From Geobacillus subterraneus (GTDB taxonomy: Bacteria > Bacillota > Bacilli > Bacillales > Anoxybacillaceae), in NCBI RefSeq assembly GCF_001618685.1, contig NZ_CP014342.1, positions 2,480,001-2,544,000 on the forward strand: a stretch of 64,000 nucleotides of DNA, written 5' to 3'. Under the pieces are notes generated by a model. The model searched no databases. It saw only the letters and a program-made list of their open reading frames with translations, and was not told the DNA's origin. The position numbers and the translations under genes are program-made. Shown here in pieces: positions 1 to 64,000 of the stretch; the first letter of the stretch is position 1; each line of letters begins with the position of its first letter.

Positions 1-279
1 CACCGCGGCACCAGGCGTAAACAGTACGGTCGTATGAAACGACGCCTCGATCCACTGGCCCATCGGACTATGTCGGCCAAACAAGACGACGAGCAAAAAA
101 CCGACGACCGACGGCGGCAACACGAGCGGCAACATAAACACCGTCTCCACCAACGTCTTGCCGCGAAACCGGCGGCGCGCCATCCGCTTCGCCGCCGCTG
201 TCCCTAAGACCGCGACAATCAAGCCAGCGAGGAGCGATACTTTGATCGATAACCAAACCGGTGACCAAAACGATGTCAT
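1..279 (-). CDS. modB: Molybdate ABC transporter permease ModB, N-terminal part (cut by window edge)
   Basis: The minus-strand frame from the ATG at 279 gives 93 residues with hydrophobic membrane segments and the run LPLVLPPSVVGFLLV, which is characteristic of ModB permeases. The family brings molybdate across the membrane together with ModA (binding protein) and ModC (ATPase). An AGAGAGG ribosome site lies just before the ATG. The rest lies outside the window. Molybdate feeds the molybdopterin cofactor of NarG encoded nearby, and the Fnr-like promoter upstream supports joint anaerobic control. Identity is strong; the substrate (molybdate rather than tungstate or sulfate) is inferred from family and context. 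Confidence 0.85.
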   Translation of the reverse strand, partial: MTSFWSPVWLSIKVSLLAGLIVAVLGTAAAKRMARRRFRGKTLVETVFMLPLVLPPSVVGFLLVVLFGRHSPMGQWIEASFHTTVLFTPGAAV

Positions 280-311
280 GAATCAACCTCTCTTTGCTAT
301 ATCCCCATCCT

Positions 312-354
312 ACTATACGGAAACGAGCAGGCAAACGCTGTGACACTGCTCACA
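312..354 (-). promoter_or_regulatory. Fnr-type class II promoter of modB
   Basis: A perfect palindrome TGTGA-CACTGC-TCACA lies at 339-354. On the minus strand a -10 box TATAGT occupies 317-312, with centres exactly 32 bp apart, as expected for an activator at -41.5. This would start transcription near 306, 27 bases before the modB ATG. Confidence 0.75.
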
Positions 355-428
355 TTGATTGTATCATATGGGCGGGGAAATCCGGTTTAGAAAAATTTGT
401 GACAACCTGCACAAAAAAAGTGACAAAC

Positions 429-472
429 GGTGATTTTTTTCACTCTGTCCTCACTGTGATGTTTTTTACAAT
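429..472 (+). promoter_or_regulatory. Fnr-type promoter of fnr with a second overlapping box
   Basis: GGTGA-N6-TCACT at 429-444 sits about 33 bp (centre to centre) upstream of a TACAAT -10 box at 467-472, the class II activator layout. A second near-palindrome TGTGA-N6-TTACA at 455-470 overlaps the -10 and could act as a repression or autoregulation site. The latter role is inference. Confidence 0.6.
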
Positions 473-503
473 AGAAGCAGCCGAACAAATGGAGGTGTCG
501 ATC

Positions 504-1214
504 ATGCAACGGCCAAGCCAACCAGTGGAGAAACGCGATTTTTCCCTCTTGCGCTCGTGGCTGCAATCGTCGAAAAAAGTGATTCCGCTTCGCAAACATT
601 CGTTTTTGTTTCAAGAAGGGATGCCGGCCAATGAGCTGTATTTGATTCTTTCCGGTAAAGTGCAAGTAAGCAAAATTTGCCCGGACGGAAAAGAAATGTG
701 TTTCCGCATTTGTGGAAGCGGGGAAATTGTCGGCGAGCTGACGCTGTTTACGAACGACCCGCGCTATTTATTGACCGCCAAAGTGATTGAACCGGGCGAG
801 GCAGCGGTGATGAATAAAAACGAACTCGAAGAGCAGTTGCTGATCAATCCCACCCTTACCCTTGAATATATGCGCTGGATGAGCAAGCATGCCCGGCGGA
901 CGCAGACGAAGTTTCGCGACTTGATGATGAACGGCAAAAAAGGGGCGCTCTATTCGACGCTCATTCGCCTATGCAACAGCTATGGCGTCCCGCTTGAAGA
1001 TGGGAGTATTTTCATTGATGTGACGTTAAAAAACCAAGACTTAGCCAACTTTTGCGGCACGACACGCGAAAGCGTCAATCGGATGCTCAATGCGTTAAAG
1101 CAAGATGGGGTTATTTCCATGAAGAGGGGGAGAATCACCATCCACGACTTGAACTATTTAAAAACGGAAATCCAATGCGAAGATTGCCCACCAGATATTT
1201 GCTGCATTGAATGA
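504..1214 (+). CDS. fnr: Anaerobic regulator Fnr, Bacillus type, [4Fe-4S] oxygen sensor
   Basis: A 236-residue Crp/Fnr family protein: cyclic-nucleotide-type beta-barrel (about 20-130), dimer helix, and a winged HTH with the recognition helix RESVNR near 188-193. The C-terminus carries C225, C228, C233 and C234, and D139 is present. This matches the Bacillus subtilis arrangement in which three C-terminal cysteines plus an aspartate bind the [4Fe-4S] cluster, unlike the N-terminal cysteines of enterobacterial FNR. The start is set by GGAGGTG six bases before ATG 504; a longer frame upstream has no such site. It should activate the palindromic promoters found throughout the left 24 kb, including its own. 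Confidence 0.93.
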   Translation: MQRPSQPVEKRDFSLLRSWLQSSKKVIPLRKHSFLFQEGMPANELYLILSGKVQVSKICPDGKEMCFRICGSGEIVGELTLFTNDPRYLLTAKVIEPGEAAVMNKNELEEQLLINPTLTLEYMRWMSKHARRTQTKFRDLMMNGKKGALYSTLIRLCNSYGVPLEDGSIFIDVTLKNQDLANFCGTTRESVNRMLNALKQDGVISMKRGRITIHDLNYLKTEIQCEDCPPDICCIE

Positions 1215-1222
1215 AATTTAGC

Positions 1223-1267
1223 GGGCTGTCATAAAAGAGTTGCCAAGCGGCTCTTTATGGACAGCCC
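1223..1267. terminator. Bidirectional terminator between fnr and narI
   Basis: A long stem with arms GGGCTGTCATAAAAGAG and CTCTTTATGGACAGCCC (small imperfections) lies between the convergent ends of fnr and narI and can serve both strands. Confidence 0.7.
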
Positions 1268-1277
1268 TGCTCTTTCA

Positions 1278-1970
1278 CTAAATTTTTTTCGCCCGCATCC
1301 GGCGATAGACGACGTAATGCCGGTTTAAATATGTCAGCGGGACGCTCCATACATGAACGAGGCGGGTGAACGGCCAAATGCCAAATAACAGCAAGGCAGA
1401 GAGAATATGAATTTGAAATCCAATCGGCGCATCGCTGACGAGCTGCGGCAGCGGCCGAAACGTTAAAATACCGCGAAACCAAGGGCCGATCGTATCCCGA
1501 TAGTCAAACGTCCCACCGGTCGCTGTATATCCAACCGTATTTGTAAACCCTGTCAAAATGACTATCGTTAATAGCAGCAATACAACAAGATCGCTTTTGC
1601 TGCTATGGCGGAGAAGGCGGCGAACGCTCAACCGCCGCCATAAAAGCAACACCACCCCAATCACAGTCGCGACCCCGGCGGCGCCGCCAAACCAGACCGC
1701 CCCAAAATGGTACATCTCCTCTGTAATCCCGATTGATTCATAAAATGCCTTTGGAACTAAAATGCCGGCAACATGGCCAAGAAACACGAAGAGAATGCCC
1801 CAATGAAACAGAACGCTTCCCCAACGCAACCGCCGTTTCTCAAGAAACTCACTTGACTTCGCCGACCAGCCAAACTGATCAGTATTGTAACGGTAAATAT
1901 GGCCGGCAACAAATAATGTCAACATAATATACGGATAGATCACCCAAAGGAACTGGTCAAGCAACGTCAT
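1278..1970 (-). CDS. narI: Respiratory nitrate reductase gamma subunit (cytochrome b)
   Basis: A 230-residue membrane protein with about five spans and histidine pairs in the second and last helices, the ligands of the two b hemes in NarI. It oxidises quinol at the membrane and passes electrons to NarH. It is the last gene of the leftward nar operon; its ATG overlaps the narJ stop (ATGA), implying translational coupling. Length agrees with the Bacillus homologue. Confidence 0.95.
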   Translation of the reverse strand: MTLLDQFLWVIYPYIMLTLFVAGHIYRYNTDQFGWSAKSSEFLEKRRLRWGSVLFHWGILFVFLGHVAGILVPKAFYESIGITEEMYHFGAVWFGGAAGVATVIGVVLLLWRRLSVRRLLRHSSKSDLVVLLLLTIVILTGFTNTVGYTATGGTFDYRDTIGPWFRGILTFRPLPQLVSDAPIGFQIHILSALLLFGIWPFTRLVHVWSVPLTYLNRHYVVYRRMRAKKI

Positions 1971-2533
1971 GTGGCCTCCTCCGCTCTCATTGGAATATCC
2001 GCCCCATTTGTTTCTTCCAGAAATGCGTCCATGCCTGCAAGACAGCCGTCCAAAACAAAGAAATACGGGTGGTTAACCTCCTGCAGCCTGTCCGCCAACC
2101 CCTTGATGGCTTTGTGGTGGGCGAGAAGGACGTTTTTCGCATCGTTGACTGGGGCGACAGCGGCAAACTCGAGCATAAGCGGCAAGTAATCCGGCAGCTC
2201 ATCCTCTGTCAATTCCAAACCTGCACGACGAAATGCTTCTTTTAGTTTTAACAGCGCTTGGCCGCGCTCTTTTTGATCGCCAAACAAGTAGTACGTAAGA
2301 TACATCGTCGTTCGATCGCTCAAATCAAATGTTCGCACATAGAGCTCGCACAGCTCGTCGATCGCTTTTGTTTTCGCGTGGTCAAGAAACTGTAAAAACC
2401 GTTTGCGGGCTGTATGGTTGGCGAGCTTGGAAATTTCATAAAACAGCTGCTCATCTTCCAGCCATTCTCGTTCCGGGTACTGCAGCAAAATGGAAGCGAG
2501 CTTACATAGTTTCTGATGCTCTTCCACCCTCAT
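1967..2533 (-). CDS. narJ: Nitrate reductase assembly chaperone NarJ
   Basis: 188 residues from ATG 2533, beginning MRVEEHQKLCKLAS, with the all-helical TorD/NarJ-type fold and the conserved acidic stretch around PDYLPLMLEF. NarJ helps insert the molybdenum cofactor into NarG and holds NarGH until it docks on NarI. The start is chosen at a G-rich ribosome site (GGGGGG) directly upstream and overlaps the narH 3' end by 32 bases; a longer upstream extension would be an artefact of reading through narH. The stop overlaps narI by four bases. Confidence 0.92.
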   Translation of the reverse strand: MRVEEHQKLCKLASILLQYPEREWLEDEQLFYEISKLANHTARKRFLQFLDHAKTKAIDELCELYVRTFDLSDRTTMYLTYYLFGDQKERGQALLKLKEAFRRAGLELTEDELPDYLPLMLEFAAVAPVNDAKNVLLAHHKAIKGLADRLQEVNHPYFFVLDGCLAGMDAFLEETNGADIPMRAEEAT

Positions 2534-4034
2534 CCCCCCAATCAAACGAGTAAAAACGTTCCGCATCATATTCAGAGCAACCGGAACAAGACTCCATAAA
2601 CGCATAGCCGGCCGTCCCTTGACCGTAAAACGCGTTGCCGGCCTTTTCCCGATGGGAAGACGGAATGACATAACGGTCGGAATATTTCGCGACAGCCGAA
2701 AGCTTATACATTTCCTTGACCGTATGTTCATCCATGCCGACTTTCTCGAGGATACTCCGGTCTGGCTCTTTTCCTAGGTTTACCGCCCGCATGTAGCTGC
2801 GCATGGCCACCATTTTTTTCAGCACCGTGCGGATGACCTCCGTGTCACCGGCAGCCAACAAATTAGCCAAATACTCAATTGGAATGCGCATTTGGTCAAT
2901 CGCCGGAAAAATGACATGCGGATGAATGTCGTCCAACCCGCCGTCAAACGCCCCCATGATCGGACTGAGCGGCGGAATGTACCAAACCATTGGCAACGTC
3001 CGGTATTCCGGGTGAAGCGGGAGCGCGATCTTTTGCTCGACGGCAAGTTTATAAACCGGTGAGCGTTGCGCTGCTTCAATCCAATCGTCCGTATACCCCG
3101 CTTCACGTGCTGCTTCAATCACGTCTGGATCATACGGATTTAAAAAGATGCGCAAATGGGCATGGTACAGCTCTTTTTCATCTTGGACCGAAGCGGCCGC
3201 CTCGACTTGATCCAAATCGTAAAACACGATGCCGATGTAACGGAGCCGGCCGACGCACGTTTCTGAACAAACTGTCGGCAATCCTGCTTCCATACGCGGA
3301 AAACAAAACGTGCATTTCTCCGCCTTATGCGTTTTCCAATTAAAGTATACTTTTTTATACGGACAGCCGGTCACACAAAACCGCCAGCTCCGGCACGCGT
3401 CATGGTCAACAAGCACAATGCCGTCCTCATCCCGCTTATAAATCGCCCCTGACGGACAAGAAGAGACGCAAGGCGGGTTTAAACAATGTTCGCAAATGCG
3501 CGGCAAATACATCATAAACGTTTGTTCGAACTCAAATTTCACTTTTTCTTCAATGCCTTTTACGTTCGGATCGCGTTTTCCTGTTTCATATACCCCGGCC
3601 AAGTCGTCTTCCCAGTTCGGCCCCCACGTGATGTCCATGTATTCGCCGGTCAGCTGTGACTTAGGCCGGGCGACAGGCTGGTGCTCCCCTTCCGGACGAT
3701 TGATCAGCTGTTCATAATCGTATGTCCAAGGCTCATAGTAATCGTCGATCACCGTCATATTCGGGTTGTAAAACAGGTTTAACAGTTTATTCACCCGGCC
3801 GCCGGCGCGCAGCTCGAGCTTCCCATCTTTGAGCACCCAGCCGCCTTTATGCCCGTCCTGGTTTTCCCATTCTTTCGGATAACCGATGCCCGGTTTTGTT
3901 TCCACATTGTTCCACCACATATATTCCGCCCCAGGGCGGTTCGTCCATGTATTGTTGCATGTAATGCTGCATGTGTGGCAACCGATGCACTTGTCCAAAT
4001 TCATGACCATCCCGAACTGCGCTCTAACTCTCAA
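2502..4034 (-). CDS. narH: Respiratory nitrate reductase beta subunit (Fe-S)
   Basis: About 510 residues with four ferredoxin-like cysteine groups: CIGCHTCSITC near residue 16, CEHC-x3-C-x3-C, a group in which a tryptophan replaces the second cysteine (CRSWRFC, the 3Fe-4S site), and CTFC with a distal C-x3-C. It relays electrons from NarI heme to NarG. The start is taken as TTG 4034, giving MRVRAQFGMVMNLDKC, which matches the family N-terminus; TTG 4058 is also open but has no ribosome site. It overlaps the narG stop by 11 bases. Confidence 0.93.
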   Translation of the reverse strand: MRVRAQFGMVMNLDKCIGCHTCSITCNNTWTNRPGAEYMWWNNVETKPGIGYPKEWENQDGHKGGWVLKDGKLELRAGGRVNKLLNLFYNPNMTVIDDYYEPWTYDYEQLINRPEGEHQPVARPKSQLTGEYMDITWGPNWEDDLAGVYETGKRDPNVKGIEEKVKFEFEQTFMMYLPRICEHCLNPPCVSSCPSGAIYKRDEDGIVLVDHDACRSWRFCVTGCPYKKVYFNWKTHKAEKCTFCFPRMEAGLPTVCSETCVGRLRYIGIVFYDLDQVEAAASVQDEKELYHAHLRIFLNPYDPDVIEAAREAGYTDDWIEAAQRSPVYKLAVEQKIALPLHPEYRTLPMVWYIPPLSPIMGAFDGGLDDIHPHVIFPAIDQMRIPIEYLANLLAAGDTEVIRTVLKKMVAMRSYMRAVNLGKEPDRSILEKVGMDEHTVKEMYKLSAVAKYSDRYVIPSSHREKAGNAFYGQGTAGYAFMESCSGCSEYDAERFYSFDWGDEGGRASETM

Positions 4035-7000
4035 GCCAATCCACTTCCCTTTTTTCAAGTTTGCGGATCATCACTTGCTCATCCCGCTGATTTCCTGTCG
4101 GTCCATAATAATTGAAGCCATAGCTTAATTGTGCATAACCGCCGATCATTTGCGTCGGTTTGACATGGATGCGGGTTGGGCTGTTGAACGTGCCGCCGCG
4201 CAGTTTGCTGATTGGCGAGCCGGGCACGTTAATATGACGTTCCTGCACATGGTACATAAACGCGACCCCACGCGGCAAGCGATGGCTGACGACCGCCCGG
4301 GCAACGACCACCCCGTTGCGGTTGTACATTTCGATCCAGTCGTTGTCAGCAATGCCGGCTTCTGCGGCATCTTCTTTGTTCATCCAGACATGTGGACCGC
4401 CGCGGAACATCGTCAGCATCGGCAGGGTATCTCCGTATGTGCTGTGGTATGACCACTTAAAGTGTGGCGTCAAATAACGAAGAGTGAGTTCTTTGCCGCT
4501 GACTTCCGGACGCCGGTCATGGCCGTAAAAAGCAAGCTTTCTGAGCGGCGCTTTAAACGTCGGCAATTCTTCTCCAAACTCAAACATAAGCTCATGATCC
4601 AAGTAAAAATGCTGCCTTCCTGTCAACGTCCGCCAAGGAATCAACCGTTCGACGTTCGTCGTAAACGGAGAGTAGCGACGGTTTCCGGTTTCGCTTCCGC
4701 TAAAGACAGGAGTGGTCAACACTTGCCGCGGTTGGGCAGTGATCGCCTGAAAGGTAATATGTTCCTCAGCCCGCTCAATGACTAAATCTTTTAACGGCTG
4801 CATCGTCTTTTTCTCCATTTCTCCCCATGCCTTGAGCGCTAAGGAACCGTTCGTTGTACTTGAAAGCGCCAAAATAGCTTCGGCAGCATCCCGGTCTGTC
4901 AACAAACTCGGACAATCTTTATACGGACCTTCCAACGCCGAAGAGCCGAGCGTATCAAGTAGCCATTTGTATTCTTCCCTGGCGTCCCAGCTGAGCCCTT
5001 TCGCCCCGATTTGTTCACGAACCATCGGACCAAGCGCCACAAACTTGTTGTATACTTCCTTATAATCCCGCTCTACAATATGCAAGCGCGGGAAATTCAC
5101 CCCCGGAACCGGCTCTGCCGCTCCTTCTTTCCAATCGTTTACGACCCCAAACGGCTGTGCGATCTCATCGCGCGTATCATGCAACAGCGGGGTAGCGACA
5201 ACATCTGACACCGGCTTAGAAAAATAGCGGACAGCCAGCTCAGAAAATGTTTTGGCTAATCCTTTAAAAAAGTCCCAATCCGATTTTGCTTCCCACGGTG
5301 GGGCAATGGCGGGATTGAACGGATGGACAAACGGGTGCATGTCCGTGCTGCTGACATCATACTTCTCATACCATGTCGCGGCCGGGAGAACGATGTCCGA
5401 ATACAGTCCGGTTCCGGCCATGCGGAAATCGATATTGACCATTAAATCCAGTTTGCCTTCCGGCGCGTTCTCATCCCAAACGATCTCACTCGTTTTCAAG
5501 TCATCATTTTGTTCGCTGAAATTCGCATGATGGGTGCCGAGCAAATGTTTTAAAAAGTATTCATGCCCTTTTGCCGAACTGCCGATGAGATTTGCGCGCC
5601 AGACAAACATCACGCGCGGAAAATTAATCGGATCGGACGGGTTTTCAATGGCAAATTTAATGTTTCCTTTTTTGATTTGCTGAACGACATATTGAACCGC
5701 TTCCTCGTTCGTCTTTGCGTTCGCCTGTTCCACTAGCGCAATGCTGTTGGCGTTAAACTGCGGATAAAACGGAAGCCAGCCTAGCCGGGCGGCCAAATAA
5801 TTGTAATCGCCGCCATGTTGGTAGCGCGGCTTGTCAACGAGCGGGGAGACGTGTTCATCCATGCTTTGATCTTCATATTTCCACTGTTCGGTGACAAAGT
5901 AGAAAAACGACGTCCCGTTTTGCAGCCGCGGCGGTCCTCCCCAGTCACGGGCCATGGCGATCGTCTGCCAGCCCTCAAGCGGGCGCACTTTTTCTTGACC
6001 GACATAATGCGCCCAGCCGCCGCCGTTAACTCCTTGTGATCCGGTCAACAAGACAAGGTTTAAAATTGCCCGGTAGATGGTATCGGAATGATACCAATGG
6101 TTAATGCCCGATCCCATGACGATCATGGAGCGTCCTTTGGAATCGAGGGCATTTTGGGCAAACTCGCGGGCAATTTGCGCCGCCGTCTTTCGATCAATGC
6201 CAGTGATCGCCTCCTGCCATGCCGGCGTGTATGGCTTCATGTCATCGTAATCGGCCGGATAATCACCAGGCAGCCCGCGGTTGACGCCCATTTTGGCAAG
6301 CAACAAGTCAAATACTGTCGTGACATACACCGTCTCCCCGTTTTGCTTAATGGCCTTGACCGGCACTCCGCGTTCGAACACCGTCTTATTTCCTGCCTCA
6401 AAGTGCGGAAACTGCACGACGACGACATCATCTTGCTGGCCAAGGAACGTCAAAGCCGGGCGGATTCCGATTCGTTTATTGTCCATATCGTTCAGCTGCA
6501 AATTCCAATTCCCGCTGTTCTCCCAACGATGGCCAATCGTCCCGTTCGGCACGGCAAACGTCTTTGATTGCTCATCCCAAACAATCGTTTTCCATTCCGC
6601 ATACTGAAGCGGCATGCCAAGGTCGCTCGCCCGCAAAAAGCGGCCGGCGGTATAACGATCCCCCTGTTTGTTCAGCATGACTAAAAAGGGCAAATCGGTG
6701 TATGTTTTAACATAATCAGAAAAATAATCAGCGGATTGATCGACATAAAACTCTTTTAAAATGACGTGGGTCATCGCCATTGCCAACGCTCCGTCCATTC
6801 CCGGCTGCACCGGCAGCCAGTTGTCGGCAAACTTCACAAATTCAGCATAGTCAGGGCTAATAGCGACGACTTTTGTCCCCCGGTAGCGCACCTCAACGTA
6901 AAAATGGGCATCCGGGGTGCGCGTTTGCGGCAAGTTCGATCCCCAGACAATCATGTAGCTTGAGTTAAACCAGTCTGAACTTTCCGGGACGTCTGTCTGT

Positions 7001-7707
7001 TCCCCCCATATTTGCGGAGAAGCCGGCGGCAAATCGGCATACCAGTCATAAAAGCTGAGCAAGGCGCCGCCGATCAAATTCAAAAACCGCGCCCCGGCCG
7101 CATAGCTGACCATCGACATCGCCGGAATTGGTGAAAACCCAAAAATGCGATCCGGCCCGTACGTTTGAATCGTATACATCAGTGACGCGGCGATCATCGT
7201 ATAAACGTCATCCCATTTCGCCCGCACGAACCCGCCTTTTCCACGGGCGCGTTTATACCGTTTCGCTTTTCCCGGATCTTCGACAATCGACTTCCACGCG
7301 GCTACGGGATCACCTTCTTGTTGCAGCGCTTCTTTCCAAAGCCGCAACAGCACCCCGCGCACATACGGATAGCGGACGCGAAGCGGGCTGTATGTATACC
7401 AGGAAAAACTCGCTCCCCTCGGACAGCCGCGCGGCTCATACTCCGGCATATCGGGGCCTGTTGTCGGGTAGTCGGTTTGCTGCGTCTCCCATGCGATTAT
7501 GCCGTCTTTCACATGCACTTTCCAGCTGCACGAACCTGTGCAATTGACCCCATGGGTTGTACGAACCACTTTATCATGTTGCCAGCGGCGGCGGTATGTT
7601 TTCTCTACGTCCCGCCCGTATGGCGACAACTCGGCGTGGCCGGCGATTTTTCCCGACCGACCGAAATACTTCAGTTTGCGCAAAAGCGGGGCAGGTTTTT
7701 CGTTCAT
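4024..7707 (-). CDS. narG: Respiratory nitrate reductase alpha subunit (Mo-bisMGD)
   Basis: 1227 residues, the expected length. The FS0 cluster ligands H52, C56, C60 and C95 fit the NarG spacing, and the molybdenum-binding aspartate region WGSNLPQTRTPDAHF is present. It reduces nitrate to nitrite on the cytoplasmic side of the membrane as part of NarGHI. The N-terminus lacks an export signal, as usual for NarG. AAAGGAG lies ahead of ATG 7707. It follows the hemerythrin-like gene by 31 bases, so the operon order is hemerythrin-like, narG, narH, narJ, narI. Confidence 0.97.
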   Translation of the reverse strand: MNEKPAPLLRKLKYFGRSGKIAGHAELSPYGRDVEKTYRRRWQHDKVVRTTHGVNCTGSCSWKVHVKDGIIAWETQQTDYPTTGPDMPEYEPRGCPRGASFSWYTYSPLRVRYPYVRGVLLRLWKEALQQEGDPVAAWKSIVEDPGKAKRYKRARGKGGFVRAKWDDVYTMIAASLMYTIQTYGPDRIFGFSPIPAMSMVSYAAGARFLNLIGGALLSFYDWYADLPPASPQIWGEQTDVPESSDWFNSSYMIVWGSNLPQTRTPDAHFYVEVRYRGTKVVAISPDYAEFVKFADNWLPVQPGMDGALAMAMTHVILKEFYVDQSADYFSDYVKTYTDLPFLVMLNKQGDRYTAGRFLRASDLGMPLQYAEWKTIVWDEQSKTFAVPNGTIGHRWENSGNWNLQLNDMDNKRIGIRPALTFLGQQDDVVVVQFPHFEAGNKTVFERGVPVKAIKQNGETVYVTTVFDLLLAKMGVNRGLPGDYPADYDDMKPYTPAWQEAITGIDRKTAAQIAREFAQNALDSKGRSMIVMGSGINHWYHSDTIYRAILNLVLLTGSQGVNGGGWAHYVGQEKVRPLEGWQTIAMARDWGGPPRLQNGTSFFYFVTEQWKYEDQSMDEHVSPLVDKPRYQHGGDYNYLAARLGWLPFYPQFNANSIALVEQANAKTNEEAVQYVVQQIKKGNIKFAIENPSDPINFPRVMFVWRANLIGSSAKGHEYFLKHLLGTHHANFSEQNDDLKTSEIVWDENAPEGKLDLMVNIDFRMAGTGLYSDIVLPAATWYEKYDVSSTDMHPFVHPFNPAIAPPWEAKSDWDFFKGLAKTFSELAVRYFSKPVSDVVATPLLHDTRDEIAQPFGVVNDWKEGAAEPVPGVNFPRLHIVERDYKEVYNKFVALGPMVREQIGAKGLSWDAREEYKWLLDTLGSSALEGPYKDCPSLLTDRDAAEAILALSSTTNGSLALKAWGEMEKKTMQPLKDLVIERAEEHITFQAITAQPRQVLTTPVFSGSETGNRRYSPFTTNVERLIPWRTLTGRQHFYLDHELMFEFGEELPTFKAPLRKLAFYGHDRRPEVSGKELTLRYLTPHFKWSYHSTYGDTLPMLTMFRGGPHVWMNKEDAAEAGIADNDWIEMYNRNGVVVARAVVSHRLPRGVAFMYHVQERHINVPGSPISKLRGGTFNSPTRIHVKPTQMIGGYAQLSYGFNYYGPTGNQRDEQVMIRKLEKREVDWLES

Positions 7708-7738
7708 TTTGGTTTATCTCTCCTTTCTTTCCCTTGAA

Positions 7739-8146
7739 CTAAAAGAGCAATGCCTCTTCATCAGCGCTATGGATGCGGTTAATGTGAAGCAATGCGTGAA
7801 AGCGGGTCAACACCTCGCGGTCAATCTGTTCTGACAACCGCTGCCTAATTTCAGCAATTAACGTTCTCATCATGTCATGGTCACGTTTGAGCTGCGCGAT
7901 CGTTTCGGACAACTCCTTTCTCTCCTCTGCTTTTTCGCGGTAAAAGCCTTCTTCTTCTGCTTCCGCATGAGCAATGATCCGTGTTTCCCAGTGCTCTACA
8001 AGGGCATCCGCCACTTCAGCGGCATGCTCACAACGCCCATCGGTATACAATGTTTCCAACAGTTCAGTCAGGCGCTTCGCTTCGGCAAAGGCGCCATGAT
8101 GAATAGAACGATGCGCTTCCAATTTTCTTAGTGACGGTCCGCTCAT
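7739..8146 (-). CDS. Hemerythrin-like (HHE) domain protein, first gene of the nar operon
   Basis: 135 residues, all-helical. Histidines at HRSIHH, HWETRIIAH-AEAEEE, RDHD and HINRIH-SADEE are spaced like the iron ligands of hemerythrin-like domains, which bind a di-iron centre and sense or bind O2 or NO. Its position as promoter-proximal gene, only 31 bases ahead of narG, suggests a role linked to nitrate respiration, for example protection from or sensing of NO or O2; that role is inferred. No membrane segment or signal peptide is seen. Confidence 0.75.
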   Translation of the reverse strand: MSGPSLRKLEAHRSIHHGAFAEAKRLTELLETLYTDGRCEHAAEVADALVEHWETRIIAHAEAEEEGFYREKAEERKELSETIAQLKRDHDMMRTLIAEIRQRLSEQIDREVLTRFHALLHINRIHSADEEALLF

Positions 8147-8253
8147 TTCATCATCTCACTTCCCTATTTGTACCGATTTCCTCTATTCACCTACAATTTC
8201 CAAACAACGAACAAATTATGCAGAAACGAAAAAAGATATTCCTTATATTTCTA

Positions 8254-8297
8254 TGTGACGATATTCACATACATTGCGCATATTAGTTGTTTAAAAT
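8254..8297 (+). promoter_or_regulatory. Fnr box between the nar operon and the acetolactate synthase remnant
   Basis: Perfect TGTGA-CGATAT-TCACA at 8254-8269. On the plus strand a TAAAAT -10 box at 8292-8297 lies 33 bp away (centre to centre), giving a class II promoter for the remnant gene at 8326. The box is also the only clear one upstream of the leftward nar operon (start 8146); a CATAAT at 8220-8215 is a possible but less well spaced -10 for that direction. Confidence 0.7.
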
Positions 8298-8325
8298 ATA
8301 AGAAAATTAAAAAGAAGGTGACGAA

Positions 8326-8982
8326 ATGGTTCATCCTCTTACACGCCTTGGAGTCGATGTACTTCTCGAATCGTTGGCTGTTCAAGGGATCACCCATATG
8401 TTTGGCTGCTGCCATGAAAGCATGCTGCCTGTCCGTTATGCGCTACACTCTTATCCTTGCCTGTCATATATCGAAATGAAACATGAACAGGCGGTTGTTC
8501 ATGCCGCAGACGGCTACGCCCGCGCTTCAGGGAGACTCGGCGTGGCGATCATCGGGTCGGGAATCACAAACAGCATTACTGGAATCGCCACCGCCTTAAG
8601 CGATTCTGTACCGCTCCTTGTCATTATTGGACGGCCCTCACCGAACGATCATTTATACGCTCCCGATCTCGACATATTCCCGATTAAAATCGCCGTTTTG
8701 AACAACGGCTACTTAGGAATGGTGCGTCAATGGCAGGAACTGTTTTACCAAGGGCGTTATTCAGCAGTAAAGATTACATCCCCGGATTTTGTCAAGCTTG
8801 CCAAAGCGTACGGAGCCATAGGATCTGCAGCCGATTCGGAAGAAGAGGCGGAAAGGATCATCAAAAACGCGTTAACAAACGATGGGCCAGTCTTGCTTGA
8901 TTTCAATATTGCTGAGGAAGAAAACGTCTATCCGATCGTTCCCCCCGGACAAAGCAACGATCAAGCCATTTTGACCCGTTGA
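8326..8982 (+). pseudogene. Acetolactate synthase-like protein with large in-frame internal deletion
   Basis: An open frame of 218 residues. Residues 1 to about 105 match the N-terminal thiamine-pyrophosphate domain of acetolactate synthase large subunits (EQAVVHAADGYARASG, then SGITNSITGIATALSD). Residues from about 118 match the far C-terminal part (KIAVLNNGYLGMVRQWQELF). The middle of roughly 350 residues, including the FAD/beta domain and the GDG metal motif, is absent, so the usual ~570-residue enzyme cannot form. The frame is kept across the joint and an AAGGTG ribosome site, an Fnr-type promoter and a terminator remain. Most likely a remnant; a retained small protein is possible. Confidence 0.75.
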
Positions 8983-8996
8983 CTTACCTTTAATGC

Positions 8997-9040
8997 AAAA
9001 AGCGCCGGCCAACAAACAACTGCGGACGCTTTTTTCTTTT
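8997..9040 (+). terminator. Rho-independent terminator after the acetolactate synthase remnant
   Basis: AAAAAGCG-CCG pairs with CGG-CGCTTTTTT across a loop, followed by further T residues. Confidence 0.7.
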
Positions 9041-9049
9041 TTGATGGAA

Positions 9050-9091
9050 AGTGACATGCATCACTTCGTTTTCTCTCAATCTCTCTATAAT
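9050..9091 (+). promoter_or_regulatory. Fnr-type promoter pointing antisense into nirK
   Basis: AGTGA-CATGCA-TCACT at 9050-9065 with a consensus TATAAT at 9086-9091, 31 bp centre to centre. It reads rightward into the 3' end of the oppositely oriented nirK. No sense gene follows it within the next kilobase. Confidence 0.55.
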
Positions 9092-9144
9092 TAAGAAATA
9101 TAAGGCTTTGGGCGGCATCCATCTTGTTTGTGGAACAGGATCGA

Positions 9145-10203
9145 TCAATGTCCGCTCGTTTCCGCGCCGTCGTCTTCGCCGGTTTCGGTCACCTTCAGCA
9201 TGGCGACGGCTCCTTTTTGTGCATGATTAAACTGATGAGTAACGATCGGATACGTTCCCGGTCGAGTGACAGTAAATTCGACAACGGCACCGCCGCTCGC
9301 CGGAAGCATCACCGTCTGCATCCCTTGCAAATGGTTGTTCGGGTTGCCATCAAGGTACACATCATCGAATACTGTACCAACAACATGGAATGAGCTTACT
9401 TCGTTCGGACCGACATTGTTGATATACAAGCGGATTTTCTCACCGACTTTCGCCAATAATGGCTTTTCTTTAAGGGTAAATGTGTCCCCGTTCGTATTTG
9501 GATCACCAGGTTTGAGCGCTTTGGACGAGAAGACGACATAGCTTGGCACACCGTTTTGGAAATCGTTCATATCGTTGTATTTATACCATTCATTTTGGAT
9601 GAGCACATATTCACGATCTACTTCCTTGTCGGTCGGATAACCGTTTTTTGGCTTGACAATGATCACGCCGTGCATGCCGTTGGCGATATGCTGCAAGACT
9701 GGCTTCGTACCGCAATGGTACATAAACACACCTGGTTTATTTGCCGGATAGGTGAACGTTCCCGATTTGTTCGGCATCACATCAATAAAATCTTTTGACG
9801 GTGAAGCGTGAACGGCGTGAAAATCCATGCTGTGCGGGACGACCGGGTCCATATTTTTCAACGTAAAATGGATCGTATCCCCTTCATTGACAACGACGAG
9901 CGGTCCGGGAGCTTGACCGTTAAATGTCCATGCTTTGTAAATTTTCCCTTTGTCAATTTCAATGTCGGTGATTTGCGCTGTCATTTCGATGTGGACATCA
10001 TGAGGGCCGACCCGCTCCATTTTTAACGGCACCGGTGCTTGATTCACCCCTTTGTGCGCCGCTAAAACATTCGGCTCCGACTGTTGCGTGGCTGCCGTTT
10101 TGTTCTTGCTTTCTGCCTTCACCTGTTCCCCCCCGCTGTTGCACGCCGCTAAAAGTGAGGCGGCTAACACGGTCGACAACACTGCATATACATTTCGGTT
10201 CAT
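9145..10203 (-). CDS. nirK: Copper-containing nitrite reductase, lipoprotein
   Basis: 352 residues. An N-terminal signal with lipobox LAAC (C21) predicts attachment to the outer face of the membrane. Two cupredoxin domains follow; HSMDFHAVH carries type 2 and type 1 copper histidines, HCGTKPVLQHIANGM completes type 1 (Cys, His, Met), and the second-domain HQFNHA supplies the remaining type 2 histidine region. It reduces nitrite to NO, passing NO to the nearby quinol NO reductase. GAGGGGGG precedes the ATG. It stands alone behind its own Fnr-type promoter. Close in type to the known Geobacillus enzymes. Confidence 0.95.
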   Translation of the reverse strand: MNRNVYAVLSTVLAASLLAACNSGGEQVKAESKNKTAATQQSEPNVLAAHKGVNQAPVPLKMERVGPHDVHIEMTAQITDIEIDKGKIYKAWTFNGQAPGPLVVVNEGDTIHFTLKNMDPVVPHSMDFHAVHASPSKDFIDVMPNKSGTFTYPANKPGVFMYHCGTKPVLQHIANGMHGVIIVKPKNGYPTDKEVDREYVLIQNEWYKYNDMNDFQNGVPSYVVFSSKALKPGDPNTNGDTFTLKEKPLLAKVGEKIRLYINNVGPNEVSSFHVVGTVFDDVYLDGNPNNHLQGMQTVMLPASGGAVVEFTVTRPGTYPIVTHQFNHAQKGAVAMLKVTETGEDDGAETSGH

Positions 10204-10241
10204 CGTTCTTCCCCCCTCTAGCGAAATTCGTTTACACCTTG

Positions 10242-10284
10242 AGCGTACGCCATTTTCGCTTTCCCCCTAGTGATTTTTATCACC
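10242..10284 (-). promoter_or_regulatory. Fnr-type promoter of nirK
   Basis: AGTGA-TTTTTA-TCACC at 10269-10284 and a TACGCT -10 box at 10247-10242, centres exactly 32 bp apart, start point predicted near 10235. Confidence 0.7.
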
Positions 10285-10460
10285 AATGAACACGCATATT
10301 TGAAGGGTTTGTGAAACAGTGAGCAATACGTTTTATCACTACTGTGAAAACGATAATGGGCGTTCTCACGTTGGCTAACGGAAAACCCTCCTTCGCCTCT
10401 TGATCATCTCCGCCTCCGTCACTTGTCTTTCTTTCGTTAAATCCGTCGTCTTCCCAAATG

Positions 10461-10496
10461 AAAAAGAGGCCAAAAGCACATGCTTTTGACCTCTTT
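10461..10496 (-). terminator. Terminator after narK
   Basis: AAAGAGG/CCTCTTT and CAAAAGC/GCTTTTG form one stem with a single mismatch; on the minus strand it ends in CTCTTTTTC. Confidence 0.8.
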
Positions 10497-10502
10497 AAGG
10501 TG

Positions 10503-11678
10503 TTACGATGCGTACCGATTTGCCGGTTCGCCTGCTTTTTTGCCAAAGACGATTCGATTCAATAAGAAGCAGATCAACGTAAATAAGCTAAGAAGCATAA
10601 ACCCGAGCACGTAAGAACCAGTCACATCTTTGATGATGCCCATTAAAATCGGCGGGAAAAAGCCGCCCAGTCCGCCCCATGCGCCGACAAGGCCGGTGAC
10701 GGCGCCCGTTTCCGCTGGGAACAGCTGCGGCACGAGCTTGAAGACCGCACCGTTTCCTAATCCGGACATCACCGCCAATAACAGGCAGGATACCGTCATT
10801 ATCCAAATGTTTTCCATTCCAAACGCGATCGTCAACGCGCCGATCGTCATTCCAGCGTAGACGAACGTCAATACCCGCTCGGCGCCGATTTTATCGCCGA
10901 GGTTGCCCCCGATCGGCCGCGCGAGTGTGGCGAGTACGGTAAACCCAGCCGCGCGCATCCCGGCATCGACCGGTGTCAACCCATACAAGTCAACGAGGAG
11001 CGACGGCAAGTAAATGCCAAAGGCGACAAATGCTCCGAATGTGACGAAGTAAAACAGCGACAATGTCCACGTATGTTTGTATTTCAACACTGACAGCGAT
11101 TCGCGCATCGTTTTTTGTTGCTTTGGCTTCGGCATATCGGGTGTGAAAAACCAAACGAGAATAAGCATGATGACGATCGGAATGATCATTCCCCAAAACG
11201 CCCACGAAACCCCGAAAGCGGCAGCGATCGATGGAACCGAAAAGCTGGCGACCGCTGTGCCGAAGTTGCCCATCGCGTTAATCCCAAGCGCTGTTCCTTG
11301 CTTTTCCGGCGGAGTCAAGCGCGACACGAACGTTACCGAGATCGCGAACGATGTCCCAGCCATACCGATGAAAAACGCCCAAAACATTAACATCGCATAC
11401 GAATCCGCAAACCCTGCGCCGATGAGCGGAACGATTAAAAACAGCAGCAGCAGCGAAAACAGCCTTCGTCCGCCGATCCGGTCCGTCCAAATGCCAAGCG
11501 GCAGGCGCATGACTGAACCGAGCAGCACCGGAATGGCGACTAAAATGCTTTTTTGCGTCGATGTCAGGCCGTACATTTCTTGAAACGTGCTCGCCAGCGG
11601 CGAAAAGACGGCCCAAACCGCGAATGAAAACGTCATGGCCAATGTTGTGATCGGCAGCAATGCTTTTTGTTTATTCAT
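10503..11678 (-). CDS. narK: Nitrate/nitrite transporter NarK (MFS)
   Basis: 391 residues with about 12 membrane spans. The glycine-rich nitrate-signature segments of the NNP family are visible (GINAMGNFGTAVASF in the first half and GAWGGLGGFFPP in the second), as is the loop motif GIWTDRIGGRR. It exports nitrite and/or imports nitrate across the cytoplasmic membrane, supplying NarG and removing its product. Monocistronic, with its own Fnr-type promoter and terminator. Directionality cannot be read from sequence alone. Confidence 0.92.
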   Translation of the reverse strand: MNKQKALLPITTLAMTFSFAVWAVFSPLASTFQEMYGLTSTQKSILVAIPVLLGSVMRLPLGIWTDRIGGRRLFSLLLLFLIVPLIGAGFADSYAMLMFWAFFIGMAGTSFAISVTFVSRLTPPEKQGTALGINAMGNFGTAVASFSVPSIAAAFGVSWAFWGMIIPIVIMLILVWFFTPDMPKPKQQKTMRESLSVLKYKHTWTLSLFYFVTFGAFVAFGIYLPSLLVDLYGLTPVDAGMRAAGFTVLATLARPIGGNLGDKIGAERVLTFVYAGMTIGALTIAFGMENIWIMTVSCLLLAVMSGLGNGAVFKLVPQLFPAETGAVTGLVGAWGGLGGFFPPILMGIIKDVTGSYVLGFMLLSLFTLICFLLNRIVFGKKAGEPANRYAS

Positions 11679-11739
11679 AAAAAGCCCTCCTTTTTCCCCT
11701 CGACTCTACTCGTAAATGCAAAGCATCGTTTGTAGTTTC

Positions 11740-11782
11740 ATCATACGTGACCGAAGGAGGAATGTTTGTGAGGTTTATCACA
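11740..11782 (-). promoter_or_regulatory. Fnr-type promoter of narK
   Basis: Perfect TGTGA-GGTTTA-TCACA at 11767-11782 and TATGAT -10 box at 11745-11740, centres 32 bp apart. Confidence 0.8.
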
Positions 11783-11952
11783 TTTTTTGTTGGTGTCATT
11801 GTTTTGTCAAAATTGGCTCCCTAACTTTATTTTTGGGTTATCCATACACTGTATGTATGAGAAAAACTAACAAAGAGGACGCTCTAGGAGACCGTTTATC
11901 CTTAAAGGATCGATACAAAAAATATTCTTGAATGAATGATTTTATTTATGGC

Positions 11953-11985
11953 ATAAAAAAGTGCCCCCATCCTTCGGGGACACTT
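11953..11985 (-). terminator. Terminator downstream of the ABC exporter operon
   Basis: AAGTGCCCCC at 11959-11968 pairs with GGGGACACTT at 11976-11985; on the minus strand it runs into TTTTTT. Of 11783-12078 the remainder shows only a second imperfect hairpin (12042-12072) and no convincing gene. Confidence 0.75.
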
Positions 11986-12078
11986 GCCTAGTAGGGGGAT
12001 TTTTTGCATTGCTTCAAGGACATTCCATCGTGACGTAAATATCAAGGTGGCTATGGAATCGCCATCACCTTGGATTGC

Positions 12079-13158
12079 TCACCCGCTCGCCCGTATCTCC
12101 TGCCTCATAAACAGCAGATAGGCGGCCGCAAAACAAATAAGGGTGGCGGCGACAAGGGCGGTTGCCTGCGGCCAAATGAGCAGCAAGCTTTGCGAAAATG
12201 GAAGCGGCCCCGCAATGGCGCCAGCCGTTTGTTCCACTGTAACGATGCCCAACGTCCGGACATCCGGTGAAAGCAGCGCTGCCGTTGATTCGCTGAACAG
12301 GTAGCCCGGAGACAGACGCATCAACCCGAGCACCAATTCTTGCCGGCCGACGGCCTGCTCAACGGATGTGATCGAACTAGATTGCAAAAACGATTTGGCA
12401 AACATTTCAACAATCATCGAGTAAAACAAATGGAAAAACAGCCACACGGCGAGCGACGATCACGCGGATGTCGCCGCTTGGCGGAAGACGACGGAAAACA
12501 AAATGCCAACATTCAGCCAAAAGGCGATATACACAAGGCATAGCAACAAAAAGCAGACCATGCGGGCAAACTCTTCGAAAGTAGGCGGAATCCCCAAGAT
12601 CAAAATGCCTAATGCCGTCACAAGCAAGCCGAGGGAAAGAAACAACACCGCATTCAACAACAACGCGGCGACAAACTTGCCGTTGATCACATAGTCGCGC
12701 GGAATCGGCTGCGCCATGAGCCGGCTCAGCGTCCCGCGATTCCGCTCCGAATTGATGGCGTCAAATCCGAGCGCGATGCCAAGCAGCGGTCCGAGAAAAC
12801 TAACGAAGGTGATAAACGAAGGCAATGTTCCGTCAGAGACGGTGAACAGTTTTAAAAACAAATACGAACCTTTGGCGATTTCTTTCGCCTCTTCCGAGGA
12901 ATCGAGCGCCTCGCGAATCGTTGTCATGGCGGTGTAAAGCGAGCCGAAACACGTCAATAAAATGATGGCCACCAAAATAATAATGCGCCAGCTTGTCAAG
13001 TAATCAGCCAGTTCCTTCTTCACCATCGCCCCAAAGGCGCTCACCGTCCCGCCCGTTTCCTTTGTTTCCCTAGCTGCTTTGCCTTCCACCCGTTCCGTCC
13101 ATCGTCTTGCCCCTTGCCAAATGTCTTTTGCCCATTGTTGGGCCTTACTTGCCTTCAC
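12079..13158 (-). pseudogene. ABC-2 type permease interrupted by an in-frame TGA
   Basis: Reading from GTG 13158 (ribosome site GGGAGG) the frame is open for 232 codons, meets TGA at 12462-12460, and then continues in the same frame to 12079 with more membrane helices. Without the stop it would be a 359-residue permease with a long N-terminal cytoplasmic segment and about six spans. TGA here is one C-to-T change from CGA. It overlaps the ATPase gene upstream by 14 bases and would form an exporter with it and the NEW3-domain protein. Without its last two to three helices the product is unlikely to work; a sequencing error is the alternative. Confidence 0.8.
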
Positions 13159-14101
13159 GTGCCTCCCTCCCCTCAAAGTAGCGGTGGTAAATTTCATCAA
13201 GCCCGAAATCACGGCGGCTGAGATGGAACAGAGAGGCATTCGACTCGACGATCGTTCGGCTGATATGAGCGCTCACGTCAGTCTGACAATAGACGTCCAC
13301 CCCATTTCCCGTTCGCTCCACCTTGTTGACGCCCGGAATCGCCTCGATTTTGGCCCGTAAGGAGGCGTCAAGCGGTGAAGCGGCCACATGGATGACATAG
13401 GCATCCTGCAAAAACAGCTGTTGCGCGAGACATTCCATATTCCCTTCGGCCAGCAATTTCCCATCAACGAACAAGCCAACCCGGTCGCAAATTTGTTGCA
13501 CATGATGCAATTGGTGCGAGGACAGCAATACCGTAATGCCTTCATGGCGGCTCAAATCGTGGATCAGCCGCAGCAACTCACGCACCCCCTCTGGATCGAT
13601 GCCTAGCGTCGGCTCATCCAAAATGATCACTTCCGGGCGCTTGATCAACACATCGGCCAAACCGAGCCGCTGCCTCATCCCCCGCGAGTATTTTCCCGCT
13701 TTTTTATGGGCTGCATCAGTCAAATTCACCTTCTCGAGCAGCTCCCATGCCCGCTTTTCCGCCTCAGTGCGAGGGATGCCGTTTAACGCCGCCGTATACA
13801 GCAAGTTCTCCAAGCCTGTCATGTGATGGTAAAACCCGACATCATCCGGCAAGTATCCGACTTTCCGTTTGACGTCAATCGGATTTCGCACCGGGTCGAT
13901 GCCGCATACGCTCACCGAACCGGACGTCGGCTCGGTGAGCCCAAGCATCATCAAAATCGTCGTCGTCTTTCCCGCCCCATTCGGGCCGAGAAGCCCGAAA
14001 ATCTCCCCTTTGCGAATGGAGAGGGACAAACGGTCAACCGCCCGGTAGTCCCCGTACCTTTTCGAAAGGTTGTTCAGCTCGATGACAGTAGGTGCCTCCA
14101 T
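13145..14101 (-). CDS. ABC transporter ATP-binding protein (exporter, paired with broken permease)
   Basis: 318 residues from ATG 14101 (GGAGGAGG before it). Walker A GPNGAGKTT, signature YSRGMRQRLGLA, Walker B VIILDEPTLGID and the switch histidine in LLSSHQ are intact. The C-terminal ~90 residues are an extra domain common in ABC-2 exporters of the NatA/CcmA-like group. The operon (NEW3 membrane protein, ATPase, permease) resembles COG1470-COG1131-COG1277 export modules; the substrate is unknown. As the permease is interrupted, this ATPase may be orphaned. Confidence 0.85.
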   Translation of the reverse strand: MEAPTVIELNNLSKRYGDYRAVDRLSLSIRKGEIFGLLGPNGAGKTTTILMMLGLTEPTSGSVSVCGIDPVRNPIDVKRKVGYLPDDVGFYHHMTGLENLLYTAALNGIPRTEAEKRAWELLEKVNLTDAAHKKAGKYSRGMRQRLGLADVLIKRPEVIILDEPTLGIDPEGVRELLRLIHDLSRHEGITVLLSSHQLHHVQQICDRVGLFVDGKLLAEGNMECLAQQLFLQDAYVIHVAASPLDASLRAKIEAIPGVNKVERTGNGVDVYCQTDVSAHISRTIVESNASLFHLSRRDFGLDEIYHRYFEGREAREGK

Positions 14102-14103
14102 GC

Positions 14104-15264
14104 TTACCTCCTCCCGTATTTTTTCACTAAATAGTAGAGCCCTCCTGCCACTGCGACAATGATCAGCACCGCTACGACGCCCCAAAGCGTCGATGTTTTG
14201 ACGGAAACCCGAAACACAGCCTCCGCCGACGCTTCCGCGGTTTGCGCTCGGAAGTTAACGACATAATCCCCGGCGATGGCCTCATCCGATGCTTTGATCT
14301 TCGCCTTGATTGTCTTCGAATCGCCCGGATTCAGTTGAGCGATCGTGCTTTGGTCAAATTCAACTTCCCAATCAGGCGGAGTGTCGGCCGTCATATTGAC
14401 ATCTAGAAGCGGGGCGCTTCCGGTGTTTTTGACGACAAGATCGACTACCTTTTCATTTCCAGCCGTCACATCCGTGCTCAAGTTTCCTGATGGCGTCGTC
14501 AGTTTCAGCTCATACGTGCCGGTGATGACCGCCTCTAATGTCAGCTCGGCCGATGTATCGCTCGTTTGCGCCTTGATCGAAATTTTGTACATGCCCGCTT
14601 TCACCTGTTCCGGCGGTTTCACCTCTACGGTGATGTCTTTGGACTCATTCGGCTCGAGCTTGACCGATGTAATCGAATCGCCGCCTGACTTGAAGGAAAC
14701 TTGCCAGCCTTTTTTCGCCGCCGAACTTAGCGCGTAATTTTGCGTTTTGGCCGTTCGGTTTTTCAGCGTGACATCATACGTGAAGCTCGAATCGGCATGC
14801 CCTTCAAGGTTCGTTTGATCTGACGTCAGTTCGGTCTTAAACGAACCTTGTTCCGTCACGCGGACAAGCAACGGCAATTTAGAGACACCGCTCCCCCCTT
14901 TCGCGACAAGTGAAAAACGGTAGTCCCCTTTGTCAACATCAAGAGGCACCGTCACCTCCACATTGATCTCTTCCTCTTTTCCATCTCTCACAGACAGCTG
15001 CTCAATGTTTCTCCCTCCGGCGACGACCGATGTCGACCATCCTTTCGGCAAGTGATCAAAGGAAAACGTGAGGTTTTCAATCGTTGAACTGTTGTTAATG
15101 ACATTCACCGTATAACTGATCGTCTCCCCCGGCGTCACGGAAAGCCCGGTGTACGGCGTAAAGAGAACAACACCGCTCGCCGCCGATGTCGGGAGGATCG
15201 GAAGAAAAAGGGAAAAGAGCGTCAACACCATGACAAAAACCATCGCTGCTCGTTTTTGCACCAT
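14104..15264 (-). CDS. Secreted, membrane-anchored NEW3/CARDB-like repeat protein
   Basis: 386 residues: signal peptide (about 1-28), three to four beta-sandwich repeats of the NEW3 (COG1470) type with recurring SVTPGETISYTV- and PNESKDITVEV-like strands, and a C-terminal membrane helix followed by KKYGRR. The bulk should lie outside the cell, anchored by its tail. It is the first gene of the operon with the ABC ATPase two bases downstream, so it is probably an accessory subunit of that exporter. Specific function unknown. Confidence 0.75.
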   Translation of the reverse strand: MVQKRAAMVFVMVLTLFSLFLPILPTSAASGVVLFTPYTGLSVTPGETISYTVNVINNSSTIENLTFSFDHLPKGWSTSVVAGGRNIEQLSVRDGKEEEINVEVTVPLDVDKGDYRFSLVAKGGSGVSKLPLLVRVTEQGSFKTELTSDQTNLEGHADSSFTYDVTLKNRTAKTQNYALSSAAKKGWQVSFKSGGDSITSVKLEPNESKDITVEVKPPEQVKAGMYKISIKAQTSDTSAELTLEAVITGTYELKLTTPSGNLSTDVTAGNEKVVDLVVKNTGSAPLLDVNMTADTPPDWEVEFDQSTIAQLNPGDSKTIKAKIKASDEAIAGDYVVNFRAQTAEASAEAVFRVSVKTSTLWGVVAVLIIVAVAGGLYYLVKKYGRR

Positions 15265-15353
15265 GTTTCACTCCTCTCCTTGTTTTTCATTCCGTATACG
15301 CCGGAGAAAGCCAAATGGATTTGTTTTGCGCCAAAAAGATGAAAGGAGAGCTA

Positions 15354-15503
15354 TTGACGATCCGCCATGGGGCATCGCGCATTTTGATCACCGGCGAGGA
15401 CGTCAAACGGTTCAAACAAGTTAAAGCGAGCCTCGAACCAAAAGGGGGAAGCGTGACACCGACCGGGCCGGAAACGTTTATTGTCGATCTCAAACACGAA
15501 TAG
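15354..15503 (+). CDS. Small hypothetical protein, 49 residues
   Basis: TTG 15354 follows AAAGGAG by five bases and opens a 49-codon frame (MTIRHGASRILITGEDV...) divergent from the NEW3 operon. An ATG at 15315 in the same frame would give 62 residues with a weaker GGAGAAAG site. Mixed hydrophilic composition, no membrane segment, no family recognised. Supported by the ribosome site and clean ends only. Confidence 0.45.
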   Translation: MTIRHGASRILITGEDVKRFKQVKASLEPKGGSVTPTGPETFIVDLKHE

Positions 15504-15574
15504 ACGCCAAAGCCCCCCCTTTTGCCACAGGCCAGCGGCCCGTGTCGCTCGCTCATTCATCCATCCGCCGCCGC

Positions 15575-15613
15575 AAAAAAAAAAAAAAAAAAGCCCCCGC
15601 TGCGTCCGGGGGC
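15575..15613 (-). terminator. Strong terminator after the radical SAM gene, with 18-base homopolymer
   Basis: GCCCCCG (15593-15599) pairs with CGGGGGC (15607-15613); on the minus strand this is followed by 18 consecutive T (plus-strand A at 15575-15592). Confidence 0.9.
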
Positions 15614-15648
15614 GGCAAGCCAAGCCGGGGACAGCCGCCCCCGTTGGC

Positions 15649-16767
15649 CTAGCGGCGGTTTGCTTCTTTGTTTCGCAGCGCCTTCGGAATATAGATGCAG
15701 TACGGTTCGCTTTCCAAATAGTCGCCCGTTACGGCGTAAGCGCGTGAACGCGAGCCGCCGCACACGTGGCGAAATTCGCAGACGCCGCATTTTCCTTTGT
15801 ATTTGTCCGGATTGCGCAAGTCTTGGAAAATCGGCGAATGCCGGTAAATGTCCGCCAGCGGCGTTTCCCGGACGTTCCCGGCTTTGACCGGCAACAATCC
15901 GCTCGGGTAGACGTCGCCAATATGGGAAATAAAGACGAAGCCGTTGCCGTCATTCACCCCTCTCGGCGCGCGGCCAAGCCCGTCGACTTGCCCAGTTAAT
16001 CCTTTATTCAAGACATCTTCGTAGTGAATGCCGTTGTTCGCCGTTTTTCCTTCGCGCATTTTCGCCTGCAGCACAACGCGGCGGTAATGCTGGCCGGCCG
16101 TCGTTTTAATGTCAAACGGAACACGTTTGCTCGTTTCATACAGCCAGCGGAACACCCGCTCATGCTCGACGGGGGAAATCATATCCGATTCTTTTCCTCT
16201 TCCGGTCGGGACGAGGAAAAAGACGCTCCAAAGAACGCATTTCAGCTTCTCAACCAATTCCACCATTTCATCAAGCACATGAACGTTGTACCGCGAAATG
16301 ACGGTGTTGATTTGCACGGGAATGTCGAGCTCATGCAAGTATTGAATCGCACGGATCGTCAAAGCAAACGAGCCGCTCGTGCCGCGGAAATGGTCGTGAA
16401 TCTCGGCGTTCGGTCCGTCAAGGCTGAACGCCCAGCGCGCCAAGCCGACTTCTTTCGCCTTGCGGATCGCCTCTTTCGTCACGTTGGGCGTCGCGCTTGG
16501 CGTCATTGACACGCGCAACCCTTTATCGATCGCATATTTCGCCAAATCGTACACATCCGGCCGCATGAGCGGATCACCGCCGGTAAAAACGAGCATCGGC
16601 TGATCCATATCGTAAATCTCGTCAATGAGCTTTTTCCCTTCCTCAAACGTCAACTCGCGCGGGTCGCGGTGATATTGCGCCTCGGCACGGCAATGAAGGC
16701 ATTTTAATTGACACGCCCTGGTTAATTCCCAAATCACAATAAACGGATTTTCATTGAAATCGCGCAT
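15649..16767 (-). CDS. Radical SAM/SPASM protein of the NirJ/AhbD-like group
   Basis: 372 residues from ATG 16767 (AAGGAGG upstream). The radical SAM cluster motif CQLKCLHC is near residue 21, the SAM-binding GGDPL follows, and a C-terminal SPASM-type region has CGVC...C and a distal C, suited to an auxiliary Fe-S cluster. Relatives act on heme precursors (NirJ, AhbC/AhbD) or peptides. As this organism uses copper NirK, a heme d1 role is not needed; a heme- or Fe-S-linked task under anaerobic, NO-producing conditions is inferred from its perfect Fnr-type promoter and position beside mobA and NO reductase. The exact reaction is unknown. Confidence 0.8.
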   Translation of the reverse strand: MRDFNENPFIVIWELTRACQLKCLHCRAEAQYHRDPRELTFEEGKKLIDEIYDMDQPMLVFTGGDPLMRPDVYDLAKYAIDKGLRVSMTPSATPNVTKEAIRKAKEVGLARWAFSLDGPNAEIHDHFRGTSGSFALTIRAIQYLHELDIPVQINTVISRYNVHVLDEMVELVEKLKCVLWSVFFLVPTGRGKESDMISPVEHERVFRWLYETSKRVPFDIKTTAGQHYRRVVLQAKMREGKTANNGIHYEDVLNKGLTGQVDGLGRAPRGVNDGNGFVFISHIGDVYPSGLLPVKAGNVRETPLADIYRHSPIFQDLRNPDKYKGKCGVCEFRHVCGGSRSRAYAVTGDYLESEPYCIYIPKALRNKEANRR

Positions 16768-16788
16768 ACCATTCCCTCCTTGGCCTCC

Positions 16789-16831
16789 ATTGTACCGCAA
16801 TGGCTGGACGCGTTATGTGATATCCATCACA
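16789..16831 (-). promoter_or_regulatory. Fnr-type promoter of the radical SAM gene
   Basis: Perfect TGTGA-TATCCA-TCACA at 16816-16831 and TACAAT -10 box at 16794-16789, centres 32 bp apart. Confidence 0.8.
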
Positions 16832-16922
16832 TTCACAGCGGCGCCACAACCGACGGCGATCGTGCCACGAGCGGAGATGACAGCCGTCTGAACAAGCGGT
16901 ATAATATAATGTAGATGAGACG

Positions 16923-17173
16923 ATGCCAGATACCACGCCAAAGGCATTTTGTTCAAATCGCTCAGTGCATTGTACCAAAACCAAGCCCTCGATGTGTACG
17001 GACTTCACGGACTCCCGCGAATCAAAGCGCTGCTGCCGAACGAATTTCCGTCTGTACGGGCAGATGACAAACGCGCCGACACCGTGTTTCTTCTCGAAGA
17101 CGATTCCATTTTGCTTCTTGAGTACGAAAGCAACGAACGATTCATTGACAACCATTTGAAGTATCTTCAATAA
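16923..17173 (+). pseudogene. Rpn/YhgA-like nuclease family gene, 5' fragment with frameshift
   Basis: The start MPDTTPKAF reads for ten codons and must then shift frame: one T appears lost from a T-run near 16945-16948. The next frame continues as a typical N-terminus of Rpn-type PD-(D/E)XK proteins (ALYQNQALDVYGLHGLP...LLEYESNERFIDNHLKYLQ) and stops where the tnpB element begins. Rpn proteins are recombination-promoting DNases often found disrupted. A TATAAT-rich stretch precedes it. Confidence 0.65.
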
Positions 17174-17360
17174 TGAACCTCTCCCACCTACACTTCGCTT
17201 AGAGGTGGGAGTTTCTTACTACTCGATCGAAGAAGCTTCAACGCAGAAGAAGGTGGTCTTCTTCGGCTCGATAGGAGGATCGGAAGTCTTCCCGACCGAT
17301 TCGGTAAACAACATCGGTAGGTCACCGATGGGGCGGTCCCACCCGTCTACTACTTCTTGC
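17174..17360 (-). ncRNA. Putative omega RNA (reRNA) remnant of the tnpB element
   Basis: The 187 bases between the tnpB stop and the element end fold, on the minus strand, into successive hairpins (CATCGG/CCGATG, CCGA/TCGG, GAAGAAG/CTTCTTC, CTCCCACCT/AGGTGGGAG). TnpB guide RNAs come from this part of such elements. Expression is not shown by sequence. Confidence 0.45.
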
Positions 17361-17996
17361 TTACGCAATCCGTAGATACGTGAGCGTCGTTGGCACATCC
17401 CAAGGAACGATCTCTTGGTAGAGCGCCTTGCTCAAAATGTTGCGGGCGCCATGAATGTCCCGATGTTCTTGATACCCGCAAGAACAAGCAAAGATTCGCC
17501 GGGAACCTTTTTGTCTTTTTTGGCAGACAGGACATGTCTGACTTGTATACGACTCATCAATTTCTTTCAAACGAATACCTTGTTGGGCTAATTTATCGGC
17601 GAGATATTGCTTGACTTTCCCAAAAGACCAGTTGGAGAGTTTTTGTGCTTGTTTCCGGTGGACTTTCTTTTTCTTTCTCGTGTATCGCTCGACTCCTTCG
17701 ACATTTCCGATGTACACATCCGACACGGATTGCGCAAGGCACCAATCGACGAATGGCTTGGTCGTTTTATGAAGCGCATCCCGCAGTTGACGTTCCGATT
17801 TGGATAAGAGGTATCGTTTGGCTCGTTCGTATTTCTTCCAGCGGCGGGAGCCTTTTTGGCATTTCGCTTGCCGCCGTTGAATTTCGGCGAGTTTCTTGTT
17901 TCGGAACCGATGGAGCGAGCGCACCTTTCTCCCTGTAATCAAGAGCGCTTGACCGCTTTCGCAAAAGGCGCCGATCGTATGAATTTCACCGAGATC
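17361..17996 (-). pseudogene. tnpB: tnpB, C-terminal half
   Basis: From the DLGEIH RuvC-I motif at 17996 the frame runs through RuvC-II (IGNVEGVER), a zinc ribbon (CPVCQKRQK...CSCGY) and RuvC-III (HRDIHGARNI). Immediately upstream a TAG blocks the frame, and the N-terminal ~170 residues that bind the guide RNA and target motif are gone. It cannot act as an RNA-guided nuclease. It differs in sequence from the intact tnpB at 35467-36522. Confidence 0.8.
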
Positions 17997-18052
17997 CTAG
18001 AGGGGCGGTGATTTAGTACAAAATAGTGCTATTCCATCTGTTTCTCAGTTAG

Positions 18053-18310
18053 AAAAACCTGGCGAAATCAGCCTTCTTTTTTGGCGAGATGCCGCTGATT
18101 TGCTCGTGGCAGCCGTTTTTCACCGGCCTTCTAGAACAGGAAAAAGAGAAGGCGGTCAAAGAAGCCGAAAAACAAAAAGCCATCGAAATCGCGAAAAACT
18201 TTCTTGACGTCCTGCCGATTCACGAAGTCGCGAAACGAACGGGGCTAACTGTCGCCGAAGTGGCAGAATTGGCGAAAGCAATGGACCAAAATCAACCTCC
18301 AGTCCAATAA
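18053..18310 (+). pseudogene. Rpn/YhgA-like gene, 3' fragment
   Basis: The frame without a proper start ends in a charged helix (EQEKEKAVKEAEKQKA) and the tail HEVAKRTGLTVAEVAELAK, a C-terminus common in Rpn-family proteins. It continues the gene begun at 16923, with the catalytic middle lost at the tnpB insertion. Confidence 0.6.
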
Positions 18311-18312
18311 CG

Positions 18313-18346
18313 CAAAAGATCCGAGGTCGTTCGGTTCTTTTTTTTC
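18313..18346 (+). terminator. Terminator after the Rpn fragment
   Basis: AAAAGA-CCGA pairs with TCGG-TCTTTT across one mismatch each side, then a run of T residues. Confidence 0.65.
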
Positions 18347-18521
18347 GCACTGTTGCCGTTTCATCATTGACCTTTCATTGACAACGGAACGTTATTGGAC
18401 AGGTGAAATCATTTTTACCTTGCACATCATGAGCGTCTTTCTGTATCAAGCACATTTGGTTGTGAAGAGCCGGGTGGTCAAGGACCGCTCTTCCGATCAG
18501 CAAAAGATGGATCCTCTCATC

Positions 18522-19100
18522 TTACCGATACTCTTCCTCCGTATTGACATTGCGCCATACGGTTTCATCCGCGGCAAGCGGTTGGGCGTCAACATAGCGG
18601 ACGCGGGCGCCGTCAAGAAGCGAAACCATCCGTCGTTCGCCGGCATCGAGCAGCTTGGCGATCATCGGGCGAAGCCTCCGGTGGTACAGGGCGACCAATG
18701 GCTCCGGGCGGCCGTCATGGAGCGGGACGACGGCGTCAAAGGACGGATCGGCATAGGCGGCGAGCCGTTCCGTTACGTCCTTGTTCATATACGGCATGTC
18801 GCACGGCAGGATGAACACCCAATCGGATCGGCTCTGTTCCATGGCAGTGTAAATGCCGGCAAGCGGCCCAGAACCGCGGTAACGCTCCGCATCGAGCAGC
18901 ACCGGGATGTCCGTTCGCCGACGAAACTCGCCGACAAGCGCCGGATGGCTGATGAGATACAACTCATCGGCGATCGGAGCCAGCGCGGCGACAGACCAGG
19001 CGAAAAACGGCGCGCCTTGATGCAACGCGAACGCCTTTGGCCGCCCGAACCGGCGCGACTGGCCGCCGGCCAGCACCACTCCGGCAATCGTTTGTTTCAT
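18522..19100 (-). CDS. mobA: Molybdenum cofactor guanylyltransferase MobA
   Basis: 192 residues. The nucleotide-binding N-terminus LAGGQSRRFGRPKA and the metal-binding LPCDMPYM motif are those of MobA, which adds GMP to molybdopterin to make the MGD form used by NarG. ATG 19100 follows GGGGG by six bases; a GTG three bases earlier is less likely. It lies alone between terminators but in the nitrate respiration island, which supports the role. Confidence 0.9.
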   Translation of the reverse strand: MKQTIAGVVLAGGQSRRFGRPKAFALHQGAPFFAWSVAALAPIADELYLISHPALVGEFRRRTDIPVLLDAERYRGSGPLAGIYTAMEQSRSDWVFILPCDMPYMNKDVTERLAAYADPSFDAVVPLHDGRPEPLVALYHRRLRPMIAKLLDAGERRMVSLLDGARVRYVDAQPLAADETVWRNVNTEEEYR

Positions 19101-19153
19101 CACGATCCCCCTTCCGGACCTCGTCTGTTCCTACCGTACCATACGAACCGGCG

Positions 19154-19185
19154 AAAAAAAAGATTTCCGCCTGCCGACGGAAATC
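19154..19185 (-). terminator. Terminator after the first DUF2249 gene
   Basis: GATTTCCG (19162-19169) pairs with CGGAAATC (19178-19185); on the minus strand eight T residues follow. Confidence 0.8.
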
Positions 19186-19194
19186 CTAGATGAG

Positions 19195-19428
19195 TTATTT
19201 TTTGCCGATGGCCACCCGCCAGACGTCCGGCCCTTCCTCTAAGTACTCCCACGTAAACTGATCCGGACGCTCCATCATAAATTGGTATTGCAACGGACGC
19301 GGGTCATGGTCGTTGACAAGCTCCATCACTTCCCCCGGCTTTAGGCTGTCAAACAGCCGGAAAATCGCGGGATGGCGATCGCGCGGCGGATAATCCGGAG
19401 CATGGATTTTTGCAGCAAATTGGCTCAT
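19195..19428 (-). CDS. DUF2249 protein (first of three)
   Basis: 77 residues from ATG 19428 with AAAGGAGG upstream. The segments PPRDRHPAIFRLFDSLKPGEVMELVNDHDPRPL and WEYLEEGPDVWRV are typical of DUF2249, a small TusA-like alpha/beta fold found near denitrification and NO-reduction genes. No catalytic cysteine is evident. It has its own Fnr-type promoter, opposite the tail of a small zinc-ribbon-like gene. Biochemical role not established; a link to NO or nitrite metabolism is inferred from context. Confidence 0.85.
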   Translation of the reverse strand: MSQFAAKIHAPDYPPRDRHPAIFRLFDSLKPGEVMELVNDHDPRPLQYQFMMERPDQFTWEYLEEGPDVWRVAIGKK

Positions 19429-19467
19429 AACGTTGGCCTCCTTTGTAGTATAATGAATTATATACTT

Positions 19468-19510
19468 ATCATAGCCGCTTTCACCTAGGACGGTAGTGAC
19501 GAGCATCACA
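19468..19510 (-). promoter_or_regulatory. Fnr-type promoter of the first DUF2249 gene
   Basis: AGTGA-CGAGCA-TCACA at 19495-19510 and TATGAT -10 box at 19473-19468, centres 32 bp apart. Confidence 0.8.
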
Positions 19511-19556
19511 GTCGGCTGGTGAACATTTTCAATTCCCGTGAAAGGAGAAATGGCGG

Positions 19557-19724
19557 TTGGAAGAGCTTGTTGGCTTTTGTGCGCAATGCGGCAAGCCAAT
19601 CCATTGTTTGCATGGGTTTTTAAACGGCGTCATCAGCGAAGGAAAGGAGACGTTGTACTGTTTTCCCTGCCATGAAAAGCAAAAGGAGAAAGAACACGCC
19701 AAGCCCGATCAATGTCGCAAGTAG
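19557..19724 (+). CDS. Small cysteine-rich, zinc-ribbon-like protein (55 residues)
   Basis: TTG 19557 lies nine bases after AAAGGAG and opens MEELVGFCAQCGKPIHC..., with a second pair CFPCHEK. Two CxxC pairs about 26 residues apart plus extra Cys/His suggest one zinc or metal site. The C-terminus is a charged KEKEHAKPDQCRK tail. It is convergent with NO reductase and shares a terminator. No family recognised. A competing ATG frame at 19550 has no cysteine pattern and is rejected. Short length and non-ATG start keep this tentative. Confidence 0.6.
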   Translation: MEELVGFCAQCGKPIHCLHGFLNGVISEGKETLYCFPCHEKQKEKEHAKPDQCRK

Positions 19725-19745
19725 TTGAAAACGTTCACAAATGAA

Positions 19746-19771
19746 AGGCACAGCGGCATTCCGCTGTGCCT
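19746..19771. terminator. Bidirectional hairpin between small zinc gene and NO reductase
   Basis: AGGCACAGCGG and CCGCTGTGCCT form an 11-bp perfect stem with a four-base loop, placed between convergent genes. Confidence 0.75.
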
Positions 19772-19776
19772 ATTTG

Positions 19777-22140
19777 TTATTCTTCTTCCGCCAAATTCGC
19801 CACCGGCAGCTCTTCCCCTTCGCCGTGCGTTGGCTTGCGCAAATGGAACAGCACTTTGATGGCAAAGACAAGCAACGCGACGACGCCGATCAAAAAGATC
19901 GTATCCGGAACAAAGCGGACAAGCAGCAAGGTCTGGACGATATCTTGTTGTAAGAACGAAGGCGAACGCGATGCCCAATAACCATTGACAAACGCTTCCT
20001 TAATTTGCAAAATCCCGACCGGAAGCAGCGTGATGGCGATCATGCCGGCCAATCCAATGTTTAACATCCAGCATGAGAACTTCAACCATTTGTCATTCCA
20101 CGCCTCTGGTTTGACAATGTTGCGCAGCGAGTAAAGGAGCACGGCGATCGCAAACATGCCATACACGCCCATCATCGCTCCGTGGCCGTGAGCCGGCGTT
20201 AAGAATTGACCGTGTTCAAAGTAGTTGACCGCCGGCAAGTTGATCAGAAAGCCGAGCACCCCTGCACCGACCAAGTTCCAGATCGCTGTGGAAATCAAGA
20301 ACCAGAATGTAGCTTTATACGGGAAGTTGACTCCGCCGTCGCGCATCATTTTATATTGTTCGTACGCTTCTAAAATAAGGAGCGTAAGCGGAATGACTTC
20401 AAGCGCCGAGAACACCGCGCCAAGAGCGATCCATACTTCCGGCGAACCGTTGTAATAATAGTGGTGGCCGATGCCGATGACACCGCTGCCCAATAAAAGC
20501 GTGAATTGGAAGTATAGCGCTCTGACCGTCGACTTTTTCGTCACCAATCTCATTTGTACGAGCAAGAACCCGATGACGACAACGGCGAACACTTCGAAAA
20601 TGCCTTCTACCCACAAGTGGATGATCCACCAGCGCCAGAAGTCAGCCATCGTAAAGTTCGTGTCCGGCTGGATAAAGAACGCGAAGATGTAAAAGAACGG
20701 AACGGCAATGGCTGAGTAAAACAGCAAGTGGATGAGCCCGCCTTTGTCGCTTTCCCGCTTCAGCCCGCGCTTGACGCCGCGGAAGACGATGAACAGCCAA
20801 AGGAGCATGCCGACCACCAAAATGATTTGCCAAATACGGCCGAGCTCAATGTATTCCCAACCTTGATGGCCAAACAGGAACCATTCGTTTCCTAAATAGC
20901 CGTTGACGCCAAGCCATTGGCCGATCATGCTGCCGGCGACAAGGACAACAAGCGCCCAGAAGAGCAAATCAACAAGCAACCCTTGCTTTTTCGGTTCTTG
21001 CCCGCCGACAAGCGGAGCGATAAAAATCCCCATGCCGAGCCATGCGGTCGCAATCCAGAAAATCGCCAGCTGCAAATGATACCCTTTGGCAATGTTAAAC
21101 GGTAATATGTCGTAGATCCATTTGATGCCAAAAAAGCTGTCTGGTTCCGTATAGTAGTGGGCAAGCAATGCCCCGAACATCGTTTGGACGAAAAAGAGCG
21201 CCGATACGACGACGAAATATTTGCCCGCTTTCACCTGCGACGGAGTCAGCGGCTGCCGCCGCAAATCGATGACCGGAAACTTCCCTGCGGCATACGCTTC
21301 TTGCATGCTTAATTGGTAACGATAGAACACATACAAAATGATCCCGACAAACAAAATCAAAACCGTGACGCTGACGCCGCTCCACCATACCGCAGAAAAC
21401 GACATCGTATTGCCGGCGTCCTCATAGTACGGCCAGTTGTTCGTATACGTAATCTCGTCGCCAATTCTTAGCGTGCTCGACAACCAGGCGGTCCAGAAGA
21501 AAAAGTCGGCAATTTGCTGGATTTGATCCCCATTCGCAACCCAAGCGCGATCCGCTTTTGGCATGTCGCTTTCGTTGATCAATCCTTTTTTCAATCCCCA
21601 GCCGTCACCATTGGTGAAAACGTCGCGGTAATAGTCACGCACTTTTTCCAACCCGTAGACTTGCGCATCTGTTAGGACAAGCACATCGGTTACCGGGTTG
21701 TAACGGTTTTTCCGCATCTCTTTCATCACTTGTTCACGGATGATCGACTTCTCATCGTCCGTTAAATCGGCAAACGGTTTGTTATACCGCTCTTTCGCTT
21801 TGTAATCTTGCATGCCTTCCGTGTACACTTTCAGCGCTTCCGCCGTATAGTCCGGCCCCATATACGATCCATGGCCAAGCACCGTGCCATAATCCATCAA
21901 TCCGTATTTTTGGAAGACAGCTTGCCCGCCGACGATCGTTTCTTTCGTCATCAACACTTGGCCGCTTTCACTGCGCACTTCTTTCGGCCTTGGCGCCATT
22001 TCTTTGAAAATCCAATACCCGCCGACGAGCAGGACGGTAAAGCTAATTAAAATAGTGAAAATGAGAATCGATTTAAGAAAACTGTTGGTCGTTTGCCGCC
22101 CAGGCCGGATGTTGGGACGGACCGTTCGGTTCACTTCCAT
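19777..22140 (-). CDS. norB: Quinol-dependent nitric oxide reductase (qNor)
   Basis: 787 residues from ATG 22140 (GGAGG upstream). The N-terminal ~230 residues are the extra helix plus extracytoplasmic domain fused in qNor; 12 or more spans follow with the heme and FeB histidines in HLQLAIFW, HLWVEG, HHYYYNGSPEVW and HGHGAMMGVYG. It reduces two NO to N2O with quinol electrons in the cytoplasmic membrane, removing NO made by NirK. It is transcribed alone, divergent from a Crp/Fnr regulator. Gene is also called norZ or qnor; the G. stearothermophilus enzyme is a structural model of the family. Confidence 0.95.
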   Translation of the reverse strand: MEVNRTVRPNIRPGRQTTNSFLKSILIFTILISFTVLLVGGYWIFKEMAPRPKEVRSESGQVLMTKETIVGGQAVFQKYGLMDYGTVLGHGSYMGPDYTAEALKVYTEGMQDYKAKERYNKPFADLTDDEKSIIREQVMKEMRKNRYNPVTDVLVLTDAQVYGLEKVRDYYRDVFTNGDGWGLKKGLINESDMPKADRAWVANGDQIQQIADFFFWTAWLSSTLRIGDEITYTNNWPYYEDAGNTMSFSAVWWSGVSVTVLILFVGIILYVFYRYQLSMQEAYAAGKFPVIDLRRQPLTPSQVKAGKYFVVVSALFFVQTMFGALLAHYYTEPDSFFGIKWIYDILPFNIAKGYHLQLAIFWIATAWLGMGIFIAPLVGGQEPKKQGLLVDLLFWALVVLVAGSMIGQWLGVNGYLGNEWFLFGHQGWEYIELGRIWQIILVVGMLLWLFIVFRGVKRGLKRESDKGGLIHLLFYSAIAVPFFYIFAFFIQPDTNFTMADFWRWWIIHLWVEGIFEVFAVVVIGFLLVQMRLVTKKSTVRALYFQFTLLLGSGVIGIGHHYYYNGSPEVWIALGAVFSALEVIPLTLLILEAYEQYKMMRDGGVNFPYKATFWFLISTAIWNLVGAGVLGFLINLPAVNYFEHGQFLTPAHGHGAMMGVYGMFAIAVLLYSLRNIVKPEAWNDKWLKFSCWMLNIGLAGMIAITLLPVGILQIKEAFVNGYWASRSPSFLQQDIVQTLLLVRFVPDTIFLIGVVALLVFAIKVLFHLRKPTHGEGEELPVANLAEEE

Positions 22141-22173
22141 GTGAGGCAACCTCCTTCTCGTTTGTTCGACCCC

Positions 22174-22217
22174 ATTGTAGCGCGCTGATCGTTTGGCGGT
22201 TTGTGAGCCGAGACAAA
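22174..22217 (-). promoter_or_regulatory. NO reductase promoter with a non-Fnr palindrome
   Basis: TACAAT -10 box at 22179-22174. Exactly 32 bp upstream is centred the palindrome TTTGT-N8-ACAAA (22200-22217), which contains only one TGTGA half. The layout matches the neighbouring activator promoters, but the operator differs, which suggests a different Crp/Fnr-type activator, perhaps the one encoded next door. Confidence 0.55.
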
Positions 22218-22224
22218 TGTCAAC

Positions 22225-22266
22225 TATGATTTATATCACAGCTTCAACGTGTGAGAATTTATACAA
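22225..22266 (+). promoter_or_regulatory. Fnr-type promoter of the second Crp/Fnr regulator
   Basis: TATGA-TTTATA-TCACA at 22225-22240 with TACAAT at 22261-22266, 31 bp centre to centre. Start predicted near 22273, leaving a 125-base leader. Confidence 0.6.
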
Positions 22267-22329
22267 TGAAGGCAGAAAGGGCCAAACGGCGCGGATTTTC
22301 GAAAACCGTCGCCGTCTGTTCCAACAAAC

Positions 22330-22378
22330 AGCTGTCACATATTTGTCACATTTCCTCAGCTGTCACATGTTTGTCACC
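22330..22378 (+). repeat. Two tandem copies of a 20-base motif in the leader of the regulator gene
   Basis: AGCTGTCACATATTTGTCAC at 22330 and AGCTGTCACATGTTTGTCAC at 22358 differ by one base and lie 28 bases apart, ending 20 bases before the ATG at 22399. Each copy holds two TGTCAC half-sites. A role as autoregulatory operator or leader element is likely but inferred. Confidence 0.7.
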
Positions 22379-22398
22379 TTGTTAAAGGAGAGAACGCC

Positions 22399-23091
22399 AT
22401 GGCGAACCATTGGATGAAAGACCGCTTAAAAGCTGTTCCGTTGTTTCGTGAACTGTCCGATTACGAGCTTGATTCGCTGGTTGCCATTTCCCACGTGCGC
22501 GTTTACAAGCCGCGGACGTTTGTCTTTATGCAAGGCGACCCGCTCGAGCGAGTCTATTTCATTCATTCCGGCACGGTAAAAATTTATAAAACGGACTTCA
22601 GCGGGAAAGAACAAATCGTTTCGATTTTGCAGACGGGAGAAATGTTTCCGCATGCCGGCTTTTTCTTAAAAGGCACCTATCCGGCCCACGCCGAAGTGGT
22701 CGAGGAAGCGACATTGATCGCCATTCCGATCCATGATTTCGAACAAGTGCTGATGGCCAGCCCTGAGCTGTGCATGAAACTGTTTCGCGTCATGGGCGAA
22801 AAAATCGTTGACTTGCAAAATCGGCTCGAAGCGCAAGTGCTCCATAATACGTACGAACAAATCGTGCTGCTTTTGCTGCGGCTGACGCGGACGAATGCCG
22901 TCAAACAAGGGAAATGGCACCGTCTCACCGCCCATGTGACAAACCGTGAGCTGGCCAATATGATCGGCACCGCCCGCGAAACGGTCAGCCGGACGTTGAG
23001 CCAGCTGAAACGGAAAGGGCTGATTGACGTCGACGAACACGGCTTTTATTTGATTGACCGCGAAGGGCTCGAACAAGAAATCTTTTTCTAA
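22399..23091 (+). CDS. Crp/Fnr family regulator lacking Fe-S cysteines (NnrR/DNR-like candidate)
   Basis: 230 residues: cyclic-nucleotide-type barrel (about 15-120), dimer helix, winged HTH with ELANMIGTARETVSRTLSQL, where the E-xx-SR residues predict contacts to TGTGA/TGTCA-like half-sites. Only one cysteine (in SPELCMKLF) is present, so it does not use the C-terminal cluster of Fnr; NO-sensing relatives (DNR, NnrR) bind heme instead. AAAGGAG precedes ATG 22399. Being divergent from NO reductase, it is a good candidate for its NO-responsive activator. The ligand is not shown by sequence. Confidence 0.8.
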   Translation: MANHWMKDRLKAVPLFRELSDYELDSLVAISHVRVYKPRTFVFMQGDPLERVYFIHSGTVKIYKTDFSGKEQIVSILQTGEMFPHAGFFLKGTYPAHAEVVEEATLIAIPIHDFEQVLMASPELCMKLFRVMGEKIVDLQNRLEAQVLHNTYEQIVLLLLRLTRTNAVKQGKWHRLTAHVTNRELANMIGTARETVSRTLSQLKRKGLIDVDEHGFYLIDREGLEQEIFF

Positions 23092-23100
23092 CTCCTTTTT

Positions 23101-23146
23101 CCCCATCGTCCGGCACCGGTCGGGATGCGCAATGGAGCTGATGGGG
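23101..23146 (+). terminator. Possible terminator after the regulator gene
   Basis: CCCCATC pairs with GATGGGG around an inner CCGG/CCGG helix; followed only by TTTCCTTTC, so termination is uncertain. Confidence 0.4.
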
Positions 23147-23260
23147 TTTCCTTTCAAACATTTCGGCAAGCCCATCTTTCTGGAACATGCTATTCCGCCC
23201 TTTCAAACGAAAACGAAACCTTTTTTCCAAAGTGGAATATGTCATGTTTCGGCCGAAAGA

Positions 23261-23303
23261 TGTGAGCTATATCACAACATTCCACAGTGAAAATGATTAT
23301 CAT
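23261..23303 (+). promoter_or_regulatory. Fnr-type promoter of the DUF2249-membrane protein-MIP18 operon
   Basis: Perfect TGTGA-GCTATA-TCACA at 23261-23276 and TATCAT -10 box at 23298-23303, centres 32 bp apart. Confidence 0.8.
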
Positions 23304-23328
23304 GATAGTCAAAAAGGAGGGAAAGCGC

Positions 23329-23562
23329 ATGGGTGTGACGATTGAACTCGATGTACGCGAAGATTTGCGGCAAAAGCGGGAACCGTTTGAAAAAATTATG
23401 AACGCCATCAAGCCGCTGCAGCCGGGCGATACGTTCATTTTACACGCCCCGTTCAAGCCGCTGCCGTTGTTTCCGATTATGAAAGCGAAAGGATTTACGT
23501 ACGAGGCCGAACAAATCGAGAAAAAACATTGGAGAGTAACGTTTGTCAAACAGGGGGGATGA
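23329..23562 (+). CDS. DUF2249 protein (second)
   Basis: 77 residues from ATG 23329 after AAAAAGGAGGG. ELDVREDLRQKREPFEKIMNAI and LQPGDTFILHAPFKPLPL match DUF2249. First gene of a four-gene operon; the next DUF2249 gene starts three bases after its stop. The tandem pair suggests a heteromeric partner arrangement, and the operon as a whole is Fnr-controlled. An in-frame ATG at 23287 lies inside the promoter and is not used. Function unknown beyond the denitrification context. Confidence 0.85.
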   Translation: MGVTIELDVREDLRQKREPFEKIMNAIKPLQPGDTFILHAPFKPLPLFPIMKAKGFTYEAEQIEKKHWRVTFVKQGG

Positions 23563-23565
23563 CCG

Positions 23566-23775
23566 ATGATCCTCGATAACCGCGGACTCGAGCCGCCGCA
23601 GCCGATGATGCGGACGCTCGCTGCCCTCGCTAAGCTGAACCCTGGGGAGACGCTGACGATCATTAACGATCGCCGACCGATGTTTTTGTACGAACAGCTT
23701 GACGAGCTTGGCTACCGGCACGAGACGGTCGCACGTGAAGACGGCAGTTTTGAAATCCGCATTACGAAAGGATGA
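23566..23775 (+). CDS. DUF2249 protein (third, TusA-like fold)
   Basis: 69 residues, ILDNRGLEPPQPMMRTLAALAKLNPGETLTIINDRRPMFLYEQLDELGY. The LDxRGLEPPxPM start resembles the TusA sulfur-carrier fold (LDxRGLxCPxP), but the TusA cysteine is replaced by proline, so persulfide chemistry is not expected. The stop overlaps the next gene by four bases (ATGA), indicating coupled translation with the membrane protein. Confidence 0.85.
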   Translation: MILDNRGLEPPQPMMRTLAALAKLNPGETLTIINDRRPMFLYEQLDELGYRHETVAREDGSFEIRITKG

Positions 23776-25022
23776 GCAACGTGTTTCCTACTCGCACGGG
23801 GACGGAAACAGACGTCCGTCTTCCGTTCTCGTTTATCATGTTCGCCGTGTTGGCGTTCGCCGCGTCGCAGCTTATGTTGCTTGGAGCGATTCCCTCACTT
23901 AGCAGCGGCGCGTTCCGGCTGCCGTTCGTGTGGGCGGCGGCCCACCTGGCGTTGCTTGGCTTTGCATTGATGACGGCCATGGGGGCGATGTACCAGCTCG
24001 TTCCGGTCGCCTTTTTGACACCGATTTGGAGCGAGCGGCTCGGTTTTTGGCAGTTTGCCGTGACCGCCGTCGGCATTGTCGCATTTGCCGTAAGTCTAGC
24101 GGCGGCGCCAAACCGGGCGTTTCTCCCCGGCTTGCTTCTGCTTTTTGGCATCATCCTATTCGTCTGGCAAATGGCGATGACGTTAAGAAAACAAGAAACG
24201 AAAACCGTCATGACGCTGTTTGTCGCCACATCGCTGTTGTTTTTATTGCTGACGGCAGCTGCCGGGGGGCTCTTGGCGTTTCACTTTTTCGCCGCCAAAG
24301 GCGCTAACAACCATGAAGTGGTGTTCGGCTTGCATGTGCTGTTTGGGCTGTGCGGCTGGTTCACACTGCTCATCATAGGCTTTTCGTACAAAATGGTGCC
24401 GATGTTCTCGCTCGCCCACGGCTTTTCGCTGCGGCCGGCGCGTTACGTCTATGCGCTGTACATCAGCGGGATTGCTGTGGCGTTCGCCAGCTTATTCTTG
24501 CGAAGCCACGCATGGCTTGCAGCCGGTGCAGCCTTGCTCATGGGCGGATTCGCCGTTTTCGCCTGGCATATCCGCGCCATTTTGCAAAAGCGGATGAAAA
24601 AAACGCTTGACCGCCCGTTCCAATTTTCCTTGGCGGCGGTGGCCATCGGCCTTGCGCTGCACGTTGCCGCCTTTGCCGCCATCGTTGTCGGCAGTGGACG
24701 GTGGCTTGGCATCATTGTTTATCTATTCATTGTTGGCTGGATTCTGTTTAGCATCATCGGCTATTTGTTTAAAATCGTGCCGTTTTTATGGTGGACGCAC
24801 CGCTACAGCGAAAAAGTCGGCCAACAACACGTGCCGACGTTAAAGCAAATGATGAACGAGCGGGCCGTCGCCGTTCAATGCCGCCTATGGCTCGCCGCCC
24901 TGACGCTGGCGGCGGTCTCCCTTGCGACCGCGAGCGTGCCGCTGTTGGCCGTCGCTCAAACACTGCTGGCTGGATTAAGCATCGCCTTTGCCGGCACGAT
25001 GTTAGCAGTTTTCCGAAAATAA
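23772..25022 (+). CDS. Polytopic membrane protein, heme-copper oxidase subunit I/NnrS-like
   Basis: 416 residues, about 12 membrane spans. AAHLALLGFALMTAMGAMYQLVPVAF, HVLFGLCGWFTLLIIGFSYKMVPMFSLAHG and the late GYLFKIVPFLWWTHRY carry histidines at helix ends, reminiscent of NnrS or cbb3-type subunit I proteins, but the full set of six heme/copper histidines is not evident. Sits in the cytoplasmic membrane. Placed between DUF2249 and a MIP18-type gene in an Fnr-driven operon next to NO reductase; a role in NO resistance or heme/copper handling is inferred. Confidence 0.7.
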   Translation: MSNVFPTRTGTETDVRLPFSFIMFAVLAFAASQLMLLGAIPSLSSGAFRLPFVWAAAHLALLGFALMTAMGAMYQLVPVAFLTPIWSERLGFWQFAVTAVGIVAFAVSLAAAPNRAFLPGLLLLFGIILFVWQMAMTLRKQETKTVMTLFVATSLLFLLLTAAAGGLLAFHFFAAKGANNHEVVFGLHVLFGLCGWFTLLIIGFSYKMVPMFSLAHGFSLRPARYVYALYISGIAVAFASLFLRSHAWLAAGAALLMGGFAVFAWHIRAILQKRMKKTLDRPFQFSLAAVAIGLALHVAAFAAIVVGSGRWLGIIVYLFIVGWILFSIIGYLFKIVPFLWWTHRYSEKVGQQHVPTLKQMMNERAVAVQCRLWLAALTLAAVSLATASVPLLAVAQTLLAGLSIAFAGTMLAVFRK

Positions 25023-25044
25023 GCGAATGAGGAGGAAAAAAACG

Positions 25045-25347
25045 ATGGATGTCCGCGAACTTGCCCTGCAACAGCTGAAAACAGTCATAGATCCGGAGCT
25101 TGGCATTAACGTTGTCGATTTAGGATTGATTTATGACTTAAAAATCGAGGATGGGCATATCAATGTCCTGATGACGCTCACGACCCCGGGCTGCCCGCTT
25201 CACGACTCGATCGCCGGCGGCGTCAAACGGGTGCTTGAACAAATCGACGGCGTCCGCGACGTGCGCGTCCAAGTGACATGGAATCCGCCATGGACGCCGG
25301 AGCGGATGAGCGAAGACGCGCTCCGGCAGCTTGGGCATTTTTCCTGA
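25045..25347 (+). CDS. MIP18/PaaD-like (DUF59) Fe-S maturation protein
   Basis: 100 residues from ATG 25045 (AGGAGG upstream). VIDPELGINVVDLGLIYDL, the TTPGCPLHDSI motif with the single conserved cysteine, and VTWNPPWTPERMSEDAL define the MIP18/SufT-like family, which helps assemble or repair Fe-S clusters. Last gene of the DUF2249 operon. NO destroys Fe-S clusters, so a repair role during denitrification is a reasonable inference. Confidence 0.88.
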   Translation: MDVRELALQQLKTVIDPELGINVVDLGLIYDLKIEDGHINVLMTLTTPGCPLHDSIAGGVKRVLEQIDGVRDVRVQVTWNPPWTPERMSEDALRQLGHFS

Positions 25348-25374
25348 AACGGGCCGCTGTTCATCCCCTTTTCG

Positions 25375-25406
25375 CCGTCCGCCCGCGTTGGGCGGACGGT
25401 TGTTTC
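25375..25406 (+). terminator. Terminator after the MIP18-type gene
   Basis: CCGTCCGCCC and GGGCGGACGG form a 10-bp stem followed by TTGTTTC. Confidence 0.75.
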
Positions 25407-25537
25407 ATTGTCCTGCAACTGCTGAACACTCCCCACCCTTTATTTTTGTATCATATAGAAAAAACAAGAACCATCGCTTGGCTATTTAAAGGAAAAACGA
25501 ATCGAGGCCGCGAATCATATACCAAGAGGTGAGAGCG

Positions 25538-26287
25538 ATGTTTGCTAAAATCGACGAGCTGAAACAACGGTTGGATGCGTTGCGCCCTTTGCCTCCAGGG
25601 TTGGTGAAAAACTTGCGGGAATCATTTCGGATCGAATGGACGTACCATTCGAACGCCATCGAAGGCAATACGTTAACCTTGCTGGAAACAAAGCTAGTCA
25701 TAGAAGAAGGGATTACCATTGGCGGGAAACGGCTTAAGGAACATTTGGAAGCTATTAACCATGCGGAGGCGATTGACTTTATTGAAGAGTTAGTCGCAAA
25801 CAAAGAACATTTGACTGAGCACGTGTTGAAACAGGTCCATTATTTAGTCTTAAAGAGCATTGACAATGAAAATGCCGGGAAATATCGAACATACAATGTG
25901 CGCATTTCCGGCAGCTCGTACACCCCCCCTCACTTTTTGCATATACAAGATGAAATGAATCAATTGTTTTCTTGGTATGAAACGAATCAATATGCTCTTC
26001 ATCCAATCGAACTGGCGGCTCGTTTCCATTTTCAGCTCGTATCCATTCATCCATTTGCTGACGGAAATGGACGAACTGCCCGCTTAATGATGAATTTCAT
26101 TTTAATGCAGCATGGCTATCCGCCCGCTATTGTGAAAGCAAACCCAGAACAGCGCCGGAAGTATTACGAAACGCTGGAAAAAGCGAGCGTCGAGGGTGAG
26201 GTTACTCCGTTCATTCAACTGATCGCCGCATGTGTCGAAGAAAGCTTGCGCCACTATTTGTACGCGTTAGGGATGGAAGACGAATGA
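25538..26287 (+). CDS. Fic domain protein with N-terminal inhibitory motif
   Basis: 249 residues from ATG 25538 (GAGGTGAG upstream). The catalytic HPFADGNGRTAR matches HxFx(D/E)GNGRxxR of AMP-transferring Fic enzymes. SNAIEGN near residue 40 fits the intramolecular (S/T)xxxE(G/N) inhibitory helix, so activity is probably self-restrained. No toxin-antitoxin partner is adjacent. The C-terminus lacks an HTH. Target unknown. Own terminator follows. A second Fic gene lies at 33001-34095. Confidence 0.88.
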   Translation: MFAKIDELKQRLDALRPLPPGLVKNLRESFRIEWTYHSNAIEGNTLTLLETKLVIEEGITIGGKRLKEHLEAINHAEAIDFIEELVANKEHLTEHVLKQVHYLVLKSIDNENAGKYRTYNVRISGSSYTPPHFLHIQDEMNQLFSWYETNQYALHPIELAARFHFQLVSIHPFADGNGRTARLMMNFILMQHGYPPAIVKANPEQRRKYYETLEKASVEGEVTPFIQLIAACVEESLRHYLYALGMEDE

Positions 26288-26300
26288 AACAGTACAAGAA

Positions 26301-26336
26301 AAAGACACGGAAGTGGACATGATTCCGTGTCTTTCT
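26301..26336 (+). terminator. Terminator after fic
   Basis: AAAGACACGGAA pairs with TTCCGTGTCTTT, followed by CTTGCT. Confidence 0.75.
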
Positions 26337-26367
26337 TGCTCCAATTCTAAGGTTGGCATTTGATCGG

Positions 26368-26613
26368 CTATTCAAGCAACACGTTCCACAACCACGCCAT
26401 CAAAGGAACGATGACAAAAAAAGCGAAGGCGATGTATCCGACATATCGAATCCACCGGGGAAATCCTCGCCAATCGAGGGCTTCCCGCTTCATCGCCCCT
26501 CCCGCAGCGATCCGATCCAACTCTTCGGTCGGCGAAAACACCCGGTCGTCCACCCGTTGAACCTCTTCTATCCGTTGCGTTTCATGCCTCTCTTCTTCTC
26601 GAGATCCCTTCAT
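26368..26613 (-). CDS. Small tail-anchored membrane protein, unknown
   Basis: 81 residues: a charged N-terminal half (EEERHETQRIEEVQRVDDRV) and one C-terminal membrane helix (YVGYIAFAFFVIVPLMAWLW). GAGGGGG precedes the ATG at a proper distance. No family recognised. Convergent with fic. Confidence 0.6.
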   Translation of the reverse strand: MKGSREEERHETQRIEEVQRVDDRVFSPTEELDRIAAGGAMKREALDWRGFPRWIRYVGYIAFAFFVIVPLMAWLWNVLLE

Positions 26614-26819
26614 GACGCCCCCTCTTCCCTATGATTTTCCTAAACAGAACAAAACATCTAACAACCGCCATCCCAAACATCCAACCGAATCCGCTTTGCT
26701 GTTTTCCTCTGCATTATACCGTCTCTCGTTGTCAGAAAGCACCACTATTTTCCACGAAGGAGGACAAATCCCCCAGAGGGGCGGAAAACGGTCCGTTCCC
26801 CGTTGCCCGGAGCCCCCGT

Positions 26820-28946
26820 TCATTCCTTCACCCGCAGCAGGCGCATGCTGTTGAATGTCACGAGCAGCGTCGCGCCCATATCGGCGAACACCGCGAGCCA
26901 AAGGGTGAGCCAGCCCGGGACGGCGGCCACGAGTGCCAGCACTTTAAGCCCTAAGGCGACGGCGATGTTTTGCCGGATGACGGCAAGCGTTCGGCGCCCA
27001 AGGTGGACGGTGTACGGCAGCTGGCGCAAATCGTCGGCCATGAGCACAACATCGGCTGTTTCCAAGGCGGCATCCGTCCCCGCCCCGCCCATCGCCACAC
27101 CAATATCGGCCGCGGCCAAGGCAGGGGCGTCATTCACCCCGTCGCCGACCATGGCGGTCATGCCGCAACGTTCTTTCAGCTCGCGGATCGCCGCCAGCTT
27201 CTGTTCCGGAAGGAGCTCGGCGCGAATATCGGATACGCCCGCTTGACGGCCGATGGCCTGTGCGGTTTGCTCGTGGTCGCCCGTCACCATCACCACTTCC
27301 GCCACCCCAAGGCGCCGCAGCGCGGCAACCGTTTCCGGGGCGGACAGCCGCAGTTGATCGGCCGCGGCGACAAGCCCCAACAGCCGATCGGCCGTGCCGA
27401 CGGCCATCACGGTTTTTCCTTCGTCCCGAAAGGCAGAGATTTGCTTTTCCGCTTCATCGGGCAACTTCCCGATCCAACTGGTAAACAAAGCGGGGCTGCC
27501 GATATAGTACGTGTTCCCCGCAATCACCGCCTTCACTCCTTGGCCGGTGAGCGATTGAAACTCCTCGACGGCCACATCAAGAAACGGTGCTCCCTCTTCT
27601 TCCGCCCGGCGGACGATAGCCGAAGCCAAAGGGTGCTGCGACCGTTTTTCGATGGCGGCGGCGATGGCCAACAGCTGCTCACGTGTTCCTTCATACACGA
27701 CGACATCGGTCACGGCTGGTTTCCCTTTCGTCAACGTCCCGGTTTTGTCAAAAGCAACGGCACGCAGCCGGCCGATTTGTTCGAGATGCACGCCGCCTTT
27801 GATGAGCACGCCGCGCCGAGCCGCGTTTCCGATGGCCGTCACAATCGCCACCGGGGTGGAGATGACGAGCGCGCACGGGCAGCCGATGACAAGAACGGCA
27901 AGACCGCGGTAAATCCAATCAAGCCACTCCCCGCCCATCACGAGCGGCGGAACGATGGCGATCAGAAGCGCGGTCACGATAATAAACGGCGTATAATAGC
28001 GAGCAAACCGGTCGACGAACGCTTGCGACGGCGCCCGCTCCGCTTGCGCCTCTTCTACAAGATCAATCATTTTCGCCAATGTCGTTTCATCCGCCCGCTT
28101 TGTCACTTCAACTTCGAGGAATCCTTCTCCATTCAGCGTCCCGGCAAACACTGCATCCCCCACTGCTTTTTCCACCGGCAGACTTTCGCCGGTGATCGCC
28201 GCTTCATTCACTGTGGAGGCGCCGCTTATGACAATGCCGTCCAAAGCGATTTTTCCACCCGGCTTGACGATCATGACATCCCCGACGCGAACGTCTTCGA
28301 CCGGAACGGTCACCTCCTCCGCACCGCGCCGAATCGTCGCTGCAGCGGGCGCCATCTCCATCAACGAGGCGATCGACCGCCGTGCTCGATCCATCGAGTA
28401 GCTCTCGAGCGCTTCGCTGATGGCAAATAAAATGACAACGACTGCTCCCTCTTGCCATTCGCCGATCGCCGCCGCACCGAGAATAGCGATCGTCATTAAT
28501 GTTTTCATATCAAACTGCCAGCGGGCCAGATTCCGGAGCCCCGTCCAGAACAGGGAGTAGCCGCCGATCACGATCGCCGCCAAATACATCGCAATCGCCA
28601 GCATCCCCTTGTCTGCCGCATCCGCCGCAACGCCAAACAGAAGCAGTGCCACAGAGGCGAAGACATTTCGATTTTCTTTTCGCTTCCAAAACGGCTCTCG
28701 CTGAACCGTGCGCTCGCGTTCTTCACGAATTTTCAGGCGTTCAAACGCTCCCGCTTGTTCAAGCTCATCAATCGTCGCCTCGCCCCAAACGGTGAGCTTG
28801 GCGGCGCCGAAATTCACTTTCGCCTCTTTCACGCCGGGCAAGGATTTCACGTTTTGCTCAAACTTAGCTGCGCAGTTTGTGCACGTCAGTCCTTGCACGC
28901 GGTATGTTTTGGCCTCGAGCCGATCTAATGTTTGTTCATTCCCCAC
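26820..28946 (-). CDS. cadA: Heavy-metal translocating P-type ATPase (Cd/Zn/Pb type)
   Basis: 708 residues from GTG 28946 (GAGGGGG upstream). In order: one HMA domain with GLTCTNC near 19-25, membrane helices, the TGES actuator loop (ITGESLPVEKAV), the ion-channel motif CPC (GCPCALVIST), the phosphorylation site DKTGTLTKG, the SQHPLA motif and the hinge GDGVNDAPAL. This class expels Cd2+, Zn2+ and Pb2+. The gene overlaps cadC by 11 bases and is co-transcribed with it, so metal induces its own export. Confidence 0.93.
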   Translation of the reverse strand: MGNEQTLDRLEAKTYRVQGLTCTNCAAKFEQNVKSLPGVKEAKVNFGAAKLTVWGEATIDELEQAGAFERLKIREERERTVQREPFWKRKENRNVFASVALLLFGVAADAADKGMLAIAMYLAAIVIGGYSLFWTGLRNLARWQFDMKTLMTIAILGAAAIGEWQEGAVVVILFAISEALESYSMDRARRSIASLMEMAPAAATIRRGAEEVTVPVEDVRVGDVMIVKPGGKIALDGIVISGASTVNEAAITGESLPVEKAVGDAVFAGTLNGEGFLEVEVTKRADETTLAKMIDLVEEAQAERAPSQAFVDRFARYYTPFIIVTALLIAIVPPLVMGGEWLDWIYRGLAVLVIGCPCALVISTPVAIVTAIGNAARRGVLIKGGVHLEQIGRLRAVAFDKTGTLTKGKPAVTDVVVYEGTREQLLAIAAAIEKRSQHPLASAIVRRAEEEGAPFLDVAVEEFQSLTGQGVKAVIAGNTYYIGSPALFTSWIGKLPDEAEKQISAFRDEGKTVMAVGTADRLLGLVAAADQLRLSAPETVAALRRLGVAEVVMVTGDHEQTAQAIGRQAGVSDIRAELLPEQKLAAIRELKERCGMTAMVGDGVNDAPALAAADIGVAMGGAGTDAALETADVVLMADDLRQLPYTVHLGRRTLAVIRQNIAVALGLKVLALVAAVPGWLTLWLAVFADMGATLLVTFNSMRLLRVKE

Positions 28947-29307
28947 GGCCGTCCCCCTCTTTCCGATGGGCGAGCGCGACAAGCAGCAGCTCGCGAATAT
29001 GGTCGTCATCCAGCGAGTAAAAGGCCAGTTTCCCCTCTTTTCGATATTTCACAATTCCTTGCTTATACAAAATGCGCAAATGATGTGATGCCGTCGCCAC
29101 TGTCGCCCCAATCACGTTTGCGAGGTCACAGACGCACAGCTCCTCTTCACCGCAAAGCGCATACACGATCTTCGCCCGGTTTTCATCGGCAAGCGCCTTA
29201 AAAAAAGGGACAATCTCGGCAATTGGTTCATCGCGAAGCCGCCGCTGAACCCGCTCGACCTTCTCGTCGTCATAACAGTAAACGTCGCACACATCATGAC
29301 GGTGCAT
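28936..29307 (-). CDS. cadC: ArsR/SmtB-family metal repressor CadC
   Basis: 123 residues from ATG 29307 (AAGGAGCG upstream). C7, C11, C58 and C60 (HDVCDVYCYD and ELCVCD) are at the same positions as the Cd/Pb-binding cysteines of staphylococcal CadC, and the winged HTH reads VATASHHLRILYKQGIV. It should repress cadC-cadA until Cd, Pb or Zn binds. Two palindromic operators lie just upstream. Confidence 0.93.
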   Translation of the reverse strand: MHRHDVCDVYCYDDEKVERVQRRLRDEPIAEIVPFFKALADENRAKIVYALCGEEELCVCDLANVIGATVATASHHLRILYKQGIVKYRKEGKLAFYSLDDDHIRELLLVALAHRKEGDGRGE

Positions 29308-29326
29308 TCCTTCTCGCTCCTTGTCA

Positions 29327-29394
29327 ATATTCAAATATTCGTTTGAATATAGAATAGCATATCTCCCCCTTATATTCAAATATTCATTTGAATA
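29327..29394 (-). promoter_or_regulatory. Twin CadC operators
   Basis: A perfect palindrome ATATTCAAA-N6-TTTGAATAT at 29327-29350 and a second TATTCAAA-N6-TTTGAATA at 29373-29394, 44-46 bases apart, fit the 12-2-12 style sites of ArsR/SmtB repressors. Two sites allow cooperative binding. Confidence 0.85.
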
Positions 29395-29414
29395 AAAAAT
29401 GTGTTCAAACGAAA

Positions 29415-29446
29415 AATCCGCCTTTTTTGTTTTTAAAAGGCGGATT
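29415..29446 (-). terminator. Terminator after yitV
   Basis: AATCCGCCTTTT pairs with AAAAGGCGGATT; minus-strand T residues follow. Confidence 0.8.
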
Positions 29447-29509
29447 CCCTCTTGTGAAGCACGCTTTAGCTGACCACAAACATGTTCGTTTCCTCATTGC
29501 CGATTTTGC

Positions 29510-30277
29510 TTACACATGCTCGCGAAACCAGCGCACCGTCTCCAAAAACGCTTCACGCGTCACTTTATGGCCGGCGTGCGGGTCGGCGATGAATTGCAGC
29601 CGGTCTTCGTTTCCTTCATAAAGTGGTTTAATTTGCTTGTAAAACTCATATGTATAAGCATACGGGACGACTTGGTCGGCTTTCCCGTGCCAGATGAACA
29701 GCGGCCGGCCGTCGAGTTTTTCCGGCTGCTTGGATAAATCGTAGCGGGCGAGCTTTTCTTTTTCGAGCGCAAGCAGCGTCGGCGGCAGCGGAATGTCGAT
29801 TTGGCGCCGCTTTCCTTCTTCAATCATCTCATCAAAAAAGGCGCTGTAGTTCGGGCAGCCCATGAGCGCCACCGCCGCCCTCACCCACGGATAGACGGCG
29901 AGCGCGCCGAACGTGACGATTCCGCCCATCGATGTCCCAGCGAGCCCAATCCGTTCTCGGTCAGCCAGCCCGCGGCTTACAAGGTCGTTTTTCATCTCCT
30001 CGATTTCGGTGATCGTGCGCACAACAATGTCCCAAAACGACAGCTGCAATTTCCGTTCGCTCAAGCCTTCGTCCCGTTCACCGTGAAACAGCGCGTCGGG
30101 AAGCACAGCGCGGTAGCCCGCCTCGGCGAGCAAGTAGCCGAAATGCAAATTATGTTCTTTGGCGCTCGTAAAGCCGTGGATAAAGAAAATCAGCGGCAGC
30201 CGTTCGTCCCGCTTTTCCGGCTTGACAACGTGAAGAACCGGCACGCCGGCCAACTGTTCCTGTTCAATGATCACCAT
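29510..30277 (-). CDS. yitV: Alpha/beta hydrolase YitV-like
   Basis: 255 residues from ATG 30277. Alpha/beta-hydrolase features: oxyanion strand FFIHGFTS, nucleophile elbow GTSMGG, acid in WHGKADQVVPY and histidine in ADPHAGHKV. Carboxylic-ester hydrolase activity is likely; the substrate is unknown. It is divergent from yitU, the same pairing as in Bacillus subtilis. Cytoplasmic, no signal peptide. Its ribosome site (AAGGGG) is slightly distant. Confidence 0.82.
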   Translation of the reverse strand: MVIIEQEQLAGVPVLHVVKPEKRDERLPLIFFIHGFTSAKEHNLHFGYLLAEAGYRAVLPDALFHGERDEGLSERKLQLSFWDIVVRTITEIEEMKNDLVSRGLADRERIGLAGTSMGGIVTFGALAVYPWVRAAVALMGCPNYSAFFDEMIEEGKRRQIDIPLPPTLLALEKEKLARYDLSKQPEKLDGRPLFIWHGKADQVVPYAYTYEFYKQIKPLYEGNEDRLQFIADPHAGHKVTREAFLETVRWFREHV

Positions 30278-30393
30278 GGTTGCACAAACCCCTTTTCTTT
30301 TTCCATCGCTGTATAGTTTACCATATGGACAGCGATTTTGGAAAAGAGTTACACTATGTAGTGTAAAGAATAACGAGGGCAAAGGAGTCGGAC

Positions 30394-31200
30394 ATGAAGC
30401 CGTATTTAATCGCGTTGGATTTGGATGGAACGTTGCTCAAAGGGGATAAAACGATTTCTCCATTTACCAAAGACGTCATCCGCCGCGCCATCGACACCGG
30501 CCATTTTGTTGTCATCGCCACCGGCCGCCCGTACCGGGCAAGCTCCATGTACTACGAAGAACTTGGCCTTGCAACGCCGATCGTCAATTTCAACGGCGCG
30601 TTTGTCCACCATCCGCGCCAGCCGTCGTGGGGCATGCACCATTACCCGCTGCCGCTTGCGATCGTCAAAGACATTGTTGAAATCAGCGAATCCTATGGAA
30701 TCAAGAATATGATGGCCGAAGTGTTAGACGATGTCTATTTCCACCAACATGACGAGGTGTTGCTTGACATCGTCCGCCTTGGCAACCCGACCGTGGAAAT
30801 CGGTGATTTGCGCCGCTCGCTCGGCAAAGATCCGACGAGCGTGCTCGTGTACACGGACGATGATCATATCGAGCGGATTCAATCACACTTAGCGAATGTG
30901 TACGCCAACGTCATCCACCAACGGCGCTGGAGCGAACCGTGGCATGTCATTGAAATCATCCGCCATGGCGTCCATAAGGCTGCAGGCTTAAAACAAGTCG
31001 CCGACTATTTCGGCATCCCAAGGGAGCGCGTCATTGCTTTTGGCGATGAAGACAACGACCTCGAGATGATCGACTGGGCCGGTCTCGGTGTTGCGATGGG
31101 CAACGCCATCGAACCGTTGAAAACCATTGCCGACGATGTGGCAAAAACCAATGAAGAAGACGGCGTCGGTGCATATTTGCAGGATTTGCTTCGTTTGTAG
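30394..31200 (+). CDS. yitU: HAD-superfamily phosphatase YitU (Cof type)
   Basis: 268 residues. Motif I LDLDGTLL, motif II ATGRPYR, a C2-type cap, motif III lysine region HKAAGL and motif IV GDEDNDLEM are complete. The B. subtilis homologue dephosphorylates the riboflavin intermediate ARPP among other sugar phosphates. Start ATG 30394 follows AAAGGAG. Monocistronic with a strong terminator. Confidence 0.88.
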   Translation: MKPYLIALDLDGTLLKGDKTISPFTKDVIRRAIDTGHFVVIATGRPYRASSMYYEELGLATPIVNFNGAFVHHPRQPSWGMHHYPLPLAIVKDIVEISESYGIKNMMAEVLDDVYFHQHDEVLLDIVRLGNPTVEIGDLRRSLGKDPTSVLVYTDDDHIERIQSHLANVYANVIHQRRWSEPWHVIEIIRHGVHKAAGLKQVADYFGIPRERVIAFGDEDNDLEMIDWAGLGVAMGNAIEPLKTIADDVAKTNEEDGVGAYLQDLLRL

Positions 31201-31210
31201 TTTCCATCGC

Positions 31211-31235
31211 GGCGGCTTCCGAGCCGCCTTTTTTG
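31211..31235 (+). terminator. Terminator after yitU
   Basis: GGCGGCT and AGCCGCC with a four-base loop, followed by TTTTTT. The next ~310 bases (31236-31545) show a weak unassigned frame and no convincing gene. Confidence 0.9.
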
Positions 31236-31545
31236 ACGCCGTCCATTAAGGTGGATGAAAAAGCGCGTTTCTCCAAAATGTTCATGAACATAAAAAAGAA
31301 CTGTTTCGATGCTGCTCCGTTGGCGAACGCTTTGCTGGAGCGTTTTCCGCGTTCCATCACCAGCCTTATCTGCTTCCTACAATCTAAACGCTGGCTGATG
31401 CTTCTCTTTTCGCCTTGCTCCAACCGCCTTGCCGCTTTGTAGAGCGACTTGTGTTGTAACGAATTTCCTTACTACTGTTCCCCCCGTGTGGTTACACTAT
31501 ACGTGACGCAACGCGCGTCTTCATATTTTAAAGGGGGAATCCGTC

Positions 31546-31698
31546 ATGGGCAAACGAAACAAATCGAAGCGTTTCGTCCAACAAAGCGTCGATGCGGTTG
31601 AACGGCATGACAAGCGAATCCCTTATCATTTAACGTACGCCGAGGCGGAAGCGCGCAAAGCGGAAAAAGCGATGGAAACGTCGCTTGGAGGAGCGTAG
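31546..31698 (+). CDS. Small basic protein, 50 residues, unknown
   Basis: ATG 31546 after AAGGGGG, product MGKRNKSKRFVQQSVDAVER...EARKAEKAMETSLGGA. Highly charged, no hydrophobic segment, Lys/Arg-rich start and an Ala/Glu-rich helical end. It is followed after two bases by yitR, whose ribosome site lies in its last codons, so the two are co-translated. Family not recognised. Confidence 0.7.
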   Translation: MGKRNKSKRFVQQSVDAVERHDKRIPYHLTYAEAEARKAEKAMETSLGGA

Positions 31699-31700
31699 CG

Positions 31701-31901
31701 ATGGGCAACCGCCTGTTCCAAGAGGCGCGCAAAGCGGTCGCGCAGGCCAAACAAGCGGCTAACGGCGAAATCGACATGAACGTCGACCGCGCCATTGCCA
31801 TCGCCAAAAACGCCTTGTCATCTGCCTATGCGCATTCCAACACGGCGGAAAAAGCGCAGTTGCGTCAATTTCAAGCTGAGCTTGACGAGCTCACCCACTA
31901 A
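31701..31901 (+). CDS. yitR: DUF3813 protein YitR-like
   Basis: 66 residues: NRLFQEARKAVAQAKQAANG...AIAIAKNALSSAYAHSNTAEKAQLRQFQAELDEL, a helical hairpin matching the DUF3813 family of spore-forming Bacillales. GGAGGAG lies eight bases ahead. In B. subtilis yitR, yitS, yitU and yitV are also neighbours. Function unknown. Confidence 0.8.
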   Translation: MGNRLFQEARKAVAQAKQAANGEIDMNVDRAIAIAKNALSSAYAHSNTAEKAQLRQFQAELDELTH

Positions 31902-31904
31902 ACG

Positions 31905-31923
31905 GCTGCGGGCTTCCCGCAGC
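31905..31923 (+). terminator. Short terminator hairpin after yitR
   Basis: GCTGCGGG and CCCGCAGC with a three-base loop, then TGTTTCTTTC. Confidence 0.6.
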
Positions 31924-31996
31924 TGTTTCTTTCGCCCGCTCGAGATTTTCCATTGTATTCCGTCCGAAAAACCGCTACACTAAGAGAAGATAATGA

Positions 31997-32944
<948 letters not shown>

Positions 32945-32969
32945 CGCCTTTCCCGCCGGACGAAACACG

Positions 32970-32992
32970 GGCGCCTGCACAACACAGGCGCC
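32970..32992. terminator. Hairpin between convergent yitS and fic2
   Basis: GGCGCCTG and CAGGCGCC with a seven-base loop; few T residues on either side. Confidence 0.5.
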
Positions 32993-33000
32993 TGTCCTCA

Positions 33001-34095
33001 TCACCGAAGTTGATCAAGAAGGTTGTAGTAGTAGTACGTTTTGGACCGCATCCGGCCATCCGAGAAAATGAGTTGCTGTTCCTCAAACCGATTCAAATAG
33101 CGCCGAACCGTTGCTTCCGGCAAACCGGTCAACTCCGCCATCATGTTCGCGGTAAAAATCGGGTGCTGGAACATGACATTGACAACGGTTCGAATATTAT
33201 GGCTGTTCACAAGCGCACTTGCCTTTTCCAAATCTTCTTCATACAAATCGTTTACTTTTTGAATCAATCGAACATTTTGTTTCGCTTGTAAATGGACGCA
33301 TTGCAAGAAAAACTGAATCCATTGCGTCCAGTCGCCTTTGTAGCGGGTATCATTCAAATAGCGGTAATACTTGTGCTTATCCCGTTCAAGCACATCGCTG
33401 ACAAAAAAGTTCGGGTAATCGATGACACCCTTACTATACAAATAGAGTGGAATCAAAATTCTTCCAATCCGACCGTTTCCGTCAAGAAACGGATGAATCG
33501 TTTCGAACTGCGCATGAATTATGGCTACTCTCACTAATTCATCATAATCATCGTTCGGTTCATGAATGTATTTCTCTAAATTTGACATATACTCATTGAC
33601 AAGATGCGGCTCCGGAGGAATGTAAGCGGCTGTTTCAATCGTGCATCCTTCCGGACCGAGGAAATTTTGCACCCTTCGGAATTCCCCTGGCGACCGATGG
33701 GATCCGCGTACATCGTTTGACAACAAAATTCGATGCAACTGCTTAAACAACCGAGTCGAAATGGGGATCTCTTTCAGCGCATCCATCCCTGCCACTAATG
33801 CTTCATAATAGTTTAATGCTTCTCGCACATCGCTGTTCGCTTTTCTGCTTTGTGCTTCAGTCTCCATCACTTCATCCAATGTCACTTGTGTCCCTTCAAT
33901 TTTCGTCGACTGCACCGCCTCCTTCAGCATGATCGGCCTGAGCAGAAATCGCGGATGTAGCTTTGAATGCCGCAGCATCGTTTGATACTCCACCATCGCC
34001 TTATTCGCTTCGATCAATTCGCGAAGAAAACGCATTTGATTCACGACATCTTCGCTAAGAGGAAGCTTGAAGGGGACAAACGGTTTTCGTTTCAT
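33001..34095 (-). CDS. Fic family protein with C-terminal winged helix
   Basis: 364 residues. An N-terminal helical domain carries STKIEGTQ (inhibitory (S/T)xxxE(G/N) motif) near residue 63, the Fic core has HPFLDGNGRIGR, and the last ~70 residues (MAELTGLPEATVRRYLNRFEE) form a winged helix. This is the SoFic-like class, which can AMPylate itself or partners and may bind DNA. AAAGGGG precedes ATG 34095. No antitoxin gene adjoins. Confidence 0.88.
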   Translation of the reverse strand: MKRKPFVPFKLPLSEDVVNQMRFLRELIEANKAMVEYQTMLRHSKLHPRFLLRPIMLKEAVQSTKIEGTQVTLDEVMETEAQSRKANSDVREALNYYEALVAGMDALKEIPISTRLFKQLHRILLSNDVRGSHRSPGEFRRVQNFLGPEGCTIETAAYIPPEPHLVNEYMSNLEKYIHEPNDDYDELVRVAIIHAQFETIHPFLDGNGRIGRILIPLYLYSKGVIDYPNFFVSDVLERDKHKYYRYLNDTRYKGDWTQWIQFFLQCVHLQAKQNVRLIQKVNDLYEEDLEKASALVNSHNIRTVVNVMFQHPIFTANMMAELTGLPEATVRRYLNRFEEQQLIFSDGRMRSKTYYYYNLLDQLR

Positions 34096-34329
34096 TTTTC
34101 ATTCCCCTTTACGAACATTTTAGATAAAAAATGATCGTTAAACACCTATATCTACCCTATTACAAACATTTATCTCTATTTTTGTACTTAATTATACTCT
34201 GAAGCGAACCATTTGTTAAGAAAAATTCTCAATTTATCTTTCCACAAACTACCTTCCCCTATTTCCATATAGTTCATTTCCATTTACCGCATACTAATGA
34301 TGGACGATCAAAACAAGGGAGGGCTACCG

Positions 34330-34461
34330 ATGCCAAACACGAGCGACAACGACAAAAAAGCGCGCGACAACCAAGCGAAGCGCCATGAGAAAAACATGAT
34401 GCGCGAGAAAAACCGCGAAGCCGGGAAGTTCGCGTATTCGAAGAAGACGGATCATTTGTGA
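34330..34461 (+). CDS. DUF3941-like small protein, 43 residues
   Basis: ATG 34330 after GGGAGGG; MPNTSDNDKKARDNQAKRHEKNMMREKNREAGKFAYSKKTDHL. Very charged, no hydrophobic core, resembling the short DUF3941 proteins of Bacillaceae. Followed at once by a terminator, so it is a free-standing gene. The upstream 230 bases are AT-rich with no other gene. Confidence 0.75.
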   Translation: MPNTSDNDKKARDNQAKRHEKNMMREKNREAGKFAYSKKTDHL

Positions 34462-34471
34462 GCAAAATGAC

Positions 34472-34500
34472 AAAAAAGGCGGCCGAAACACCGCCTTTTT
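34472..34500 (+). terminator. Terminator after the DUF3941-like gene
   Basis: AAAAAAGGCGG pairs with CCGCCTTTTT across an eight-base loop. Confidence 0.85.
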
Positions 34501-34662
34501 CACATTGTTCCCCTGCATCAAGTCCCGCTTTCAGCATGGTGCTACATGCCGGCCTCTTCCGGATAAAGGACGAAACTAACCTTCTTGCCCCTTTGATCAT
34601 TGTTGTCTTTCCTCCCACCTTTTTCTATAATGAAAGTACATCACACGCCCGGGAGGTCACGT

Positions 34663-35154
34663 ATGTCAAAAGAAAGTTCGTTCGATATCGTATCCAAAGT
34701 CGATTTGTCGGAAGTGGCGAACGCGATTAACATCGCCATGAAAGAAATCAAAACACGCTACGACTTCAAAGGAAGCAAAAGCGACATTTCGCTCGAGAAA
34801 GACGAGCTCGTTCTCATCTCCGACGACGAGTTTAAGCTTGAGCAGCTGAAAGATGTGCTCATCGGCAAGCTCATTAAGCGCGGGGTGGCGACGAAAAACA
34901 TCCAATACGGCAAAATCGAGCCGGCATCAGGCGGCACGGTGCGCCAGCGCGCCAAGCTTGTCCAAGGGATCGACAAAGAAAACGCGAAAAAAATCACCAC
35001 GATCATCAAAAACACCGGCTTGAAAGTGAAAAGCCAAGTGCAAGATGACCAAATTCGCGTCAGCGGCAAAAGCAAAGACGACTTGCAAAAGGTGATCGCC
35101 GCCATTCGCGAAGCCGATTTGCCGATTGACGTGCAGTTTGTGAATTATCGATAA
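34663..35154 (+). CDS. yajQ: YajQ family nucleotide-binding protein
   Basis: 163 residues from ATG 34663 (GGGAGG upstream). [24 protein letters not shown] and [11 protein letters not shown] at the start and [17 protein letters not shown]...VQFVNYR at the end define YajQ, a two-domain fold reported to bind nucleotides, including cyclic-di-GMP in some bacteria. Cytoplasmic, monocistronic. Confidence 0.93.
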
Positions 35155-35184
35155 GCGGATGAGGCAAGCCTCCATCCGCTTTTT
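35155..35184 (+). terminator. Terminator after yajQ
   Basis: GCGGATG (35155-35161) pairs with CATCCGC (35173-35179), inner GAGGC/GCCTC, then TTTTTG. Confidence 0.85.
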
Positions 35185-35315
35185 GTTTTACAAGCAGAAC
35201 GATAGAAAATTTGAAGGAGAAGCCAGCTGGCAAGCTCCCTATAATTCTTATAGCAAGAAAAAAACAGCTCATTTTTTGGGAAAAGCGAGCGCATGATATC
35301 AGGGACTGAATTGAC

Positions 35316-35500
35316 ACTCCGCACACCTAAAGGCGTGGGATTCTTGGGTCGTTTGCGTCCTCATCCATTTCTGGTTCGGACAACGCCCAAGTTCAGGGGT
35401 GTGTCATCACCCCATCCCATCGGGTTAGGATGTACCCCCATGGGCGGCGCACCTGTGACCAGTGCGCTAGGCGCTCAAGCCCGAAATCGCTTTGGCGATG
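35316..35500 (-). ncRNA. Putative omega RNA (reRNA) of the tnpB element
   Basis: On the minus strand, the last ~35 bases of tnpB and the following ~150 bases to the element end form hairpins (GCGCA/TGCGC; a G-rich stem around 35395-35425; CCCACGCC/GGTGTG near the end). TnpB nucleases take their guide scaffold from this place, with the guide continuing past the element end. Inferred from position and folding. Confidence 0.5.
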
Positions 35501-36522
35501 TTGATCGCGCCATTCAAGTCGGCGTGGAGGGTGTATCCGCATTTTTTACACTGAAAGTGGATGCCATTGCGATTTCCCTTTTCCCGATGTCCACATTTAC
35601 ACGTTTGGCTCGTGTAGGTTGGATTCACCCACTCAACACGAATGCCCGCCATTTCCGCCTTGTAGGCAATCATCGTTTGCAGTTGGTGGAACGCCCAAGC
35701 ATGGAGGCTTCGCCCCGCTTCTTTGGCCGATTTTGCCCGCTTGCGAATCCCCGTCAACGCTTCCATCCGAATCACGCCAACACCGTTGGCGAGCGCAAAA
35801 TTCACGATTTGACGGCTGATTTTGTGATTTTGATCCTTCATCCAGCGGGACTCTTTACGGCCGATTTTGCGAATCATATGGAGCTTCTTGGCTTTTCCTA
35901 ATCTCCTTCGCAAAGCCGCATATCGTCGGCGTACAAAGGCGCATTGGTTCCCTTTGAAAAACCACGATTTCGTTCCCACGCTGGCCACAGCGATATAGCG
36001 AAGCCCAACGTCAACGCCCATCACCTTTGTTTCGTGCCGCGGCTTCACGTCAAAGGTGATCGCGATCGCCAAGTACCATTTCTTTCTCTTTTTGTAGAGC
36101 TTGGCGGCCCCTTGTTTAGCGGTTCCATCGAGCAGCCGATTCAGCCATGCTTCTTGATAGGGGCGCGTGACGACCGGCACGCCAATTCGCTTCTCCAGTG
36201 TGGGGAAGGAAACCGTGTAGAACGCTCCTTTCTTTTCCACCTTCACGTTTTGATTGTTAAAGCAACACCATAATGTTCGAAACTTCTTTGTTTTCTGGTT
36301 TTTCTTTTGGGACTTCACTTCTCGAATCGTCTGATTCACGACAGCGGAAGGAAACCGCTGCGACGAAAACGCTTTAAAAATTTTGCTCGTCGCTTGATTC
36401 AGCTCGGGATGATCCAACAGCCAATTCGCAAACGCGGTATTCACTTCTGTCATCCGTTCATACATGTCCTGTTTGACTTTCGTTGGGTTGTGCAGTTCCA
36501 GCCTTAGTGTGATCGTCGGCAT
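35467..36522 (-). CDS. tnpB: RNA-guided nuclease TnpB (IS1341 type), full length
   Basis: 351 residues, with all parts: the N-terminal wedge/REC region, RuvC-I aspartate in GVDVGLRYIAV, RuvC-II glutamate in VIRMEALTG, a zinc ribbon CKCG...CKKCGY and RuvC-III aspartate in HADLNGAINIA. TnpB cleaves DNA at sites matching its omega RNA guide next to a short target motif and helps the element persist. GGAGG lies before the ATG. No frameshift or stop is seen, so it may be active. Confidence 0.92.
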   Translation of the reverse strand: MPTITLRLELHNPTKVKQDMYERMTEVNTAFANWLLDHPELNQATSKIFKAFSSQRFPSAVVNQTIREVKSQKKNQKTKKFRTLWCCFNNQNVKVEKKGAFYTVSFPTLEKRIGVPVVTRPYQEAWLNRLLDGTAKQGAAKLYKKRKKWYLAIAITFDVKPRHETKVMGVDVGLRYIAVASVGTKSWFFKGNQCAFVRRRYAALRRRLGKAKKLHMIRKIGRKESRWMKDQNHKISRQIVNFALANGVGVIRMEALTGIRKRAKSAKEAGRSLHAWAFHQLQTMIAYKAEMAGIRVEWVNPTYTSQTCKCGHREKGNRNGIHFQCKKCGYTLHADLNGAINIAKAISGLSA

Positions 36523-36655
36523 GGATTCACCTCCTTGCGACGATTACATGATACCGTTTTTTTCATCATCATTCAATATAAGAAAACGGCTCGCTTTCAT
36601 CCCACCCCTAAAGGAGTGGGCTTTCTCGCTCGCAGGTCTGTAAGCAGGCGGCCTC

Positions 36656-36800
36656 TACATGCTAACCACCGCCCAACGAGCACACCAAACACAATGAAGG
36701 CGAGTGCCATGTCGACAATCGGCTCGGCGAGTCGCATCGCTTCTCCTTCCCCACCGGAGCGGCCAAGCGCCGCAGCAATTAAAGCAAAACGGATAAAATG
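36656..36800 (-). pseudogene. Membrane protein fragment beside the tnpB element
   Basis: A minus-strand frame without a start, DHFIRFALIAAALGRSG...VDMALAFIVFGVLVGRWLA, reads as one to two membrane helices and then runs into the element's left end. It looks like a host gene cut by the insertion; the other half is not found at the opposite end. Family unknown. Confidence 0.35.
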
Positions 36801-36804
36801 GTCC

Positions 36805-37515
36805 TTAATCCGTTATCAATATTTCTGGATGGTGAATATCCACGATGTGCGTCTTCACTGTGCCCCCGAGATGACGGCGTATGGAGGAAGCCAATTCTTC
36901 CAGCGCTTGGTAAAGAACCTCATTCCTTGTTTCATCAATCGATTCGATGCAAAGGAAGGCGTGCTTCGTCTGTTCGGTGAGCATCGTTCGTTGGGCTTCC
37001 CGCCAATTCCAGCAGCGGCATATGGCGCCCACGTCATCTTTATACACGATTTCTCCTTCATACGGCGGGTCGTTTTCCTCGCCTCCCAACGGGATGAACG
37101 GTTCATGACCATCCGCCAGCGCCAGCCGGATGTCGCCGACAAACGTGTCGATATCCTCCCCTCCGCATGGAAGCCCGTAACGCAATGAAACAGAATTATA
37201 AATATCCACAAGCGGGTTGATCGTTCGGATGTGCTGACCGTTTTTCACTCGTTTCAGCAGCGCTTCAACCGAACAACGCGCCCCTTTTTTCGTTTTGAAT
37301 CGCCGAAACGCCTCTCGCCAAACAACGATGACGGGGTTGCGGCTCAATTCTTCAAACTCCAGGAATTTCCGCGCCTCTTTCTCCGCCTCTCGCAGCATTT
37401 GTTCGTAAACGCTGGCATTCTTGATGCCGTTGTCAATCCCTTGGGCAACGACCACACCGATTTTGGCGTGGGGAAATATGGCCCAAACATCGTCTTCAAC
37501 AACAAAACGTGTCAT
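36805..37515 (-). CDS. B3/B4 (PheRS beta-like) domain protein
   Basis: 236 residues from ATG 37515 (GGAGGAG upstream; ATG 37518 is too close to it). The core (NPVIVVWREAFRRF...LVDIYNSVSLRYGLPCGGEDID...FIPLGGEEN) matches the stand-alone B3/B4 fold, which in PheRS edits mischarged tRNA. Free-standing members may edit or bind tRNA or amino acids; specific function unknown. It follows lysE-type and paiB-like genes on the same strand with a ~20-base gap to the former. Confidence 0.85.
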   Translation of the reverse strand: MTRFVVEDDVWAIFPHAKIGVVVAQGIDNGIKNASVYEQMLREAEKEARKFLEFEELSRNPVIVVWREAFRRFKTKKGARCSVEALLKRVKNGQHIRTINPLVDIYNSVSLRYGLPCGGEDIDTFVGDIRLALADGHEPFIPLGGEENDPPYEGEIVYKDDVGAICRCWNWREAQRTMLTEQTKHAFLCIESIDETRNEVLYQALEELASSIRRHLGGTVKTHIVDIHHPEILITD

Positions 37516-37534
37516 CATCCACTCCTCCATTCTC

Positions 37535-38182
37535 TTACGGTTTTGAAGGGCTCGCCAAGGCGGAGAATAGTCCTAACAAGATATAGCAACAGCCCGCCAC
37601 CCGGTTCATCACCTTCATGCTTCCCTTCTTGGCAGCCAGCCGTTTGCGGATGCCCGCGGCCAACATGGCGTACAAGCTGTCATTTAGCAAGGCGAGAACA
37701 ACAAATATCGCCCCTAAAAGCAAAAATTGACCAGCCACCAATCCAGCAGAAGGCGAGATAAATTGCGGAAAAAAGGCGAGAAAAAAGAGCGCTGTTTTTG
37801 GATTGGTCACTTCGACAAATAGAGATTCGTAAAACACTTGCGCCAATGTTTTCTCCTTGGCCTTCGTGTTCGGGATTTCCTCATCCTTGGTGGAAGCAAA
37901 AAATAACGTTTTGCCCCCCAAATAGATAAGATAAACGGCTCCTAAATATTTGATCATCGTAAAGGCAGCCGCCGATGTCATCAAAATCGCGGAAACGCCC
38001 ACGGCTCCAAGGACAACATGGACAGCGCCACCCAATGCCACGCCAAACACCGCTACAACTCCTGCTTTCGTTCCTTGACCGATGCTTCTAGACACAATGT
38101 ACAATACCGCCGGTCCGGGGACGATGAGCAGTGCCGCGGCTGCCACTATAAACACACCGATCGTCGAAAGCCCCATCCTCAC
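37535..38182 (-). CDS. LysE/RhtB family amino-acid exporter
   Basis: 215 residues with about six spans. The N-terminal VPGPAVLYIVSRSIGQG and NPKTALFFLAFFPQF are signature segments of LysE/RhtB exporters. GTG 38182 is favoured because AAGGAG is six bases away; ATG 38176 is possible. It is co-directional with the B3/B4 and PaiB-like genes, and the divergent MocR regulator suggests control by an amino acid or PLP-linked signal. Substrate unknown. Confidence 0.88.
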   Translation of the reverse strand: MRMGLSTIGVFIVAAAALLIVPGPAVLYIVSRSIGQGTKAGVVAVFGVALGGAVHVVLGAVGVSAILMTSAAAFTMIKYLGAVYLIYLGGKTLFFASTKDEEIPNTKAKEKTLAQVFYESLFVEVTNPKTALFFLAFFPQFISPSAGLVAGQFLLLGAIFVVLALLNDSLYAMLAAGIRKRLAAKKGSMKVMNRVAGCCYILLGLFSALASPSKP

Positions 38183-38205
38183 ATCTCACTCCTTCATTTT
38201 CTATT

Positions 38206-38814
38206 TCACTGCTGTTGCTTTTTCATCAGGGAAGCGATTCGCTTTTCGTTTTCAAATGGCATTTGCTCGAGTTGCTTGATGATCCGTTCTTGTCGGTATG
38301 CAGGATGATTTTGGCTTAACTTGGCTTTTCCCTCGATTCGCTTGATGATGATTTTGAAGGCTTGAATTCCTTTGTTCATGCCGGACAGCATCCCGGCATC
38401 GACCTCTGACAGCTGGTAACGGCTGTCCGGCGCTTCGTACTTTTCTACCATATCGTGTAGCGACCGCATGATTTCCCCTTCATCATGGATAAGCTCCACA
38501 TTGCCATACACATGGACGACCACATAATTCCATGTCGGCACTGCTTGGTTCGTTTCATACCAGGAAGGAGAAATATAACAATGCGGACCGTGGAAAATCG
38601 CCAAGACCGTCTGACGTTGAATGTCGTTCCATTGCGGATTAGAACGGGCAAAATGGCCGTACAAACACGTTTTCTCCCGATCGAGCAACAGCGGCAAATG
38701 GGTAGCAAACAGCTCCCCTTGATGCATCGACACCAAGGTGGCAAAACTGTTCTCCTCGATCACCTCATAGACGACAGACATATCGTTGATGGCAAAATGC
38801 TTCGGAATATACAT
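38206..38814 (-). CDS. FMN-binding PaiB-like regulator
   Basis: 202 residues from ATG 38814 (GGGGGAGAGG upstream). [47 protein letters not shown] and [13 protein letters not shown] are hallmarks of the PaiB family, a flavin-reductase-like split barrel. In B. subtilis PaiB works with the polyamine acetyltransferase PaiA in sporulation and degradative enzyme control. No PaiA is adjacent here. Divergent from the MocR gene with 119 bases between. Confidence 0.85.
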
Positions 38815-38933
38815 CAGTCCTCTCCCCCATCTTTTCAATTACAGCATTCCATTCTTCACAATGTATAATATAATCAAAACTGACATAAAAAAAGTGACAA
38901 TAACAAAAAAATAAACATGTCAGGAGGATGAAC

Positions 38934-40313
38934 ATGAAGACGATCATTTTTGACTTGAAGGACGGCTCGCCTAAATACAAGCAAATCTACGAAAAATTGA
39001 AATCATTGATTGAACAAGGCGACATTCAAGCCAATGAGCCGCTACCTTCCATTCGCCAACTCGCCGAATCATTGAATGTCAGCCGGAACACAACTTTAAT
39101 GGCTTACGAACAGCTGGTAGCGGAAGGATATATTCGCGCGGAAAAACGAAAAGGGTATTTTGCCAATGAAGTGGAACCTCTTTTCATTCCAAAAGCCCGC
39201 ATTTCTGCACGCCAATCGGCAAGGGAAGCAGCAACGTCCGTTGTTGTCGATTTTCGCGCCGATACCGTCGATGCCGATCATTTTCCCGTTAAAGCATGGA
39301 GAAGAATTTCCAATCAAGTATTGACGGCCAAAGGATGTTTCCGCTATGGGGATCCGTTTGGGGAATTATGCTTGCGCAAGCAAATCGCCATCTACCTTCT
39401 CGAATCCCGCGGGGTGATCACAGAGCCAAACGCCATCATCATCGGAAGCAGCACGCAGCAAATGCTTCTCTCCCTTGGCTATATTCTAAAAGATGAATTC
39501 AACAGCGTGATCGTCGAAGACCCTGGTTATGACGGCGCCAGAGAAGCGTTTTTGTTTCACCGCTTTCAGCTGGAAACGGTGCCTGTTTCCGAAACCGGCA
39601 TCGATCTTTCACCGCTCGAGAACAGGCGATCGCGGCTCATCTATGTCACCCCTTCACATCAAAGCCCGATGGGAGTCAGCATGCCGATCCAGCAACGGCA
39701 CAGGCTCATTCAATGGGTGAACAACGTCGATGGCTATATTATCGAGGACGATTACGACAGCGAATTCCGTTACACGCAAAAGCCGTTTCCTGCTCTTGCT
39801 TCCATTGATTCCACAAAAGTCATTTATCTGGGCAATTTCTCAAAATCGTTTCTGCCTGGGATTCGCTTAAGCTACATGGTGTTGCCGCCGTCGCTTTTGT
39901 ACCGTTATCAGCAGCAGTTTCGCCTTTTCGAAAGCACTGCGTCCATCCTCAGCCAATTGGCGATGGCCAAATTTATGGAGGAGGGGGAATGGGGCCGCCA
40001 TATTAAACGCATGCGCCTCGTGTACAAACGAAAAATGGAGCATTTAACATCACTACTGCGAAAAGCATTTGGGGATATGATCTCCATTATTGGCGAACAG
40101 TCCGGTTTATACGTGTTAATCAAAGTTCATTCCGATTGTTCAGAAGAACAGCTACTTCAACGCGCCCTATCGTGTGGGGTAAAAGTGTATCCCACTTCGC
40201 GCTATTTTGTGAACCAACGGCCAGACCGACCCATGATCAAGCTCGGTTTTAGCGGCTTGTCGCTCGAGGATATTGATCTTGGAGTAAAACTGCTCAAAAA
40301 AGCATGGTGTTGA
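38934..40313 (+). CDS. MocR-type regulator (GntR HTH plus aminotransferase domain)
   Basis: 459 residues from ATG 38934 (AGGAGGATG upstream). Residues 1-80 form a GntR winged HTH (PLPSIRQLAESLNVSRNTTLMAYEQL) and the rest a fold-type I aminotransferase-like domain with IIEDDYDSEFRY and the PLP lysine in YLGNFSKSFLPGIRLSY. MocR regulators such as GabR and PdxR sense PLP adducts. Divergence from paiB-like and lysE-type genes suggests it controls them. Confidence 0.9.
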   Translation: MKTIIFDLKDGSPKYKQIYEKLKSLIEQGDIQANEPLPSIRQLAESLNVSRNTTLMAYEQLVAEGYIRAEKRKGYFANEVEPLFIPKARISARQSAREAATSVVVDFRADTVDADHFPVKAWRRISNQVLTAKGCFRYGDPFGELCLRKQIAIYLLESRGVITEPNAIIIGSSTQQMLLSLGYILKDEFNSVIVEDPGYDGAREAFLFHRFQLETVPVSETGIDLSPLENRRSRLIYVTPSHQSPMGVSMPIQQRHRLIQWVNNVDGYIIEDDYDSEFRYTQKPFPALASIDSTKVIYLGNFSKSFLPGIRLSYMVLPPSLLYRYQQQFRLFESTASILSQLAMAKFMEEGEWGRHIKRMRLVYKRKMEHLTSLLRKAFGDMISIIGEQSGLYVLIKVHSDCSEEQLLQRALSCGVKVYPTSRYFVNQRPDRPMIKLGFSGLSLEDIDLGVKLLKKAWC

Positions 40314-40416
40314 CGACGACTTCACGGAAAACGCCCCTCTTTTTACACAAGCTCACGGAATCCCTGTCTTGGCGTGTATTTTTGATCGGTTTCTAATGTC
40401 ACGTTAATTTTAAATA

Positions 40417-40445
40417 TTTACATTTTTTTGTTTTTTTTGTATAAT
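40417..40445 (+). promoter_or_regulatory. Vegetative promoter of the small-peptide/ABC exporter operon
   Basis: TTTACA (40417-40422), a 17-base spacer and TATAAT (40440-40445) within an AT-rich tract; start near 40452, 15 bases before the peptide ATG. Confidence 0.75.
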
Positions 40446-40466
40446 ACACTAAAGGGGAAAGAGAAT

Positions 40467-40658
40467 ATGGGTGGAAAAAATCATAGACCATTTAATATGT
40501 GGTGCAAAATTGATATAGCTATTGAACTTTCCACCAGTATTTCTACAGAGCTTTTCTATCGACTGGAAGGACATGGTTCTCTTACTGTGGTCCCTCCTAT
40601 TCCAACAAGTGACGACATACTAAAACATGCTCCGTCTCAAGTCCCAGCGAGTTGGTAA
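40467..40658 (+). CDS. Small peptide (63 residues) ahead of an ABC exporter
   Basis: ATG 40467 follows AAGGGGAAAG. The product MGGKNHRPFNMWCKIDIAIELSTS... ends in a Pro/Ser-rich, trypsin-poor tail (SQVPASW). It has no signal peptide or membrane helix and a single cysteine. It is strongly promoted and separated from the ABC genes by a stable hairpin, an arrangement seen when an abundant precursor peptide precedes its exporter. No modification enzyme is adjacent and no family is recognised, so a bacteriocin-like or signalling peptide is only a hypothesis. Confidence 0.6.
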   Translation: MGGKNHRPFNMWCKIDIAIELSTSISTELFYRLEGHGSLTVVPPIPTSDDILKHAPSQVPASW

Positions 40659-40668
40659 TAATCCTTTC

Positions 40669-40699
40669 GGGTGGTCCTCAAGATTTTTCAAGACCACCC
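40669..40699 (+). terminator. Intercistronic hairpin (attenuator-like) between peptide and exporter genes
   Basis: GGGTGGTC pairs with GACCACCC around a 15-base loop. It lacks a T-run, so it may lower, rather than stop, downstream expression or protect the peptide mRNA. Confidence 0.6.
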
Positions 40700-40729
40700 T
40701 AGCTTATTAAATGGAAAGGGTAGAAAAAA

Positions 40730-41455
40730 ATGATTGCCGTGCAAGACGTAAACAAAATCTATCCGCCAAACCGCCAAGTATTACATAATGTTTCCCTTGA
40801 ACTGGTTGAAGGGGATCGACTTATTCTTTTAGGGCCGAATGGAGCCGGAAAAACTACTTTAATAAGATGCATCATCGGGCTTACTGCACCAGACAGCGGC
40901 AGCATCTATGTCAATGGAGTAGATGTTGTCCGCCATCCAGATGAAGCGCGCGAGTCGATTGCGGTCGTATTTGAAGAAGCTGACAACTCCTATTCTTATT
41001 TAACTGTTTTGGAAAATCTCTTATACTTCGGCTTGCTGAACAAATGGAGTCGTGCTGAAGCAAAACGAAGAGCCGAACGAATGATGGCCGTGTTGAATCT
41101 AACCCCATACGCTGAGCGTCTTACCCAAACCCTTTCACGTGGGATGAAACAAAAACTGGCATTTGCGATCGCCTTAATGAAAGGAGCGCCGTTTTTGTTC
41201 CTTGATGAGCCAACTCTTGGCCTTGATGTTGAGTCGCAACATCATATCCGAACCATGTTAACGGAAGAAAACCAATGGTGGAAAGCCGTTCTCATCACCA
41301 CCCACGACATTCCTTTTGCCCACGCCGTTGGAAATAAGTTTGTCTTTATTCAAGGCGGAAAAATCGTTTGGAGCGGCACGAAAGAACATTTTTCAACTCC
41401 AGCCGACCTTGAAGCTCATTTTTTGGCCGCTATTCGTTCCAACCTATCCGTCTAA
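40730..41455 (+). CDS. ABC transporter ATP-binding protein
   Basis: 241 residues. Walker A GPNGAGKTT, signature TLSRGMKQKLAFA, Walker B FLFLDEPTLGLD and switch histidine ITTHD are complete. The short single-domain form pairs with the ABC-2 permease that starts 14 bases later. GGAAAGGG lies before ATG 40730. Likely an exporter for the peptide encoded upstream or an immunity transporter against it. Confidence 0.88.
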   Translation: MIAVQDVNKIYPPNRQVLHNVSLELVEGDRLILLGPNGAGKTTLIRCIIGLTAPDSGSIYVNGVDVVRHPDEARESIAVVFEEADNSYSYLTVLENLLYFGLLNKWSRAEAKRRAERMMAVLNLTPYAERLTQTLSRGMKQKLAFAIALMKGAPFLFLDEPTLGLDVESQHHIRTMLTEENQWWKAVLITTHDIPFAHAVGNKFVFIQGGKIVWSGTKEHFSTPADLEAHFLAAIRSNLSV

Positions 41456-41468
41456 GGAGGTGAGTCGG

Positions 41469-42239
41469 TTGCCCCTGCAAATCTTGAATGTAGTATTGGC
41501 TTCCTTTTTGAAAAAAAGGGCAGAGTATCGTCGGTATTGGTTCGATTTTACCGTTGGCCTTATCATTAAATTTGTCTTTTTTCTCGGTACGCTGTACGCA
41601 AGCCCGATACAAACCGGAAAGGAAGCGACGCTCAAACTGTTCGGTTTCAGCCTTTGGTACTTAAGCGCTCATTTGATCTCAAAGCTCGGCAACACGGTGA
41701 TCGAGGAAGCGTATCTCGGCACGGCAGAGCAGGTACTTTCCACCAAGACTCCCCCATGGCAAGTTTTAATGGGCGTAGTGATCGCGGAAATCGCATTATC
41801 ATCCGTGTGGGTAGTGCTCTTTTTCATCTGTGCGGCTTTGATGATTGGATTTTCCGAAATTCTCTCGGGAATATTATCCATGATAACGGAGATCGTCGTA
41901 TTTGGCGGCGTAAGCCTAATCGGGATGACGGGAATCGGTGTGTTCATTTTAGGACTGTCCCTTCGCTTAAAACAAGTCGGAGCCGTTACCGAGGTGCTGC
42001 TTTATTATTTATTAATCTTCTCAGGTTTTTTTCTATCTTCAAATTTATTGCCGACAGCCTTTCATATTCTCAACTACTTTTCTCCCCTTTCTTGGGCCGT
42101 GCAAGGAGTGAATGAAGGATGGCCCGTATTCTTTCCTGCTCTCGGCATCTCGCTATTATGGCTGGCCATGGGCTCATTGGTCTTGAAGCAACAATGGCAT
42201 TGGGCGAGAAAAAACGGAAAAATCGGAAGCTACGTATAA
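41469..42239 (+). CDS. ABC-2 type permease
   Basis: 256 residues with about six spans, starting at TTG 41469, seven bases after AAGGAGGTGAG. The pattern (LLYYLLIFSGFFLSSNLLPTAFHILNYFSPLSWAVQGV) is the ABC-2 fold C-terminal half. Partner of the preceding ATPase. Reading further upstream in the same frame only overlaps the ATPase gene and is not needed. Confidence 0.82.
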   Translation: MPLQILNVVLASFLKKRAEYRRYWFDFTVGLIIKFVFFLGTLYASPIQTGKEATLKLFGFSLWYLSAHLISKLGNTVIEEAYLGTAEQVLSTKTPPWQVLMGVVIAEIALSSVWVVLFFICAALMIGFSEILSGILSMITEIVVFGGVSLIGMTGIGVFILGLSLRLKQVGAVTEVLLYYLLIFSGFFLSSNLLPTAFHILNYFSPLSWAVQGVNEGWPVFFPALGISLLWLAMGSLVLKQQWHWARKNGKIGSYV

Positions 42240-42356
42240 AAGAGCGGACGTTATCCCTCACATTTCGCACCCTTTCGGCGAAAATCGAGAGGATGTTTTC
42301 GCGACCATGCCGAATGCATCTTCGACAATCAAGGAAAGCAAAGGAGGTTTCATAAC

Positions 42357-42482
42357 ACGGACGTCTTGCACGAAGGGGACTCTCTTTATTACAACGCCGC
42401 CTGCGAACATCAATTTATGAACACAGGCAACGAAGAGTGCCGCTATGATCTGATTATTCACTCGCCTGCTTCGAAAACATGA
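42357..42482 (+). pseudogene. C-terminal remnant of a cupin-domain protein
   Basis: A frame without a start reads NTDVLHEGDSLYYNAACEHQFMNTGNEECRYDLIIHSP before a stop at 42480. The EGDSxYY...xHxFxNTGxExCRYxLIxHSP pattern is the end of cupin sensor domains of XRE-type regulators. The HTH and rest of the cupin are absent. Confidence 0.5.
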
Positions 42483-42599
42483 CCCATAGTCATGTCCGCC
42501 CAAGGCGTTGCTTTTTTTGCTTTTTGCCGTCACATAGAAAGAAATCACAGCATCGACGGCGAATAAAAGAGATGGCATTTCTTTGACGGAGGTGTGTGA

Positions 42600-43103
42600 A
42601 TGAACATCGGCCAAGAATATTTGCGAGTGGTGCGCGCACGCTTTGTTGACATGAAAAAGACCGCCGAACGGGCTATGGACCAATGTTCGGAGGAACAGCT
42701 GTTCCATTGCTTTCATGAGGAGGCCAACAGCATCGCCATCATTGTCAAACATATGAGCGGAAATATGGTGTCGCGCTGGACAGACTTTTTGTCGTCGGAT
42801 GGGGAAAAACCGGACCGAAACCGCGATGATGAGTTTATCAACGACTTCCATACGCGCAAAGAAGTCATGGCTTGCTGGGAAAAGGGGTGGTCTGCTTTCT
42901 TTCAGACGCTGAACGAACTGCAAGAAACGGATTTGTTGCGGACGGTCACGATCCGCGGCGAACCCCATTCCGTCATCGAAGCCATTGAGCGGCAAATGTA
43001 CCATTATTCGTATCATATCGGGCAAATCGTCTATATCGCGAAACAGCTGAACGCAAACAACTGGAAAACATTGACCATACCAAGAAATCGAAAAACAACA
43101 TAG
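42600..43103 (+). CDS. DinB-like protein, DUF1572 family
   Basis: 167 residues, a four-helix bundle. Histidines in NSIAIIVKHMSGNM and in MYHYSYHIGQIVYIAKQL are the usual metal triad positions of DinB/YfiT-like proteins. DUF1572 members are probably metal-dependent thiol transferases or hydrolases of unknown substrate. ATG 42600 follows CGGAGGTG. A longer frame on the opposite strand is a shadow. Confidence 0.85.
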   Translation: MNIGQEYLRVVRARFVDMKKTAERAMDQCSEEQLFHCFHEEANSIAIIVKHMSGNMVSRWTDFLSSDGEKPDRNRDDEFINDFHTRKEVMACWEKGWSAFFQTLNELQETDLLRTVTIRGEPHSVIEAIERQMYHYSYHIGQIVYIAKQLNANNWKTLTIPRNRKTT

Positions 43104-43227
43104 GCAACTCCTTATTCGAATGATCATGCAAACGCCATCCGCCCCTCGGAACCGTCAGCCGATAAAGGTGGATGGCTTCTTTTTGTTGTTTGTTGTTCCT
43201 TCCCAATCATACCTATCGGGATCGCAG

Positions 43228-43512
43228 TCATCGTCTGGAAAGTTTCACAATACCGACCAACAAACAAACCATCCCCACTCCCCATGCCAACCCCGCCTTG
43301 CCAAGAAGGAGGGAGATTTCTTCGGATGCCTGCACATGGGTAAGATCAAAGGAAATCGCCTTCAGCGCAAATGAAACAGCCAGAGACAGCAACAAGAAAT
43401 GGGCCAATATCCACAGAAACGCCCGCCCCTCTCGATTCCTTCGCCAAAGAAAAACGATTGTCGCAACCGCGATCAACATCACAACCGAAAAGCCGCCGAT
43501 GAGCATATCCAT
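43228..43512 (-). CDS. Small three-helix membrane protein, unknown
   Basis: 94 residues from ATG 43512 (GGAGGAAAA upstream), with three hydrophobic segments (FSVVMLIAVATIVFLW, AFLWILAHFLLLSLAVSFAL, GLAWGVGMVCLLVGIV). An upstream TTG at 43545 with AGGAGG is an alternative start. Family not recognised. Confidence 0.65.
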   Translation of the reverse strand: MDMLIGGFSVVMLIAVATIVFLWRRNREGRAFLWILAHFLLLSLAVSFALKAISFDLTHVQASEEISLLLGKAGLAWGVGMVCLLVGIVKLSRR

Positions 43513-43689
43513 CACATTTTCCTCCATAGGCAAATGATTGGGCAACGTTCCCACCTCCTCTTTTTCATCATATCATGTCTTCCTATTCTTCTTCCCTGCG
43601 TCCGATCCCTTCTTGTATGTGAAGCCGCCCATGGGCTTCTTCGTTCCCGCGCGCTAGGGAAGCGGCGCAACCCTTTACGCAAACGCCAA

Positions 43690-43728
43690 GCAGGCGCCCA
43701 TCTCCCTATTGCAGAGGGCGGCGCCTGC
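43690..43728. repeat. GC-rich hairpin beside the cloverleaf element
   Basis: GCAGGCGCC and GGCGCCTGC form a 9-bp stem with a weaker inner CTCCC/GAGGG pairing. No T-run. It may stop transcripts leaving the potD direction. The rest of 43555-43736 shows no gene. Confidence 0.5.
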
Positions 43729-43736
43729 TCTGATTG

Positions 43737-43976
43737 TATAGATGCAATGTAAAGCTTTAACACTTTTCGTTTTTACCGGTCATTGCATCCGACTGTCGAG
43801 TGACCGAACAACGCCGCTTCCAGACCCATGAATGGGTCTGTGAAGCGAGTCGTTGTTCGGTCTTCCGTCACGCTAAAGCGTGACGGAGGCAAGCCTGTGG
43901 CTTGCCTTCGACAGTCAAAAATGGATAAGCCACTTTTTCCGTCAAGGATATGTGAAACGATTTCGTTGCATCTATA
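43737..43976. mobile_element. MITE-like element with cloverleaf-forming core
   Basis: Bounded by perfect 11-bp inverted repeats TATAGATGCAA (43737-43747) and TTGCATCTATA (43966-43976). Inside, a 9-bp stem GACTGTCGA/TCGACAGTC (43791-43799 with 43908-43916) encloses three back-to-back perfect or near-perfect hairpins: 43802-43862 (12+6+9 bp), 43864-43887 (11 bp) and 43888-43906 (8 bp). A fourth stem GATGCAATG/CATTGCATC lies at 43741-43749 and 43781-43789. No gene is inside. It ends three bases from the potD stop codon, so potABCD transcripts probably enter it. No transposase partner is identified. Confidence 0.7.
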
Positions 43977-43979
43977 TGG

Positions 43980-45053
43980 TTACTTTTGCTGCATCTTAAA
44001 CTGCAAAAACAGTTCGTTGTAGTAGGCGAGCATGTGTTTCCCTAAGTTTTCGTACACTTCGAGATGCCCAGCTGAATCCAAATCGGGGTAAAAGCGCCGA
44101 TCGCCCGCGATGTCTTTTGGCAAATAGGCAAGCGCCTTTTTATTCGGCGTCGAATAGCCGACATACTCGGCGTTTTGCGCCGCGTGTTTTGGGTCGAGCA
44201 TAAAGTTGATGAACGCGTGCGCTCCTTCGATGTTTTTCGCTGTTTTCGGAATGACCATGTTGTCAAACCATAAGTTGGAGCCTTCTTTCGGCACGACATA
44301 GTCGAGCTTGTCGTTTTCCGCGATGATTTCGGCCGCATCGCCCGACCAGACGACGCCGATGGCTGCTTCTTCATTGGCAAGCAGCAGCTTGATTTCATCG
44401 CCGACAATCGCCTTCACGTTCGGCATGAGCCGATCGAGCTTCCGCTTGGCTTCTTGCAAGTGGGCTTTGTTCGTATCATTGAGCGAATAGCCGAGGCTGT
44501 TTAACGCCATCCCCATCACTTCGCGCGCCCCGTCGACAAGCAAAATTTGATTGCGCAAGCTTGGATCCCATAAGTCGTTCCAGCTTGTGATGGTCTTGCC
44601 GCCAAGCATCTCGCGGTTGTAGACGATGCCGACCGTCCCCCAAAAATACGGCACGGAATACCGGTTGTGCGGATCAAACGGCAAGTTGAGAAACCGCGGC
44701 TCGATATATTGCAAATTGGGAAGCTTTCGGTAATCAAGCGGCAGAAGCAGCTTTTCTTCGATCATTTTGCTGATGGCGTAATCGGATGGAACGGCGACGT
44801 CAAACGTTGCCCCGCCTTGGGCGATTTTCGCCATCATCGCCTCATTGGAATCAAACGTTTGGTAAATCACTTTCCACCCTGTCTCTTTTTCAAATTCGCG
44901 AATGAGCGCGGGGTCAATGTAATCGCCCCAGTTGTAGACCGTCACCGTTTTGCCTCCGCCGTACCCTTCCGCTTCGTTCAGCCGATGAGTGACAAACATC
45001 AGGACGAACGCGGCGATAAACACGGCCGCAAATCCTTGGACAAGCCGTCTCAC
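43980..45053 (-). CDS. potD: Spermidine/putrescine-binding protein PotD
   Basis: 357 residues from GTG 45053. An N-terminal hydrophobic segment (signal or anchor) precedes the binding-protein fold: VYNWGDYIDPALIREFEKETG and VPSDYAISKMIEEKLL are typical of PotD/PotF. It captures polyamines outside the membrane and delivers them to PotBC. It is the last gene of potABCD, directly abutting potC. Confidence 0.92.
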   Translation of the reverse strand: MRRLVQGFAAVFIAAFVLMFVTHRLNEAEGYGGGKTVTVYNWGDYIDPALIREFEKETGWKVIYQTFDSNEAMMAKIAQGGATFDVAVPSDYAISKMIEEKLLLPLDYRKLPNLQYIEPRFLNLPFDPHNRYSVPYFWGTVGIVYNREMLGGKTITSWNDLWDPSLRNQILLVDGAREVMGMALNSLGYSLNDTNKAHLQEAKRKLDRLMPNVKAIVGDEIKLLLANEEAAIGVVWSGDAAEIIAENDKLDYVVPKEGSNLWFDNMVIPKTAKNIEGAHAFINFMLDPKHAAQNAEYVGYSTPNKKALAYLPKDIAGDRRFYPDLDSAGHLEVYENLGKHMLAYYNELFLQFKMQQK

Positions 45054-45857
45054 CTACTTTCGCCCCCCTATCCCGTACAAGCGGCCGCCTTTTTGGCTAA
45101 GCACGTAATAGCCGATAACGAGCAACATGGTAAATAAAAACAGAAGCGTCGACAATGCGTTGATCGACAAGGAAATGCCTTGGCGCGCCCGCGAATAAAT
45201 TTCCACGGACAGCGTCGAGAACCCATTTCCCGTGACAAAAAAGGTCACGGCAAAGTCATCGAGCGAATACGTGAGCGCCATGAAAAAGCCCGCCCATATG
45301 CTCGGAGCCAAAAACGGCAGCACCACACCGGACAGCACTTGCCAATGACTGGCTCCTAAATCTCTAGCCGCATCAATCAGCGTCGGGCTCATTTCTTCCA
45401 GTTTCGGCAGCACCATCAACACGACAATCGGCACGCTGAACGCGATATGAGACAACAGCACGGACGTAAAGCCGAGCTTGATGCCAGCGATTGTAAACAG
45501 CAGCAAAAACGAAGCGCCGATGATGACATCGGGGCTGACGATCAGCACGTTGTTGAGGGCGAGAAGAGCGTTTTTCGTTCGCTGCCGCTTGACATAGTAA
45601 ACGGCGAGCGCTCCGATGACCCCAAGTATCGTCGCAACCGCCGCCGACAGCAGCGCAACGACGATTGTATTCAAAACGATGATGAGCAAGCGGTCGTCGG
45701 ACAGCACGTCGCGGTACCACTTGAGCGTGAACGATTGAAAATCGTGCATCGCCCCGCCGCTGTTGAAAGAATAATACATCAAATACACAATCGGCATATA
45801 CATCACGGCAAACACGACTAACAAGTACACACGTCCCCACGCCTGCATCCGTTTCAT
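45054..45857 (-). CDS. potC: Spermidine/putrescine ABC permease PotC
   Basis: 267 residues with six spans. The ABC permease coupling loop [22 protein letters not shown] is present, and YSLDDFAVTFFVTG is typical of PotC. ATG 45857 overlaps the potB stop (ATGA). With PotB it forms the channel energised by PotA. Confidence 0.93.
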   Translation of the reverse strand: MKRMQAWGRVYLLVVFAVMYMPIVYLMYYSFNSGGAMHDFQSFTLKWYRDVLSDDRLLIIVLNTIVVALLSAAVATILGVIGALAVYYVKRQRTKNALLALNNVLIVSPDVIIGASFLLLFTIAGIKLGFTSVLLSHIAFSVPIVVLMVLPKLEEMSPTLIDAARDLGASHWQVLSGVVLPFLAPSIWAGFFMALTYSLDDFAVTFFVTGNGFSTLSVEIYSRARQGISLSINALSTLLFLFTMLLVIGYYVLSQKGGRLYGIGGRK

Positions 45858-46663
45858 CGGCTTCCCTCTTTTCTTCCGCTTCCTGTCAGGATGACGATGA
45901 CCGCCATGGCGATCATTAACACAACAGCGATCGTCGCCCCCATCCCCCAGTTTTGGGTGACAAGAAAATGCTGCTCAATGGCGGTGCCGAGCGTAATGAC
46001 GCGGTTGCCAGCGACAAGGCGTGTAATCATAAACAGCGACAGCGCCGGGATGAATACCGCTTGGCAGCCGGCCTTCACTCCGCCAAGCGTGAGCGGAAAG
46101 ACGACGCGGCGGAACGTCGTCCAAGCCGAAGCGCCCAAATCGCGGGCGGCATCGACAAGCGATGGCGGCAGCTCCTCCAGCGCGTTGAAAATCGGCAGCA
46201 CCATAAACGGAATAAAAATGTACACCGACACAAAGACAAAACTGAAATCGGTGAACAACAGCTGCCGCGGCCCGACGCCCAGCGCTTTCAACAAAGCGTT
46301 GGCCAGCCCGTACGTGCCGAACAGCCCTAAAAACGCATACACCTTCAGCAGCAAATTCACCCACATCGGCAAAATAAGCAACAACAGCCATAGCTGCTTG
46401 TGCCGCGTCTTCGTCAGCCAATAGGCGGTCGGATAGCCGATGAGCAGCGACACAAGCGTGATTAAAAACGCATACCAAAACGAATACGCCATCATTTTCA
46501 AATAAATGGGCGTCCACACGGATTTGTAGTTGGACAACGTCCAATGGCCGTCAAGATCCAAAAACGATTCATACACCAAAAAGACAATCGGGGCCACGAC
46601 AAACAGCACAAGCCAAATGCCATAAGGGATTAAATACCAGTTCCGCCACGCCCGTTCCGTCAT
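45854..46663 (-). CDS. potB: Spermidine/putrescine ABC permease PotB
   Basis: 269 residues with six spans, loop [22 protein letters not shown] and end [16 protein letters not shown] as in PotB. ATG 46663 overlaps the potA stop by four bases, so translation is coupled along the operon. Confidence 0.93.
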
Positions 46664-47718
46664 GCGTCCTCATCCTCCTTTTCGAGTCGCATGACGTGAA
46701 TCGCTTCCGGTTCAAAACGAAGGCCGACCGTTTCCCCGACTTCGGCCTTTTTCGTCGAATGGACAAGCCATTCGTTGCCGTTTTCGTCATAGCCGCAAAT
46801 TTCATAATGGACACCGCGGAATAAGAGCGAATCGACGCGGATGACGATCTGCCCGTCTTCCGGCGCCGCGAGCTCCAAATCTTCCGGGCGGATGACGACA
46901 TCGACCGGTTCGTTTGGCGCGAAGCCGCGGTCAACACACGCAAACTGTTTGCCGGCAAATTCGACGAGGAAATCGTCGATCATGCGCCCTGACAAAATGT
47001 TCGATTCGCCAATGAAATCGGCGACGAATCGATTGACAGGCTCGTCGTAAATGTCTTTCGGCGTCCCAAACTGCTGAATTTTCCCTTTATTCAGAACAAA
47101 AATGTAATCGGACATCGCCAGCGCTTCTTCTTGATCATGCGTGACAAAAATAAACGTAATGCCCAATCGGCGCTGCAATTCACGAAGTTCATACTGCATT
47201 TCCGTGCGCAGTTTCAAATCCAAGGCTGACAGCGGTTCATCCAAGAGCAGCACCTCAGGTTCATTGACAATCGCCCGGGCAATGGCGACGCGCTGACGCT
47301 GGCCGCCTGACATTTCTTGAATGCGGCGGCGCTCATAGCCGTCTAAGTTGACAAACCGAAGCGCTTCCCTCACTTTCTCGCGAATGTCGGTTTCTTTCAT
47401 CTTTTTCACGCGCAAACCAAACGCAACGTTTTCAAACACATCGAGATGAGGGAACAATGCATAGTCTTGAAAAACAGTGTTGACTTGCCGTTTGTTCGGC
47501 GGGACGTTTTGAATCGGCTTTCCGTGGAAATAAATCGTTCCTTCCGTCGGCTCGATAAACCCGGCAATCAGCCGCAAAATCGTTGTCTTCCCACAACCCG
47601 ATGGTCCAAGCAGCGTATAAAACTTCCCGCGCTCCATCGCAAAACTGACATCATCCAGTACGGCTGCGCCGTCGTATTCCTTCGTCACTCGCTCGAAGCG
47701 GATGATTTCTCCGTTCAC
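46660..47718 (-). CDS. potA: Spermidine/putrescine ABC ATPase PotA
   Basis: 352 residues from GTG 47718 (GGGGGG six bases before). Walker [10 protein letters not shown], signature [14 protein letters not shown], Walker [13 protein letters not shown], switch TFIFVTHD, and a C-terminal OB-like TOBE domain with [10 protein letters not shown]. First gene of the import operon. Polyamine import complements the speE/bpsA genes 12 kb away. Confidence 0.93.
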
Positions 47719-47828
47719 TTTCAGCCCCCCATCTTCTTGATGTTCACTATTCCTAATTAGAACATAGGAGAGTAGAAAGTGCAACGGAAAAATATGCTTT
47801 CCGCCATGTCGGCGACTAAAAAACAAAA

Positions 47829-47904
47829 AGCGGCTGACTATTCCGCAGAACAGCTTCCAATTTTGCCCGCAATGCGGAAAGCCGCTGTCTCATTGATCGT
47901 TTTT
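47829..47904 (+). other. Intergenic hairpin between pot operon and the S-box leader
   Basis: AGCGGCT/AGCCGCT and inner TTCCGCA/TGCGGAA form a two-part stem, with T6 13 bases further on. No gene precedes it on the plus strand; it may be a remnant or protect against transcription from the left. Confidence 0.4.
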
Positions 47905-47927
47905 TCAAATTTCCTTGCTTCACCGTA

Positions 47928-47956
47928 TTGAATAATTTCAAAAAATACATTAAATT
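47928..47956 (+). promoter_or_regulatory. Promoter of the SAM riboswitch-yitJ-metH unit
   Basis: TTGAAT (47928-47933), 17-base spacer, TAAATT (47951-47956), in an AT-rich tract about 45 bases upstream of the riboswitch. Confidence 0.5.
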
Positions 47957-48000
47957 ATATAGTAATAGTCAAGACGAAATAAACAACCGCATACGGACAT

Positions 48001-48101
48001 TCTTATCAAGAGAGGGGGAGGGACTGGCCCGGTGAACCCTCAGCAACCTGGCCCGCGGCCAAGGTGCTAAATCCAGACAGGCAACAGCCTGGAAGATAAG
48101 A
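48001..48101 (+). ncRNA. SAM-I riboswitch (S-box)
   Basis: The leader has the conserved S-box core: P1 stem CTTATC/GATAAG, AGAGAGGGGGAGGGACTGGC, the GGTGAACCCTCAGCAACC kink-turn segment, and GGTGCTAAATCC. SAM binding stabilises P1. The 3' side of P1 (AAGAAGAAG at 48098-48106) can otherwise pair with CTTCTTCTT (48119-48127) as an antiterminator, so high SAM leads to termination ahead of yitJ-metH. Confidence 0.95.
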
Positions 48102-48112
48102 AGAAGCGAATG

Positions 48113-48145
48113 AAAAGTCTTCTTCTTAGAAGGCTTTTTTCTTTT
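48113..48145 (+). terminator. Regulated terminator of the SAM riboswitch
   Basis: AAAAG-CTTCT pairs with AGAAG-CTTTT over a four-base loop, followed by a T-run. Confidence 0.9.
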
Positions 48146-48171
48146 ACTACAACGAAATGGGGGAATCAAAC

Positions 48172-50019
48172 GTGGGGCTGCTCGATGAGTTGAAACAACG
48201 CATTCTCATCGCCGACGGAGCGATGGGGACGCTGTTATATTCGCATGGCGTCGACCGTTGTTTTGAAGAATTGAATCTATCGAATCCAGACGAAATCATT
48301 CATATTCATGAAGCGTATATCGCGGCGGGCGCCGATGTCATTCAGACGAATACATACGGCGCCAACTATGTGAAACTCGCGCGCTACGGCTTGCAAGACG
48401 AGGTGCCGGCGATCAATCGCGCCGCTGTAAGACTGGCGAAGCAAGCAGCCAATGGGGGGGCGTACGTGCTCGGAACGATCGGAGGGCTGCGCACATTGAA
48501 CAAAAGCGTCGTACCGCTTGACGAAGTGAAGCGGACGTTTCGCGAGCAGCTGTTTGTGCTGCTTGCCGAAGGGGTTGATGGTGTGCTGCTGGAGACGTAT
48601 TACGATTTGGAAGAGTTGGAGACGGTGCTTGCCATCGCGCGCAAAGAGACGGACTTGCCGATTATCGCCCATGTGTCGCTCCATGAAGTCGGCGTTTTGC
48701 AAGACGGCACGCCGCTCGCGGACGCCCTTAGCCGCCTGGAGGCGCTCGGGGCCGATGTTGTCGGGCTCAACTGCCGGCTTGGTCCGCACTATATGATTCA
48801 GTCGCTTGAGGAAGTGCCCCTGCCCAATCGCGCATTTTTGTCGGCGTATCCGAACGCGAGCCTCCCGGATTACCGCGACGGCCGGCTTGTCTATGAAACG
48901 AACGCGGAATATTTTGAAGAGGCGGCCAAAGCGTTCCGCGATCAAGGGGTGCGCTTGATCGGCGGGTGCTGCGGCACGACGCCGAAACATATTGAGGCAA
49001 TGGCAAAGGCGCTCGCCGACCGGACGCCGGTGACGGAAAAAACGGTGAAGCGGCGCACGGCATCTGTATCGGTGCAAGCCGATCGGCCCGCGCCGACTCC
49101 GCTTCCCGAGCTCGCCCGCACGCGCCGCTCGGTCATTGTCGAACTCGATCCGCCGAAGCAACTCGGCATTGACAAGTTTCTCGCTGGGGCGAAAGCGCTC
49201 CATGACGCCGGCATCGACGCGCTGACGTTAGCTGACAACTCACTTGCCACGCCGCGCATCAGCAACGCCGCCGTCGCCACGATCGTGAAAGAGCGGCTCG
49301 GCGTCCGCCCGCTCGTGCATATTACGTGCCGCGACCGCAACTTGATCGGCCTGCAGTCGCATTTGATGGGGTTGCATACGCTCGGCATCACCGACGTGCT
49401 CGCCATTACCGGCGACCCGTCGAAAATCGGCGATTTCCCGGGAGCGACGTCCGTGTATGATGTGTCGTCATTCGATCTCATCCGCTTGATCAGCCAATTC
49501 AACGAGGGATTATCGTACTCGGGCAAACCGCTCGGGCAAAAAACGAACTTCTCGATCGGTGCGGCCTTCAATCCGAACGTCCGCCATTTGGATAAAGCGG
49601 TCGAGCGAATGGAGAAAAAAATTCAATGCGGCGCTCACTATTTCTTGACCCAACCGGTTTACTCGGAAGAAAAAATCTTGCAAATATATGAAGCAACGAA
49701 ACATCTCGCCACGCCGATCTACATTGGCATTATGCCGCTGGTAAGCGCGCGCAACGCCGAGTTTTTGCACCATGAAGTGCCGGGGATCACCCTGTCGGAC
49801 GAGATTCGCGCCCGCATGGCCGCCTGCGGCAGCGACCCAGTAGAAGCGGCGCGCGAAGGAATTGCCATCGCCAAATCGCTCATTGACGCGGCGTTTGATT
49901 TGTTTAACGGCATTTATTTGATCACGCCGTTTTTGCGCTATGACATGACAGTCGAGCTCGTCCGCTACATCCATGAAAAAGAAGCGGCCGCCAAAGAAAG
50001 GAAGGTTGTTCATGGCTAA
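48172..50019 (+). CDS. yitJ: Bifunctional homocysteine S-methyltransferase / methylenetetrahydrofolate reductase
   Basis: 615 residues from GTG 48172, eight bases after GGGGGAA; an ATG at 48157 precedes the ribosome site core and is less likely. Residues 1-290 are a homocysteine methyltransferase domain ([16 protein letters not shown], zinc-binding GGCCGTT). Residues ~320-612 are a MetF-type FAD reductase (TCRDRN, ALTGDP-like AITGDPSK). It makes 5-methyl-THF and can methylate homocysteine. SAM riboswitch control and coupling to metH (8-base overlap) fit methionine synthesis. Confidence 0.93.
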
Positions 50020-53000
50020 CATCACCTTAGAACAGCAGCTGCAGCGAAAAATTCTCGTCATTGACGGCGCGATGGGGACGATGATCCAAAGCGCCAACCT
50101 ATCAGCCGCCGATTTTGGCGGCGAGGCGTATGAAGGGTGCAACGAATATTTGACCCTCACCGCCCCGCCTGTCATCCGCCGCATTCACGAAGCGTATTTG
50201 GAAGCGGGCGCTGACATCATCGAAACGAACACGTTCGGGGCGACGCGCATTGTGCTCGATGAATACAACCTCGGGCATTTGGCGCTCGAGTTGAACATCG
50301 AAGCGGCCAAGCTCGCCAAACAAGCGGCGGAGGCGTTCTCAACTCCCGACTGGCCGCGCTTTGTCGCCGGGTCGATGGGGCCGACGACGAAGACGTTGTC
50401 GGTGACAGGCGGCGCGACCTTTGAGGAACTCGTCGCCGCCTATGAAGAACAAGCGCGCGGGCTGCTGTTGGGCGGCGTCGATCTTCTGTTGCTGGAGACG
50501 TGCCAAGATACGTTGAACGTAAAAGCTGGATTTCTCGGCATTTCCAAGGCGTTTGAGGCGGTCGGCCGCCGCGTGCCGCTCATGATTTCCGGCACGATCG
50601 AGCCGATGGGCACGACGCTCGCCGGCCAGGCGATCGATGCGTTTTTCATCTCGGTGCGCCATATGAAGCCGATCGCCGTCGGCTTAAACTGCGCGACCGG
50701 CCCGGAGTTTATGACCGACCATTTGCGGACGCTCGCCTCGCTTGCGGATACGGCGGTCAGCTGCTATCCGAACGCCGGGCTGCCGGATGAAGAAGGCCGC
50801 TACCATGAAACGCCGGAGATGTTGGCAGAGAAAATCCGCCGCTTTGCCGAAAAGGGATGGATCAACATCGTCGGCGGGTGTTGCGGCACGACGCCGGACC
50901 ATATTCGCGCCATCGCCGAAGCGGTGCGCGGCATCCCGCCGCGGGCGATCCCGTCTTCGTTTGACGTCCACGCCGTCTCCGGCATCGAGGCGCTCATTTA
51001 TGAGGAAACGATGCGCCCGCTCTTTGTCGGCGAGCGGACAAACGTCATCGGCTCGCGCAAATTCAAGCGCCTCATCGCCGAAGGGAAATACGAAGAAGCG
51101 GCGGAAATCGCCCGCGCACAAGTGAAAAACGGCGCCCATGTCATCGACATTTGCCTCGCCGACCCAGACCGCGACGAACTCCATGACATGGAGCAGTTCG
51201 TCCGCGAAGTCGTGAAAAAAGTGAAAGTGCCGCTTGTCATCGATTCAACCGACGAGCGCGTCATCGAGCGCGCCCTCACCTACTCGCAAGGGAAAGCGAT
51301 CATCAATTCGATCAACTTGGAAGACGGCGAGGAGCGGTTTGCGAAAGTCGTTCCTCTCTTGCACAAATACGGCGCCGCTGTCGTCGTCGGCACGATCGAT
51401 GAACAAGGAATGGCGGTCACCGCCGAACGGAAGCTGGAAATTGCCTTGCGTTCGTATGACTTGCTCGTTAACCGCTACGGGGTGCCGGCGCGCGACATCA
51501 TTTTCGATCCGCTCGTCTTCCCGGTCGGCACCGGTGATGAGCAATACATCGGCGCGGCGAAAGAAACGATCGAAGGGATCCGCCTCATTAAAGAGCGGCT
51601 TCCTCATTGTTTAACGATGCTCGGCATCAGCAACGTCTCGTTCGGCTTGCCGCCGGCCGGGCGCGAGGTGCTCAACTCCGTCTTTTTGTACCATTGCACG
51701 CAAGCTGGGCTCGATTATGCGATCGTCAACACTGAGAAGCTTGAGCGGTTCGCCTCGATTCCGGAAGAGGAAGTGCGGATGGCCGAAGCGCTTTTGTTTG
51801 ACACGAGCGATGAAACATTAAACACCTTTATCGAATTTTACCGAAGCAAAATCACCGCCGCCAAGCCGGCTGAGGAGAACTTGAGCTTGGAAGAGCGGCT
51901 CGCCCGCTACGTCATTGAAGGGTCGAAGGACGGACTCATTCCCGATTTAGAGAAGGCGCTTGAGACCTACTCCGATCCGCTGTCGATCATCAACGGTCCG
52001 CTTATGGCCGGCATGGATGAAGTCGGGCGGCTGTTCAACAACAACCAGCTCATCGTCGCCGAAGTATTGCAAAGCGCGGAAGTGATGAAAGCGGCCGTCG
52101 CCTTTTTAGAGCCGTATATGGAAAAGAAAGAAGGAAGCACAAAAGGAAAAGTCATTCTCGCCACCGTCAAAGGCGATGTCCATGACATCGGCAAAAACTT
52201 GGTCGACATCATTTTAAGCAACAACGGCTACGAGGTGATCGACCTCGGCATTAAAGTCGCTCCGCAGCAACTCATTGAAGCGGTGCGCGAACATCAGCCC
52301 GACATCATCGGGTTGTCGGGCTTGCTTGTCAAATCGGCCCAACAGATGGTCGTCACCGCCCAAGATTTGCGGCAAGCCGGCATCTCAACGCCCATTTTAG
52401 TCGGCGGCGCCGCCTTGACGCGCAAATTTACCGAAAACAAAATCGCACCCGAATACGACGGCATCGTCTTGTACGCGAAAGACGCCATGGACGGGCTCGC
52501 GCTCGCCAACCAACTCCAGCAAGGCGAAATTGACTACAAGAAAAAAGAAGCGACCGAAAACGAGCCGACACGGCCAACGGCGGTCGCCACCGCGTTCAAA
52601 TCGAACGTCTCGACCGACGTTCCCGTCTACATCCCGGCCGACCTCGAGCGCCACGTGCTGCGAAACGTGCCGCTTGACCATGTGTTGCCGTACGTCAACT
52701 GGCAAATGGTGCTCGGCCACCACCTCGGCTTGAAAGGAAAAGTGAAGCGGCTGCTTGAAGAACGGGACGAAAAAGCGTTGGCGTTAAAAGCGGTCGTCGA
52801 CGAACTCGTTGCCGAAGCGAAAGAACGCGGCTGGATTCAACCCGCCGGCGTCTACCGCTTCTTCCCGGCGCAAAGCGACGGCAACCGCGTCTACGTTTAC
52901 GATCCGGTTGATCACAAAACCGTGCTCGAGACATTCGACTTCCCGCGCCAACCGCGGGCGCCGCATCTTTGCCTCGCCGATTATTTGAAATCGAAAGAAA

Positions 53001-53422
53001 GCGGCGAAATGGATTACGTCGGCTTGTTCGCCGTCACGGCCGGGCATGGCGTCCGCGAACTCGCCCAACAGTGGAAAGACGAAGGCGAATTTTTGAAAAG
53101 CCATGCCATCCAAGCGTTGGCGCTCGAGATTGCCGAAGGATTCGCCGAGCGCATCCACCAAATTATGCGCGACCGCTGGGGCTTCCCGGACGACCCGGAT
53201 TTCACGATGGAAGAGCGCTTCGCCGCCAAATACCAAGGCCAGCGCTACTCGTTCGGCTACCCGGCCTGTCCGAACTTGGAAGATCAAGAAAAGCTGTTCC
53301 GCCTGCTTCATCCAGAAGACATCGGCATCCGCCTCACCGACGGCTACATGATGGAGCCCGAAGCATCAGTTTCGGCGATCGTCTTCGCCCATCCAGAGGC
53401 ACGGTATTTCAATGTGTTATAA
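50012..53422 (+). CDS. metH: Cobalamin-dependent methionine synthase
   Basis: 1136 residues from ATG 50012 (AAAGGAAGG upstream). Four modules in order: homocysteine domain ([23 protein letters not shown]), pterin-binding domain ([11 protein letters not shown]), B12 cap and binding domain with DVHDIGKN supplying the cobalt histidine, and the C-terminal SAM activation domain ([15 protein letters not shown]). It transfers methyl from 5-methyl-THF to homocysteine through cobalamin. Full length, co-transcribed with yitJ. It is itself a cobalamin-dependent route beside any B12-independent enzyme elsewhere. Confidence 0.96.
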
Positions 53423-53432
53423 GCGAAATGAG

Positions 53433-53472
53433 AAACGAGCTGGGCTATGTGAACCAGCTCGTTTGCTTTTTT
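53433..53472 (+). terminator. Terminator after metH
   Basis: AAACGAGCTGG pairs with CCAGCTCGTTT across a ten-base loop, then GCTTTTTT. Confidence 0.9.
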
Positions 53473-53692
53473 ACGCACCAACCCTCGGCCGCTCCATTGG
53501 AACGTTTCCCGTTTTGCAGCAAAAAAAGACGGGGGATTGGCGCTCTGGGAAAATCGCGATGCGGATGGAAACGTGGGCGGAAAAACGATGACCAACGGCT
53601 TCTTCATTGTTCATGATCCCTCCCTCTTCACACATAATTCTCCTCCTCCGTCCCATACTAACGGTGACAATATCCGTCAAGGAGGGACCACG

Positions 53693-54556
53693 ATGGTCAC
53701 AAAGCAACAAACAACGCTGCCCCCGCAGCACCAGACGCGCCAGCCCGGCCTGCAAACGGAGATGAACCCGCAGCCGGTCACGATCAAAGATAGTTATAAA
53801 GGAAGCGGCAAGCTCAAAAACAAAACCGCCATCATCAGCGGCGGCGACAGCGGCATCGGCCGCGCGGTCGCGGTTCATTTCGCCAAAGAAGGGGCCGATG
53901 TGGCGATTCTCTATCTCAACGAACATGAAGATGCCGACGAAACGAAACGGCTCGTCGAGCAGGAAGGAAGACGGTGTCTGGCCATTGCGGGAGACATTGG
54001 CGATGAAGCGTTTTGCAAAGAGGCGGTGAAACAGACGATCGAAGCGTTCGGCAAGCTTGACATCGTCGTCAACAACGCCGCCGAGCAGCACCCGCAGCCG
54101 AATTTTCTCAACATCACTGCCGCGCAGCTGGAAAAAACGTTTCGCACGAACGTATTCGGCTGCTTTTTCCTAACGAAAGCGGCGCTCCCACACTTAAAAA
54201 GCGGAAGCGCGATTATTAACACCGCTTCGATCACCGCCTACGAAGGAAATGAGCAGCTCATCGACTACTCGGCGACAAAAGGCGCGATCGTCGCCTTCAC
54301 CCGGTCGCTCGCCAAAGCGCTCGTCGGCCAAGGCATTCGCGTCAACGGCGTCGCCCCAGGCCCGATTTGGACGCCGCTCATCCCGTCGACGTTCAAAAGC
54401 GAGCAAGTCGCCACATTCGGCGCCAACACGCCGATGAAACGTCCCGGCCAACCGTGCGAAGTCGCTCCAAGCTATGTCTTTTTAGCCAGCGAGGAGGCAT
54501 CCTATATTACGGGGCAAATGATTCATGTGAATGGCGGGAAGATTGTCAATGGATAG
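53693..54556 (+). CDS. Short-chain dehydrogenase/reductase, general-stress type
   Basis: 287 residues from ATG 53693 (AAGGAGGGA upstream). An N-terminal ~45-residue extension (TLPPQHQTRQPG) precedes the Rossmann motif SGGDSGIGRA; NNAA, S-x-Y-xxx-K (YSATKGA with ITAYEG upstream) and HVNGG complete the SDR fold. The extended form is common among glucose-dehydrogenase-like general-stress SDRs of Bacillus (YhdF, YdaD, YhxC). NAD(P)-linked; substrate unknown. Confidence 0.88.
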   Translation: MVTKQQTTLPPQHQTRQPGLQTEMNPQPVTIKDSYKGSGKLKNKTAIISGGDSGIGRAVAVHFAKEGADVAILYLNEHEDADETKRLVEQEGRRCLAIAGDIGDEAFCKEAVKQTIEAFGKLDIVVNNAAEQHPQPNFLNITAAQLEKTFRTNVFGCFFLTKAALPHLKSGSAIINTASITAYEGNEQLIDYSATKGAIVAFTRSLAKALVGQGIRVNGVAPGPIWTPLIPSTFKSEQVATFGANTPMKRPGQPCEVAPSYVFLASEEASYITGQMIHVNGGKIVNG

Positions 54557-54624
54557 AAAGCAGCGGAAAATGGAGCGTTCTTCAGCACCATGTAAATTTT
54601 ATGTAATATTTTCTAACATGTTTG

Positions 54625-54757
54625 TTGAGCTGCCGGTATATAACCGCTATGATAAAAATACATGCTGCTTCTGATCCAAGTTCCTCAACCTTTTGCACAT
54701 ATGCGAAAGGTGCCCTCTCTTTCCTTGACTTGCAACAATTTGTTGCAAGTTTTTTTG
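54625..54757 (+). ncRNA. Candidate small RNA with own promoter and terminator
   Basis: TTGAGC (54625-54630), 17-base spacer and TATGAT (54648-54653) predict a start near 54660. The following ~98 bases contain a hairpin CCTTTTGCA/TGCGAAAGG (54689-54710) and end in a strong terminator, ACTTGCAACAA/TTGTTGCAAGT plus T7 (54727-54757). No ribosome site or worthwhile reading frame is seen. The rest of 54757-55059 is AT-rich without a gene. Confidence 0.5.
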
Positions 54758-55059
54758 TGTATGGCGATGATTCCGATGGCGGCAGCCTTGAAACATGTCG
54801 ATGTCTCCTTCATAAATTTCATCCTTTTTTCTTCTTAATCTCATTAATGAAATACTGTTTATTAAAACACACTTTAAACGATTGAAGATAACATATTATT
54901 TCATTATTGTTGATACTTTATTTAAATATTAATATTTTAGACAAACATTTTCGAAAGCTTTTTGAACTTGTCGTACTGTAGCTTTATGCAAAAAGCCAAA
55001 TCTCTTATGATAATTTACGAAGGATTTCCTGTTGGAAAGCACATGGGAGGGGAATAGTT

Positions 55060-56079
55060 ATGAAAGCTGCTGTAGTGGAACAATTTAAGGAACCATTAAA
55101 AATAAAAGAGGTGAAAAAACCAACCATTTCATATGGAGAAGTATTAGTCCGCATTAAAGCATGCGGTGTATGCCATACGGACTTGCATGCCGCTCACGGT
55201 GATTGGCCAGTAAAACCAAAACTCCCTTTAATCCCCGGACATGAAGGAGTTGGGATTATCGAAGAAGTAGGTCCGGGCGTAACCCATTTAAAAGTGGGGG
55301 ATCGCGTTGGAATTCCTTGGTTATATTCTGCTTGCGGACATTGTGAATATTGTTTAAGCGGACAAGAAACATTATGCGAGCACCAAGAAAACGCTGGCTA
55401 CTCAGTCGATGGGGGGTATGCAGAATATTGTAGAGCTGCGGCAGACTATGTGGTCAAAATTCCTGACAACTTATCGTTTGAAGAAGCTGCTCCAATTTTC
55501 TGTGCCGGAGTTACTACCTATAAAGCGTTAAAAGTAACAGGTACAAAACCTGGAGAATGGGTAGCGATCTACGGTATCGGCGGCCTTGGGCACGTTGCCG
55601 TTCAATACGCTAAAGCGATGGGACTTAATGTCGTTGCAGTGGATATCGGCGATGAAAAACTTAAACTTGCAAAAGAGCTTGGCGCTGATCTTGTTGTAAA
55701 CCCTATGAAAGAAGATGCGACGCAATTTATGAAAGAGAAAGTTGGCGGAGTTCACGCGGCAGTTGTAACAGCTGTATCTAAACCAGCCTTTAAATCTGCG
55801 TACAATTCTATTCGCAGAGGCGGTACGTGCGTTCTTGTCGGATTGCCGCCGGAAGAAATGCCTATTCCAATTTTTGATACCGTACTAAACGGAATTAAAA
55901 TTATTGGCTCTATTGTCGGTACACGGAAGGACTTGCAAGAAGCTCTCCAATTCGCTGCGGAAGGTAAAGTAAAAACCATTATTGAAATGCAACCTCTTGA
56001 AAAAATTAATGAAGTATTTGACAGAATGCTAAAAGGTGAAATTAACGGACGGGTTGTTTTAACGTTAGAAGATCAATAA
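55060..56079 (+). CDS. adhT: Zinc-dependent alcohol dehydrogenase (ADH-HT type)
   Basis: 339 residues after GGGAGGGG. Catalytic zinc ligands in [17 protein letters not shown] and GHEGVG plus the late Cys in IFCAGVT; structural zinc in [18 protein letters not shown] site [14 protein letters not shown]. It matches the thermostable Geobacillus enzyme acting on ethanol and other primary alcohols, and possibly linked to formaldehyde or methanol metabolism given hxlAB next door. Codon use is AT-rich relative to the left half of the window, a sign of different origin. Confidence 0.94.
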
Positions 56080-56132
56080 AATAATAAAACTCTTTTTTTC
56101 AACAATTAATATAATTTTACATTCGGCGTTCT

Positions 56133-56168
56133 GGGGCTGTCTCTTAAAGATGAGATAGCTCTTTTTTA
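56133..56168 (+). terminator. Terminator after adhT
   Basis: GGGCTGTCTC and GAGATAGCTC (one G-U/mismatch) with an eight-base loop, then TTTTTT. 56169-56412 shows no gene. Confidence 0.7.
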
Positions 56169-56412
56169 TATAATGAACTGTTCTTGTTCTTTTGTTAGAT
56201 ACAACCGCAATTGATAACATGTCCAATCCTCTTCCCCCATCCCCTTACTTTTTTTATGTATTTTTGGCCATTTCAAATAAGGTTACATCAACTCAAGTAA
56301 AATCCCGCCTCATCGGCATTCTTCTCTCGCTTTCGTTTTGGTTAGAAACGGGAGACTCTCTTCCAAGTTACATGAAAAAGTAAAAGAGTATAAATCATAA
56401 CCAATAGTATAT

Positions 56413-56473
56413 TTTTTGACACTATGTAAAAATAAAGTGCGTACTTCTAAAGATAAATCATACATAGTATACT
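56413..56473 (+). promoter_or_regulatory. hxlA promoter region with HxlR-type operator
   Basis: Positions 56413-56447 start TTTTTGACACTATGTAA and end GTGCGTACTTC. The same 35-base element, with five mismatches, occurs on the minus strand at 63364-63330 before the nitrilase operon. TATACT at 56468-56473 is a plausible -10. HxlR is the known activator of hxlAB in B. subtilis; assignment here is inference. Confidence 0.6.
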
Positions 56474-56555
56474 CATCAGTGTGTAAGAGATAAAAACACA
56501 AAAAATACTACTACTTATACAACCAACAATAAATTTTTTGAGGGGTGAAGAATTC

Positions 56556-57191
56556 ATGGAATTACAATTAGCATTGGATCTTGTAAACATTCCAGAAGCG
56601 AAAGAGCTGGTAAAAGAGGTCGAGGAGTATGTTGATATTGTAGAAATCGGCACTCCAGTTATTATTAATGAAGGTCTTAGAGCCGTAAAGGAAATCAAAC
56701 AAGAATTCCCTCACTTAAAAGTATTGGCAGACTTAAAAATCATGGATGCAGCCGCATATGAAGTCATGAAAGCATCCGAAGCTGGTGCTGACATTATCAC
56801 TATACTTGGAGTTGCTGAAGATTTGTCCATCAAAGGCGCCGTGGAAGAAGCTAAAAAACAAGGCAAAAAAATCTTGGTGGACATGATCGGGGTGAAGAAT
56901 TTAGAAGAACGAGCGAAAGAAGTAGATGAGTTTGGAGTCGACTATATTTGTGTACACACAGGTTATGATCTTCAAGCAGTCGGAAAAAACTCTCTTGAAG
57001 ACCTTGCAACAATCAAACGTGTCGTGAAAAACGCAAAAACTGCGATCGCAGGCGGCATTAAATTAAACACATTGCCTGAAGTCATTAAAGCAAAACCTGA
57101 TCTTATCATTGTAGGTGGCGGTATTACTGGTCAAGAAGATAAACGAGCTGTAGCTGCTGAAATGAAAAAAATGATCCAACAAGGTGAATGA
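56556..57191 (+). CDS. hxlA: 3-hexulose-6-phosphate synthase
   Basis: 211 residues from ATG 56556 (GAGGGGTG upstream), the expected length. OMP-decarboxylase-like barrel with LALDLVNI, DLKIMDA, the phosphate loop IAGGIKL and IVGGGITG. It condenses formaldehyde with ribulose 5-phosphate, the first step of the RuMP pathway, detoxifying or fixing formaldehyde in the cytoplasm. Pairs with hxlB four bases downstream. Confidence 0.95.
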   Translation: MELQLALDLVNIPEAKELVKEVEEYVDIVEIGTPVIINEGLRAVKEIKQEFPHLKVLADLKIMDAAAYEVMKASEAGADIITILGVAEDLSIKGAVEEAKKQGKKILVDMIGVKNLEERAKEVDEFGVDYICVHTGYDLQAVGKNSLEDLATIKRVVKNAKTAIAGGIKLNTLPEVIKAKPDLIIVGGGITGQEDKRAVAAEMKKMIQQGE

Positions 57192-57195
57192 AATT

Positions 57196-57753
57196 ATGCA
57201 GACTACGCAATATTTAGGTGAAATCATAAAAGAGTTAAATCGGACAGTCGATTTCATCGCTGATGAAGAAGCTGAAAAATTGGTAAATGCGATTCTCGAA
57301 TCAAAGAAAATTTTTGTAGCCGGCGCAGGTAGATCTGGATTTATGTCCAAATCTTTTGCGATGCGAATGATGCACATGGGGTTAGACGCTTATGTAGTAG
57401 GCGAAACCATAACCCCTAACCTAGAACAAGATGACATTTTGATCATCGGATCGGGTTCAGGGGAAACGAGAAGTTTAGTTTCCATGGCCGAAAAAGCCAA
57501 AAGATTAGGTGCAACAATAGCGTTAGTGACCATTTCCCCTGAATCGACCATTGGACAATTAGCTGATATCACGGTCAAATTACCTGGCTCACCTAAAGAC
57601 CAATCAGACAATGGATACAAAACCATACAGCCGATGGGATCACTATTTGAGCAAACCCTCTTACTATTCTATGATGCTATCATATTAAGATGTATGGAGA
57701 AAAAAGGATTGGACTCCAATACCATGTTTAAAAGACATGCCAATCTGGAATAG
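57196..57753 (+). CDS. hxlB: 6-phospho-3-hexuloisomerase
   Basis: 185 residues from ATG 57196 (AAGGTG upstream, spanning the end of hxlA). SIS-fold sugar isomerase: VAGAGRSGFMSKSFAMRMMHMG, IIGSGSGETRSLV, and the C-terminal FKRHANLE carrying the catalytic His/Glu region. Converts hexulose 6-phosphate to fructose 6-phosphate. Confidence 0.95.
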   Translation: MQTTQYLGEIIKELNRTVDFIADEEAEKLVNAILESKKIFVAGAGRSGFMSKSFAMRMMHMGLDAYVVGETITPNLEQDDILIIGSGSGETRSLVSMAEKAKRLGATIALVTISPESTIGQLADITVKLPGSPKDQSDNGYKTIQPMGSLFEQTLLLFYDAIILRCMEKKGLDSNTMFKRHANLE

Positions 57754-57847
57754 AGTATAAGGACTCTTGCGCAGACAATCTTAAACCATTTAAAATTTTA
57801 AACTATTCAAACTGAATTTTCAACTTAAAAACCACGGGGGAAAGGGG

Positions 57848-57892
57848 AAAAGACCGCAGAGCTTTCCTTAAAAAACGCTTTGCGGTCTTTTT
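57848..57892 (+). terminator. Terminator after hxlB
   Basis: AAAAGACCGCA (57848-57858) pairs with TGCGGTCTTTTT (57881-57892), with inner GAGC/GCTT pairing. Confidence 0.85.
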
Positions 57893-58500
57893 ATGAACTG
57901 ATTTTTGAGCGGGAGATTGGATTCATGCCAATGCCAACCATGTGTGATCATATAGTATCAACCATTTCCAACAGTTTGATCATCATCATTCTCTGCGTAT
58001 ACATAAGATCGCTCTCCCTCGATCAGCGGTACCTCCATCATCACCTGCATTCTTAAAGGATGCAAATAAAATCGGTTACAGTTGGAACGATCTTTTGTCA
58101 GAACTCTTTCAAAATCGATGATCACTCCCTTAAGTAACTATGGAATTACACAACGAGAGAGGTTTAGAATGGAGATGATCATATCTTCATGTGTGAAGTT
58201 GTATCCATAAACATCTTATCTTTGAAGTCATACTTTTGGAAATGGGATAGTAAAACATATTATGTTGTTAACACTAACCTACAACGTATACGCAGAAACT
58301 AAGGGACATTGTACAACAGCAAGTACGAACTCACCTGTAAAAAGAAGGAGCTCATCCCGGGAATAACTTTTAGGATCTCTCTCCCAATTAGTCAGCGGAG
58401 ATTAACCTTTCATCCAAGTACTTTAAAAAGTCTGTTGCCTGCCATAATACATCAGTAAAAGCCTGTGATAAGGTTCATTCATTAACCTTGAAGAACGCAG
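57893..58500. other. Gene-poor stretch with decayed coding fragments
   Basis: About 600 bases without an intact gene. On the minus strand 57958-58125 has a 55-codon frame (FYLHPLRMQVMMEVPLIEGERSYVYAEN...) whose only start, GTG 58125, touches its ribosome-like AAGGGA and so looks non-functional, and 58380-58470 holds a 28-codon fragment (AFTDVLWQATDFLKYLDERL). Neither family is recognised. They suggest eroded genes at the junction between AT-rich hxlAB and GC-rich bpsA. Confidence 0.4.
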
Positions 58501-58540
58501 CTCCTTGTTGTGGGTGTCGGAAAACGGCGCCCGAACGCAA

Positions 58541-58578
58541 GCGCCCCCGGCGGCGGGAACACCCGCTACCGGGGGCGC
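58541..58578 (-). terminator. GC-rich hairpin after bpsA
   Basis: GCGCCCCCGG pairs with CCGGGGGCGC and encloses a smaller GCGGG/CCCGC hairpin. No T-run follows on the minus strand, unlike the other terminators here; it matches the high-GC character of bpsA. Confidence 0.6.
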
Positions 58579-58592
58579 GCAGCCTTTGGAGG

Positions 58593-59642
58593 CTATTCTT
58601 GCAGGGGAACGCAGAACTCTTCGTCGTAGTAGAGGTCCTGCCCAAGCTCCACTCGGCCGAAAAAGAGGGGCTGAGGCTCCTCGACCAGCTCCAGGCGGTA
58701 GACGGTGCTGACGTAGAAGGGGATATCGGGCTCCTTGACCGGCACCGGTGCCATGCGTGCCCAGTCTAGGGCCACAATGTCCTCCAACAGGTAGTCCTGG
58801 AAGGCGCCCAGCATGTCAGTGATGGCATAGCCCATGTCGAGAATGCCCTGCTGGATCTGCCGCCATTTCCGCCAAGAGGCCTCCAGGTAAGAGAGGCCAA
58901 AGTAGCCCGCGGCACCGGGCCCACGCAGCCCCTCTGTGCAGCGGCTTAAAAAAAGCAGGAGGCCCTTGACGGTGTCGACCGGGTCCGTGAAGAACACATC
59001 AAACTGGCCGCGGAGATGGGACGGCAATTCATCCCGCACGTCGTAGACCTCAGCGTGGACGTGGTCCCAACCACGGTCCCGAGCCACGTCGCGAATGAAG
59101 GTGATGATGCGCTCGTCCACATCCAGGACGCAGATGCGCCGCGGCAGCCCCGAGAGCGCGGCCGCAATGCTTGTAAGGTCATCATCGCCCAGTAGCAGAA
59201 TGTCTCGTCCCATCAGATCTCCCTGTTGGGCCATCAGGGCCAGCCGTCGCACGGTTGTCTCGGGCGTCACGTACCCTTGATCAAAGTCGGGCGTCGCCTT
59301 GGGCCGCATGGCTGCGATATCTTGGAAAGCAGCAAGGACGCTGTCAAAAGGCGGCCTCAGAACAATGCCGCGCCCCGCGCAAGCCTCACAACGCTGTTCG
59401 GCCACCCGTTCCAGACTCAGAGTTTCCGCCTGCTGACGCCCCGCCTCGGTGATCACGAAGCGATCGCCGTCGTAGACCACCAGTTCGCCCTCCAGGAGCG
59501 ACTGCAGGGCCTTCAGCACCTGGTGGGTCTGGGCTTGCGCTGCCCGCATCAGCTCCCAGTAAGATTTGGGACCGAAGTAGAGTGCACGAAGCAGAAGCGC
59601 GTCGATCCGACGGTTTTCCGCAGCAATACCTATTGTCGACAT
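58593..59642 (-). CDS. bpsA: Branched-chain polyamine synthase BpsA (N4-bis(aminopropyl)spermidine synthase)
   Basis: 349 residues from ATG 59642 (AAAGGAG upstream). An N-terminal winged-helix-like domain (ALYFGPKSYWELMRAA), C85-x2-C88, then a Rossmann methyltransferase-like fold with LGDDDLTSIA (151-160), CVLDVDERI and FTDPVDT. These are features of BpsA of Thermococcus and Thermus, which adds two aminopropyl groups to the inner nitrogen of spermidine to make a quaternary polyamine for growth at high temperature. GC content and codon choice are far above those of both neighbours, indicating recent transfer from a high-GC thermophile. Confidence 0.9.
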   Translation of the reverse strand: MSTIGIAAENRRIDALLLRALYFGPKSYWELMRAAQAQTHQVLKALQSLLEGELVVYDGDRFVITEAGRQQAETLSLERVAEQRCEACAGRGIVLRPPFDSVLAAFQDIAAMRPKATPDFDQGYVTPETTVRRLALMAQQGDLMGRDILLLGDDDLTSIAAALSGLPRRICVLDVDERIITFIRDVARDRGWDHVHAEVYDVRDELPSHLRGQFDVFFTDPVDTVKGLLLFLSRCTEGLRGPGAAGYFGLSYLEASWRKWRQIQQGILDMGYAITDMLGAFQDYLLEDIVALDWARMAPVPVKEPDIPFYVSTVYRLELVEEPQPLFFGRVELGQDLYYDEEFCVPLQE

Positions 59643-59803
59643 AGGTACCACTCCTTTCGCTCTAAAAGAGTAAAAGAGTAGAGACGCATTTCGCCACGAC
59701 TTCCTTAGTTTTCAGCGATCGCCGAGAAAACATACGTGGTGGTTCAAACGTTTTTGGAATGTTTGTCTGTTGTCTTCTTAGTGTGGGTCTAACAAGCATC
59801 CGG

Positions 59804-59944
59804 CTACATGTCTTCAATGGTTTTTTCTTCGTGACCATCACGATTCCCATTCAGATCATTTTTCCATAAAACTGCTTGCGACCGCTCTAAGTCGCTGCTA
59901 GCATCAATATATACGTTTCCCGAGCATGTCTCATCAAAGCGCAC
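59804..59944 (-). CDS. Small protein of 46 residues between speE and bpsA
   Basis: GTG 59944 directly follows the speE stop codon and has GGAGAG seven bases upstream, inside the last speE codons. The product VRFDETCSGNVYIDASSDLERSQAVLWKNDL... ends EEKTIEDM. The VYIDASSDLERS stretch vaguely resembles short YozQ/DUF4025-type Bacillales proteins. It would be co-translated with speE. Function unknown; coding is supported by the ribosome site only. The ~150 bases between it and bpsA show no gene. Confidence 0.45.
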   Translation of the reverse strand: MRFDETCSGNVYIDASSDLERSQAVLWKNDLNGNRDGHEEKTIEDM

Positions 59945-60790
59945 TTATTTTCTCTCCACAGTGATCAACTCTTGCACGAACACAGGCAACTGGAAAAGGG
60001 CTTTGTGCATTCTCGGATGATAATAGCGGGTATCAACTTGATGGAACCTCGTCTCATCCACTTCCATAGGATCATACTTTTTAGAACCAATCGTAAAGCT
60101 CCACAACCCGCTTGGATAGGTAGGAATGCTCGCAGTATAAAGGCGCGTAATTGGGAAGAGCGAAGAGATATCCTTAAATACTCGACGAATCAGATCACGG
60201 TTAAACCAAGGAGATTCCGTTTGTGCAACCATGATTCCGTCTTCTTTTAGTGCTTCAAAAATCGATTGATAAAACGGCTTTTGGAACAAGCCAACAGCTA
60301 GTCCCACAGGCTCGGTGGAATCCACCAAAATCACATCATATTTTCCTTTGTTTTCTTCAACATGTTTAATTCCGTCAACTACTTCAATTTTGACGCGTGG
60401 ATCATCTAAAGCACCCGCGATTTTGGGGAAATAAGTTTTGGAAGCTTCGATCACTTTGCCATCAATCTCTGCCAAAGTAGCTGTTTTTACCGAAGGATAT
60501 TTTAAAATCTCACGAATGGCTCCCCCATCTCCACCGCCAACAACAAGCACATGTTCCGGATTAGGATGGGTATTCATCGCCACATGGGTAATCATTTCAT
60601 GGTATACAAACTCATCAACATCGGTAGTCATTACCATGCCATCTAAAACAAGCATGTTGCCAAATTGGACTGTTTCAATTACATCAAGGGTTTGAAATTC
60701 CGTTTTTTCATGGTGTAAAGTACGACGAATCTTGGTTGTGATTCCATGATCGAGAGTTTGTTTTTCTGTATACCACAGTTCCATCTCCAT
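59945..60790 (-). CDS. speE: Spermidine synthase / aminopropyltransferase
   Basis: 281 residues. LWYTEKQT at the start, [15 protein letters not shown] (dcSAM binding), the gatekeeper DSTEPVG and [17 protein letters not shown] match Bacillus SpeE. It transfers aminopropyl from decarboxylated SAM to putrescine (or agmatine in some thermophiles). With bpsA downstream it would supply the spermidine that BpsA branches. ATG 60790 is used; ATG 60784 is possible. Confidence 0.93.
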
Positions 60791-60861
60791 CCTGTAAAAG
60801 TCCTCTCTCCTTTATTCGAATTTTGAAATAAGTTCTAGTTGTAATGTGCTATTAAGATAAA

Positions 60862-60929
60862 GCATCCTTCATCTTTCAGATATCGAATAGCATTCTTGCT
60901 GCTTTCGATAGAGAAACAATAAAGGATGC
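60862..60929 (-). terminator. Hairpin between the GNAT genes and speE
   Basis: GCATCCTT pairs with AAGGATGC around an inner TATCGAA/TTCGATA stem. On the minus strand a TTTATC follows. It may partly separate the nitrilase-GNAT part from speE-bpsA. No gene in 60791-60984. Confidence 0.5.
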
Positions 60930-60984
60930 CGCTAAATCCGGAAAAATTTTTTAAGGTTTCATGAGCATTGCGTTTCTATAGGGT

Positions 60985-61662
60985 TTAAATCGGTAATAGT
61001 GTGACGGTATCTTTCGCTTCCAGATTTTCAATCATTTCATACCAAGAATTCGGTTTATTCGATAAGACAGAATAATAACGTTTCAAAAACTTCACAACAA
61101 GATCTGCTGGAAGTTCATTCACGCTATCGTCCATCGGAAGAAAACAAAGATCAAGACCAGTTACGGCTTCTCCATCATTGTTCCAAGATGGATGGACATA
61201 AGGGAAGTCAAGCCGCTTATATCCCAAATGAGATAATACCTCACGACGAACATATGGATCCATCGGCTTAATCCCGCCAAATTCATAATGCTCTACCCGG
61301 TAAGGATCATAAATCTCGGCGAACATGCCATATAACTGCTTTCCATTTGCTCCAGCCCAGTTGTTCAAATCCTCTAACCGCTTTTTGGCTAAAAACCGGC
61401 CGATCCCTAGTCCTGCTTGGCCGATAATGGTGAAATCTGTCATCGCGACATTTAAATCTTCATAATAGCGGTACTCAGTCGCGCCTACTACCTCTCCTTC
61501 GTGAACGGCAACACAAACACGAATTCCCGGATCTTCCAGAGGCTCTTTCCATAAATCGAATGCTAATACTTCTTCAGGAGGAAATACATTTTGCATCAAT
61601 TGGTGCATTTTTTTAAACAAAGGGTCTTCAATACTCGTAATTCTGCGATATTCCATCTTCAT
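60985..61662 (-). CDS. GNAT-family acetyltransferase-like protein
   Basis: 225 residues from ATG 61662 (AAGGAG just before; 61665 and 61656 are alternative ATGs). N-terminal PLFKKMHQLMQNVFPPEE, VAVHEGEVVGATEYRYYEDLNVAMTDFTIIG and AGLGIGRFLAKKRLEDL fit a GNAT fold with a slightly altered acetyl-CoA loop. The C-terminal ~80 residues are an extension without known domain. Located eight bases after the second GNAT gene in the same operon. Substrate unknown; polyamines are a candidate from context. Confidence 0.7.
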   Translation of the reverse strand: MKMEYRRITSIEDPLFKKMHQLMQNVFPPEEVLAFDLWKEPLEDPGIRVCVAVHEGEVVGATEYRYYEDLNVAMTDFTIIGQAGLGIGRFLAKKRLEDLNNWAGANGKQLYGMFAEIYDPYRVEHYEFGGIKPMDPYVRREVLSHLGYKRLDFPYVHPSWNNDGEAVTGLDLCFLPMDDSVNELPADLVVKFLKRYYSVLSNKPNSWYEMIENLEAKDTVTLLPI

Positions 61663-61673
61663 CATTCTCCTTG

Positions 61674-62348
61674 TTAAGATTTTGGTCTATAAAAAGGATT
61701 TTTCCATTCCATCAGTGCTGCATAATTGCACGATTCTTCATCCTCTAAATAGTTCGCCACCACTTTAACAGGTGTACGGCCGCAACGGAGCAGGAAGGTA
61801 ATAACAGGGTCCTTCAATTCGCCTTTTACTACAGCTTCGAGATATTGTTCCGCTGTCATCTCATGAGCTTTTTTATGATAGCCAGGCATTCTCCCTCCGC
61901 CTAACAGCCGTTCTAATCCCAAATGAACAACCACTTCATACATGGATAACATCAGCCATTTTCCCAGCCCTAATTTGCGGTAGGCAGGACGCACGCCAAT
62001 ATCAACAACATAGAGCGTATTCCCGTTTGGGTTATGGTTACGGATATATCCATTATCCGTGATCTCTTCCCATGTATGATCCGGATGGCTGGGATCAAAG
62101 TCAACAATAAGTCCCGTCATCGACCCCGCAATTTCACCATTCACCTCAACACATAAGGCTCCCTCTGGAAACAGTGTAACATGATTTTTCAGCTGTTCCG
62201 TATTCCACCATAATTCAGACGGGAATGGCGGAGGAAAACTTTCCTGTTGAATGCGGATTAAGCCAGGGAAGTCCTTTTCTTCATAATTTCGGATTACCGC
62301 TGGGACAGGACGATCTTGGTCAAAGACGTAAAACTCCTTTCGATACAT
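61674..62348 (-). CDS. GNAT-family N-acetyltransferase
   Basis: 224 residues after AGGAGGGTG. IRNYEEKDFPGLIRIQQESFP, VNGEIAGSMTGLIVDFD and the acetyl-CoA motif VVDIGVRPAYRKLGLGKWLM are clear, followed by a lid GGGRMPGYHKKAHEMTAEQYLE. In B. subtilis YhcX a GNAT domain like this is fused to a nitrilase domain; here the two parts are adjacent separate genes (34 bases apart), which supports a shared job. Confidence 0.82.
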   Translation of the reverse strand: MYRKEFYVFDQDRPVPAVIRNYEEKDFPGLIRIQQESFPPPFPSELWWNTEQLKNHVTLFPEGALCVEVNGEIAGSMTGLIVDFDPSHPDHTWEEITDNGYIRNHNPNGNTLYVVDIGVRPAYRKLGLGKWLMLSMYEVVVHLGLERLLGGGRMPGYHKKAHEMTAEQYLEAVVKGELKDPVITFLLRCGRTPVKVVANYLEDEESCNYAALMEWKNPFYRPKS

Positions 62349-62382
62349 TCTTCACCCTCCTCATAGAGCAGCTAGTCACATC

Positions 62383-63240
62383 TTATTTCCAGTCCGGATA
62401 AAGATCCGTGCGCCGATCACGCCACGTAGTGACGGAACCACTTTCGCGAACCTGATATAACAGCTCTAAATCGAGATCAGCGGTTACAATCATATCATGG
62501 TTGATTTCCCCTTCTACCAAGATGCCGCGTGGAGGAAACGGGATGTCGTTCGGTGTAATCACCGCCGCTTGCCCAAAATTTGCCCGCATAAAATCAACCG
62601 TAGGAAGGGAACCTACCGTACCAGTGGTGACGACATAGACTTGATTTTCGATTGCTCTCGCATGACTGGTGTAACGGACACGATGAAATCCGTGACGATC
62701 ATCGGTGCAAGAAGGACAGAAAATGACATCAGCACCCTTGGCCTTTGCCATTCGAACAATTTCTGGAAATTCGATGTCATAGCAAGTCAACATCGCAATG
62801 GTTCCTTTGTCGGTCTCGAACACCTGCAGGCTTTCTCCAGGAGACATGTTCCATTCTTTTACTTCCGTCGGAGTGATATGAAGCTTTGGCTGTTCGGCGA
62901 CTCTTCCGTCTGGATAGAATAAATGAGCCACGTTGTATAATCGTCCGCCTTTACGGATGACATGGGTTCCTCCAATAATATGCATCTTTGTTTGTTTAGC
63001 CAAATTAATAAATAAAGACCGATATTGTTCTGTAAAATCAGGAAGATCTTGAATGGTCAAAGGCTGCCCTTGCTGGTTGCCAATAGACATTAGCTGGGTG
63101 GTAAAAAATTCTGGAAACAAGACAAAATCCGCTCCAAACTCTTCCGCTGTTTTAATATAATGTTCTACTTGTTTGGCAAATTCCTCAAACGATTGGATGG
63201 TATGGAGATGATATTGAACCGCTGAAACCCTCAGTTTCAT
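62383..63240 (-). CDS. Carbon-nitrogen hydrolase (nitrilase superfamily, YhcX C-terminal type)
   Basis: 285 residues after GAGAGGGGG. Catalytic triad: E44 in LFPEFFTTQ, the lysine in PKLHITPTEVKEW and the cysteine in LTCYDIEFPE. Such enzymes hydrolyse amides such as N-carbamoylputrescine or omega-amides. First gene of the leftward operon nitrilase, GNAT, GNAT, speE, small gene, bpsA. An amidase acting on acylated or carbamoylated polyamines is an inference from the neighbours. Confidence 0.88.
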   Translation of the reverse strand: MKLRVSAVQYHLHTIQSFEEFAKQVEHYIKTAEEFGADFVLFPEFFTTQLMSIGNQQGQPLTIQDLPDFTEQYRSLFINLAKQTKMHIIGGTHVIRKGGRLYNVAHLFYPDGRVAEQPKLHITPTEVKEWNMSPGESLQVFETDKGTIAMLTCYDIEFPEIVRMAKAKGADVIFCPSCTDDRHGFHRVRYTSHARAIENQVYVVTTGTVGSLPTVDFMRANFGQAAVITPNDIPFPPRGILVEGEINHDMIVTADLDLELLYQVRESGSVTTWRDRRTDLYPDWK

Positions 63241-63329
63241 AGTATCCCCCTCTCTTGTTATCCATCTAGTAACGTTTCGCCTCAGTCATGTGGCGTTACT
63301 GATATTATTAGACACATCATTCAATTTAA

Positions 63330-63364
63330 CAAGTACACACTTTCTTGTTACATAGTGTGAAAAA
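63330..63364 (-). promoter_or_regulatory. Operator-like element of the nitrilase operon, shared with hxlA
   Basis: Minus strand reads TTTTTCACACTATGTAA ... GTGTGTACTTG. It matches 56413-56447 at 30 of 35 positions. It lies ~90 bases before the nitrilase ATG, with TAATAAT-like -10 material between. Confidence 0.65.
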
Positions 63365-63624
63365 GTATACTAAAAGAGGATAAACGAAAAAGGAGAATAA
63401 AAAAAGAAGTCTGCAGAAACGATGAGGGATCTAATGATGGAGATAATGTTTTGTGAGCTGCAACCACTCTTAACCTACTGCCGCTTCTATGGGAATCCCC
63501 CGCACATTAGAAGCAGGAGTCTTCTCTCCTTAACTTATGTAAATGAATCCCCTACTGACGAAATTTCAGGAGAGTTTCTGTCAGACCGGTCTCACATCCA
63601 AACAGTCATCAACGTACATACAGA

Positions 63625-63675
63625 AAAACCAACGGACAGCGGATCTTTCATAAAAGATTGTTGTCCGTTGGTTTT
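63625..63675. terminator. Terminator near the HxlR-family gene
   Basis: AAAACCAACGGACA pairs with TGTCCGTTGGTTTT, with an inner ATCTTT/AAAGAT helix. It can stop the leftward HxlR-type gene. The rest of 63380-63774 shows only a weak unassigned frame and a CTGCCGCTTCTA/TAGAAGCAGGAG hairpin. Confidence 0.75.
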
Positions 63676-63774
63676 AACTTGCATCTTAATGAGCGTATAT
63701 TTTCTATAAAATTTTTCCTGCCAGTAATAAGGCAAGCAGGGAGTTTGCGAAGCTTTAACGGAGGAAGAGCTTTT

Positions 63775-64000
63775 CTATTTGGCGGCCTCATTGATTTTTA
63801 CTTGACCTTTTACGACCGTCTCCATATAGTTTTTGCCCCATTCATACATGGCATCAAGAATTGGCATCAGGCTTTTTCCATGCTCGGTCAGTGAATATTC
63901 CACTTTTGGCGGAACAACAGGATAGACTTCGCGATGAACAATTTGATCTTGCTCCAGCTCTCGCAACTGGTTAACCAGCATTCTTTGGGTGATCCCCGGC
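63775..64000 (-). CDS. HxlR-family winged-helix regulator, C-terminal part (cut by window edge)
   Basis: 75 residues reach the stop at 63775: [54 protein letters not shown] is the canonical HxlR (PF01638) recognition helix, wing and dimer helix. The start lies beyond the window. The family includes HxlR, the formaldehyde-responsive activator of hxlAB. It is a candidate to bind the 35-base element before hxlA and the nitrilase gene; whether it is HxlR itself cannot be told. Confidence 0.88.

Follow-up and report, generated by a model that had tools for sequence, protein, structure and literature searches.

A predicted HxlR operator shared by the hxlAB and nitrilase-GNAT operons of Geobacillus and related Bacillales

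Formaldehyde crosslinks the Cys-x-Lys pair of Bacillus subtilis HxlR. This DUF24/HxlR-family activator (PDB 7bzd, 7bze and 7bzg) and hxlAB form the described system closest to the locus analysed here, which shares with it an orthologous regulator, the Cys-x-Lys sensor, the hxlAB target and an activator-type site before hxlA. Here the site also precedes nitrilase-GNAT-GNAT and zwf-gnd genes, and relatives have it before Fe-ADH and other genes of the RuMP cycle as well. For both B. subtilis and B. methanolicus, the relevant passages of two papers (PMC8879981, PMC11577753) name no HxlR target other than hxlAB (hps-phi); open-licence text, largely in excerpt, yielded no HxlR targets beyond hxlAB, and no open-licence match to an HxlR regulon, box or operator was found. 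A second formaldehyde-induced system, the AdhR regulon of B. subtilis (adhA-yraA), has a MerR-family regulator, according to the section describing it (PMC11577753). As described there, it pairs a dehydrogenase with the DJ-1/PfpI protein YraA, and some of the clusters considered here carry a DJ-1/PfpI gene after GNAT2; it differs in its regulator family and in the operon controlled. In Anoxybacillus sp. SK3-4, a single stretch (C289_2549-2555) encodes an intracellular proteinase, GNAT, nitrilase, HxlR, Zwf and Gnd, and was reported as Geobacillus-like and likely gained by gene transfer; the passage on this locus proposes neither a regulatory element nor a link to formaldehyde (PMC3948429). Control of hxlAB by HxlR is already known; sequence comparison here places a nitrilase-GNAT-GNAT operon, very probably, in the HxlR formaldehyde regulon as well.

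The window analysed is a 64-kb stretch of Geobacillus DNA. It encodes hxlA (3-hexulose-6-phosphate synthase; 56556..57191, plus strand; TIGR03128 above cut-off) and hxlB (6-phospho-3-hexuloisomerase; 57196..57753, plus strand; TIGR03127 above cut-off), with an adhA/adhP-type zinc alcohol dehydrogenase gene just 5′ of hxlA (55060..56079, plus strand; E 7e-223 to PDB 1rjw ‘Alcohol dehydrogenase’; AdhP equivalog). An initial annotation had noted a sequence before hxlA (56413-56447, plus strand) that recurs before the nitrilase gene (63364-63330, minus strand), and its count of 30 identities in 35 positions was reproduced on recomputation. The full element spans 42 bp (56406-56447, plus strand; 63330-63371, minus strand), with 36 of 42 positions identical. 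When each copy was searched on both strands of the window, the runner-up match reached 21 of 35; when the window was shuffled 200 times (first-order Markov), the hxlA copy found at best 25 of 35, and 200 sequences of 64 kb with the composition of AT-rich intergenic DNA, shuffled, gave the same maximum. Both predicted HxlR-type operators are recovered by a position weight matrix (PWM) of 12 genus sites and by model R1, built from 51 sites and applied under stricter filters, the hxlA copy scoring 60.5 bits and E 5e-12, respectively; both copies belong to both training sets. No other site in the window reaches at least 16 bits in the PWM scan, which found no operator before the adhA/adhP-type gene. 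Across the 3.47-Mb genome, with 150 candidates per genome scored, model R1 gives five matches at E ≤ 0.01, every one in the hxlA/nitrilase/hxlR/zwf cluster. A third copy, 2 kb beyond the right window edge, precedes a remnant Fe-ADH gene and zwf-gnd; hxlR has a weaker copy in front of it. Scanned against Rfam at gathering scores, the window showed no RNA element near the element or the operons, its sole match being a SAM riboswitch at 48000-48102.

The HxlR-family gene that the annotation had placed at the right edge is real. Its C-terminal part occupies 63775..64000 on the minus strand, and the rest runs beyond the window to about 64155. The product matches PF01638 (E 1e-40) and is the orthologue of B. 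subtilis HxlR, which formaldehyde activates (phmmer E 1e-57 to 7bzd). The sensor pair is kept in this strain as NCEKEL, and the Cys-x-Lys motif is present in 117 of 117 HxlR copies, a count in which family genomes and named loci overlap, so that some genomes are counted twice, and which leaves out matches whose N-terminus runs off the locus.

The geometry of the element is that of an activator-type site ending at the -35 position. In 117 of 135 sites a -10 hexamer follows at a distance of exactly 20 nt, ties counted and one of 136 sites left out for having fewer than 40 nt on one side. At hxlA this hexamer is TATACT (56468..56473, plus strand). The promoter scan of the nitrilase operon gives TTGTTA-N17-AATAAT (63304..63332, minus strand), whose first hexamer overlaps the operator end.

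Among relatives, 80 named HxlR loci contain 134 sites of at least 25 bits, against none in shuffled loci (one first-order Markov copy per locus); several of these loci share one genome, and a few come from the genomes used to train the PWM, three of whose 12 sites are nitrilase or GNAT1 sites, so that the count is partly by construction. The genes 3′ of the sites are hxlA (58), zwf (23), nitrilase (14), GNAT1 (4), gnd (3) and others (32); the targets include hxlAB, zwf/gnd, glpX-fba-tkt, Fe-ADH-zwf, transaldolase-rpe and nitrilase-GNAT-GNAT. Among the 19 nitrilase-bearing named loci, two lack a site before the nitrilase gene (L109 and L132) and two carry weak nitrilase sites only, of 14 and 18 bits (L124 and L170). 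Paenibacillus sp. J5C2022 (L111) has hxlA-hxlB-nit-gnat1-gnat2 in a single run, in which the nitrilase gene depends on an hxl promoter with weak sites of 15 and 18 bits. Four genomes encode an HxlR with 89–95% identity to the B. subtilis protein, and in these a variant of the element (24–29 bits) lies upstream of hxlA.

Within the family, a scan of fetched loci, run without shuffles over 22 of 22 class A and 14 of 27 class B places, found the element before nitrilase or GNAT1 in 21 of 22 class A loci and in none of 14 class B paralogue loci; the same loci plus the window have it before 16 of 16 hxlA genes. The element recurs in other genomes before both kinds of gene, the check that the initial annotation had suggested. 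Class A GNAT1 occurs in 21 of 41 family genomes and an HxlR orthologue in 20, with an overlap of 20 (Fisher p 8e-11, a value that ignores phylogeny); such co-occurrence is inflated by hxlR adjacency and by horizontal transfer of the whole cluster. Matches at E < 1e-4 fall in the 20 genomes that encode an HxlR orthologue and in one (G006) that has kept the GNAT operon and the element and has no hxlR; strong matches are absent from the 20 family genomes that have neither an HxlR orthologue nor the class A operon. Outside known sites, six places in the 41 genomes match weakly (E 0.001–0.005); five directly adjoin an HxlR paralogue of 60–62% identity, of which there are nine, the sixth being G026:C118. 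An HxlB orthologue is present in 16 of the 41 genomes. Because HxlR and the nitrilase-GNAT operon persist together in four genomes in which the search turned up no hxlB orthologue (G014, G024, G026 and G040; in G024 the counterpart is only a 42% homologue), the nitrilase-GNAT operon may be a primary target of HxlR.

Order-wide, a PWM of 47 sites, none from nitrilase or GNAT genes, found the element in 19 of 74 fetched GNAT2 loci and in none of their shuffles (one letter shuffle per locus); five of 79 GNAT2 places already in the family analysis were left out, and some of the genomes also supplied hxlR or hxlA sites to the matrix. Among the 61 GNAT2 loci with no HxlR homologue within 7 kb, 10 have it. 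No site of at least 15 bits occurs in 55 of the 74 loci, so the operon is also found beyond the HxlR regulon.

The conserved core of the cluster is nitrilase-GNAT1-GNAT2. The nitrilase-superfamily carbon-nitrogen hydrolase (62383..63240, minus strand; PF00795 E 1e-30) has a Glu-Lys-Cys triad (E44, K119, C153) invariant in 18 sequences; all 10 of its NCBIfam matches fall below cut-off, and none assigns an equivalog or a branch of known function such as deaminated-glutathione amidase, AguB or formamidase. GNAT1 (class A; 61674..62348, minus strand; PF00583) is closest in fold to the GNAT-like decarboxylases SxtA (Foldseek E 4e-13; profile match E 1e-8), GphF (8e-13) and CurA (2e-11). CurA uses a His-Thr/Ser dyad, as its published account describes (PMC3701320). 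H105 of GNAT1 aligns with the His common to SxtA and GphF, and the Thr/Ser partner has no clean alignment; unlike these enzymes GNAT1 is a stand-alone protein, and its decarboxylase activity is putative. GNAT2 (60985..61665, minus strand) has a generic GNAT fold, with Pfam matches below cut-off only, an AlphaFold2 pLDDT of 85.7 and Foldseek E 7e-8 to GNATs.

Downstream lie a speE-like extra copy (59945..60790, minus strand), a third paralogue found in 4 of 41 family genomes and truncated in one, and bpsA, for a branched-chain polyamine synthase (58593..59642, minus strand; PF01861 E 2e-75), found in 9 of 41. Both are variable passengers, not conserved with the core in the way of class A GNAT1. 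Their slot holds a DJ-1/PfpI gene in six family genomes, one in the window's genus, and is empty in others. The gene order nitrilase-GNAT-GNAT-speE-bpsA described initially stands; as a single operon it is putative. A gap of 194 bp separates GNAT2 from speE, and another of about 300 bp precedes bpsA. A consensus scan found no minus-strand terminator-like site in either gap, and the first folds into a long hairpin modestly better than shuffles (z -1.7); read-through from GNAT2 into speE is possible on this evidence.

We read the element as very probably the operator of HxlR, with one regulator very probably serving both units, as had been proposed; element and HxlR co-occur, the arrangement recurs in relatives, and the regulator is orthologous to a known formaldehyde activator. 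The fixed position relative to the -10 hexamer would also suit an alternative-sigma-factor promoter class, or another global regulator's site. That reading is very improbable, given the confinement of the five genomic matches to hxlR-linked genes, the lack of strong matches in the 20 genomes without HxlR and the class A operon, an ordinary sigma-A-type -10, and a left half of different sequence both in the B. subtilis group and at those nitrilase operons that neighbour diverged HxlR homologues. Still more remote is the idea that the two copies are remnants of a duplicated mobile repeat without regulatory function: a composite transposon in one genome (G038) does carry a copy, but similarity drops downstream of the promoter in alignments, and the element keeps its promoter geometry across genera against a background of zero.

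It is unlikely, if less so, that the regulator ties formaldehyde to polyamine modification with speE-bpsA as the functional output. All 10 bpsA places in the family (nine genomes, full length in eight) are in this cluster, the GNAT2-speE gap shows no terminator-like site, and the best 50 fold matches include SpeG spermidine acetyltransferases for GNAT2 (ranks 37, 41 and 44, among many others) and PaiA for GNAT1 (ranks 42 and 47). Against this, speE and bpsA are rare, their slot is refilled or empty elsewhere, and GNAT1's best fold and profile matches are the decarboxylases. The proposed polyamine link thus finds no support as a general rule and is a local addition to the cluster. Polyamine breakdown as the aldehyde source found no support in the analysis, and a search of open-licence papers on polyamines and formaldehyde returned nothing useful.

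We consider it highly likely that the HxlR operator drives hxlAB, zwf-gnd and nitrilase-GNAT1-GNAT2 upon formaldehyde activation, an account that draws on the computed element, geometry, co-occurrence, sensor residues and conserved targets. Formaldehyde would crosslink the Cys-x-Lys pair, and activated HxlR dimers, presumably two, would each occupy one half of the 42-bp site, whose end coincides with a degenerate -35 position. HxlR would then turn on hxlAB for formaldehyde fixation, zwf-gnd, which regenerates ribulose-5-phosphate within the dissimilatory RuMP cycle, and nitrilase-GNAT1-GNAT2; the copy across its own divergent promoter would allow autoregulation. The nitrilase and GNATs most likely handle formaldehyde damage or adducts, by what we infer to be amide or nitrile hydrolysis coupled to acyl transfer or decarboxylation. 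That the trio, with DJ-1/PfpI or branched-polyamine synthase as optional members, is an undescribed Bacillales pathway of formaldehyde-adduct repair or salvage, switched by HxlR together with the RuMP cycle, we offer tentatively, at a little under even likelihood. With the operator as proposed, HxlR would no longer be a one-operon switch and would govern a formaldehyde regulon of several operons whose operator can be predicted. A conserved enzyme set tied to formaldehyde makes bacterial responses beyond fixing or oxidising it testable, and synthetic methylotrophy gains a candidate formaldehyde-responsive operator of thermophile origin.

The regulon is partly decayed in this strain, where an insert interrupts zwf and a remnant is left of the Fe-ADH gene. 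The left arm of the hxlA operator holds a divergent promoter-like sequence, GTGTCA-N17-TATGAT (56394..56422, minus strand; promoter scan), which is probably a relic of the divergent hxlR-hxlA layout of other Bacillales; in the named loci, hxlR lies divergently behind 28 of the 58 hxlA-associated sites.

The initial annotation claimed a 35-bp similarity between sequences before hxlA and the nitrilase operon (nitrilase, GNAT1 and GNAT2, then a speE-like gene and bpsA). The two agree at 30 of 35 positions, and the match extends to 36 of 42 (56406–56447, plus strand, before hxlA; 63330–63371, minus strand, before the nitrilase operon). This element is real. Its runner-up match in the window is 21 of 35 for either copy, and 25 is the highest score among 200 shuffled windows. 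A pattern search of the 3.47-Mb single-contig Geobacillus genome allowing up to three mismatches returned three matches: the two window copies and a third 2 kb beyond the right window edge, which precedes the remnant of an Fe-ADH gene and zwf-gnd. A weaker copy precedes hxlR. With a sequence-only model built on 51 aligned sites, both window sites included, five matches at E ≤ 0.01 were obtained in the host genome among the best 150 of 1508 candidates scored, all within the hxlR cluster. The element is present in 7 of 14 genomes of the genus (reversed-pattern control, 0 of 14). Just right of the window (L004:1160–5130), hxlR and the zwf promoter are separated by an IS, only a short piece of the Fe-ADH gene is left and zwf looks, by eye, split by a ∼200-bp insert; the window strain has a partly decayed regulon. 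Elsewhere in the window, a SAM riboswitch (48000–48102, plus strand) stands directly before two long genes resembling methionine-synthesis genes (names by eye).

The element is very likely the operator of HxlR, for which two binding regions were reportedly described by Yurimoto in 2005. The product of the hxlR gene (L004:775–1155, window 63775 to about 64155) matches B. subtilis HxlR (E 1e-57). The window strain's HxlR retains the NCEKEL motif, and Cys-x-Lys is kept in all 117 HxlR homologue copies, certain genomes being counted twice, at 58 to 100% identity. Passages of PMC7835342 and PMC8879981 describe how formaldehyde crosslinks the HxlR Cys-Lys pair and how a reporter driven by the hxlAB promoter is activated. 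In the window strain, an hxlR promoter read by eye (GTGACA-N17-TATAAT) overlaps the gene's own element copy, suggesting autoregulation.

Eighty named HxlR loci of relatives, the highest-ranking of 499 confirmed candidates, contain 134 sites that score 25 bits or more, with none in shuffles (one copy per locus). The gene downstream (within 600 bp) is hxlA at 58 sites; the others precede zwf (23), nitrilase (14), GNAT1 (4), gnd (3) or other genes (32, of which 25 stand behind a divergent hxlR). At 117 of 135 sites the best-matching −10 hexamer (at least 4/6) begins exactly 20 nt past the element, whose end therefore coincides with the −35, a position common among activators. Among the 32, sites stand before Fe-ADH-zwf-gnd in L096 and L104, before glpX-fba-tkt in L112, L115, L126 and L153, before an fba-like gene in L113 and L140, and before an oxidoreductase-transaldolase-rpe set in L115. 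Several of these names were read from translations; Pfam searches covered one glpX, an Fe-ADH, the oxidoreductase (GFO/IDH-type) and a Gp_dh_N fragment of L153. In some Neobacillus, Bacillus and Scopulibacillus, the glpX-fba-tkt and transaldolase-rpe sets point to a more complete RuMP-cycle regulon. The predicted formaldehyde regulon is broader than literature passages describe: those of PMC8879981 and PMC11577753 name no HxlR target but hxlAB (hps-phi). PMC3948429 treats the same cluster in Anoxybacillus as likely gene transfer and does not include the element. The element next to hxlR in Anoxybacillus pushchinoensis is followed downstream by an EcoO109I-type restriction endonuclease gene (PF14511; L101:5133–5873). 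One relative, G038, has three element copies on contig C3 (the contig of L310, G038:C3:1–4000) and two on contig C1; the transposon was seen in full only at L311 (G038:C1:1797000–1803000), where an Fe-ADH gene and its HxlR double element are flanked by the same transposase gene in two inverted copies, forming a composite transposon.

Within the family (41 genomes), GNAT1 falls into two classes. Class A, with 90% identity or more to the GNAT1 of the window (22 places, 21 genomes), lies within HxlR clusters with few exceptions (G006, without hxlR; G040 and G020, on another contig). In 21 of 22 class A loci the element precedes the nitrilase gene or, where that gene is absent, GNAT1. At the sole class A locus without it, L076, the contig extends just 339 bp upstream, and the HxlR contig of that genome bears two sites at the expected places. 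Class B (74–82% identity, 27 places) has no site of at least 16 bits in any of the 14 loci examined. HxlR orthologues (at least 85%) occur in 20 genomes, all among the 21 with class A GNAT1, and 16 of those 20, but no other genome, have an HxlB orthologue (at least 91%). HxlR therefore follows the GNAT operon no less closely than it follows hxlAB. Both HxlR and the operon are retained in four genomes that lack an HxlB orthologue (G014, G024, G026, G040), although genes may be missed in draft assemblies. Nitrilase occurs in 19 of the 80 named loci, 16 with a site before it (weak in L124 and L170); L109 and L132 have none there, and in L111 nitrilase follows hxlAB. In an Anoxybacillus ayderensis contig (L075:7605–8060), a few hundred extra bases stand between the element and the nitrilase gene.

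Across the order, 77 of 397 genomes carry a GNAT2 orthologue (79 places, 74 examined). A matrix of 47 training sites, excluding every nitrilase/GNAT site, detected upstream sites of at least 15 bits at 19 of 74 places and none in shuffles: 9 of 13 with an HxlR homologue within 7 kb, and 10 of 61 with none that near. The operon is thus wider than the regulon, which argues against a universal link; its predicted recruitment is clade-specific. The other four of the 13 (L226, L238, L261, L266) carry variants, just or well under threshold, whose right half is similar. In four near relatives of B. subtilis (L280–L283) the left half of the hxlA element (24–29 bits) is a variant one, reading AGTATCCTCCAAGTAACT in L280 and L281 and similar in L282 and L283; this variant also occurs at the nitrilase operons of L226, L247, L249 and L254. 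Diverged HxlR homologues (58–67%) with Cys-x-Lys lie ∼3 kb from the nitrilase operon in L254 and adjoin it in L238, L247, L249, L261 and L266; in all six loci the operator left half is altered. Regulator and operator may be diverging together.

The proposal that one regulator links formaldehyde to polyamine modification lacks support as a general rule and could apply only locally. The cluster speE is a third paralogue, found in 4 of 41 genomes and truncated in one; two other speE homologues lie elsewhere in 40 genomes, and one in G025. The bpsA gene occurs in 9 of 41 genomes, and all ten of its places, two of them fragments, are inside the hxlR cluster, which keeps a minor form of the polyamine idea alive. 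A DJ-1/PfpI gene, identified by Pfam on one copy, follows GNAT2 in six family genomes: G004, which belongs to the window's genus, and G014, G020, G026, G027 and G039 (loci L063, L075 (= L102), L076, L078 (= L105), L079 (= L104), L080). It fills the slot of bpsA or speE-bpsA in other Geobacillus and Parageobacillus clusters; some remaining family genomes have neither DJ-1/PfpI nor a polyamine gene there. The polyamine genes are thus best read as cargo of a sublineage, and the link is local only.

For nitrilase-GNAT1-GNAT2 we infer a putative role in adduct repair or salvage. The nitrilase triad E44-K119-C153 is invariant in 18 sequences, and the protein fits no curated nitrilase family of known function. 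The predicted GNAT1 fold (pLDDT 86.7) is nearest the GNAT-like decarboxylases SxtA, GphF and CurA; passages of PMC3701320 describe a CurA dyad of His and Thr/Ser. GNAT1 H105 aligns with the His common to SxtA and GphF, and the Thr/Ser partner does not align cleanly. GNAT2 has a generic GNAT fold, with SpeG among its fold matches.
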